Source of the DNA: Candidatus Hermodarchaeota archaeon
GTDB lineage: Archaea; Asgardarchaeota; Hermodarchaeia; Hermodarchaeales; Hermodarchaeaceae
Assembly (NCBI GenBank): GCA_016840065.1
Contig: JAEOTB010000093.1
Coordinates: 1-34,036, forward strand
Reading direction: 5' to 3'
Length of the DNA stretch: 34,036 nucleotides
Each line of letters opens with the position of its first letter. The stretch's first letter is position 1. A program made the position numbers and the translations under genes. This document shows positions 1-34,036 of the stretch, piece by piece. Under the pieces are notes generated by a model. That model saw nothing but the letters and a program-made list of their open reading frames with translations. It had not been told where the DNA came from and ran no database searches.

Positions 1-84
1 AACGTGAAAGGACCCGTTCGTGAAGGTGATCTTCTCCTTCTTCGCGAGACAGAAAGAGAGGCTCGGCGAATACGACCACCCTAG
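1..84 (+). CDS. rps28e: Ribosomal protein S28e, C-terminal part (5' end outside window)
   Basis: The first 27 codons of the window read in frame 1 to a TAG at 82-84 and give the typical S28e ending, with NVKGPVREGD followed by a leucine-rich stretch and the basic ETEREARRIR tail. S28e is a small-subunit protein near the mRNA exit region. The start lies upstream of the window. S28e followed directly by L24e is a common archaeal gene order, which supports the call. Too short for the usual length comparison. Confidence 0.88.
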   Translation, partial: NVKGPVREGDLLLLRETEREARRIRPP

Positions 85-107
85 TAGTCTCAAGGATGGC
101 GAAGTAA

Positions 108-368
108 ATGGTAAAGAAATTTACGTGCTCGTTTTGTGGATGCGACATTGAGCCAGGTTCAGGAATGATTTACGTTAAGAACGACGGTAGTCTTCTCTAC
201 CTCTGCAGCAGCAAGTGTAGGAAAAATGCTGTTATTCTTCGCCGGAGAGCACGAAAACTCAAGTGGACAGATGTTTACGAGGAAAGAGTTCGACGGCAGA
301 AAGCAGCCGCGAAGGCTCGTAGCACGAAATCATCTTCACGCAGCCGAGGTTCGCGAAGCAAGACATAG
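108..368 (+). CDS. rpl24e: Ribosomal protein L24e
   Basis: This is a large-subunit protein of 86 aa with a treble-clef zinc finger: two CxxC-type half-sites near residues 7-10 (CSFCG) and 33-37 (CSSKC), then RRxARKLKWT, typical of L24e. Archaeal L24e is often 60-70 aa. The extra length here is a basic, Ser/Arg-rich low-complexity tail from about residue 65, probably disordered and rRNA-binding (inference). The ATG at 108 directly abuts the TAA of a three-codon ORF at 96-107 in the same frame, so the start context is odd. It lies 23 bp behind S28e and is probably co-transcribed. The gene downstream is convergent. Confidence 0.95.
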   Translation: MVKKFTCSFCGCDIEPGSGMIYVKNDGSLLYLCSSKCRKNAVILRRRARKLKWTDVYEERVRRQKAAAKARSTKSSSRSRGSRSKT

Positions 369-417
369 CTTGGTTTGGTCTTGTTATTTAGTTATCAAGT
401 AGAAGTGGGTTAACTCT

Positions 418-1077
418 TTACTTGTCTAGATCCATATTTCCTAAAACTGCGTCTGCGAGTTTCTGGATTTCACGTCTTGTCCAGCTAGGACACTCACTGA
501 TAAGGAGATTTGTTATCTGTTCCTCATAGTGGTCGCGACTGGAATACGATTGAGCATATTCTTTGCAAATTATTCGTATCTTTTGAGTAGCACTAATTTT
601 CGCTCTTCGCCATTTTTCGATGTATGCTAGTAAATTATCGCGTCCCCCGGAACGGATATCAAGCGATGTTCTTTTGTCCCAGAGTGCAATTTCCTTTTCG
701 GCGTTTCCAGGCTCGTCGCTTGCATGGGCTACATTTACTCCACCAACTAGCCCGTATTTTCCACGCAAACTCTCTGGGTCAGCCTTGTCAACAAAGGTAG
801 CACCAAGTACAGCTCTGAGGCGCCTAACAATATCGTTCCCTTCTAAGACAGTAGCTACTACTTTTCCTACTCGGATGAACTGTATTAGCCAAGGAAAGAA
901 AAATTTCCCCTTGTGTATCGCGTAGTGTTGCGCTGCAAGAGATTTTGGGACACTTCGTTCTACGAATCCTAGTGGTCTAGCATCGGGAAGCGCTTCAAGG
1001 ATTCTTTCAAGTACCGCTGCGCCTACCCCCCGGCGCATCGTGGCATCTGGCTTTAGAACAAGTAGTGTTCGCTCCAT
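418..1077 (-). CDS. ndk: Nucleoside diphosphate kinase with C-terminal extension
   Basis: It transfers the gamma phosphate from NTPs to NDPs through a phosphohistidine. The core is canonical: KPDA at residues 9-12, VVATVLEG near 73-80, the LRG nucleotide-binding arginine near 104-106 and the active-site His118 in NVAHASDE. Most NDKs end around 150 aa; this one runs to 219 aa. The extra ~75 residues are charged and predicted helical, and I recognise no domain in them. It is on the minus strand, convergent with L24e, although many archaea carry ndk co-directionally after L24e. A GAGGT Shine-Dalgarno element lies about 10 nt before the ATG. Catalysis should be intact; the tail's function is unknown. 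Confidence 0.93.
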   Translation of the reverse strand: MERTLLVLKPDATMRRGVGAAVLERILEALPDARPLGFVERSVPKSLAAQHYAIHKGKFFFPWLIQFIRVGKVVATVLEGNDIVRRLRAVLGATFVDKADPESLRGKYGLVGGVNVAHASDEPGNAEKEIALWDKRTSLDIRSGGRDNLLAYIEKWRRAKISATQKIRIICKEYAQSYSSRDHYEEQITNLLISECPSWTRREIQKLADAVLGNMDLDK

Positions 1078-1159
1078 CAGAGTTTACCTCAGATAGGTAA
1101 AAACAAGCCACATCACAAAAACTCTTGGGCTAGACAACATATGGGAGGCTGACACAATT

Positions 1160-1168
1160 CTTAAATAT
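1160..1168 (+). promoter_or_regulatory. TATA box for the aIF5B gene
   Basis: CTTAAATAT sits 55 nt before the aIF5B ATG at 1223. An archaeal start site about 25 nt downstream would give a leader of roughly 30 nt. The same TTAAATA core precedes S15 at 9645, which supports it as this organism's TATA consensus. No experimental support. Confidence 0.6.
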
Positions 1169-1222
1169 CGTCTATTGTTTCGGAAAAAAACCTGAAAGAA
1201 TTCATTAATTTTGGTGTTGTAG

Positions 1223-3013
1223 ATGTCGTCAAAACCTGTTCGTCAGCCCATTGTATGTATGCTGGGTCACATAGATGTGGGCAAGACCCTTCTGCTGGAT
1301 AAGATTCGAGGAACTGCGGTTCAAGCTAGAGAGGCAGGCGGTATCACACAGCAAATCGGGGCTAGTTTTTTTCCTCTCCTAACTCTTAAGGAAATAGTTG
1401 GTGACTTGATCAAGAGCCTCAACCGTGAATTCACTCTTCCCGGTCTACTCGTTATTGATACACCTGGTCACGCCGCATTCTTCAATCTAAGGAAGAGGGG
1501 GGGCGCTGTTGCGGATATCGCCATCCTTGTAGTCGATATCATCGATGGCTTGCAACCGCAAAGTTATGAATCTCTGCGAATACTACGCGCGCGCAAAACA
1601 CCCTTCCTGATCGCGCTAAACAAAGTGGACAGGTTACCTGGATGGAAACCTCAAGAAACAAGAAGTATCACGGAATCATTGCAGAAACAAACTGATTATG
1701 TTCGAAAATCACTCGACGAAAAGCTCTATGAAGTGATGGGGGATCTCCATCGGGAGGGGTTTCAGGCTAATCGCTTTGACCGAATTGAAGATTTTGCACA
1801 GACAATTGCGGTAATTCCTACGAGCGCGAAAACCGGTGAGGGGCTATCAGAGCTACTCCTTGTTCTAACTGGATTAGCCCAGGAATATCTAGAACAACAA
1901 CTTCAGACCACACCTGGTCCTGGGAAGGGGGTCGTTCTTGAAGTAAAGGAAACACCAGGTCTAGGCGTTACCATCGACACGATTCTCTTTGATGGGATAA
2001 TCCGTCAAGGGGATACTATTGTAGTTGGTGGGCTCCAAGGACCTATCACCACTCATATCAGGGCTCTCCTAATGCCTAAGCCTCTTGATGAAATCCGGGA
2101 TCCGAAGGAGAGGTTTAAACAAGTTGAAGAGGTTGTTGCTGCAGCAGGTGTAAAAATCGCTGCACCGAATCTTGATGATGCCATTGCTGGGGCAGGGCTC
2201 TTTGTTGCTACATCAGAGGAGGAAGAGGAAGCAGCTCGTGAACGAATCCTTCAAGATATGGAAGAGGTCCGCATAGAAACTGATAAACTTGGAGTACTAC
2301 TTAAAGCTGATACCCTCGGGTCGTTGGAAGCGCTAATTGGTTATCTTCGTGATCGTGGAATTCCTATCCGCAGAGCAGATATTGGTGATGTTTCGAAGAA
2401 TGATGTCATAGAGGTTTCAACGGTCAGAGAATCCGATCCATTACTTGGGGCAATTCTTGTCTTTAATAGCAAAATACTTCCTGACGCAAACAATGAAGCG
2501 TCTGACTTGCAAGTTCCTATATTCCAAAGCCGCATTATCTACGATCTTGTAGAACAATATGAACTCTGGGTTGAAGAAAGGAAACAGGAAATGGAAGCTG
2601 AACTCCTAGGAAAAATAATTTTTCCTGGTAAAATGGAAATCCTACCAGGATACGTGTTCCGTCAGAGCAGTCCTGCGGTTGTTGGAGTCCGGGTTCTCGG
2701 CGGTCGACTCTCACCGAAAAGTAAATTGATTCATCCTGATAATCGCCGGGCAGGCAGCATCCAACAGCTTCAAGACAAGGGAAAAACTGTCCCTGAAGCA
2801 CGTATTGGTGCTGAAGTCGCTGTCTCGATAAAAGGCGTTACTGTGGGTAGGCAAATCGACGAGGGCGACATCCTCTACATCGACCTCTCTGAATCGATGG
2901 TCATTAAGCTCAACCAGGAGTTTAAGGATAAATTAACTTCTGACGAACTGGATATATTACATGAACTGCTTCAGATAAAACGAAAACACGTATCACCATT
3001 TTGGGGAGTCTAA
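1223..3013 (+). CDS. infB: Translation initiation factor aIF5B (IF2-like GTPase)
   Basis: This is the GTPase that promotes subunit joining and initiator tRNA positioning. It has 596 aa, normal for archaeal aIF5B without the eukaryotic N-terminal extension. G1 is GHIDVGKT at residues 15-22, switch I contains GGITQQIGA (about 39-47), G3 is DTPGH at 79-83 with the catalytic His83, and G4 is NKVD at 133-136. Beta-barrel domain II, the IF2 domain 3 (ADTLGSLEAL) and the C-terminal barrel follow. The P-loop residue that is His in most bacteria and archaea and Thr in eukaryotes is Val19 here. It has its own promoter and is separated from S6e by 169 bp. Confidence 0.97.
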   Translation: MSSKPVRQPIVCMLGHIDVGKTLLLDKIRGTAVQAREAGGITQQIGASFFPLLTLKEIVGDLIKSLNREFTLPGLLVIDTPGHAAFFNLRKRGGAVADIAILVVDIIDGLQPQSYESLRILRARKTPFLIALNKVDRLPGWKPQETRSITESLQKQTDYVRKSLDEKLYEVMGDLHREGFQANRFDRIEDFAQTIAVIPTSAKTGEGLSELLLVLTGLAQEYLEQQLQTTPGPGKGVVLEVKETPGLGVTIDTILFDGIIRQGDTIVVGGLQGPITTHIRALLMPKPLDEIRDPKERFKQVEEVVAAAGVKIAAPNLDDAIAGAGLFVATSEEEEEAARERILQDMEEVRIETDKLGVLLKADTLGSLEALIGYLRDRGIPIRRADIGDVSKNDVIEVSTVRESDPLLGAILVFNSKILPDANNEASDLQVPIFQSRIIYDLVEQYELWVEERKQEMEAELLGKIIFPGKMEILPGYVFRQSSPAVVGVRVLGGRLSPKSKLIHPDNRRAGSIQQLQDKGKTVPEARIGAEVAVSIKGVTVGRQIDEGDILYIDLSESMVIKLNQEFKDKLTSDELDILHELLQIKRKHVSPFWGV

Positions 3014-3182
3014 CTCGGAAGGAGTGACTGGTAAGATTCGCATTTTCTCCCAGCAACTCCTTGCTCCTTGAAGTGCTTAACGGCAAGATTGATAAGCTGT
3101 TAACTCGTGCTAAAGTTCTATTCCAATCCCTTTTGAAAAGTGGATTGCTAAACTACTAAAAACAAGTTATCGAGGATTTGAC
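3014..3182 (+). other. Intergenic spacer with a possible 32-aa micro-ORF
   Basis: The 169-bp gap between aIF5B and S6e holds no tRNA or strong promoter that I can see. An AAGGAG motif lies at 3019-3024. A TTG-initiated frame runs 3061-3159 and would encode a leucine/lysine-rich peptide beginning MLLEVLNGKID. The Shine-Dalgarno is far (over 35 nt) from that TTG, so translation is doubtful. GAGG at 3172-3175 is the likely S6e ribosome-binding site. Confidence 0.25.
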
Positions 3183-3581
3183 ATGGTACGGATTCGGCTA
3201 GTAATTGGCGACTCTGAAACTGGAAAAACTACACAACTCGAACTCAGTGAACAGAGAAGTCGTGCACTTCATGGTAGAGTCATCGGCGATATCATCGAAG
3301 GTGATCCTCTAGGTTTGCCTGGTTATACATTCAAGATTAGAGGCGGCAGCGATACTACTGGAACACCTATGCGTCCTGACGTCCATGGTGCGGTTCGTAA
3401 ACGGCTCTTACTCCGTGGAGGTGTTGGTTACCGCGCAAGCACTCAAGGCCAACGTCGTAGACGCAGAGTGCGTGGCAATGAAATCACGGACGAAATCATC
3501 CAGGTCAATGTCTTGATGGTCACAAAGGGATCTAAACCCCTCCTCGAACTCGTTGAAAAGGCAACATCCACCAAAAGCTAG
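3183..3581 (+). CDS. rps6e: Ribosomal protein S6e
   Basis: This is a small-subunit protein of 132 aa, the usual archaeal length and lacking the long eukaryotic phosphorylated tail. Conserved features are the VIGDIIEGDPLGLPGY block (about residues 33-48), the IRGGSDTTGTPMRPDV block (about 52-67) and the RRRRRVRGNEI motif near residue 91-101. The start is backed by GAGG 7 nt upstream of the ATG. It lies 26 bp before aIF2-gamma, an arrangement seen in many archaea and consistent with one operon. Confidence 0.96.
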   Translation: MVRIRLVIGDSETGKTTQLELSEQRSRALHGRVIGDIIEGDPLGLPGYTFKIRGGSDTTGTPMRPDVHGAVRKRLLLRGGVGYRASTQGQRRRRRVRGNEITDEIIQVNVLMVTKGSKPLLELVEKATSTKS

Positions 3582-3607
3582 TCTCAGACATTCACGAGGT
3601 ACGTTCT

Positions 3608-4870
3608 ATGCCACCGAGAGTGCCTAAACAAAGCGTCGTCAATATTGGTCTTGTTGGTCACGTCGACCATGGTAAGACGACCCTGGCGAAGGCGTTGTCG
3701 GGTGAGTGGACTGACAGACACTCACAGGAGATAGAACGGGGAATCTCAATAAAGTTAGGCTATGCTGATCTTATTTTCTACAAATGCCCAGCCTGTCCCC
3801 CACCAGAATGTTACACAATAGAACCCTCATGTCCTAAATGTGGTGGAGAAGCTGAGCTATTGCGACGGATATCGCTGGTAGATGCACCTGGGCACGAAGT
3901 GTTAATGGCTACTATGGTTTCAGGTACCGCTCTTATGGACGGTGCATTGCTTCTAGTAGCAGCTGATGAGAAATGCCCACAACCCCAGACTCGAGAACAC
4001 TTGGCAGCTCTGGAAATAACAGGTGTGGACAAAATCATAATAGTTCAAAACAAAGTTGAACTTGTATCCGAAAAGCAAGTGCTAAAGAATTATGAGGAGA
4101 TTCGGAAATTCGTCGCTGGAACTTTGGCAGAAAACGCTCCAATCATACCTATCTCGGCAATGTTTGGTACAAATCTAGATGTATTGATTCAAACAATTGA
4201 AGAGACAATTCCGACACCACAACGGGATTTAAAGAAGCCAGGTCTAATGTATATTGCACGTTCTTTTGACATAAACTATCCTGGTACCACACCTGAGAAA
4301 CTAAGAGGTGGGGTTGTTGGTGGGACCATTATTCAAGGAAAGTTGAAAGTGGGGGATGAGCTAGAACTCCGTCCTGGAATGCGGGTGAAGCAGGCTCGAA
4401 GTAAGCAACCGGTTTACAAACCTTTGCTCACAAAGGTAATGAGTATCCAATCAGGAACAGGGGCGAAATTAAACACTGCAAGTCCTGGTGGACTAATCGG
4501 CATAGGAACAACATTAGATTCTGCATTTACTCGGGCTGATTCGTTAATTGGAAACATTGCGGGAATCTCTGGAGAACTACCATCTTTAGTCGATAGCATC
4601 ACGTTGAAACCCTTCCTGTTGAAGCAAGTAGTTGGACTCGAAAAACAAATCGCTGTCATACGAATCAAACCCAAGGAGGAACTGATGTTAGTTATGGGGA
4701 CATCAGTTACAGTGGGTATTGTTCAGAAAGTGATGAAGAAGAGCAAGTTAGTTACTTTCAAATTGCAGAAGCCAGTCTGTGTTCTACCAGGTCAAAGAGT
4801 AGCGATTAGTCGGTTAGTTGAGAAGAGGTGGCGACTTATTGGCTGGGGAGCCATCACTGAAGAGGAATGA
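3608..4870 (+). CDS. eif2g: Translation initiation factor 2 gamma subunit (aIF2-gamma)
   Basis: This is the GTPase subunit of aIF2 that carries Met-tRNAi to the small subunit. It has 420 aa, full length. G1 is GHVDHGKT at residues 17-24, followed by the family-specific zinc knuckle (Cys60/Cys63 with Cys75/Cys78), G3 DAPGHE and G4 NKVE. Barrel domains II and III fill the C-terminus. GAGGT lies 7 nt before the ATG. The 3' end overlaps the next gene if that gene starts at its ATG. The alpha and beta subunits are not in the window. Confidence 0.97.
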   Translation: MPPRVPKQSVVNIGLVGHVDHGKTTLAKALSGEWTDRHSQEIERGISIKLGYADLIFYKCPACPPPECYTIEPSCPKCGGEAELLRRISLVDAPGHEVLMATMVSGTALMDGALLLVAADEKCPQPQTREHLAALEITGVDKIIIVQNKVELVSEKQVLKNYEEIRKFVAGTLAENAPIIPISAMFGTNLDVLIQTIEETIPTPQRDLKKPGLMYIARSFDINYPGTTPEKLRGGVVGGTIIQGKLKVGDELELRPGMRVKQARSKQPVYKPLLTKVMSIQSGTGAKLNTASPGGLIGIGTTLDSAFTRADSLIGNIAGISGELPSLVDSITLKPFLLKQVVGLEKQIAVIRIKPKEELMLVMGTSVTVGIVQKVMKKSKLVTFKLQKPVCVLPGQRVAISRLVEKRWRLIGWGAITEEE

Positions 4871-5285
4871 TGTTTCAGCTCGTCGCCCTGTTGTGGTGCT
4901 GCTTGATACGAACTTCTTGTTGTTGCCCTTTCAGCGGCGAATCGATATTTTTGAGGAAATCAAGCGTCTGTTGATTAGTCATGTCGAGTTTGTGGTGCTT
5001 CCACAAATCCTGAGCGAGTTACAAAGGCTAGTAGCGCACGGATCCAGTAAGGAAAGTCGTGCTGCTCGAAGTGCATTGCAGCTCGTGCAGCATTACTGCA
5101 CATCTAGAAGTCAACCAGGTAATATTAAGGTCAAGCTCGACGCTGACACAGCATTACTACACTACGCGCTGGCGACAAGGGCTATTGTTGCAACGAATGA
5201 CCGCGCCTTACGTCGTAGTCTAGTTAAAAGTGGATGCCGCGTAATTTTCTTAAGAAAATTAGCGATTCTTGCGCTTGATGAATGA
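4818..5285 (+). CDS. PIN-domain nuclease, Fcf1/Utp24-like
   Basis: This is a probable metal-dependent ribonuclease. Counting from the ATG at 4818, the acidic PIN residues are Asp30 (LLDTNFLLLP), Glu67 (LSELQRL), Asp110 (DADTALLHYA) and Asp128 (VATNDRALR). A PIN protein directly after aIF2-gamma is a conserved archaeal arrangement, and its relatives act in rRNA processing (family knowledge; role here inferred). The start is uncertain. The ATG gives a 53-bp overlap with aIF2-gamma. A CTG at 4857 has GGGGAG 6 nt upstream, and GTG codons lie at 4893 and 4896 just before LLDTNF. Confidence 0.85.
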   Translation: MRRGGDLLAGEPSLKRNDVSARRPVVVLLDTNFLLLPFQRRIDIFEEIKRLLISHVEFVVLPQILSELQRLVAHGSSKESRAARSALQLVQHYCTSRSQPGNIKVKLDADTALLHYALATRAIVATNDRALRRSLVKSGCRVIFLRKLAILALDE

Positions 5286-5357
5286 CTACTCGTTCAAAAC
5301 TCAATTTAATAGAAAAGCTTATCAGCAAATCAGGCTTCCAGAAATCGACGCTTGACT

Positions 5358-5377
5358 AAGGAGGCATAGCAAACCTG
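5358..5377 (+). promoter_or_regulatory. Shine-Dalgarno AAGGAGG and CTG start codon of Rpo7
   Basis: AAGGAGG at 5358-5364 is followed after 10 nt by CTG at 5375-5377. The frame is bounded upstream by a TAA at 5357-5359, and no ATG, GTG or TTG occurs in frame until a GTG at 5492. The family's conserved N-terminus (MYxxxT...VxIPPxxF) is encoded from this CTG onward, so it decides the start. Confidence 0.75.
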
Positions 5378-6016
5378 TACCAAGCTGTAACCATTCAAAG
5401 CAATGTCAGTATCCCGCCGAAACGATTCAATGAAGACCTCTATGAGGTAGCGGAGGAACTTCTCCGCGCTGAGTACGAAGGCGTAATCGATGTGGATTTA
5501 GGCTTCATAATAGCGGTCGTAGAAATAATGGAGATCGGTATGGGTAGGCTGATTCCAGGTGAAGGTGCGACGTATCACGATGTTACAGTGAAAATTTTGA
5601 CATTCAAACCTGTGGTGAATGCACTTGCACTTGGTGAGGTAGTAGAGGTTGTAGATTTCGGTGCTTTTATCAGATTGGGTCCTCTTGATGGTCTATGTCA
5701 CGTAAGCCAAATCACAGACGACTTCTTCTCATATGATCCACGAAGAGCTGCCCTAGTTGGAAAGGAAACTGGTAGAGTAATTAGCGAGGGCGACCAAGTA
5801 CGAACTCGAATAGTTGCGGTTAGCATAGAAGGTGGTGCGCGTGGTGGAAAACTTGGACTTACCATGCGTCAACCCTATCTTGGAAAACTAGACTGGATTA
5901 AGGAAGAGATTGCAAAACTTCTGGAATCTAAACAAAAGGCAGAAGGAAAGGGTCCTGATTCAAAACCCGAAAAGGGTGCTTCACGTTCAGGTAAGGAGGA
6001 ACCTAAGGGGCCCTAA
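5375..6016 (+). CDS. rpoE: RNA polymerase subunit Rpo7 (RpoE', RPB7 homologue), CTG start
   Basis: This is the stalk subunit of archaeal RNA polymerase, pairing with Rpo4. From the CTG the protein is 213 aa. The N-terminal tip domain reads YQAVTIQSNVSIPPKRF, then EYEGVIDVDLGF and the GEGATYHDV block. An S1 domain follows (VVDFGAFIRLGPLDGLCHVSQITDD), then LTMRQPYLGKL. The last ~40 residues are a Lys/Glu/Gly-rich tail longer than usual. Starting at the first standard codon (GTG 5492) would delete about 39 conserved residues. Spt4 follows 62 bp downstream, the usual neighbour. Confidence 0.93.
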   Translation: MYQAVTIQSNVSIPPKRFNEDLYEVAEELLRAEYEGVIDVDLGFIIAVVEIMEIGMGRLIPGEGATYHDVTVKILTFKPVVNALALGEVVEVVDFGAFIRLGPLDGLCHVSQITDDFFSYDPRRAALVGKETGRVISEGDQVRTRIVAVSIEGGARGGKLGLTMRQPYLGKLDWIKEEIAKLLESKQKAEGKGPDSKPEKGASRSGKEEPKGP

Positions 6017-6078
6017 TCACATTTCTACCTACTTGAACCATACTAGCTTGAGGTTTTCAAGGAGAGTGCAGGAAAAAA

Positions 6079-6264
6079 ATGGCACGTAAAGCTTGTCGTA
6101 CCTGTCGATTGATAACCACCAAGAGTCACTGTCCAATTTGTAGAGGCACTAATTTATCAGACAGTTTTTCAGGGGTGGTCTTAATCTTCGATCCAGAGCA
6201 TTCAATGATTGCTAGAAAGCTTAACATCAGCGAACCAGGTGAATACGCGCTAAATGTCCGCTGA
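6079..6264 (+). CDS. spt4: Transcription elongation factor Spt4 (RpoE'')
   Basis: This is a small zinc protein that binds Spt5 and supports RNA polymerase processivity. It has 61 aa, typical length. Zinc ligands are Cys6/Cys9 (CRTC) and Cys18/Cys21 (CPIC). The C-terminal half has the conserved SFSGVVLIFDPEHS and IARKLNI segments. An AAGGAG-like element precedes the ATG. Its position between Rpo7 and the dephospho-CoA kinase gene matches many archaeal genomes. Confidence 0.95.
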   Translation: MARKACRTCRLITTKSHCPICRGTNLSDSFSGVVLIFDPEHSMIARKLNISEPGEYALNVR

Positions 6265-6279
6265 GGCGGGGTAACCTTC

Positions 6280-6828
6280 TTGTCTCGCGATTTGTTACGT
6301 AGCGTGACTTTGCACCTACCAGAAGAACTTCGCAGCTCACTAAAACCCCCGAAGGGGAAACTGTTTTCTCGGGAGGCACTTGGGGCAGCTGAAGATACAT
6401 GTGCTTATATTAGACAAAAAAAGCTTCATCCTGTAATCGCTGTTGGCGATATGGTCTCAATAAACTTGGACAAGGTAAGTTGTCAAGCCACAGTATCCAT
6501 ATTAGATGGGAAGACTAAACGTCATGAGAAGTTAGATTTCGAGTTCGCTGTTGATGTAGTTTTCCAAGCAGCTAATCCTGCTGGGCAAATCACACCAGAG
6601 GTTTGGATAGCCATTGAACATGCACTAGCACTGGGGGCAAAGGGAAAAACAGTGAAAATCTTTATAGAGGGTGAAGAAGACCTAACCGCATTGCCTGCCG
6701 TGATGCTTTCCCCTCTCGGCGCGGCTGTTGTGTATGGGCTGCCTAGTAAAGGCATCGTTGTCATCAAAGTGACCTCTACACAAAAACGAGATGTATGTCG
6801 AATCATGCAGAAGATGGTATCGAAATGA
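6280..6828 (+). CDS. GTP-dependent dephospho-CoA kinase (DUF359)
   Basis: It catalyses the last step of archaeal coenzyme A synthesis, phosphorylating dephospho-CoA with GTP (family knowledge). It has 182 aa, with GDMVSINL near residue 56 and the diagnostic block GEEDLTALPAVMLSPLG near residues 129-145, followed by VVYGLPSKGIVVIKV. It starts with TTG at 6280, 15 nt after Spt4 stops, behind a GGCGGGGT stretch. Its TGA overlaps the S24e ATG (ATGA), indicating translational coupling. Confidence 0.9.
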   Translation: MSRDLLRSVTLHLPEELRSSLKPPKGKLFSREALGAAEDTCAYIRQKKLHPVIAVGDMVSINLDKVSCQATVSILDGKTKRHEKLDFEFAVDVVFQAANPAGQITPEVWIAIEHALALGAKGKTVKIFIEGEEDLTALPAVMLSPLGAAVVYGLPSKGIVVIKVTSTQKRDVCRIMQKMVSK

Positions 6829-7121
6829 AAATCACTATAGAAAACAAGGTGGACAATCAACTCCTCCACCGCCAGGACATCACATTTCAGGTAGATCATT
6901 CAGGGTCGTCTACTCCCAAAAGACTAGCAGTTCGAGCGAAACTAGCAGCCCTGCTAAATTGCCAAGAAGACCAACTCTACATCATTGAACTCGCTGGGGT
7001 GTTCGGTCGCAGTTCATCACGGGGATATGCTCGTCTTTATCCCTCTAAGGAAGCCGCTCTTGCACAAGAGATTAAACATATCATCAAACGGCATGAACCT
7101 AAAGAGGAGGAAAGTAGCTAG
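6825..7121 (+). CDS. rps24e: Ribosomal protein S24e
   Basis: This is a small-subunit protein of 98 aa from the ATG at 6825. The start MKITIENKVDNQLLHR aligns with the family N-terminus, and the upstream in-frame ATG at 6795 would add ten unconserved residues read from the end of the previous gene. Conserved features are VDHSGSSTP, the VRAKLAALLN helix, FGRSSSRGYARLY and the C-terminal HIIKRHEP. The start overlaps the stop of the DUF359 gene by ATGA. Confidence 0.94.
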   Translation: MKITIENKVDNQLLHRQDITFQVDHSGSSTPKRLAVRAKLAALLNCQEDQLYIIELAGVFGRSSSRGYARLYPSKEAALAQEIKHIIKRHEPKEEESS

Positions 7122-7174
7122 AAGCAATCCTCAAATTTACAGCTACATCATAAACGAAGTGAAGGTGAAAACCA

Positions 7175-7348
7175 ATGCCAAAAACTCATAAATATTATAA
7201 AGTTGGCAAAGATGGGAAACTAACACGTGAGCGCCGCTTCTGTAGCCGCTGTGGTGACGGTGTCTTTATGGCAGAACACTCTGATCGAATCGCTTGTGGC
7301 AAGTGTGGGTTTACGGAATTCAAACCCACAAGAAAAGAGGACGAATAA
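7175..7348 (+). CDS. rps27ae: Ribosomal protein S27ae
   Basis: This is a 57-aa zinc ribosomal protein. It opens [10 protein letters not shown] and has a four-Cys site: CSRC (Cys23/Cys26) and CGKC (Cys41/Cys44), followed by GFTEF and a short charged tail. It is the archaeal S31/S27a domain without a fused ubiquitin. GAAGGTG lies just upstream of the ATG. S24e followed by S27ae and then Kae1 is a classic archaeal order. Confidence 0.95.
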
Positions 7349-7417
7349 GGCAGAATAAGATACGCTTCTGAAGAGGCGGCCTGTCACTAACTCTTTAGGC
7401 TAGCCTGAGGTATTCTA

Positions 7418-8401
7418 ATGTTTGTCCTAGGAATTGAAAGTACTGCACACACATTTGGTATTGGGATAGTCGACACTGAAGGAAAAGTTCTTGCAGACGT
7501 GAAATCTGTCTACTCTCCTGATGAAGGAGGCATTCATCCAAGAGAAGCTGCTGAACATCACCAAGAAGCTTGCCTTCTCATACTCAAGAAAGCAATAAAC
7601 CAAGCAGGTATATCTCTGAGACAACTTTGTGCTGTTGCATTTTCTCAAGGCCCTGGTCTCCCTCCTGCACTTCGAATAGGCGCTATAATGGCACGTGGCC
7701 TTGCATACAGCCTTGAAATTCCCCTATTAGGTGTAAACCATTGTGTTGCTCATGTAGAGCAAGCACGCTACTTCAGCAAAGCAGAACATCCTTTGGTCGT
7801 GTATCTATCTGGAGGTAATACTCAACTAACTACGCTAGAAGGTAAACGCTATCGTATCTTTGGCGAGACTCTTGACATTGCATTGGGGAATATGCTGGAT
7901 ATGTTTGGGCGTGCTGCGAAACTCGCTCATCCAGGAGGACCGAAGATTGAAAAATTGGCGCGACAAGCAGACGGTACCTATCTACCGCTCCCCTACACTG
8001 TAAAAGGTATGGATTTGTCATTCTCAGGATTATTAACCGCGTCGAAACGGCTATTGAAAGAAGGTGCTGCTCTTTCAACGGTCTGCTATAGCCTACAGGA
8101 AACCGCATTCGCTATGGTAACAGAGGTTGTGGAAAGAGCATTAGCCCATACTCAACGCGCAGAAATTCTGCTAACTGGAGGTGTAGCGGCTAATAAACGA
8201 TTACGTGAAATGCTACGAATTGTGGCTAAAGGACAGTCAGCTAGATTTGCTTCAGTACCTCCTAAATTTGCTGGCGATAATGGCGCAATGATTGCATATA
8301 CCGGATTACTCCTGTATAGGGACAAGATTGAGACACCAATCCCTGCTAGTAAGGTGTTACCCAAATGGCGGCTCGATCAAGTGGATATTCCTTGGCAATA
8401 A
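7418..8401 (+). CDS. kae1: KEOPS subunit Kae1 (tRNA t6A transferase)
   Basis: It is the catalytic subunit that transfers the threonylcarbamoyl group to A37 of ANN-decoding tRNAs. It has 327 aa and the ASKHA fold. Metal ligands appear as His108 and His112 in NHCVAH and Asp287 in FAGDNGAMIAY. Nucleotide-binding motifs include YLSGGNTQ near 129-136 and GGVAANKRLR. GAGGT lies 7 nt before the ATG. Kae1 and Bud32 are separate adjacent genes here, 7 bp apart, whereas several euryarchaea fuse them. Confidence 0.97.
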   Translation: MFVLGIESTAHTFGIGIVDTEGKVLADVKSVYSPDEGGIHPREAAEHHQEACLLILKKAINQAGISLRQLCAVAFSQGPGLPPALRIGAIMARGLAYSLEIPLLGVNHCVAHVEQARYFSKAEHPLVVYLSGGNTQLTTLEGKRYRIFGETLDIALGNMLDMFGRAAKLAHPGGPKIEKLARQADGTYLPLPYTVKGMDLSFSGLLTASKRLLKEGAALSTVCYSLQETAFAMVTEVVERALAHTQRAEILLTGGVAANKRLREMLRIVAKGQSARFASVPPKFAGDNGAMIAYTGLLLYRDKIETPIPASKVLPKWRLDQVDIPWQ

Positions 8402-8408
8402 GTGAATT

Positions 8409-9053
8409 ATGATGTCTCCGATTATAGCAAAAGGTGCAGAGGCCACGCTCTTCCTTGAGGAATTGTTCGGGTTTCAGGTGATACGGAAACATCGTATTCC
8501 GAAAAGTTATCGGGTTCGCTTGCTTGATACTACACTCAGGCATAGAAGAACTATACGCGAAGCCCGACTTCTTAATGCAGCTAGACGAGCTGGTGTTCCT
8601 ACTCCAATTGTATTTAGTGTCAATCCAGAGACAGCAACAATTATCATGGAATACATTGAAGGTAATCGGCTCAAGGAACATCTCGCCGAGTTATCCACTG
8701 ATAGTCGTCAGATGACTCTTGGTGAAATTGGAAGGTCTGTTGCCCGCTTACATAAGAACCACCTGAGTCATGGTGATCTTACAACATCTAACATGATATT
8801 ACATCCAAGCGGCAAGGTCTATTTCATTGATTTTGGATTAGCAGCGACAACACAGACTATCGAAGATTTCGGTACTGATATTCATCTTCTGCGGCAAGCA
8901 TTATCTAGTACGCATTATTTGATATGGGAAGAATGTTATAGAGCATTCAAAGAAGGTTATCGAAGCACATTCGGTAGAGCCGCAGGCAAGGTCTTTCACA
9001 AAGTCGACGAAATTGAAAGCAGAGGTCGGTATATCATAGAAAGGATTAGGTGA
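8409..9053 (+). CDS. bud32: KEOPS subunit Bud32 (atypical small kinase/ATPase)
   Basis: It is the RIO-like kinase that binds Kae1 and activates KEOPS. It has 214 aa. Motifs include AKGAEATL at the N-terminus, KHRIPKSYR near 27-35, the TIREARLL glutamate helix near 48-55, catalytic HGDLTTSN at 121-128 and metal-binding DFG at 141-143. There is an ATGATG at the start, and the first ATG is used here. It is translationally close to both Kae1 and the following pyrophosphatase gene (7-bp gaps). Confidence 0.96.
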   Translation: MMSPIIAKGAEATLFLEELFGFQVIRKHRIPKSYRVRLLDTTLRHRRTIREARLLNAARRAGVPTPIVFSVNPETATIIMEYIEGNRLKEHLAELSTDSRQMTLGEIGRSVARLHKNHLSHGDLTTSNMILHPSGKVYFIDFGLAATTQTIEDFGTDIHLLRQALSSTHYLIWEECYRAFKEGYRSTFGRAAGKVFHKVDEIESRGRYIIERIR

Positions 9054-9060
9054 ATGAAAG

Positions 9061-9636
9061 ATGATATCATCCCCTCTTCTCTTCGCCACATCGAGCAAAC
9101 ATAAATTCATTGAAGCACAGGCTATTTTGGGAAAGGTCGGTATAGCTGTAGAACAACATCCGCACAGACCCCCTGAACTTCAAGCAAATTCCTTAGAGGA
9201 AATCGCTCGTCATAGTTGCTTACAAATATTTCAAGAAGTCAGACGAACTGTTTTTGTCGAAGATGCAGGGATGTTCATCCATGAACTAAACGGCTTCCCT
9301 GGACCCTACTCTCATTATGTGCTAGACACGATTGGAAATGAGGGCATTCTAAAATTGATGAAAGGGGTTGATGATCGGAAAGCAGTATTTCGTAGTGCAG
9401 TAGCATTCGCGAGTCCTGGTCAGCCATGCAGGATTTTCATTGGGGAAACTATAGGGTACATCACAGAAGAACAACGTGGCACTCATTGGGGCTTTGACCC
9501 AGTTTTTGTGCCAACCGAGGGAGATGGTCGCACCTATGCTGAGATGAGGTCAGAGAAGAATAGGTATTCCCACAGGGCTCGCGCACTTGCGAAACTAGCA
9601 GAGTGGCTCAGTAAACATGATGCTCTAACCACTTAA
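9061..9636 (+). CDS. XTP/dITP pyrophosphatase (HAM1/RdgB family)
   Basis: It hydrolyses non-canonical purine NTPs such as XTP and ITP to monophosphates, a house-cleaning activity. It has 191 aa, usual length. The N-terminal FATSSKHKFIEA corresponds to the family TxNxxKxxE loop, with VFVEDAGMFI (acidic metal site near residue 68), HWGFDPVF and the C-terminal SHRARAL basic motif. It lies 7 bp after Bud32 and forms the end of this transcription unit: a strong TATA box for S15 follows. Confidence 0.93.
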   Translation: MISSPLLFATSSKHKFIEAQAILGKVGIAVEQHPHRPPELQANSLEEIARHSCLQIFQEVRRTVFVEDAGMFIHELNGFPGPYSHYVLDTIGNEGILKLMKGVDDRKAVFRSAVAFASPGQPCRIFIGETIGYITEEQRGTHWGFDPVFVPTEGDGRTYAEMRSEKNRYSHRARALAKLAEWLSKHDALTT

Positions 9637-9644
9637 AGGAGAAT

Positions 9645-9653
9645 TCTTAAATA
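9645..9653 (+). promoter_or_regulatory. TATA box for S15
   Basis: TCTTAAATA, preceded by the purine-rich GGAGAAT that could serve as BRE, lies 47 nt before the S15 ATG at 9700. The predicted start site near 9677 gives a leader of about 20-25 nt. Confidence 0.65.
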
Positions 9654-9699
9654 GCGTTGTTCTAACCAGCTGAACGACACTAACTAAACAGTGATTCGA

Positions 9700-10155
9700 A
9701 TGGCAAGAATGCATACCTCAAAAAGAGGCAAATCCCATTCAACTAGACCGATTCGACTTGAGGTACCTGAATGGTGTACTCGAACCCCTGAAGAAGTTGT
9801 AGAACTAGTGATTAAACTATCCAAGCAGGGTCATCAACCTTCCAAGATTGGGCTATATCTACGAGACCAGTACGGGGTTCCTCTCTGTAAGGCTATCACA
9901 GGTAAAACCATCACGCAAATCCTCAAAGAGAATGATCAGGCGCTGAAAGTACCAGAGGATTTATTCCACCTTATCACTCGAGCCATCAATCTTCGCCGAC
10001 ATTTAGAAGAGGCTAGAAAGGACCTCCATTCTAGTTATGGACTCCGATTAATTGAAAGTAAAATCCGGCGCCTTGTCAAGTACTATCGCGGAAAAGGAGT
10101 TCTCCCCGCTGACTGGAAATATACTCCTTCAGAGGCTGCTCTTCTCATTCGGTAG
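9700..10155 (+). CDS. rps15: Ribosomal protein S15 (archaeal/eukaryotic S13 type)
   Basis: This is a small-subunit protein that binds the central domain of 16S rRNA. It has 151 aa from ATG 9700 ([17 protein letters not shown]). A GTG nine bases upstream is in frame but adds nothing conserved. The archaeal N-terminal extension (residues 1-60, with [10 protein letters not shown] and [16 protein letters not shown]) precedes the S15 core helices ending [17 protein letters not shown]. Preceded by its own TATA box. The order S15, RecJ-like, S1e is conserved in many archaea. Confidence 0.96.
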
Positions 10156-10158
10156 ACC

Positions 10159-10176
10159 TTCTCTCGTTTGAGAGAA
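10159..10176 (+). terminator. Hairpin just after S15
   Basis: TTCTCTC, a GTTT loop and GAGAGAA form a perfect 7-bp stem with a 4-nt loop, starting 3 nt after the S15 stop codon and followed by TTCTTAT. It could be a terminator or 3'-end structure. The run of T is weak, so termination is only a suggestion. Confidence 0.4.
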
Positions 10177-10177
10177 T

Positions 10178-10185
10178 TCTTATAG
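10178..10185 (+). promoter_or_regulatory. Possible TATA box for the RecJ-like gene
   Basis: TCTTATAG follows the hairpin downstream of S15 and lies about 73 nt before the TTG start at 10258. A second small inverted repeat (GAGT-TAT-ACTC) occurs at 10196-10206. Placement is plausible but not compelling. Confidence 0.35.
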
Positions 10186-10257
10186 AAGCTTCTTCGAGTT
10201 ATACTCAAGCTAGAAGAGTCTTTCAAGAAGGCGCTGGCACGATTTTGGCTGATTTCA

Positions 10258-11733
10258 TTGACAAAGAATCTAGAACGTTTCTTAGAACTTGCGGATGCGG
10301 CGGCTGGGTATATCGATGATTGGATTAGTGCCAAAGAACAGATTTTTGTAACTTCGCACCTCGACTCGGATGGGCTCTCCGCTGCAGGAATCATTGGAGC
10401 AGCATTACATCGACGAGGAGCATACTTTCAGTTACGAATCATTCGTCAACTCGACCGCGCCTACCTATCTAATATTTCTACAGAAGGTCCTAGACGCTAT
10501 ATTTTCAGTGATCTTGGAAGCGGTCAATTACATCATATCGAATCAGCTCTAATAGATGCGCCAACAGTAATTCTAGATCATCATCCACCTTCTATCAAGA
10601 ACACTTCCAAAAATATCCGACAGGTGAACCCGCATCTCTGTGGCTTTGATGGGACTCATGAGATATCTGGTGCTGGTGTGGCTTACTTGGTTGCTAGACA
10701 TCTGGGTGCATCCAATGAGGATTTGGCTGCATTAGCAGTAGTCGGTGCTATCGGTGATGTTCAAGATAGGGGTGAAAAACATACTCTGCTAAGCTTGAAT
10801 AAGGATATCATTGTCGAAGATGCAGTGGCAGCAGATGTCCTTGAAGCAGCAACCGATATCCGCGTGTTTGGACGGGAAACTCGTCCGATACACAAAGCCC
10901 TGCAGTATACTAGTGACCCTTTCATACCTGGTATTAGCAACGATTCAGAGGGGGCCCTTTCCTTTCTATCTGATATTGGGATTGAACTAAAAGATGGTGA
11001 TCGCTGGCGTACCATCGCATCATTGTCGAAGGAGGAGAAACGTCAACTCAATACGGCTCTAATAACTTACATGTTGAAAAGAAATATACCTGCCCGGGAA
11101 GCTCAGTCAATCATAGGACGGGTCTATACTCTTAAACGGGAGAATCCGGGCAGTTTCCTGAGAGATGCTAGAGAGTTCTCTACTCTTCTCAACGCGTGCG
11201 GTCGTTCGGATCAAGGCGGAGTGGGTGTTGCTATCTGTATGGGTGATCGTGGAAGTTTGTACCGAAAGGCTGAAGCTATTCTTAAAGAACACCGCCGTCA
11301 ACTGGCAGAAGGTCTTTCTTGGCTTGTTGAAGATTCAGGTTCTGTTGAAAGTCGGCGGCTCCTCCAAACGTTCCATTCGCGTGACAAAATTACGGAAACC
11401 CTCGTTGGTTCGATAGCTAGTATGGCTCTCTTTTCACGGATTTTAGATTGGACAAAGCCAGTGATTGCCTTTGCCTTTACTACAGATGGCCGTGTTAAGG
11501 TATCAGCCCGGACCACTCAATCCGTAATAAAATCAGGTGTCCATCTAGGTGAAATCATGCGTCTAGCATGTGAGGAAATCGGTAGCGGCTCAGAGGGTGG
11601 TGGTCACAGTATCGCTGCAGGAGCCACAATACCCAGAGGATCAGAGGAGCGGTTTCTCGAAATCGCCGAACGACTACTTGCTAAGCAGCTGGGTCAGACG
11701 AAAGAAGTCCCCCCACCTAGTGAAGGAGCATAA
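10258..11733 (+). CDS. RecJ/Cdc45-like DHH single-strand nuclease (GAN type)
   Basis: This is a probable ssDNA/RNA exonuclease of the archaeal RecJ family, some members of which bind GINS at the replication fork. It has 491 aa. DHH motifs are SHLDSDG (Asp36/Asp38), FSDLGSG (Asp85), and LDHHPPS (Asp107-His108-His109), plus VGAIGDVQDRG. The DHHA1 domain ends with GSGSEGGGHSIAAGA. All metal ligands look present, so it is likely active. The start is taken as TTG 10258; no clear Shine-Dalgarno is seen and the frame is open upstream, so the true start may differ. Confidence 0.9.
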   Translation: MTKNLERFLELADAAAGYIDDWISAKEQIFVTSHLDSDGLSAAGIIGAALHRRGAYFQLRIIRQLDRAYLSNISTEGPRRYIFSDLGSGQLHHIESALIDAPTVILDHHPPSIKNTSKNIRQVNPHLCGFDGTHEISGAGVAYLVARHLGASNEDLAALAVVGAIGDVQDRGEKHTLLSLNKDIIVEDAVAADVLEAATDIRVFGRETRPIHKALQYTSDPFIPGISNDSEGALSFLSDIGIELKDGDRWRTIASLSKEEKRQLNTALITYMLKRNIPAREAQSIIGRVYTLKRENPGSFLRDAREFSTLLNACGRSDQGGVGVAICMGDRGSLYRKAEAILKEHRRQLAEGLSWLVEDSGSVESRRLLQTFHSRDKITETLVGSIASMALFSRILDWTKPVIAFAFTTDGRVKVSARTTQSVIKSGVHLGEIMRLACEEIGSGSEGGGHSIAAGATIPRGSEERFLEIAERLLAKQLGQTKEVPPPSEGA

Positions 11734-11743
11734 GCTGAGGAAA

Positions 11744-11752
11744 CTTATAAAT
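11744..11752 (+). promoter_or_regulatory. TATA box for S1e
   Basis: CTTATAAAT, preceded by purine-rich GAGGAAA as a BRE candidate, is the best TATA box in the window. It lies 11 bp after the RecJ-like stop and about 65 nt before the S1e ATG at 11817, predicting a leader of about 40 nt. Confidence 0.75.
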
Positions 11753-11816
11753 AGCTGAGCCCAGTTCCTGCACCTTCACCACTCCGATTAAAATAACCAT
11801 AACTAGTGAATCTGTA

Positions 11817-12413
11817 ATGAGTCGTTCATCTCGTGTTCGTGATAAATGGCGAGAGAAGCGCTGGTACACAATAATTGCGCCTTCCTCTTTCGGCAACATC
11901 GGAATAGGGGAAACACCAGCTGGAAGTCCAAAACACCTTGTTGGAAGAAGAATCGAAACAACACTCTACGCTATTTCTGGTGATTTCAACCAAATTCACA
12001 TCAAACTCTATTTCCAGATAAACGAAGTGAAAGGTGAAAACGCATACGCCCATTTCGCTGGTCACGACTTCACTCGCGATTATCTTCGAAGCCTCGTTCG
12101 AAGGGGAAGCAGTCGTATTGACGGAATCTTTGATGTGACGACAAAGGACGGTTATCGCCTCCGAATATATGCAATTGCGTTTCCGGTGCGGCGCGCGAAA
12201 ACCACTCAACAATCAGCCATTAGAAAGATTATGCAGGAAATCGTGATGAAGCGCGCGTCAGATTTAACGTTTGACGCATTCGTTCAAGAGTGTGTCCTAG
12301 GCAAGATTGGTAGTGATATCTACAATCGAGCAAAGATAGTTTTCCCCCTAAGGAAATGCGAAATCAGAAAGAGCAAACTACTTGCAATGCCAACGGTAGA
12401 ATCTCACGATTGA
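11817..12413 (+). CDS. rps1e: Ribosomal protein S1e (S3ae)
   Basis: This is a small-subunit protein of 198 aa, normal for archaea. Conserved features are DKWREKRWYTIIAP near the start, the VGRRIETTLYAISGDF block, the DYLRSLVRRGSSRID segment and the C-terminal KIGSDIYNRAKIVFPLRKCEIRK-type ending (about residues 160-185). A strong promoter precedes it. A 200-bp non-coding gap follows, so it may be monocistronic. Confidence 0.96.
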   Translation: MSRSSRVRDKWREKRWYTIIAPSSFGNIGIGETPAGSPKHLVGRRIETTLYAISGDFNQIHIKLYFQINEVKGENAYAHFAGHDFTRDYLRSLVRRGSSRIDGIFDVTTKDGYRLRIYAIAFPVRRAKTTQQSAIRKIMQEIVMKRASDLTFDAFVQECVLGKIGSDIYNRAKIVFPLRKCEIRKSKLLAMPTVESHD

Positions 12414-12613
12414 TAGCGCGCGAATATTGCAAGACTTTACAGAAAGACTACCCTCCGTGGATTGGAGGGATAACATCTCGTTGTCCCTCGTTTCTGCCCT
12501 CGCTCTGGGGTGCTTTCGTAAACGTTTCACGCCGACTAAAAACAGAAATATTGAAAAAAGAAGCAATAAGGCTTATTAATGACGAATACTGATTTAAGTC
12601 TGGTTGGGCTAAT
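12414..12613 (+). other. Non-coding gap with hairpin and palindrome
   Basis: No convincing gene lies between S1e and the next small protein. A perfect 6-bp inverted repeat CCCTCC (12451-12456) / GGAGGG (12464-12469) with a 7-nt loop occurs 38 bp after the S1e stop. A second palindrome AATAAG-G-CTTATT spans 12565-12577 and includes an AT-rich TATA-like segment (TTATTAA) about 35 nt before the next ATG. Either could be a regulatory RNA structure or an operator, but nothing identifies a known RNA family. Confidence 0.35.
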
Positions 12614-12898
12614 ATGTTTGCACGAACACTTCAGAGTCAGGGATTCTGGAAAGCAAGATCAACTGAAAACGGAAAAGGACGACGGGTATTCCTGAAACAT
12701 GATCTCTACCTAGGCGGTATCTATGTCGAGGTCATGAACAAAGTTGCGATTGTGCGGATTCATGAGCTAGGTCTCGTACGGGTCTTTAAGAGGGCAAAAG
12801 CCCTACGGGTTTTCTTAGCTGAACTTGAAGCAATGAAGGGTCGCCTTGCGGTCGAGTCGCCACCGTTGGGTGCTCTTGTTCATCTTTCTGACGAATAG
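12614..12898 (+). CDS. Uncharacterised small protein, 94 aa
   Basis: I do not recognise this protein. It is basic at the N-terminus (QSQGFWKARSTENGKGRR) and then mixed beta-like hydrophobic segments (GGIYVEVMNKVAIVRIHELG) with a C-terminal helix-like region (KALRVFLAELEAMKGRL). There is no Cys pair, signal peptide or transmembrane segment. Clean codon periodicity, an ATG start and an upstream AT-rich palindrome support a real gene. No Shine-Dalgarno is visible, so it may be leaderless or nearly so. It stands alone between S1e and the radical SAM gene. Confidence 0.6.
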   Translation: MFARTLQSQGFWKARSTENGKGRRVFLKHDLYLGGIYVEVMNKVAIVRIHELGLVRVFKRAKALRVFLAELEAMKGRLAVESPPLGALVHLSDE

Positions 12899-13008
12899 AA
12901 GGTAATACCTCTCAGATTGTCGTTCCTGAAACTATGAAAAGCTATTTCAGCAGCTGGAAGCACTAGTTATTGTATCGTAATCGTCGTATATCATCAAATT
13001 GATTCTAT

Positions 13009-14574
13009 GTGGTCCAGTTGCCCAAGATTCTTCGAGAGCGTAACGTTGTCAAGAAAGATTGGAGAAAAGTCAAACTCCGAATAGCGCTTTGTTATCCAAA
13101 TGTGTATGCAGCAGGAATGACAAGTCTAGCGACGCATCTTCTCTATTACTTGTTCAATCGTCGAGATGATGTTGCTTGTGAGAGGGTTTTCTATGAGGCG
13201 AATGAAGTACCCTATTCTTTGGAATCAAGGCAACCACTATCACGTTTTGATATTGTTGCATTTTCTCTCCAGTTCGAAGTGGATTACACTCATGCGGTGG
13301 AGATGTTGCTCCGCTCTGGTATTCCTCCTTTGGCAGCTGAGCGTCGTCGACCTTGGGTTATTGCAGGTGGCCCTTGTGCAATGGAAAATCCTTTCCCTAT
13401 GCTTCCCTTTGTTGATGTCTTTCTTATCGGTGACTTGGAACCAGTATGCGATTCGCTCTTGGATGCTTTGATTCAAGCGAAATCACAAACAGAACTTGAT
13501 TCCTTGTTAGGTGAGGTGTTCTTTCTTTCAGGGCGTAATAAAGCGCAACGAGCTATCATATCCAACCTTGATGAGGCGCCACATTCAACTTGTCAAGTAC
13601 TTCCCGAGCCTCCCTATCCCTCAACTATGGAACCTGCATTTGGGCGAAGTCTCCTAGTGGAAGTTTCGCGAGGGTGTAACCGGCGCTGTAATTTCTGCCT
13701 AACTAGCTACCAAAACAGCCCCTGCCGAGAACGTAGCTTGACCACACTCGAGAACATCATTGACGAGGGAGTATACTGCACCGGAGTTGAAAAAATAGCA
13801 CTAATTGCTTCAGGCATAACTGATTACTCACAATTTGGTAGTCTGATAAACTCCATTCTCTCTAGAGGTCTACATCTCTCAATTCCAGCACTCCGAGCTG
13901 ATTTAGCTGATTTATCTATTCTTGAAATGATATCTCAAGGGGGTCAACGAACCTTGACCCTTGCACCAGAGGCTGGCTCACAAGGACTACGCGATATCTT
14001 AGCAAAAGGGATTCCCGACATAGATTTCAACAATATCATGGAAGCGGCAATCAAATCAGGATTCAATATGTTCAAGCTTTACTTCCTAATTGGTTTACCT
14101 ACGGAAACAGAAGAAGACATCACAGCGATATCAAAATTCAGCAAAAACCTTCAAAAAATATCACCACAGCGTCATAGACTCCACGTCAGTGTTTCACCGT
14201 TTATTCCCAAGCCACATACTCCCTTCCAATGGTTTGGCCTCACACCACTACCTATATTGAAGAAGCGACTATCGAAGCTCAAAAAGGAACTTCGCGTTGG
14301 TAGAATGAAATTAGATTTGGCAAATCCACGATGGAGTGTTATTCAATCTGCCCTTTCAAAGGGAACATCTGATTTAGCACCCTTGATTCTTGCTGTAGCA
14401 CAAGAAGGACGGCAAACGGCGGGAACGTGGTTTCATGCTGCAAAAGAACTTGGAATAAACCTAGAAACTCTGGCGACAAAGCAGCTCTCCACTCAGGACT
14501 CGTTACCATGGGAAATACTGGATGTAGGGATTGAACGCAATACTTTATTGCGTAGGTTCAGGAAATTAGCTTGA
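13009..14574 (+). CDS. B12-binding-type radical SAM protein
   Basis: This is a radical SAM enzyme of unknown substrate, 521 aa. The N-terminal region (about 20-160) resembles the cobalamin-binding Rossmann domain of this group, with RIALCYPNVYAAGM, FDIVAFSLQFE and WVIAGGPCAMENP. The radical SAM core has the 4Fe-4S motif at Cys223, Cys227 and Cys230 (CNRRCNFC), then APEAGS and KLYFLIGLPTET. The C-terminal ~100 residues resemble the extension in related proteins. There is no DxHxxG-type B12 signature, so cobalamin binding is uncertain. It starts with GTG 13009 and abuts the next gene with zero gap. Confidence 0.85.
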   Translation: MVQLPKILRERNVVKKDWRKVKLRIALCYPNVYAAGMTSLATHLLYYLFNRRDDVACERVFYEANEVPYSLESRQPLSRFDIVAFSLQFEVDYTHAVEMLLRSGIPPLAAERRRPWVIAGGPCAMENPFPMLPFVDVFLIGDLEPVCDSLLDALIQAKSQTELDSLLGEVFFLSGRNKAQRAIISNLDEAPHSTCQVLPEPPYPSTMEPAFGRSLLVEVSRGCNRRCNFCLTSYQNSPCRERSLTTLENIIDEGVYCTGVEKIALIASGITDYSQFGSLINSILSRGLHLSIPALRADLADLSILEMISQGGQRTLTLAPEAGSQGLRDILAKGIPDIDFNNIMEAAIKSGFNMFKLYFLIGLPTETEEDITAISKFSKNLQKISPQRHRLHVSVSPFIPKPHTPFQWFGLTPLPILKKRLSKLKKELRVGRMKLDLANPRWSVIQSALSKGTSDLAPLILAVAQEGRQTAGTWFHAAKELGINLETLATKQLSTQDSLPWEILDVGIERNTLLRRFRKLA

Positions 14575-15027
14575 ATGTTAGCAAGATGGGTGAACATGTT
14601 GGTAAAAGAAAAAAGCAAGGCACGTAGAATACAAGATGGTGAAAGACAGGCTCCAGAAACAGAAAGGCAGGATTCGAAGGCTGATCAATGGCAAGAATTT
14701 CGAAGACGATTCCCTCATCTCGCAACAGAGCTTGAAGCTTCACAATCTCGTGTACGTATTGACGGAGTACGCTGGGAGGATGCTGATCAAACACCAGCAG
14801 ATGTCTCACCCTCTCATGGAAAGCTAGCGGGCTATTCACCTGATCCGATTGATTTCATTCGTCGATGCGAAACGAAAGAACAAGCACTTGAAATCATCGC
14901 CTTCTTAGAGAAAAGAAAGGAAATCGATGCAGCCTATGCAGAATCCCTAAGGCATCAGCTACAAACCCGTGGTCTTCAGAGCTTTGGATCAAGAAAAACA
15001 TGGGGATATTACGAGCGGGAAGGCTAA
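14575..15027 (+). CDS. DUF2095 family protein
   Basis: This conserved archaeal protein has no established function. It is 150 aa, with a charged low-complexity N-terminus (to about residue 45), then FRRRFPHLATELE, RIDGVRW, GYSPDPIDFIRRCETKEQALEIIAFLEKR (split across residues ~95-123) and the characteristic C-terminal RGLQSFGSRKTWGYYE. The ATG directly follows the radical SAM stop codon, suggesting coupling. An internal ATG at 14596 is an alternative start. It converges on the GTPase gene with 3 bp between stops. Confidence 0.8.
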   Translation: MLARWVNMLVKEKSKARRIQDGERQAPETERQDSKADQWQEFRRRFPHLATELEASQSRVRIDGVRWEDADQTPADVSPSHGKLAGYSPDPIDFIRRCETKEQALEIIAFLEKRKEIDAAYAESLRHQLQTRGLQSFGSRKTWGYYEREG

Positions 15028-15030
15028 CAA

Positions 15031-16236
15031 CTAATGAGTAGCTGCTGCAGCTACTATGCGAATCACATCATTGGCTTGAAGCTCGTAACTTTCACTTAAT
15101 CGCTTCTTAGTTCTAGCATCTAAGGCGTGGATGAATGTTTCACCTAAATCGGTATGTATTTTGTAAGCAAGTTGCTTTGTCGTTGTACCTTGAGGCACCA
15201 GATAAACATCTGGAAGTACGTTTCCGTCATGGTCGCATAGCTTCCCAATATCTTCTACCGGATAGACTGGGATTAAGTGGAGCACATCGAAAACAATTGT
15301 GTTAACAACACGTTGTACACCCGTTGATCCGTATTGATTCAGTATTTCTTGTTGTAATCGTTCAAGTTGTTGCTTTTCAGTCTCGCTAAGAGCTTCAGAT
15401 TGAAGGATTTTAAAACACGAATCGCCTGGCTGATATTCTATGACGCCTTTCTCTCCCAGTGTTCGAAGAGCAAACTCGCTTGCTGCGCTGCAAGGGATAA
15501 TCTGGTAACCAGATAATTGTTGAAGCTTTTCCAAATGAGCTGATGCTTGTGGCCGGTCCACTTTATTCGCTGCTATTACCATAGGCTTAGCATGACCTCT
15601 AAGAACTTGGGCGAAGGAATATAGATCCGAGTCCGACCAGCTTGTAGGCTTTGTTTTTAATTTAGATTCTTGCAGTGCTGCGCGAATCGTCTTTTCCTCA
15701 ATATTCAGTCCAGAGAGCTTCTCTGCTAGAAGGCTGCTGATGTTGAGTCTTTCAGTTTCTGCACGTCTTGATATACGTCGCCAATCTCGCTGAATAATCT
15801 GTACAATCCACATCGCGATTTCCCGTTCTAGGAACTCTACATCTTTCCGTGGATCCCACGAGCCAGGTTCAACATCACGACCCTCTGCGTCAAGTGACCC
15901 AGAAGCATCAACAACATGAATGAAAGCGTCAGCGCGGCGTAATTCGTCAAGGAATTGGTTTCCTCGACCGCGCCCGGTGTGGGCGTCTGGAACTAGCCCT
16001 GCAACATCCAGCATATCTACTGGTACAAATCGTGTTCCCTCACGACACACTGAGTTATTTGGATTGTCTTGCACTCCAAACTCTTTACACACACAATCAA
16101 TCCTAACAAAGGCGGTGCCTGGATTCGGCTCGATTGTCGTGAAAGGGTAAGCACCGATTTTCGCTGCAGTGCGACAAGCCGCATTGAGGAATGTCGATTT
16201 TCCGCTACTCGGTTTGCCTACAATACCAACGAGCAT
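15031..16236 (-). CDS. TGS-domain GTPase, YchF/OBG-related
   Basis: This is a translation-associated OBG-superfamily GTPase of 401 aa. The P-loop is GKPSSGKST at residues 7-15 and G2 is the YPFTTIEPN region. G3 is LDVAGLVPDAHTGRGRGNQFLDELRRAD, quoted here as its first part LDVAGLVPDAHTGRG, and G4 is ANKVDRP. The last ~75 residues form a TGS domain (KIHTDLGETFIHALDART). It matches the archaeal YchF-related COG0012-like group, not DRG. It converges with DUF2095 and diverges from the dehydrogenase gene. Confidence 0.9.
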   Translation of the reverse strand: MLVGIVGKPSSGKSTFLNAACRTAAKIGAYPFTTIEPNPGTAFVRIDCVCKEFGVQDNPNNSVCREGTRFVPVDMLDVAGLVPDAHTGRGRGNQFLDELRRADAFIHVVDASGSLDAEGRDVEPGSWDPRKDVEFLEREIAMWIVQIIQRDWRRISRRAETERLNISSLLAEKLSGLNIEEKTIRAALQESKLKTKPTSWSDSDLYSFAQVLRGHAKPMVIAANKVDRPQASAHLEKLQQLSGYQIIPCSAASEFALRTLGEKGVIEYQPGDSCFKILQSEALSETEKQQLERLQQEILNQYGSTGVQRVVNTIVFDVLHLIPVYPVEDIGKLCDHDGNVLPDVYLVPQGTTTKQLAYKIHTDLGETFIHALDARTKKRLSESYELQANDVIRIVAAAATH

Positions 16237-16329
16237 AATACTAACCTATTACCGTAATATGGTGTGACCATAAGATAAATCAAATGATTTTTCTTCATTG
16301 AAACATCAAATCCATTTCAGGTGAAAAAA
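16237..16329. promoter_or_regulatory. Divergent promoter region, GTPase (minus) and dehydrogenase (plus)
   Basis: The 93-bp gap is AT-rich. On the plus strand AAGATAAATCAAATG near 16272-16286 contains a TATA-like ATAAATC about 50 nt before the dehydrogenase ATG. On the minus strand the same stretch reads GATTTATCTT about 40 nt before the GTPase ATG. AGGTGA at 16319-16324 is the likely ribosome-binding site for the ATG at 16330. Confidence 0.5.
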
Positions 16330-17265
16330 ATGGCACGAAAGGGTCGAGTCTTGGTAACAGATCCCGTTCATAAAAACGCTATATCCCACATGAAAACATC
16401 AGGGCTAGATGTTACGGTTCGTACTGACGTTTCCGCTGAGGAATTGAAACAAATCATCAGTGAATATGATGCAATTGTCGTTCGAGGGCGTACAAAGGTA
16501 ACAAGTGAGGTAATTACAGCTGGTCAGCGACTGAAGGTTATTGGGAGATCCGGTGTGGGATTGGATAATGTTGACCGTGCGGCAGCCAAAGAGCGTGGTA
16601 TTCACGTAGTAAATTCTCCTGAAGGGCCTTCAGTGTCTGTCGCAGAGTTGGCTTTTGCCCTGATGTTCAGTGTTCTTCGTAGAGTGGCATTCGCAGATCA
16701 GGGAATGAGGGCGGGTAAGTGGTTGAAGAAAGCCTGTAAAGGTAACGAGTTGAAGGGAAGGACACTTGGTATCATAGGGTTTGGGTTTATTGGTGAAGAA
16801 GTAGCAAAACGAGCTCTAGCCTTTGGGATGAAAGTGTTTGCCTTCGATATACTTCCAGATCGCATTGAAGTGATTAAAGCAATTGGGGCAGAATATATGC
16901 CACTCAAGGATTTGATTGCTAATTCCGATATTCTATCAGTTCATGTGCCCTTGAACCCGAAAACTAAGGGTCTAGTTGGGGCAGCCGAAATTTCTACGAT
17001 GCGAGACGGAGCAATAATAATCAACACATCTAGAGGAGGCATTGTGGATGAGAAAGCGCTTTACCATGCTCTAGTCTCTGAGAAACTAGGTGGCGCAGGG
17101 TTAGATGTGTTTTCTGAAGAGCCGCCATTTGAAAACGAACTCCTCCGGAAAATAATCGCGCTCCCTAATGTGGTAGCAACACCGCATATCGGGGCACAGA
17201 CCATAGAAGCCGAACTTACTAACTCGATGATAATAGCAGAGAAAATTCTGAAGCATCTAAAATAA
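16330..17265 (+). CDS. serA: D-2-hydroxyacid dehydrogenase, phosphoglycerate dehydrogenase-like
   Basis: This is an NAD-dependent dehydrogenase, most like D-3-phosphoglycerate dehydrogenase (first step of serine synthesis). It has 311 aa from ATG 16330 and lacks the C-terminal ACT domain of long SerA. The Rossmann motif GIIGFGFIGEE lies near residue 148-158. Catalytic Arg is in NTSRGGIVDE, Glu in DVFSEEPP and His in TPHIGAQT. GRSGVGLDNVD marks the substrate domain. A GTG nine bases upstream is in frame, but AGGTGA sits on it and favours the ATG. Substrate could be another 2-hydroxyacid. Confidence 0.88.
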   Translation: MARKGRVLVTDPVHKNAISHMKTSGLDVTVRTDVSAEELKQIISEYDAIVVRGRTKVTSEVITAGQRLKVIGRSGVGLDNVDRAAAKERGIHVVNSPEGPSVSVAELAFALMFSVLRRVAFADQGMRAGKWLKKACKGNELKGRTLGIIGFGFIGEEVAKRALAFGMKVFAFDILPDRIEVIKAIGAEYMPLKDLIANSDILSVHVPLNPKTKGLVGAAEISTMRDGAIIINTSRGGIVDEKALYHALVSEKLGGAGLDVFSEEPPFENELLRKIIALPNVVATPHIGAQTIEAELTNSMIIAEKILKHLK

Positions 17266-17290
17266 CGAGCTGTGCAATGTTCCCCGAAGA

Positions 17291-17298
17291 TTTTTATA
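17291..17298 (+). promoter_or_regulatory. TATA box for L15e
   Basis: TTTTTATA, 26 bp after the dehydrogenase stop, would set the start near 17322 and give the L15e transcript a leader of about 80 nt, long for this window. Confidence 0.6.
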
Positions 17299-17336
17299 GT
17301 GATTGGCGGTTCGCTAACTCCAACTGCCTTCCTATT

Positions 17337-17354
17337 GGGAGGTTAATGGCTTAG
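17337..17354 (+). promoter_or_regulatory. Two-codon upstream ORF with Shine-Dalgarno in the L15e leader
   Basis: GGGAGGT at 17337-17343 is followed by ATG-GCT-TAG at 17346-17354. This minimal ORF (Met-Ala-stop) is in frame with L15e and lies 48 nt before its ATG. It has a stronger Shine-Dalgarno than the L15e ATG itself (GGAG at 17388-17391). Confidence 0.4.
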
Positions 17355-17402
17355 CTTCCTTTGATGCAGTTATTTCCCATACCTAGCGGAGATGTAGAAC
17401 CA

Positions 17403-17978
17403 ATGTACAAATATGTTGGAGAGCTGTACGCGCGTCACGAAAAAAACCTGAAAGAACTGATGTGGCAGCGCTTAATCAAGTGGCGGAAGCAACCTGCTAC
17501 AATTCGTGTCGATCGTCCCACTCGCATTGACCGAGCTCGCCAGATAGGCTATCGGGCTAAACAAGGCTACATCACTGTGCGTCAGAGAATTACTCGGGGT
17601 TCAAGACGAAAACCTCGTCCTACAATGGGACGGAAACCAAAGAAAATGGGAACAGTAAAGATTACTCCTGGTAAGAGTAGGCAATGGATAGCAGAAGAAC
17701 GCGCTGCTCGTAAATATCCAAATCTTCGAGTTATCGGCTCTTACTGGATAGCTGAAGATGGTAAATACATCTGGCATGAAATAATCTTTGTAGATCCTGC
17801 ACATCCCGTAATCAAAGCTGATTCTCGCATTAATTGGGTCTGCGACCCTGTACATAGAGGTCGCGTGTTCCGAGGGTTAACGCCAGCTGGAAAGACATCG
17901 AGAGGGCTACGAAAACACGGAACTGGTGCTGAGAAAATTCGACCAAGTATTCGTGCTCATCAGCGACGTGGTAAGTAG
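17403..17978 (+). CDS. rpl15e: Ribosomal protein L15e
   Basis: This is a large-subunit protein of 191 aa from ATG 17403 ([15 protein letters not shown]), the conserved family start. An in-frame TTG-ATG at 17361/17364 would add 13-14 unconserved residues. Conserved blocks are [22 protein letters not shown], quoted as its core [16 protein letters not shown], then [19 protein letters not shown] and [21 protein letters not shown]15e opens the exosome superoperon in many archaea, as here. Confidence 0.96.
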
Positions 17979-18010
17979 AATTATTATTGAATGAACTTGA
18001 AGGGAGGGAT

Positions 18011-18469
18011 ATGCTGGTGCCAGAACCTGGGCTAACCAGCTTCTCAGCTAATACCTTTGTACATGCCACTGAGAGCGAGGAAAAAGTTCTAAACGCGATT
18101 AAAACACTCCTTAACGAGGAAGTGTGGGAAGCTGCTCAGGTCAAACGTAAATTATTGAAAGGGCATTTTCAAAACCCTCTGATAAGATTCACAGTCACAT
18201 TACATGACCGATCATTTATCGCTCAAACATTGCAATTCATTGGCACTCAAATTTCTACATTAGACCGAAAATATCTGCGACAGAATCTTGATTTACATTA
18301 TGATGGCAAGAGACAATTATTCCTTCGGTTCGACAAGCAAGCGGCTGCTCAAGGTGCCCTCCGGTTTATTAAGCAGGGAGACTCAATACGGTGCTCTGTG
18401 AAATTTTCAGGTCAACACTTTAACATTAATACTCTACGAGAGCTATGTCAAAGGTTCAATCTACTTTAA
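18011..18469 (+). CDS. COG1325 RNA-binding protein (exosome-operon dsRBD-like protein)
   Basis: This is a predicted RNA-binding protein encoded between L15e and Rpp30 in archaeal exosome superoperons (PF01877/COG1325). It is about 152 aa. Visible features are VHATESEEKVLNAIKTLL, the GHFQNPLIRFTVTL strand pair and LHYDGKRQLFLRFDKQAA. The start is uncertain: the ATG at 18011 is only 3-4 nt from GGAGG at 18003-18007, TTG 17987 gives a longer form and GTG 18017 a shorter one with better spacing. It lies 12 bp before Rpp30. The biochemical role is not established. Confidence 0.8.
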   Translation: MLVPEPGLTSFSANTFVHATESEEKVLNAIKTLLNEEVWEAAQVKRKLLKGHFQNPLIRFTVTLHDRSFIAQTLQFIGTQISTLDRKYLRQNLDLHYDGKRQLFLRFDKQAAAQGALRFIKQGDSIRCSVKFSGQHFNINTLRELCQRFNLL

Positions 18470-18481
18470 GGGCGGTTTAGA

Positions 18482-19135
18482 ATGCCATTCTATGATTTCC
18501 ACGTCCGTCTAATGAAACCGACGATTACTGCTTCTTTGAGTAGATTCTGTACCATCGCCCAGAAGCTAGGATATTCAGGCTTGGCTGTTGAAACAACAAC
18601 AAAATTTCCAGAAAAACTATGTGAAGGCTACCTGTTATTCCGACGGCTAACTCTTTCACTTCCAAATGCTTCTCGGTTGAAATTTCACGCGAAAAAGAAC
18701 CGGAATAAAACCGATCTTCTCGTAATCCAAGGTAACACGAAACCCATTTGTCTGGCAGCGTCATCCGTATCTGATGTTGATATGGTTATGTTTCGTGACA
18801 TCAAAGACTTTGGAGTGGTAGATTCTCTGGTCGCTAGGTCTCTCGCCAATGAAGATATGCCAGTCGAGGTTTGCCTAAAGGGACTCATTCAGTCCTACGG
18901 GCCAGATCGGTCCCGGTTAATGCGGTCAATGGCTACCGCTATGGAGCACTTTGTAAGGGCTAAATGTGTTATCATTACTACAAGTGGTGCCACCGCTCCC
19001 CTTGAACTTCGGGCACCAAGAGATCTCATCGCTCTCACTTTCCTTGCCAATATTCCTGAAGATGTTGCCAAACAGAGTATGTTTGACAATGCTTGCGCGT
19101 TGGCAGAGGTGATTAAACGTCGCGTTACATCATGA
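18482..19135 (+). CDS. rnp3: RNase P protein Rpp30 (Rnp3)
   Basis: This is a protein subunit of archaeal RNase P, which matures tRNA 5' ends and forms a complex with Pop5. It has 217 aa and a TIM-barrel-like fold. It starts MPFYDFHVRL, matching the family's YDxHV opening. The LGYSGLAVET and LELRAPRDLIALTFLANI segments are characteristic. The ATG at 18482 follows a GGGCGG purine stretch after the previous stop. Pop5, its partner, is next. Confidence 0.9.
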   Translation: MPFYDFHVRLMKPTITASLSRFCTIAQKLGYSGLAVETTTKFPEKLCEGYLLFRRLTLSLPNASRLKFHAKKNRNKTDLLVIQGNTKPICLAASSVSDVDMVMFRDIKDFGVVDSLVARSLANEDMPVEVCLKGLIQSYGPDRSRLMRSMATAMEHFVRAKCVIITTSGATAPLELRAPRDLIALTFLANIPEDVAKQSMFDNACALAEVIKRRVTS

Positions 19136-19153
19136 CAAGCAGAAACCAAACGT

Positions 19154-19170
19154 AGGAGAAATCAAGACTG
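19154..19170 (+). promoter_or_regulatory. Shine-Dalgarno AGGAG and CTG start codon of Pop5
   Basis: AGGAG at 19154-19158 precedes CTG at 19168-19170 by 9 nt. The frame is closed upstream by TAG at 19153-19155, and no ATG, GTG or TTG occurs before a GTG at 19192. That GTG lies inside the conserved KHRYLVVRI block, so it cannot be the full start. Confidence 0.65.
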
Positions 19171-19488
19171 AGATCTAAACATCGATATCTCGTGGTTCGG
19201 ATAATCACTGAAGACAACTCTCCACCAGAAGGGAAGTTTCGAGAGGCAATCTGGCAGCAACTCCAACAAATCTACGGTGAATTAGGTGTCAGTCGTATTG
19301 GTTTTTGGGTTATGAGTTATCATCCCGAACATCATTTCTCTATAATTCGTTGTCAACACAACCAGGTTCGTGAATTGCGAGCAGCCTTAGCAACTATCAA
19401 ACAAATCGGTCATACTCCTCTTCTCCTGCAGGTGGTAGGGATTAGCGGCACTATTCGGAAAGCGAAAACTCTACTGCCAAACAAGTGA
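19168..19488 (+). CDS. rnp2: RNase P protein Pop5 (Rnp2), CTG start
   Basis: This is the RNase P subunit that pairs with Rpp30. It has 106 aa from CTG 19168 with an RRM-like fold. The N-terminal RSKHRYLVVRIITED matches the family's basic-KxRYxxF/VxI opening, followed by FREAIWQQLQQIYGELG, GFWVMSYHPE and the ending ISGTIRKAKTLL. Starting at GTG 19192 would remove the first beta strand. It ends before a 226-bp stretch with only minus-strand coding potential. Confidence 0.87.
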   Translation: MRSKHRYLVVRIITEDNSPPEGKFREAIWQQLQQIYGELGVSRIGFWVMSYHPEHHFSIIRCQHNQVRELRAALATIKQIGHTPLLLQVVGISGTIRKAKTLLPNK

Positions 19489-19530
19489 AATGACCTTAAC
19501 CTTGATCATTGGCAAACACCGATTCTATGT

Positions 19531-19722
19531 TCAGCAACGAAGTACCACAATGAAAACATCTGCTACTATCATTGCGAGAACCATGCCAAAAGAGATATAG
19601 TCAATGATTTGACCTATATTATCTGGGGGCTCAGTGAAGCCAGCCGCTCCAGACTGAGCCAATCGGCTATGACGAGCTCGCGACGAGCAGAGAGCCCTCG
19701 CTTTTTCGATATTGTTAGCCAC
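19531..19722 (-). CDS. Possible small single-pass membrane protein
   Basis: A GTG-initiated frame of 63 aa starts within the last bases of the JAMM gene (CGTGGCTAAC; 8-bp overlap), so it could be coupled to it. Residues 1-38 are polar with several Arg and Ser; residues ~40-61 (IIDYISFGMVLAMIVADVF) form a strongly hydrophobic helix ending three residues before the stop, as in a tail-anchored protein. No Shine-Dalgarno is clear and I know no homologue. It may be an accident, but no other strand offers a better reading here. Confidence 0.35.
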   Translation of the reverse strand: MANNIEKARALCSSRARHSRLAQSGAAGFTEPPDNIGQIIDYISFGMVLAMIVADVFIVVLRC

Positions 19723-20149
19723 GAATACGTATTGTCACTTCATGAAGCTGCTCTTTTATTAGCTGATATGCTCTCATACTATGTCTTCCATCTCGTGAAA
19801 CCCCATCGATAATCCATGTGCAAGGATTATACGTCATAAACTCTATATCATGTCCCGAGGGGTGAGGTGGTGCTGGATGAGAATGAAATATCGCAACTAG
19901 GTCTAGATTATTCAACGAGGCGGTCGTCAAGATACGATATTGGTGTTCGGGATCAATGGCAAATGATGAAGAAGATTGGGCTATGTTCTCCATTTCTACG
20001 ACTTGGATAACAATGGCTGTGTTATCATCTTCTCTAAATGTACCCAACAATAAAGCGCAACCTTCGAAAGGACCAGCACGGCGCCGAACGGCGTAGAGCT
20101 TTTGTCGTTGGGCCCTTGTGAGTTGGATTGTATGTACTTTCTGTGTCAT
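19715..20149 (-). CDS. JAMM/MPN domain metallopeptidase
   Basis: This is a stand-alone JAB1/MPN/Mov34 zinc peptidase of 144 aa. The full catalytic motif is present: Glu29 (PFEGCALLLG), His89 and His91 (FHSHPAPPHP), Ser98 and Asp101 (SGHD). Archaeal relatives remove ubiquitin-like modifiers or process them (family knowledge). Its position, antisense and just upstream of the proteasome alpha gene, suggests a role in removing tags before degradation (inference). It diverges from a small membrane protein gene across a 74-bp promoter region. No N-terminal signal is seen. Confidence 0.88.
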   Translation of the reverse strand: MTQKVHTIQLTRAQRQKLYAVRRRAGPFEGCALLLGTFREDDNTAIVIQVVEMENIAQSSSSFAIDPEHQYRILTTASLNNLDLVAIFHSHPAPPHPSGHDIEFMTYNPCTWIIDGVSRDGRHSMRAYQLIKEQLHEVTIRIRG

Positions 20150-20223
20150 CGAGTGCAGCCCAGCAAAAGGCTTAAATGCTTCTCACCTTTTGAGTTTTCG
20201 CATCCCCGCTTGAGCAGTGATCA
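20150..20223. promoter_or_regulatory. Divergent promoter region, JAMM peptidase and membrane protein
   Basis: AGGCTTAAATGCTT near 20168-20181 contains TTAAAT on the plus strand and ATTTAA on the minus. On the plus strand it would start transcription about 25-30 nt before the ATG at 20224. On the minus strand it is ~25 nt from the JAMM ATG, implying a leaderless transcript. One shared TATA-like core may serve both. Confidence 0.5.
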
Positions 20224-20616
20224 ATGAGGCAAAAATGTATGTCTCAAAAAACTCGTGAACGGAAACATATGCGGCGCACGATGATAATTAGCAGCGCTGC
20301 CATCGCATTTATCGCGATATTAGCTGGACTAATTCGATTACGACTCGGTCCCATAGCTGGGATAGTTGATTTCCTAGGACCAGTAATAACTGGTGTAATT
20401 AGTATTGTGTTACTGACACTTCTGTTTATTGGTTTGGTCTTGCTCATTGGCAACTTACGGAATTTGTATGGAGAATCAGCTGGCTGGTTTGACGTAATCA
20501 TCCTTTGGGTGTTAGTCACAATATTAGCGGCAATACTATTCGGCGCTCCAGTTGCACTTCTAACTGGTCTTCTATGTATTGGCTTCGTATACTATCTTCA
20601 CCTTGCTCAGGACTAG
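20224..20616 (+). CDS. Small integral membrane protein, 130 aa
   Basis: I do not recognise this protein. The first ~17 residues are polar and positively charged (TRERKHMRRTM), followed by hydrophobic segments at about 18-38, 47-77 and 90-127, giving three or four membrane spans with very short loops and a cytoplasmic N-terminus by the positive-inside rule. A polar linker NLRNLYGESAGW sits at about 77-88. There are no catalytic motifs or cysteine pairs. An internal ATG at 20239 is an alternative start. It sits between the JAMM gene and psmA, and the psmA promoter follows it. Confidence 0.7.
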   Translation: MRQKCMSQKTRERKHMRRTMIISSAAIAFIAILAGLIRLRLGPIAGIVDFLGPVITGVISIVLLTLLFIGLVLLIGNLRNLYGESAGWFDVIILWVLVTILAAILFGAPVALLTGLLCIGFVYYLHLAQD

Positions 20617-20628
20617 TTCAGAGCAAGA

Positions 20629-20636
20629 CTTAAAAC
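20629..20636 (+). promoter_or_regulatory. Possible TATA box for psmA and the exosome operon
   Basis: CTTAAAAC, 13 bp after the membrane protein stop, would start transcription near 20660 and give psmA a leader of about 70 nt that contains the hairpin-forming segment at 20687-20723. Confidence 0.5.
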
Positions 20637-20686
20637 TGGTACTCCTAAACGGCACATCAGCTAGCAAGTTGAATACCCTAAAACAT

Positions 20687-20723
20687 GAGGACAATAATCC
20701 TCCTCCCCATTATGATTGGAGGA
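20687..20723 (+). promoter_or_regulatory. psmA leader with alternative hairpins masking the Shine-Dalgarno
   Basis: GAGGA (20687-20691) can pair with TCCTC (20698-20702), and the pyrimidine run TCCTCCTCCCC (20698-20708) can instead pair, as TCCTCC, with the psmA Shine-Dalgarno GGAGGA (20718-20723). The two pairings overlap and exclude each other. This is the layout of an anti-Shine-Dalgarno with an anti-anti-Shine-Dalgarno, but stems are only 5-6 bp. Confidence 0.4.
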
Positions 20724-20730
20724 ACCGTTT

Positions 20731-21438
20731 GTGATTGGCTCTGGTCCGAGTTATGATAGCGCTTTAACCTTATTTAGCCCTGATGGACGTCTCTTTCAGG
20801 TTGAATATGCACTGGAAGCAGTTCGGAAAGGCACAACCGTTGTTGGAATAAGGTGTAAGGATGGGGTAGTCCTCGCTACAGAAATTCGCCTCGTTCCACT
20901 TCAGGAGCGAGCATTAAATGAAAAACTCTTCGAGATTGATGAATCTGTTGGTGCACTGGTATCTGGCTTATCAGCGGATTCCCGGAACTTAATGGCTCAT
21001 GCAAGAACACTTGCCCAAATTCACCGCTTGACATTTGGTGAGGCAATTCCAGTGCAGACATTGACAAAGAAGTTCAGTGATTACATACAAACCTTTACCC
21101 AGAGAGGTGGTTTACGACCTTTTGGGGTTCAGGTGTTGTTTGCAGGGGTTGACAATGCACCGAGACTTTTTGTCACAGATCCTATCGGCTCATTCTGGAG
21201 TTACAAAGCTTATTCACTAGGACGGAAAGCGGATCAAGTTATCGAGATTCTAGAAAAGGAGTATCATCCAAATCTGACGGTGAAAGATGGGCTGATCCTG
21301 TCAGCGAAGGTTTTGATTCAGACTGCGGATTCTACATTAACTCCTGAACGTCTAGACATGGCAAAAATTACTGAAAAACGAAAACGTTTCACCCGTTTGG
21401 ACAGGAAAGCAGTCCTGAAGTTAATAGATCAAAGTTAG
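20731..21438 (+). CDS. psmA: 20S proteasome alpha subunit
   Basis: It forms the outer heptameric rings and gate of the 20S proteasome. It is 235 aa from GTG 20731 (MIGSGPSYDSALTLFSPDGRLFQVEYALEAV, cited here as YDSALTLFSPDGRLFQVEYA). GGAGG at 20718-20722 sits 8 nt before this GTG, ruling out the TTG at 20716, which overlaps it. The C-terminal ~20 residues are Lys/Arg-rich. Alpha subunits lack the catalytic Thr. The beta subunit is not in this window. PsmA followed by SBDS and Rrp4 is the conserved superoperon order. Confidence 0.96.
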   Translation: MIGSGPSYDSALTLFSPDGRLFQVEYALEAVRKGTTVVGIRCKDGVVLATEIRLVPLQERALNEKLFEIDESVGALVSGLSADSRNLMAHARTLAQIHRLTFGEAIPVQTLTKKFSDYIQTFTQRGGLRPFGVQVLFAGVDNAPRLFVTDPIGSFWSYKAYSLGRKADQVIEILEKEYHPNLTVKDGLILSAKVLIQTADSTLTPERLDMAKITEKRKRFTRLDRKAVLKLIDQS

Positions 21439-21457
21439 AAGAAGGAGTGTGGTATGT

Positions 21458-22201
21458 GTGTCAGGGTCTGGTGGTATGCGTGGTGATAAACGTGTTGATC
21501 TTGGTGATGCGGCTCTCGCCAAATTGGAAATACATGGCATGCAGTTCGAAATAATCGTTGACCCGAAGTTGGCATGGCGTTTTAAACAAGGGGAAGCTGT
21601 AGACATACGAGACATACTTCAGGGGGAAACTATCTTTGAAGATGCTCTCAGGGGGCGTAAGGCAACAAAGGATGATCTTGAGCATGTTTTCGAAAGTACT
21701 GATGAAATTGCGATAGCACGACGAATTCTCATTGATGGCTCTTTGCAGTTAACTACTGAACAGCGAAGGGAGTTTGTTGAAAAACGTCTCCGGCAAGTAA
21801 TCGATATTATTACTCGTAATTGTATCAATCCAAAGACAGGTCTTCCGCATCCACCCGCGCGTATTGAGGCTGCCATAGATGAGGCTAAAATTACTGTTGA
21901 TTCCCGTCGTTCTGCTGAAGAACAGGTTAGTGACATTGTAAAGGCTCTTCAACCAATCATCCCAATTCGAATGGAGCTTCAAAGGGTGGCCATTAAAGTT
22001 CCACCAGATTTTGCAGCCAAGTCAGTTGGAGTTGTTAAGCGATTTGGCAGAATAACAAAGGAAGAATGGCAGCGGGATGGTTCGTGGATTGCGATAATTG
22101 AAGTACCTGGCGGATTACGTGGCCAGCTAATTGATGAGCTTAATGCGCTTACAAGGGGTCGCTCCGAGATAAAGATACTCAAACAGGAAGAAAGTGAATG
22201 A
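21458..22201 (+). CDS. sdo1: SBDS ribosome maturation protein (Sdo1 homologue)
   Basis: It acts in 60S/50S maturation, releasing the anti-association factor in eukaryotes. It is 247 aa with the three SBDS domains: an FYSH domain with ARLEIHGMQFEIIVDP-like sequence (here AKLEIHGMQFEIIVDP), then the helical domain with RRILIDGSLQLTTEQR and the INPKTGLPHPPARIE block, then a ferredoxin-like C-terminal domain. The start is GTG 21458, 10 nt after AAGGAG (21442-21447); GTG 21449 is too close to it. The C-terminus is followed 13 bp later by Rrp4. Confidence 0.95.
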   Translation: MSGSGGMRGDKRVDLGDAALAKLEIHGMQFEIIVDPKLAWRFKQGEAVDIRDILQGETIFEDALRGRKATKDDLEHVFESTDEIAIARRILIDGSLQLTTEQRREFVEKRLRQVIDIITRNCINPKTGLPHPPARIEAAIDEAKITVDSRRSAEEQVSDIVKALQPIIPIRMELQRVAIKVPPDFAAKSVGVVKRFGRITKEEWQRDGSWIAIIEVPGGLRGQLIDELNALTRGRSEIKILKQEESE

Positions 22202-22214
22202 GGAATGAATATCA

Positions 22215-22913
22215 TTGACAACACATGTTAAGCCACAAGATCTTGTGGTTCCAGGACAACTACTCGCTAAGGGCGATTACCATTGTGGTGATGGCACCTA
22301 TAAAGAACATGAAGAAGTCTTCGCCTCAGTTGTAGGCATTGCTAAAGTGAAAGGCAACCTCATCTTCGTTGTTGCACTTCAAGGGCGATACAATCCTAAA
22401 CCACGGGACATCGTGATTGGCAAAATTATTGAAATCACCATGAATGGGTGGTTAGTCGACATCAGTTCAGCCTATCCTGCAATGCTGACTGTTATGCACG
22501 CTCTGAGTAGACGAGACGCCACTCGAGCTTCCGATGACCTCCAACGGTGGTATGATGTTGGCGATACCGTGATTGCTGAAATCGTTGCAGCAGATAGAAC
22601 GCGTGATCCACTACTGACCACACGAGGTCGAGGTCTTGGTAAATGCCGCGGTGGCACAATCATTGAGATAACTCCTACACGAGTTCCTCGTTTAATCGGT
22701 CGTAAGGGTTCGATGATTAGTATGCTCAAGTCAGAGGTAAAATGCGACATAGTTGTAGGTCAAAATGGAGTCATATGGATAAAAGGCGATCCTAATCATG
22801 TTGTTATTGCGATTGAGGCAATTCGGCAGATAGAGCGGGAGGCTCATACTAGCGGGCTCACAGACCGTGTCCGGGAAGTCATCATTATGAAGCTCGCTGA
22901 TAAAAGAAGGTGA
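22215..22913 (+). CDS. rrp4: Exosome cap subunit Rrp4
   Basis: This is the RNA-binding cap of the archaeal exosome. It has 232 aa: an N-terminal domain (QDLVVPGQLLAKGDYHCGDGTY), an S1 domain (about 60-135, with GWLVDISSAYPAML) and a KH domain with IEITPTRVPRLIGRKGSMI. It starts at TTG 22215 behind GAGGAA. The C-terminal helix carries an IREAHTSG-like segment (here IEREAHTSGLTDRV). It sits immediately upstream of Rrp41, whose hexameric ring it caps. Confidence 0.96.
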   Translation: MTTHVKPQDLVVPGQLLAKGDYHCGDGTYKEHEEVFASVVGIAKVKGNLIFVVALQGRYNPKPRDIVIGKIIEITMNGWLVDISSAYPAMLTVMHALSRRDATRASDDLQRWYDVGDTVIAEIVAADRTRDPLLTTRGRGLGKCRGGTIIEITPTRVPRLIGRKGSMISMLKSEVKCDIVVGQNGVIWIKGDPNHVVIAIEAIRQIEREAHTSGLTDRVREVIIMKLADKRR

Positions 22914-22919
22914 AAGGAA

Positions 22920-23726
22920 TTGAACGAGACTGATTCGGTAGAAAAGGAAAAATTATTTGATGATAAAGGCTTACGCCTTGACGGGCGGCAAGTTGATGAA
23001 CTCCGTCCCTTAAAATTAGAGGTTGGTAGTCTAAGTCGAGCAGATGGCTCAGCATACATTGAACATGGGAGAAACAAAATTCTAGCAGCTGTTTATGGTC
23101 CACGTGAACTCCATCCCCGACACCGGGCTATTGCTGATCGTGCGCTGCTTCGTGTAACTTATCGTATGGGAACATTTTCTGTAGGAGAACGGAAGAGGCC
23201 TGCCCCAAGTCGTCGAGAACACGAAATCTCGATGGTAATACGGCAGGCATTAGAGCCAATGTTATTTTTGGAAATGTATCCTCGAGCTGCCATTGATGTG
23301 TTCATTCAAGTATTAGAGGCTGATGGAGGCTCACGATGTGCAAGCACAACAGTGGCTTCTGTTGCTCTCGCTAATGCGGGTATTCCTATGCGAGGAATAG
23401 TAACAGGCTGTGCGGTAGGTAAGGCTGGTGGTAAACTCCTGGTTGATTTGAGCGACCTTGAAGACAAGGTTGGTGAAGCCGATGTACCAATCGCAATGGC
23501 TTACGGGCGCAGCAAATACACACTTCTCCAGATGGATGGAAAACTCTCAAAGGAGGAACTAGCAAAGGTGCTGGAAATGGCTGAAGGCGCATGCGAGGTA
23601 ATATATGAAAAGCAGCAGAAAGTACTCCGAGAGGGTTTCTTACAAATTCGAGAGGAGATTAGCGAGTCAGAAGAACCAGATGTTGATGATATTGAAGCTG
23701 ATACGGAGTCCTCTGATAGCGATTGA
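22920..23726 (+). CDS. rrp41: Exosome catalytic subunit Rrp41
   Basis: This is the phosphorolytic RNase subunit of the exosome ring. It has 268 aa, slightly long. The RNase PH core has LRLDGRQVDELRPLKLEVG (cited as LRLDGRQVDELRPLK), the RNA-binding YRMGTFSVGERKRP loop, and the DLSDLEDKVGEADVPIAM catalytic segment with the active-site Asp in GEADVPIAM. The last ~25 residues are an acidic Asp/Glu/Ser tail. It starts with TTG 22920, 6 nt after AAGGTGA, right behind the Rrp4 stop. Confidence 0.96.
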   Translation: MNETDSVEKEKLFDDKGLRLDGRQVDELRPLKLEVGSLSRADGSAYIEHGRNKILAAVYGPRELHPRHRAIADRALLRVTYRMGTFSVGERKRPAPSRREHEISMVIRQALEPMLFLEMYPRAAIDVFIQVLEADGGSRCASTTVASVALANAGIPMRGIVTGCAVGKAGGKLLVDLSDLEDKVGEADVPIAMAYGRSKYTLLQMDGKLSKEELAKVLEMAEGACEVIYEKQQKVLREGFLQIREEISESEEPDVDDIEADTESSDSD

Positions 23727-23735
23727 GGGAGAATA

Positions 23736-24536
23736 ATGAAAACGGATATCATTTCTGAAATCGAACGAGAACGAATGAATGAATTGCTTCAAGCAGGAAA
23801 GCGGATAGATGGTAGAGGTTTTGACGACCTCCGTCCAATCAAGATTGTACCTAATATCGTTTCAAAGGCGGAGGGCTCTGCTGAAGCTTGGTTAGGTGAT
23901 ACACGAGTAATTGCTGGGATGAAAGTTAGCATAGGACAACCATTTCCTGATACTCCTGATGAGGGTGTTGTCATTACATCTGCTGAACTATCACCTATCG
24001 GTTCACCTACTTTTGAACTAGGTCCACCTGGTGAGCAGGCAATCGAGTTAGCTCGTGTAGTGGATCGGGGAATACGCCATTCCAGCTGCATACAACGAAC
24101 CAATCTATGTATTGCAAAGGGTTCTCATGTCTATCTCCTCTTTGTTGACCTCTACATCCTAGCGGATCATGGTAATCTAATTGACGCCTGTTCACTTGCA
24201 GCTGTTTCAGCATTGCTGACTTCAAAAATACCAAAAGTCGAAATCGACGAAGAGGGAAATGCTAGTGTATTAGAGGAGTTCAAACCACTTGAAATGGCGG
24301 CTCCGCCATTTACTGTGACATTTGCAAAAATCAATGACAGTGTTGTTGTCGATCCTCTGGCAATTGAAGAGGCTATAATGTCATCACGTCTCACCATTAC
24401 GATTGACGGGGATGACACTATATCCTCCATGCAGAAAGGTGGTTCAGGACCGCTTACTCGTCAAGAAATCCTAGACTGTGTAGAACGAGCGTGCCAAATA
24501 GTTAAAAAGGCTAGGGGCACGCTCCCTACACGATGA
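23736..24536 (+). CDS. rrp42: Exosome subunit Rrp42
   Basis: This is the non-catalytic RNase PH-like subunit that alternates with Rrp41 in the hexameric ring. It has 266 aa. KRIDGRGFDDLRPIKI opens the core, followed by GDTRVIAGMKVSIG and LSPIGSPTFELGPPGEQAIELARVVDRGIRHS, of which ELARVVDRGIRHS is diagnostic. LFVDLYILADHGNLIDACSL (cited as LYILADHGNLIDACSL) is also typical. It starts with ATG 23736 behind GAGGGAG. Confidence 0.96.
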   Translation: MKTDIISEIERERMNELLQAGKRIDGRGFDDLRPIKIVPNIVSKAEGSAEAWLGDTRVIAGMKVSIGQPFPDTPDEGVVITSAELSPIGSPTFELGPPGEQAIELARVVDRGIRHSSCIQRTNLCIAKGSHVYLLFVDLYILADHGNLIDACSLAAVSALLTSKIPKVEIDEEGNASVLEEFKPLEMAAPPFTVTFAKINDSVVVDPLAIEEAIMSSRLTITIDGDDTISSMQKGGSGPLTRQEILDCVERACQIVKKARGTLPTR

Positions 24537-24558
24537 AACTGTTTGAGACGTGATTTTA

Positions 24559-24825
24559 ATGGGACGCACTAAGAAAGCTGGACGAGCAGGGCGCTTCGGT
24601 GCACGTTATGGTTCAACGGTTCGCCGGCGAGTTGCGAAAATAGAAGAAGTTGAGAAGGCACTGCATAAATGTCCCAGCTGTCAAACAAAGGCAGTTCGCC
24701 GCGTTTCAACGGGGATTTGGAAATGCCGCAAATGTGACCATACTTTCACTGGTGGGGCCTACAGCCCAGCAACAGATGCACAGAAAATCTTGCGGTCCTT
24801 ACGTGAACGATCTGTGAGACGTTGA
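24559..24825 (+). CDS. rpl37ae: Ribosomal protein L37ae
   Basis: This is a large-subunit zinc protein of 88 aa from ATG 24559 (MGRTKKAGRAGRFGARYG), the conserved start; a GTG nine bases upstream is in frame but not conserved. Zinc ligands are CPSC and CRKC (about residues 37/40 and 54/57). The C-terminal FTGGAYSPATDAQKIL is conserved. Its stop overlaps the TTG of the Brix gene (TTGA). Confidence 0.95.
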   Translation: MGRTKKAGRAGRFGARYGSTVRRRVAKIEEVEKALHKCPSCQTKAVRRVSTGIWKCRKCDHTFTGGAYSPATDAQKILRSLRERSVRR

Positions 24826-25391
24826 ACGGCTTGATTGTTATCGGAACGACACGAAAGCCCTCTCAGCGGATTAGAAGCTTTGCGAAAGAACTTGTCAGAG
24901 TTATCCCCCGCGCAGCCCGATTGACTCGCGGGAAACAGAGTTTAATCGAGTTCTGCGAAGAAGCACGTTCCCAAGGTGCGTCACGTGTCATTCTGATTGG
25001 CGGATATCATGGTAATCCAGGTCGACTGATATTCCTCCAGTATTCACAGGATGAGTGGTTGTTCCAACCCCCCCTAATTTTCACCAAGTCTGTAATTTTA
25101 CTACGGCAGAAGAGACAGCAACCGATTCCAAAATCCAAGGTCCTCTATGTCGTTCAGGACACTGATAGAGATAAATTAAATGCAGAAATCATTGCCCGCG
25201 CCCTAGGAGTTACCTTTGTAGAACGTGAAGCATTGTCTACTGGTAAGCCGGGCGTCGCCCTCTTGTTAGTGGCGCTTCACCAGAGTTCAGTCCTTGAATT
25301 CCTTTCCCTCCAGGATAGCCAACCCGTAGGACCGACTCTGTATGTTCGAAACATATACAGAAAGCCGCGAGGAGATTGGAAACGATGGTAG
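24822..25391 (+). CDS. Brix-domain protein, archaeal Imp4-like
   Basis: This is a probable ribosome biogenesis factor related to eukaryotic Imp4/Rpf proteins. It has 189 aa and matches the Brix family start (GTTRKPSQRIRSFAKELVRVIPRAARLTRG, cited as TRKPSQRIRSFAKELVRV). It starts at TTG 24822, overlapping the L37ae stop by one triplet shift, which implies coupling. L37ae, Brix, Pcc1 and prefoldin beta in this order is typical of the superoperon. Its 3' end overlaps Pcc1 by 7 bp. Confidence 0.85.
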   Translation: MNGLIVIGTTRKPSQRIRSFAKELVRVIPRAARLTRGKQSLIEFCEEARSQGASRVILIGGYHGNPGRLIFLQYSQDEWLFQPPLIFTKSVILLRQKRQQPIPKSKVLYVVQDTDRDKLNAEIIARALGVTFVEREALSTGKPGVALLLVALHQSSVLEFLSLQDSQPVGPTLYVRNIYRKPRGDWKRW

Positions 25392-25702
25392 ACAAGAGCC
25401 CCAATCACTTGACGGAAAGAGGAGCACTCCCTTTCTGGCTAAAAATAAGCATCTCAAGCCACACGGAGGAAACAAATAAGGCGTTACTAGCAATGCTTCA
25501 GCCAGAGTTTGATGCGATAGATTCAAAAAGAGTTAGACTGCAGGTAACGCCTACCCGAAACCAGCTAGAATTCCACCTTGCCGCCAAAGATGTGAAGGCG
25601 TTACGTGCGGCCTCAACATCTCTACTACGCCTGTTTATGGTGGCGGAGGGTGTATTACACTTAACAATGATACAAACTAGTGGTGAGGAAAGCCATGAGT
25701 GA
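25385..25702 (+). CDS. pcc1: KEOPS subunit Pcc1
   Basis: This is the dimerising KEOPS subunit that binds Kae1. It is 105 aa from ATG 25385, longer at the N-terminus than most (about 80-90 aa). Typical features are the ARAEASRR-like helix region, FLxxxKDVKALRAASTSLLRLF and the amphipathic ending. Here the strand FHLAAKDVKALRAASTSLLR is the clearest. GAGGAG at 25369-25374 is 10 nt upstream, excluding the in-frame TTG at 25376. It overlaps both neighbours by a few bases. Confidence 0.85.
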   Translation: MVDKSPNHLTERGALPFWLKISISSHTEETNKALLAMLQPEFDAIDSKRVRLQVTPTRNQLEFHLAAKDVKALRAASTSLLRLFMVAEGVLHLTMIQTSGEESHE

Positions 25703-26063
25703 AGATATTCCGCCTCAAGTCCGTCAACAAGTTGAACGTATCCAACAAGTGCAAGAGCGTCTTCAATTCGTGCATGCTGCTTTGCACCAAATCAAACAAC
25801 AACTCGCCGAAATAAACATCGCACAGAAACAGCTTATAGCGCTCGCTGAAGACGCAGTCGTATACCAGATGGCAGGCTCCCTCCTTTTCAAGACTACCAA
25901 GGAGAAGGCTACAAAAACCTTAGAAGAACAGGCTGAAGCGCTTACGGTTCGTCAAAAATCACTTGAAAAACAGGAAAAAACACTCAGTAAACAATACGAG
26001 ACGCTTCAAGAAACTCTCCGTGGAATGCTAGGCGTTAGTGGAGGCCCCGCTCCTGCAGGGTAG
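25695..26063 (+). CDS. pfdB: Prefoldin beta subunit
   Basis: This is the beta subunit of the hexameric co-chaperone that delivers unfolded protein to the thermosome. It has 122 aa from ATG 25695. Two coiled-coil helices (about 8-50 and 72-112) flank a beta hairpin with VVYQMAGSLLFKTTKE, the family hallmark. GAGGAAAG precedes the start, which overlaps the end of Pcc1 by 8 bp. The alpha subunit is not in the window. Confidence 0.94.
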   Translation: MSEDIPPQVRQQVERIQQVQERLQFVHAALHQIKQQLAEINIAQKQLIALAEDAVVYQMAGSLLFKTTKEKATKTLEEQAEALTVRQKSLEKQEKTLSKQYETLQETLRGMLGVSGGPAPAG

Positions 26064-26103
26064 ATTATTATGAAAAACGGAGCTTCCATTCACAGTTTCA
26101 TTG

Positions 26104-27153
26104 ATGTGTGAACGCCCGTTGAAATTACTTGATACTTCTCAATTCCTCACAGAACTTTTAAAAATTTCAAAGAAGCCAATCGCGCTAATTCTTCATCAGA
26201 GCGCGGATCCAGATGCGATTGGTAGTGCGGCAGCACTTTCAACACTGCTTAAGATGAAGTCAGATGCAAAGTGTACGCTTTTCGCAGAGAGCCTAAATCG
26301 TAGTGCAAAGAAAATTGCTGAATCTTTTAATTTGGTTATTGCCCCCGCAGAAGAGTTAGCTAACTACTCTATTGTAATACTTGTCGATTTGAATAATCTA
26401 GATCAAATAGGCACCTTAGCTGAATACTTTCCCAAAGGCGATTGTACTGTTTTCTGTATCGATCATCATGTTTTCCATCAAAAATTATCTCAATTAGCAG
26501 ATTATGTGTTACATGATGATAAAGTTCGATCAACTGCAGAACTTGTACTCAAGATTTGGTTGGAGAGTGGTATCTCTATGCCTCCAAATATTGCCAAGCT
26601 TCTTGCGTGCGCGGTTGTATATGACAGCAGGCATTTCGGTAATGCTCTGAGTAGTACATTTGAACACTTCATCATCCTGTTAAGGCATGGTGCAGACTAC
26701 TCAGAAGTGCGTAACTTGCTTCACACGCCTTTGGACAAGTCAGAGCGTATAGCTCGACTTAAAGCGGTTCGACGAATCGTTGTATATGACGAATTCAACC
26801 TACTCATCGCCGTTACCACGATAGGTTCATACGAAGCCAGTGTCTGTCGGGCTCTCATTAGTGTAGGTGCTGACGTTGCCATAGTCTGTGCTATGAAAAA
26901 AGACGAAGTACGGTTGAGTGCACGTTGCAAACCTAACGTAGAGCTTGATTATGGGTTGGATCTCGCAAAACATGTAATGGAACCTCTGGGGGAAATAATT
27001 GGAGGTTCTGGTGGTGGTCATCCAACTGCAGCTGGGGCGAATGGAAGAGCAGATAGCGAACACGCTCTTGGACTCGCTGTGCAACTCTTGCGCAAAGAAC
27101 TTAAAGCTAGGTCTAAGTCGGACTCGTCAAGTGATAAGCCATCTATTGGGTGA
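26104..27153 (+). CDS. DHH/DHHA1 family phosphoesterase, NrnA-like
   Basis: This is a probable oligoribonuclease or phosphatase on short nucleic acids or phosphoadenosine phosphate. It has 349 aa. DHH motifs are HQSADPDAIGSA (residues ~32-43), VDLNNLDQIG, CIDHHVFH and AVVYDSRHF. The DHHA1 domain ends with GGSGGGHPTAAGA. ATG 26104 is preferred over the in-frame TTG at 26101. It lies 40 bp after prefoldin beta and 6 bp before the transporter ATPase gene. It is distinct from the RecJ-like protein at 10258. Confidence 0.85.
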   Translation: MCERPLKLLDTSQFLTELLKISKKPIALILHQSADPDAIGSAAALSTLLKMKSDAKCTLFAESLNRSAKKIAESFNLVIAPAEELANYSIVILVDLNNLDQIGTLAEYFPKGDCTVFCIDHHVFHQKLSQLADYVLHDDKVRSTAELVLKIWLESGISMPPNIAKLLACAVVYDSRHFGNALSSTFEHFIILLRHGADYSEVRNLLHTPLDKSERIARLKAVRRIVVYDEFNLLIAVTTIGSYEASVCRALISVGADVAIVCAMKKDEVRLSARCKPNVELDYGLDLAKHVMEPLGEIIGGSGGGHPTAAGANGRADSEHALGLAVQLLRKELKARSKSDSSSDKPSIG

Positions 27154-27159
27154 TAGCCA

Positions 27160-27999
27160 GTGAGCATCGAAATAAATCACCTCTCTTTCTCTTACCGAGG
27201 CTCTAAAACAAAGGTATTAGATGATATTACTCTCTCATTTCCTCGAGGACATTTTGTAGGTCTCGCTGGCCCAAGTGGCTGCGGAAAGACTACTCTCGCA
27301 CGTTGTTTAAACGGTCTTATCCCACACTTCTATCCTGGAGAGATGGTTGGAGATGTTATTATTGATGGTTGGAATACCCAAGAACATGCCGCACATGAGC
27401 TTGCGCAGAAGGTAGGGTTAGTCTTTCAAAACCCTGAAAATCAGTTGGTAGCACCAAACGTGGAAAGAGAAATTGCTTTTGGTCCAGAAAATCTGGGTGT
27501 ACCACGTCAAGAGATTCGCCGGCGGGTTGAAGACCTCATCCGTCTAATTCGATTGGAGGAAATCCGTGATAAGGCACCGTTTGAACTCAGTGGTGGAGAA
27601 CAGCAACGGGTTGCAATAGCAGCCACCCTTGCGCTTCAACCTGAAGTTCTTGTGCTTGACGAGCCAACATCTAATCTTGATCCACTTTCAGCGTTTGAGG
27701 TGCTCCAACTGCTTCATCGACTCAATCGTGAAAACCAGTTGACTGTAATTCTAATAGAACACCGACTTGAATTGGTGGCACCTCTTGCACAAGAACTCGT
27801 CATTCTTGATGGTGGCTGCGTTGTTGCTGGCGGACCCACCCGTGAAGTTCTCATGGACGACAAAGTTGCAGATGTTGGTGTTTCTATCCCCAAAATTGTA
27901 CAATTAGTCAAACAGCTTAACCATCCAAGACTTCAGGCAGTGTGTCCCCTCTCCGTCGACTCGACTGTGAAGGCAATTCTAGAGGAGTTGGAAAAATGA
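27160..27999 (+). CDS. ecfA1: ECF transporter ATPase EcfA (first)
   Basis: This is an ATP-binding subunit of an energy-coupling factor (ECF) vitamin/metal transporter. It has 279 aa. Walker A is GPSGCGKTT (residues 37-45), the Q-loop is VFQNPENQLV, the signature LSGGEQQRVAIA and Walker B LVLDEPTSNLDP, followed by the H-loop LIEHRLELV. It starts with GTG 27160. The gene overlaps EcfA2 by ATGA at 27996, indicating coupling. Confidence 0.94.
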   Translation: MSIEINHLSFSYRGSKTKVLDDITLSFPRGHFVGLAGPSGCGKTTLARCLNGLIPHFYPGEMVGDVIIDGWNTQEHAAHELAQKVGLVFQNPENQLVAPNVEREIAFGPENLGVPRQEIRRRVEDLIRLIRLEEIRDKAPFELSGGEQQRVAIAATLALQPEVLVLDEPTSNLDPLSAFEVLQLLHRLNRENQLTVILIEHRLELVAPLAQELVILDGGCVVAGGPTREVLMDDKVADVGVSIPKIVQLVKQLNHPRLQAVCPLSVDSTVKAILEELEK

Positions 28000-28820
28000 T
28001 TCTCTTTGATGGTGTATGGTTTGGTTATACTCCTGATCGTACTATTCTCCATGATATTTCCGTTGAGATATCACCAGGCGAAGTCGTGGCTTTAATGGGG
28101 GAAAACGGAGCAGGTAAAACGACTTTGGTCAAGCATATCAATGGACTTCTGAAACCTAGTCGAGGAACCGTCTTCATTGATGGGGTAGATACGCGCACTA
28201 CTTCTACAGCAGCTCTAGCACATAAGGTAGGTTTTGTATTCCAGAATGCAGATCACCAACTTTTCGCCGATACTCTTGAAGGAGAAGTCGCATTTGCACT
28301 TCGTAACCTAGGCTTTCCAGAAGGTGAGGTTGACGAGCGGGTTTCAAGATACTTAGAACAATTTGATCTGACTCGTTATAAGGAACGGTCTCCCTTTCTG
28401 CTTAGTGGCGGTGAAAGAAAGCGCCTTGCATTAGCCTCTGTGCTCTGTGTTGAACCAGATATCTTGATTTTGGACGAACCAACCCAAGCACAGGATGCTA
28501 AACAGAAGCGCAAGCTAGCTCAGCTTATCGATTCCTTCAGATGTTCTGATTCTATTGTTCTTCTAGTGACTCATGATGTGGAATTTGCTGTTCAAATTGT
28601 CGATCGTATACTTCTCTTATCTCAAGGGCGTCTCTTGGCTGATGGTTCACCACGCCAGATACTAGGAAATCATGATTTACTTCGGCGAGCACGGTTATTA
28701 CCACCGCAGATAGCACAGCTGGCCCACACGCTTGCCGATAAGCTACCAACCTTTCCGCGGGATATCATCGCATTAGAGGAGGCAGTCAAAGCTACAAGCA
28801 AACTGTTTGCAAGGAGGTAA
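27996..28820 (+). CDS. ecfA2: ECF transporter ATPase EcfA' (second)
   Basis: This is the partner ATPase of the heterodimer. It has 274 aa from ATG 27996. Walker A is GENGAGKTT (near residue 37), the Q-loop VFQNADHQLFADT, the signature LSGGERKRLALA and Walker B LILDEPTQAQDA, then the H-loop LVTHDVEF. The Walker B region reads TQAQDA in place of the usual TxxLDP. Longer upstream frames reach codons inside EcfA1 but are not conserved. AAGGAGGT at its end is the EcfT ribosome-binding site. Confidence 0.93.
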   Translation: MILFDGVWFGYTPDRTILHDISVEISPGEVVALMGENGAGKTTLVKHINGLLKPSRGTVFIDGVDTRTTSTAALAHKVGFVFQNADHQLFADTLEGEVAFALRNLGFPEGEVDERVSRYLEQFDLTRYKERSPFLLSGGERKRLALASVLCVEPDILILDEPTQAQDAKQKRKLAQLIDSFRCSDSIVLLVTHDVEFAVQIVDRILLLSQGRLLADGSPRQILGNHDLLRRARLLPPQIAQLAHTLADKLPTFPRDIIALEEAVKATSKLFARR

Positions 28821-28826
28821 TATGAG

Positions 28827-29606
28827 ATGTCGTCATTATTTGAAGCGTTCCGATTCCGCCAGAAAGACACCTTCATGCATCGCCTTGATCCACGCACGAC
28901 GCTTTATATGGCTATATCATTCTCTATCCTTGGTTTACTCTTCCTGGATATCGTTCCACTTCTCTTATCTCTGATGTTGATGTTGCCTTTCCTAGCAGTA
29001 GCTCGATCGCTTCGTCAGTGGGCGCGAAGCCTGAAAGGATTAGCCATGCTTGCAGGTTTTATCCTGATTATAAACACATTCTTCACCTCTCTTACCTTTG
29101 CTGTTTCTACGGTGCTCCGGCTTGTAATGCTAATGACTGCATTTTCCATCTTCTTCCTTACAGTTCACCCCGACGATTTTGCACTTGCCCTTGTTAAACT
29201 AAGGATTCCCTACGAATTTGCTTTCGCGTTTTCTATGGCAGTACGGTACGTTCCAACCATAGCAACTGAAACAGAAACTATTCGTGATGCCCAGATGTCA
29301 CGTGGGCTCGAGTTAGAGAAGGGAAATCTGCTACAAAAGGTAAGAAACTATATTCCTATTCTAATTCCAGTTATTGTTAGTTCTATTCGACGTGCCCTTC
29401 AGGTCGCTGAAAGCTTAGAGTCTCGTGCCTTTGGTTCAACAGCCAAACGTACAACTCTTTTCGAACTAAGTTTCCGTAAATCTGATTTCGTTATGGTTGT
29501 GTTAGCTACTTTAATACTGGCAGCAGGACTTTATGTTGCATTTGTTATTCGTATTATTACCCCAGAATTACTTCCTTGGTTTTTCAGTTGGAGGCTTCCT
29601 CTTTGA
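28827..29606 (+). CDS. ecfT: ECF transporter transmembrane protein EcfT
   Basis: This is the scaffold subunit that couples the two ATPases to a substrate-binding S protein. It has 259 aa with five or six hydrophobic spans (the region 28-130, and 225-245). The two cytosolic coupling motifs are visible as DAQMSRGLE and LESRAFGS (A-R-G type). AGGAGGT lies 8 nt before the ATG at 28827. No S component is present nearby, so the module may be shared with S proteins encoded elsewhere. Confidence 0.92.
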   Translation: MSSLFEAFRFRQKDTFMHRLDPRTTLYMAISFSILGLLFLDIVPLLLSLMLMLPFLAVARSLRQWARSLKGLAMLAGFILIINTFFTSLTFAVSTVLRLVMLMTAFSIFFLTVHPDDFALALVKLRIPYEFAFAFSMAVRYVPTIATETETIRDAQMSRGLELEKGNLLQKVRNYIPILIPVIVSSIRRALQVAESLESRAFGSTAKRTTLFELSFRKSDFVMVVLATLILAAGLYVAFVIRIITPELLPWFFSWRLPL

Positions 29607-29647
29607 GAGTAAATAATCACTGCAAATAATTAGGTTGTGTTGCTTGA

Positions 29648-30247
29648 ATGGCGCCATTATTACTACATGATATTACAATTGATGGGAAAGAGAATATTGT
29701 GGGTATTTTTGGTTGCACACTCTTATCCCCTTCCTCTAAAGAGTCTCTCCTTTCAAAATGCCAAAGGTTGGCAAGTGAGATGAAAGTCAATGCCCAACTA
29801 GTTGATGCAGAGCGGATAGCTAGCCCGGTTCATCTTCTCTTCGCTACATTTCACGCGCTTCAAGCCTATCATCATGGTACCCAACGAGCTAAAACACTGG
29901 GGATGGAAATACTCAGATATGCTGCTGCTCAACGGCAAATAACTCGTGCTCTAGAATCTTTAGGTGTAACTCACTCAACTACCCAGGTTGGCGGCGTCTT
30001 ATTAGACCAATCCCAAGATTTACTTCACCACTTTTACACAAAATTGCTGAGTGAAATAAATGCGGAGGATACTCCACAGGTTCTTGAAATTTCTGACAGT
30101 TCAAAGGCTGAAGCTGTAAAGTCTACCTTTAACATCAGCGTTGCTGAAATTGAAGCTGTCTTGACATCAAAATATCAAACCGCCCACTTCGATGCCATTG
30201 CCAAACTTGTCTGCGAACGTTGTGCGCTTCTCTCTATTGAGAAGTAA
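29648..30247 (+). CDS. cgi121: KEOPS subunit Cgi121
   Basis: This is the Bud32-binding KEOPS subunit that recruits tRNA. It has 199 aa, about 40-50 longer than many archaeal Cgi121. The core matches in FATFHALQAYHHGTQRAKTLGMEILRYAAAQRQI (key parts HALQAY, RAKTLGMEILRYAA and QRQITRAL), followed by VGGVLLD. The C-terminal ~60 residues are less typical. It lies 41 bp after EcfT and converges with the THUMP gene (3-bp gap). No clear Shine-Dalgarno is visible. Confidence 0.82.
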   Translation: MAPLLLHDITIDGKENIVGIFGCTLLSPSSKESLLSKCQRLASEMKVNAQLVDAERIASPVHLLFATFHALQAYHHGTQRAKTLGMEILRYAAAQRQITRALESLGVTHSTTQVGGVLLDQSQDLLHHFYTKLLSEINAEDTPQVLEISDSSKAEAVKSTFNISVAEIEAVLTSKYQTAHFDAIAKLVCERCALLSIEK

Positions 30248-30250
30248 TGA

Positions 30251-30781
30251 TTATGGACGACGCATTGTAAGAATTTCTTCTTCTTTAATTAGGGCAAGTC
30301 CAGTAATCGGTCCGAGGATTTCAACAGAGCATATCCATTCAAAATCTTCTAAATCAACTTCACCGGGAAACTGAATAGCTACTTCATGGAGGAGAGTGTT
30401 TCGGTCTAATTTAGTATCTCTTCGATGCAGATTCACTCTGAATTTCGCATCTTTGGGCATCCGTTGAGCAAGTTGTTGCGTACCCGTACGAATTGCCTCT
30501 AGGCTACTCTCCACAACAAGATCGATGGGCTGGATTTTTAGCATCTCTCGAACACTCCAAGGCATGTTCTTGACGACTTGAGCAAGTTGTTGTATAAAGC
30601 CATGGCTGTCACAATTCACCTGTGCTACTACAAGACTACTGATTCCAGTCATCTTGCACCAGCTCAGCTCACACAGTTTCGGGTCTTCTTCGACAAGACG
30701 GTGCAGCTCTTGGCAGCTCTCAACCTCTCGAAAGCGACTACATGACAACAAAACATTGAATTTGTCTTGAATCGTCAGCAT
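30251..30781 (-). CDS. THUMP-domain protein, Tan1/THUMPD1-like
   Basis: This is a probable tRNA-binding protein of the COG1818 group, whose eukaryotic relatives assist tRNA acetylation. It has 176 aa. The C-terminal THUMP fold is suggested by KFRVNLHRRDTKLDRNTLLHEVA, ending in VEILGPITGLALI. Residues 1-75 are the less conserved N-terminal half with WSVREMLKI near 80. It is the first of two adjacent minus-strand genes, each with its own TATA box, and lies between Cgi121 and Sua5. Partner and substrate are inferred. Confidence 0.65.
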   Translation of the reverse strand: MLTIQDKFNVLLSCSRFREVESCQELHRLVEEDPKLCELSWCKMTGISSLVVAQVNCDSHGFIQQLAQVVKNMPWSVREMLKIQPIDLVVESSLEAIRTGTQQLAQRMPKDAKFRVNLHRRDTKLDRNTLLHEVAIQFPGEVDLEDFEWICSVEILGPITGLALIKEEEILTMRRP

Positions 30782-30806
30782 ACAACCGAACAGGGGTAGT
30801 TAACCC

Positions 30807-30818
30807 ATTTTTATACTT
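30807..30818 (-). promoter_or_regulatory. TATA box for the THUMP gene
   Basis: On the minus strand the sequence AGTATAAAAATG contains TATAAAAA centred about 30 nt before the ATG at 30781, so the transcript should be nearly leaderless. Confidence 0.6.
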
Positions 30819-30859
30819 TCGGGACTGGTATCAATGTGATTTTTCCATCAAATTAAATA

Positions 30860-31507
30860 TCACTCAACAGTGAGCCATGTTTGTAACGCTTCTTCTGGTA
30901 CAGCTCCCTTTCTAACTAATCTTGCAGGTTCTACAGTGCAGTCAACAATAGTAGATGAGGCGGAATGGCGTGTATGGCCCGCATCAATGGTAAGGTCAAC
31001 CTGGTCTCCAATTTGTGAATAAGCGGCGGATGCTGTATGAGGGCTAGACTCGCCAGATCTGTTGGCGCTTGTGCCAGTCACAACATAACCAACACTGGAA
31101 ATAATTTGCAACGCCGCAGGATGATTAGGTACACGCACAGCAAGAGTACCTCTCGGACCTTGCACTCCTTTGGGAAGATTACGACGAGCTGGTAATATCA
31201 GAGTGAGGCCTCCTGGCCAAAATGCTTTAGCTAAATCGTATGCTTTACCCTCTAGTTCAGCAATGTCTAGAACTTGGCTAAAATCTGCAGCTAATACTGG
31301 CATTCCTGCTTTTCCTCGACGTCCTTTGATAGCGATAATCCGATCCACTACGACAGGGTCAGTGGGATTCCCCGCTAGACCATATGCTGTATCCGTCGGG
31401 AGGATGACTATTCCTCCACTTTGTATTACATCAGCTGCTTTCCTGATGATTGTTTGGTCAGGATTGTGTTTATCCACCACTAGAAATTTCTGAGAACCAC
31501 TAGTCAT
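30860..31507 (-). CDS. sua5: Threonylcarbamoyl-AMP synthase (Sua5/YrdC domain)
   Basis: It makes threonylcarbamoyl-AMP from threonine, bicarbonate and ATP, the substrate for KEOPS. It is 215 aa from ATG 31507. GGIVILPTDTAYGLAGNPTD, IAIKGRRGKAGMPV, WPGGLTLILPAR and TGTSANRSGESSPH are all conserved. The C-terminus ends soon after the YrdC domain, so it is the short form without the Sua5 linker domain. A GTG at 31546 is in frame, but a TATA box (ATTATATC) about 29 nt before the ATG falls between them and favours a leaderless start at 31507. Confidence 0.92.
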   Translation of the reverse strand: MTSGSQKFLVVDKHNPDQTIIRKAADVIQSGGIVILPTDTAYGLAGNPTDPVVVDRIIAIKGRRGKAGMPVLAADFSQVLDIAELEGKAYDLAKAFWPGGLTLILPARRNLPKGVQGPRGTLAVRVPNHPAALQIISSVGYVVTGTSANRSGESSPHTASAAYSQIGDQVDLTIDAGHTRHSASSTIVDCTVEPARLVRKGAVPEEALQTWLTVE

Positions 31508-31526
31508 TCTTTTAATACTCACCACA

Positions 31527-31545
31527 ATACATGATATAATCGTCA
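31527..31545. promoter_or_regulatory. Divergent TATA region, Sua5 and nucleotidyltransferase
   Basis: GATATAAT at 31533-31540 on the plus strand is ~35 nt before the TTG at 31572. Its complement ATTATATC serves Sua5 on the minus strand. A shared core may drive both directions. Confidence 0.5.
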
Positions 31546-31571
31546 CATAAAACCTAATCGAGGTGTTAGAT

Positions 31572-32576
31572 TTGCGGGCGGTGGTCTTAGCCAGTGGTCA
31601 AGGTACTAGATTTACTCCCCTCACGAATTATCTTCCTAAACCACTTCTTCCTGCTGCCAACAACTCCCTCCTTGAACACCTATTCAACATCCTGAAAGAG
31701 GCTGGAGTTACTGATATCATTATTACTACTGGTCACCTTGCGCCGCAGTTAGAAAAATACTTCGAAGAAGTTTCTCCGGGTTTCTCTGTAACTTTAGTCC
31801 CTGCTCCTAATTGGAGGAAGGGTCCTCTAGCTTCGCTCAGTTCAGTCATCCCCTATCTGAAGGAGAATGATGAGCCCTTTCTGCTTCTACCCTGTGATCT
31901 CTATCTATCGGCTCACAATATTGGGCTTCTCTGCAATGCCTCCTCCGAGTTCGCTCTTCTGTATGATTCCCAAACATTTCGCCCTGGTCCCAATCTCCTT
32001 CTCGATGAAAAACTACAAGTCACTCATCTCACTCGCTCCTCTATACCTCTTGCAAACGGATTCTCATGTCTACCTGCGCTCCGTGCATCCTCAACCTTAT
32101 TCGACATAATGAAATGGGATGGCAACAAGACCACAGTTTTTGACCTCCTCCAACTATGGATTGCTAAAGGACGCCTTCTCTCTGGCATCTCAATAGTTCC
32201 AGATACTTGGTTTGATGTTGACGCACCACAAAATCTAATCAACCTCAACCATTATCTCCTCACCACTGGCTGGCCCCCTACACCAATTCCCAATGGAACT
32301 TATTTACCTCTAAACACTCAATTATCAGGTCCAGTCCAAACCCCAGGGATTATCATCGGTAAACGAACTCGTATAGACGGACCAGTACTACTAGGTTCAG
32401 GGGTTCGTATTGGTGATGATTGCTATGTCGCTGATGGTACAACGCTTGGGGACGCTACTGTAATCCATGACAATGCAGCTCTTCAAAGGTGCATCACTCT
32501 CCCTCAGACAGAGATTCCAGCATGTACTAATCTCCACAACGCAATTTTAGATACAAGGGGTAACGCTATACGATAA
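31572..32576 (+). CDS. Nucleotidyltransferase with C-terminal hexapeptide-repeat region (sugar/polyol phosphate type)
   Basis: It probably forms an NDP-sugar or CDP-polyol from a phosphorylated substrate. It is 334 aa from TTG 31572, behind GAGGTG (GTG 31563 is a weaker alternative). The nucleotidyltransferase core has VVLASGQGTRFTPLT, YLPKPLLPAANN and FLLLPCDLYLS. Beyond residue ~230 the sequence has the short-turn repeats of a left-handed beta-helix (IIIGKRTRIDGPVLLGSGVRIGDDC, cited as GVRIGDDC). The neighbour is a CDP-alcohol phosphatidyltransferase, so the product may feed lipid or polyol synthesis. Substrate unknown. Confidence 0.83.
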   Translation: MRAVVLASGQGTRFTPLTNYLPKPLLPAANNSLLEHLFNILKEAGVTDIIITTGHLAPQLEKYFEEVSPGFSVTLVPAPNWRKGPLASLSSVIPYLKENDEPFLLLPCDLYLSAHNIGLLCNASSEFALLYDSQTFRPGPNLLLDEKLQVTHLTRSSIPLANGFSCLPALRASSTLFDIMKWDGNKTTVFDLLQLWIAKGRLLSGISIVPDTWFDVDAPQNLINLNHYLLTTGWPPTPIPNGTYLPLNTQLSGPVQTPGIIIGKRTRIDGPVLLGSGVRIGDDCYVADGTTLGDATVIHDNAALQRCITLPQTEIPACTNLHNAILDTRGNAIR

Positions 32577-32613
32577 CATCGATTTCCAAGAAGCCCTGTA
32601 TGAGGAACTGAAG

Positions 32614-33237
32614 ATGCCTTCTCGTTACCGTCTGCGTCGTGTTTTCCGTCCTCTTGTTCAATGGGTAAGCCGAGTATTCATCAGATTTCACTTATCTCCC
32701 AACTCCATCTCTGTTCTTTCCTTTCTTGTATTGTGTCTTGCTAGCTTTCTACTTTTTTTCTTTAATCTGTACATACTCTATGGGCTTCTAGTATTCTTTG
32801 GTGGTCTCCTCGATGGTGTGGATGGTGAAGTGGCTAGACGTACTGGCTGCACCTCAGCAACGGGAGGATATCTGGACTCGTTTCTCGATCGACTAGCCGA
32901 CATTGTTGCTCTCCTCCCTTTCCTTAGCATACCCAATCCCTTTCCCATACTGGGTCCCAGTTGGATTTGGGTATTCCTAGCTATTACGGGTTGCATTCTC
33001 GTCAGCTACACACGAAGCCGAGCAACCGCAGCAGGTGCAATTGATACTGATGTAGGTCTAGGAGGTCGTTCAGAGCGTCTCTTCCTCCTTGTGGTTACTG
33101 CTCTTCTTCATCCCCTCAATCCAGCAATACCCTATGTGGGGATGCTGCTTTTGATTCCACTGAGCCACCTTACTGTCATCCATCGGGTTCTTGTCTATAA
33201 TAATCGCCTTCAACCAGTAGTTACCACGAAAAATTAA
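32614..33237 (+). CDS. CDP-alcohol phosphatidyltransferase family membrane protein
   Basis: It transfers an alcohol to a CDP-activated lipid or polyol, as in archaetidylinositol phosphate synthase. It has 207 aa with about five or six transmembrane helices. The catalytic signature D-x2-D-G-x2-A-R-x8-G-x3-D-x3-D is complete: Asp67, Asp70, Gly71, Ala74-Arg75, Gly84, Asp88 and Asp92. Upstream sits a nucleotidyltransferase. An activating enzyme plus this transferase also resembles the pair used for di-myo-inositol phosphate, a possible alternative. Confidence 0.85.
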   Translation: MPSRYRLRRVFRPLVQWVSRVFIRFHLSPNSISVLSFLVLCLASFLLFFFNLYILYGLLVFFGGLLDGVDGEVARRTGCTSATGGYLDSFLDRLADIVALLPFLSIPNPFPILGPSWIWVFLAITGCILVSYTRSRATAAGAIDTDVGLGGRSERLFLLVVTALLHPLNPAIPYVGMLLLIPLSHLTVIHRVLVYNNRLQPVVTTKN

Positions 33238-33265
33238 ACTAGATATTTACTTCTCCCTCTATGCG

Positions 33266-33970
33266 ATGTCCGTTCCTCTAGAGATTTCTCGCGGCACAGG
33301 AGCTTCTGCTCTACAAGAGGCTATTGTGAACAATCACATCATAATCCTCGTAGATGTTCTACGTGCGAGCAGTACAATCATTACTGCACTCGCTAATGGA
33401 GCTAGCGCTGTCATACCCGCATCTACCGTCAGTGAAGCGCGCCGCATCGCCGCCACACTCCCTAATGCACTCCTTGCTGGAGAACGCGCCGCCAAACCTC
33501 TCCCTGGCTTTGATTATGGCAATTCTCCGCTTAACTTTCTATCAACCAAAATACAAGGCCGTGTAATCGTCCTAACCACTAGTAACTTCACACGTGTCCT
33601 TGGCACTCCCCCCGCTTCAAGTACAATATTGGTAGGTGCCTTCCTCAATATTGATCATGTTGTCCATACAGCACTAGGTCTATACAAGCTATCGCCACAT
33701 CCAATCACAGTAGTTGCGGCAGGAGATTTGAACAGACCGGCGGCGGAAGATGATATTGCTTCAGATCATATCATCTATCGCCTCACCCACCCTGATAATC
33801 CGCCCAGTTACGCATCTTCTGAAGATATTGCTCGAGAACTACTCGTCACACGCCATGCCAGCACTCTCATCAGCTTAGGATACGAAGAAGATATCCATTT
33901 TTGCAGCAAAATCAATACCTATTCTCTCACGCCAATCCTCCGCCAAGGCGCTTTCGTCACCTACATCTAG
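33266..33970 (+). CDS. comB: 2-phosphosulfolactate phosphatase (ComB)
   Basis: This Mg-dependent phosphatase converts 2-phosphosulfolactate to sulfolactate, a coenzyme M or sulfolactate pathway step. It has 234 aa. DVLRASSTI near residues 30-38, ERAAKPLPGFDYGNSPLNF, LTTSNFTRVL and VVAAGD are family features. ComB occurs in non-methanogens as well. The other coenzyme M genes are not in the window, so methanogenesis cannot be inferred. The nearby upstream region is AT-rich with no clear TATA box. Confidence 0.9.
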   Translation: MSVPLEISRGTGASALQEAIVNNHIIILVDVLRASSTIITALANGASAVIPASTVSEARRIAATLPNALLAGERAAKPLPGFDYGNSPLNFLSTKIQGRVIVLTTSNFTRVLGTPPASSTILVGAFLNIDHVVHTALGLYKLSPHPITVVAAGDLNRPAAEDDIASDHIIYRLTHPDNPPSYASSEDIARELLVTRHASTLISLGYEEDIHFCSKINTYSLTPILRQGAFVTYI

Positions 33971-34036
33971 GGAGACTAATAGCAATCCTGTAGCTAATCT
34001 AACTTCCGTGCAGCAGATTCTTCCCAGGCTTGAAGA
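33971..34036 (+). other. Window tail, no assigned gene
   Basis: The last 66 bases hold nothing certain. A GTG at 34008 opens a frame (GTG CAG CAG ATT CTT) to the window edge and could be the start of the next gene, but it is too short to identify. Confidence 0.2.

Follow-up and report, generated by a model that had tools for sequence, protein, structure and literature searches.

A probable CTG start codon in rpo7 of a Hermodarchaeota archaeon, one of the recurrent near-cognate rpo7 starts of Asgard genomes

The infC gene starts with AUU in Escherichia coli and with ATC in Streptomyces (PMC5472188). Like the gene described here, rpo7 of a Hermodarchaeota archaeon, it is essential, serves information processing, and has a near-cognate start codon that is conserved (PMC5472188), but its product is itself the factor that selects against AUU, which makes infC autoregulatory, whereas Rpo7 is an RNA polymerase subunit. 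Archaea, in addition, use aIF1 and not the IF3 of bacterial infC control, and autoregulation of the infC type does not apply to rpo7, because the product of this gene is Rpo7 while aIF1 is encoded elsewhere in the genome (contig C10). The sigR gene of Streptomyces is held down by its GTC start, on which the fidelity factor IF3 has a repressing effect (PMC5472188). Like rpo7, sigR belongs to the transcription machinery and has a non-canonical start; unlike rpo7, it is bacterial, its GTC is conserved, and the effect was tested experimentally, while the rpo7 start is a predicted one and its codon varies (CTG, ATT, or ATC). In archaea, Ribo-seq of Methanosarcina mazei showed that about 5% of unannotated small open reading frames (ORFs) start at CTG (PMC11456600), the same codon as in our case, but in unannotated small ORFs rather than in a universal core gene. 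Our searches of an open-access library found no paper on near-cognate starts in Asgard archaea or in rpo7.

The window, meaning the whole stretch of 34,036 nucleotides that was analysed, comes from a Hermodarchaeota (Asgard) MAG, hereafter G000. The rpo7 gene, its start region, and the upstream ORF and sequence block described below lie on its forward strand. The gene for the RNA polymerase stalk subunit Rpo7 (213 aa) occupies positions 5375–6016, and its frame is open from the TAA at 5357–5359 through 6016. As the original prediction stated, this frame has no ATG, GTG, or TTG between that TAA and the GTG at 5492–5494, which would be residue 40; both the sequence and its translation confirm this. 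The codons that follow the TAA are GGA GGC ATA GCA AAC CTG TAC CAA GCT, in which the CTG at 5375–5377 is the putative start codon. The Shine-Dalgarno (SD) sequence AAGGAGG was verified at 5358–5364, so that the spacer to CTG 5375 is 10 nt and the SD stands at a working distance. The sole other weak codon between the TAA and the CTG is ATA 5366, but it stands just 1 nt away from the SD and the Hermodarchaeota family does not conserve it.

Read from the CTG, the protein has the domain order of archaeal Rpo7 (RpoE1), an N-terminal SHS2/tip domain followed by S1: Pfam assigned SHS2_Rpb7-N (PF03876) to residues 10–64 with 52.9 bits and S1 (PF00575) to residues 82–147 with 43.4 bits. In phmmer comparisons with solved structures, residues 1–190 matched residues 1–186 of the archaeal Rpo7 chain 8cro_E, with residue 1 on residue 1, and residues 2–182 matched residues 2–183 of 1go3_E, which is a full-length and collinear Rpo7 match. 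The CTG thus falls at the initiator Met position of the family, as had been predicted. Between G000 and its sister genome G001, codons 2–39 of rpo7 differ by 11 synonymous and 3 non-synonymous codons, and the changes at the three codon positions number 4, 2, and 12 (12 of 18 at the third position). This coding-type pattern indicates that the stretch before GTG 5492 is under purifying selection at the protein level and, together with the Pfam domains and the match to residue 1, bears out the claim that the Rpo7 N-terminus is fully encoded. Translation from GTG 5492, the first canonical codon of the frame, would yield an Rpo7 that lacks the greater part of the tip domain. It would remove 39 residues of this domain, including those of codons 2–39, which are constrained and match Rpo7 to residue 1, while full-length Rpo7 in the solved structures begins at the CTG position; we give such a start practically no chance.

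The DNA-level alignment with the rpo7 genes of relatives, which the original prediction had called for, showed a near-cognate codon at the aligned position in all six Hermodarchaeota genomes: CTG in G000, ATT in its sister G001, and ATC in the other four (G003, G004, G005, and G006). GGAGG is kept in all six, with a spacer of 7 nt in each of the five relatives, and the start contexts of G000 and G001 differ by a 3-nt indel. Only G006 among the relatives has a nearby alternative in-frame start, an ATG two codons upstream of its ATC. The near-cognate state is kept across two genera while the identity of the codon changes, with no canonical codon available before GTG 5492 in G000 and the near-cognate codon at the Met position of the family. 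These data bear on the possibility that base 5375 is really A and that G000 has an ordinary ATG start, which had been put forward as the main alternative. CTG and ATG differ by a single base, and of 99 Asgard rpo7 genes only that of G000 has a CTG there, so a C-for-A consensus error is conceivable for this genome alone. Even then the absence of ATG, GTG, and TTG at this position throughout the family would remain, since all five relatives have ATT or ATC there, and the 3-nt indel near the CTG shows that the region has really diverged. We consider such an error very unlikely. Taken together, the lack of a canonical start, the state of the relatives, and the residue-1 match make initiation at CTG the best reading, as originally proposed, and we conclude that CTG 5375 is very probably the start codon of rpo7.

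A further possibility is that ribosomes translate rpo7 after reading through the stop of an upstream ORF of 25 codons (5282–5359) or after reinitiating there. This ORF lies in the rpo7 frame, with its ATG overlapping the stop of a PIN gene, and its TAA 5357 directly adjoins the SD. It is not conserved in the relatives, whereas the codon position and the SD are, and it overlaps a conserved promoter-like block. For want of conservation we rejected readthrough or coupling from it, whose chance we put at only slightly better than that of the GTG start, and the ORF is judged incidental. The block in question is the 19-nt sequence AATAGAAAAGCTTATCAGC at 5308–5326, identical upstream of rpo7 in the alignment of the six Hermodarchaeota genomes; its core AGAAAAGCTTATNA occurs once per genome in each of the six, always before rpo7. 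It is probably the rpo7 promoter (BRE/TATA region) or a regulatory site. If it is the promoter, the transcript would start close to the SD and the upstream ORF would lie outside the message. No stable RNA hairpin was predicted around the rpo7 start of G000 (z = 0.30), and Rfam gave no match near it. Upstream of rpo7 lie the PIN-domain gene (Pfam PIN_9), with a TTG start near 4839, and a gene at 3608–4870 which we take from its sequence to be aIF2-gamma. Downstream, Pfam identified Spt4 and, further on, Kae1, and the genes between them are presumably, by sequence and position, a DUF359-like gene, S24e, and S27ae.

Other families have upstream elements of their own. In the family-level group f3, the loci upstream of rpo7 (e.g., L079:306-362) have a TATA-like TTTTTAT, then a conserved inverted repeat, GCTGAGCCGTCGGGTTCAGACC...GGTCTGATTGTTCT, and then the SD. 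For this f3 leader RNAalifold found no common structure, pair counts were not above those of shuffles, and there was no Rfam match. In f2, rpo7 is preceded at a distance of some tens of nucleotides by a different conserved block, which is AT-rich and lies around CACAAACTATTAATTTT and TTCATT.

The original prediction missed that the CTG is one instance of a recurrent Asgard habit. Many Asgard rpo7 genes have a plain ATG, and across 99 genomes the position of the Rpo7 Met was occupied by ATG in 43, TTG in 22, ATT in 14, GTG in 10, ATC in 6, ATA in 3, and CTG in G000 only. Codons other than ATG, GTG, or TTG thus stood there in 24 genomes, five of which were called ambiguous because a canonical in-frame codon occurs within 12 codons upstream. 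The 19 unambiguous cases fall in four family-level groups, f1 (Hermodarchaeota), f2, f3, and f24, and the near-cognate and canonical states require at least nine changes on the Rpo7 tree (parsimony minimum). Because the genomes were picked by match score and family, 19/94 is a rate in this sample and not a census. Judging from these sequences, the near-cognate rpo7 start is real, persists throughout the family, and recurs within the phylum; most likely it has evolved repeatedly and does not stem from a sequencing slip.

Near-cognate rpo7 starts go with a longer SD than their canonical relatives have. In f3, an SD match of 7–8 nt was found in 5/5 near-cognate genes and 0/35 canonical ones (Fisher p = 1.5e-6, relatedness ignored), and in f2, GGTG was present in 8/8 and 2/17, respectively (Fisher p = 4e-5, relatedness ignored). 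On independent pairs the association had the right direction in about 4/6 and was never reversed, but was not significant. Such coupling is expected if the near-cognate codons really initiate translation.

Asgard archaea use near-cognate starts at low frequency, with an enrichment at rpo7 but with cases in other genes too. In a panel of 30 genomes deliberately enriched for near-cognate rpo7, none was seen in the decidable cases of two ribosomal-protein genes, L37e (0/26) and S28e (0/24), compared with 19/94 for rpo7. Rpo10 had near-cognate starts in 4–5 of 28, namely ATA in four f2 genomes and one ambiguous case, and Spt4 in 2/30, both ATA. A comparison of parts of G000 and G003 yielded 103 reciprocal best ORF pairs, antisense shadows among them. 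Genes that convincingly lack a canonical start were limited to rpo7, in both genomes, and Bud32, in G003, a rate of about 1–2 in 100 Hermodarchaeota gene pairs.

The individual loci are as follows. In the four f2 genomes (L231, L232, L234, and L235 of G141, G131, G017, and G143, respectively), the ATA of Rpo10 (RpoN) stands behind a GGAG-type SD, and none of them has a canonical codon at the Rpo10 Met position. Kae1 of G017 and G131 (L420 and L429) has no ATG, GTG, or TTG from the upstream stop to the conserved N-terminus, and its start is likely ATT or ATA with AGAGGT upstream. The apparent Spt4 start of G213 and G214 (L256 and L259) is ATA GCC/GCG AAA ATG, the alternative being the ATG three codons on. 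Bud32 of G003 (L418 / L134) has a near-cognate start behind GGGAGG, the sequence immediately after a TGA being ATC ATT TCA TCA AAA CTC ATC GCT. Two further observations are of another kind. Kae1 of G010 and G020, from different families (L440, L441, and L442), matched in two pieces split near residue 82–89, which may reflect a split gene, an intron, or a frameshift. In the f3 genomes G213, G218, and G032, two tandem matches to the Rpo5 C-terminal domain lie about 650 nt apart.

How would the CTG work? The rpo7 gene probably has a promoter of its own directly before it; in the resulting mRNA, AAGGAGG would base-pair with the 16S rRNA 3' end and so position the 30S subunit, and Met-tRNAi would then accept the near-cognate CTG 5375 and presumably insert Met. 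The protein is predicted to begin MYQAVTIQSN, with MYQAVTIQSNVSIPPK as its N-terminal peptide. No tRNA-Met was named among the 25 loci listed for G000 in a tRNA scan. A missing fidelity factor was considered as the cause and rejected, since aIF1 is encoded in G000 (contig C10), one of the 29/30 tested genomes in which it was found. In Sulfolobus, aIF1 is reported to discriminate against non-canonical starts (PMC6237735), so one would expect little Rpo7 to be made, in an amount that responds to how strictly start codons are selected.

The weak start probably limits Rpo7 output, and the weak codon may have been kept because this output stays low or depends on aIF1 stringency. That it serves such a regulatory purpose, being selected rather than tolerated, is a tentative reading that we hold to be less likely than not. 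Near-cognate starts may instead be merely tolerated in Asgard archaea with a strong SD, the CTG of rpo7 reflecting neutral drift with no regulatory meaning. This accepts the CTG as the start and competes with the regulatory part only, and we give it an even chance. Near-cognate starts also at Rpo10, Kae1, Spt4, and Bud32 (ATC or ATT in the last) mean that regulation specific to rpo7 is not required and that tolerance with drift also fits. What speaks against drift is the contrast between 0/50 in the two ribosomal-protein genes, or about 1–2 in 100 gene pairs, and 6/6 family members at rpo7, together with the persistence of the near-cognate state across two genera in which the codon itself changes. 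Extended to the phylum, selection would make these starts a translational throttle on subunits of RNA polymerase, above all on Rpo7 and in some archaea on Rpo10. The supply of stalk would then depend on aIF1 stringency, much as infC and sigR are controlled by IF3 in bacteria; in this broad form we hold the proposal to be somewhat more doubtful still.

Gene callers that allow only ATG, GTG, and TTG are expected to shorten Rpo7 by 10–39 residues or to place its start wrongly in these genomes; Rpo10, Kae1, and others may be misannotated likewise. With a recurring ATT, ATC, or CTG start in a universal core gene, Asgard archaea would join the few organisms known to conserve near-cognate starts, and Asgard rpo7 would be a natural test of start-codon strictness in the archaeal (eukaryote-like) initiation apparatus.
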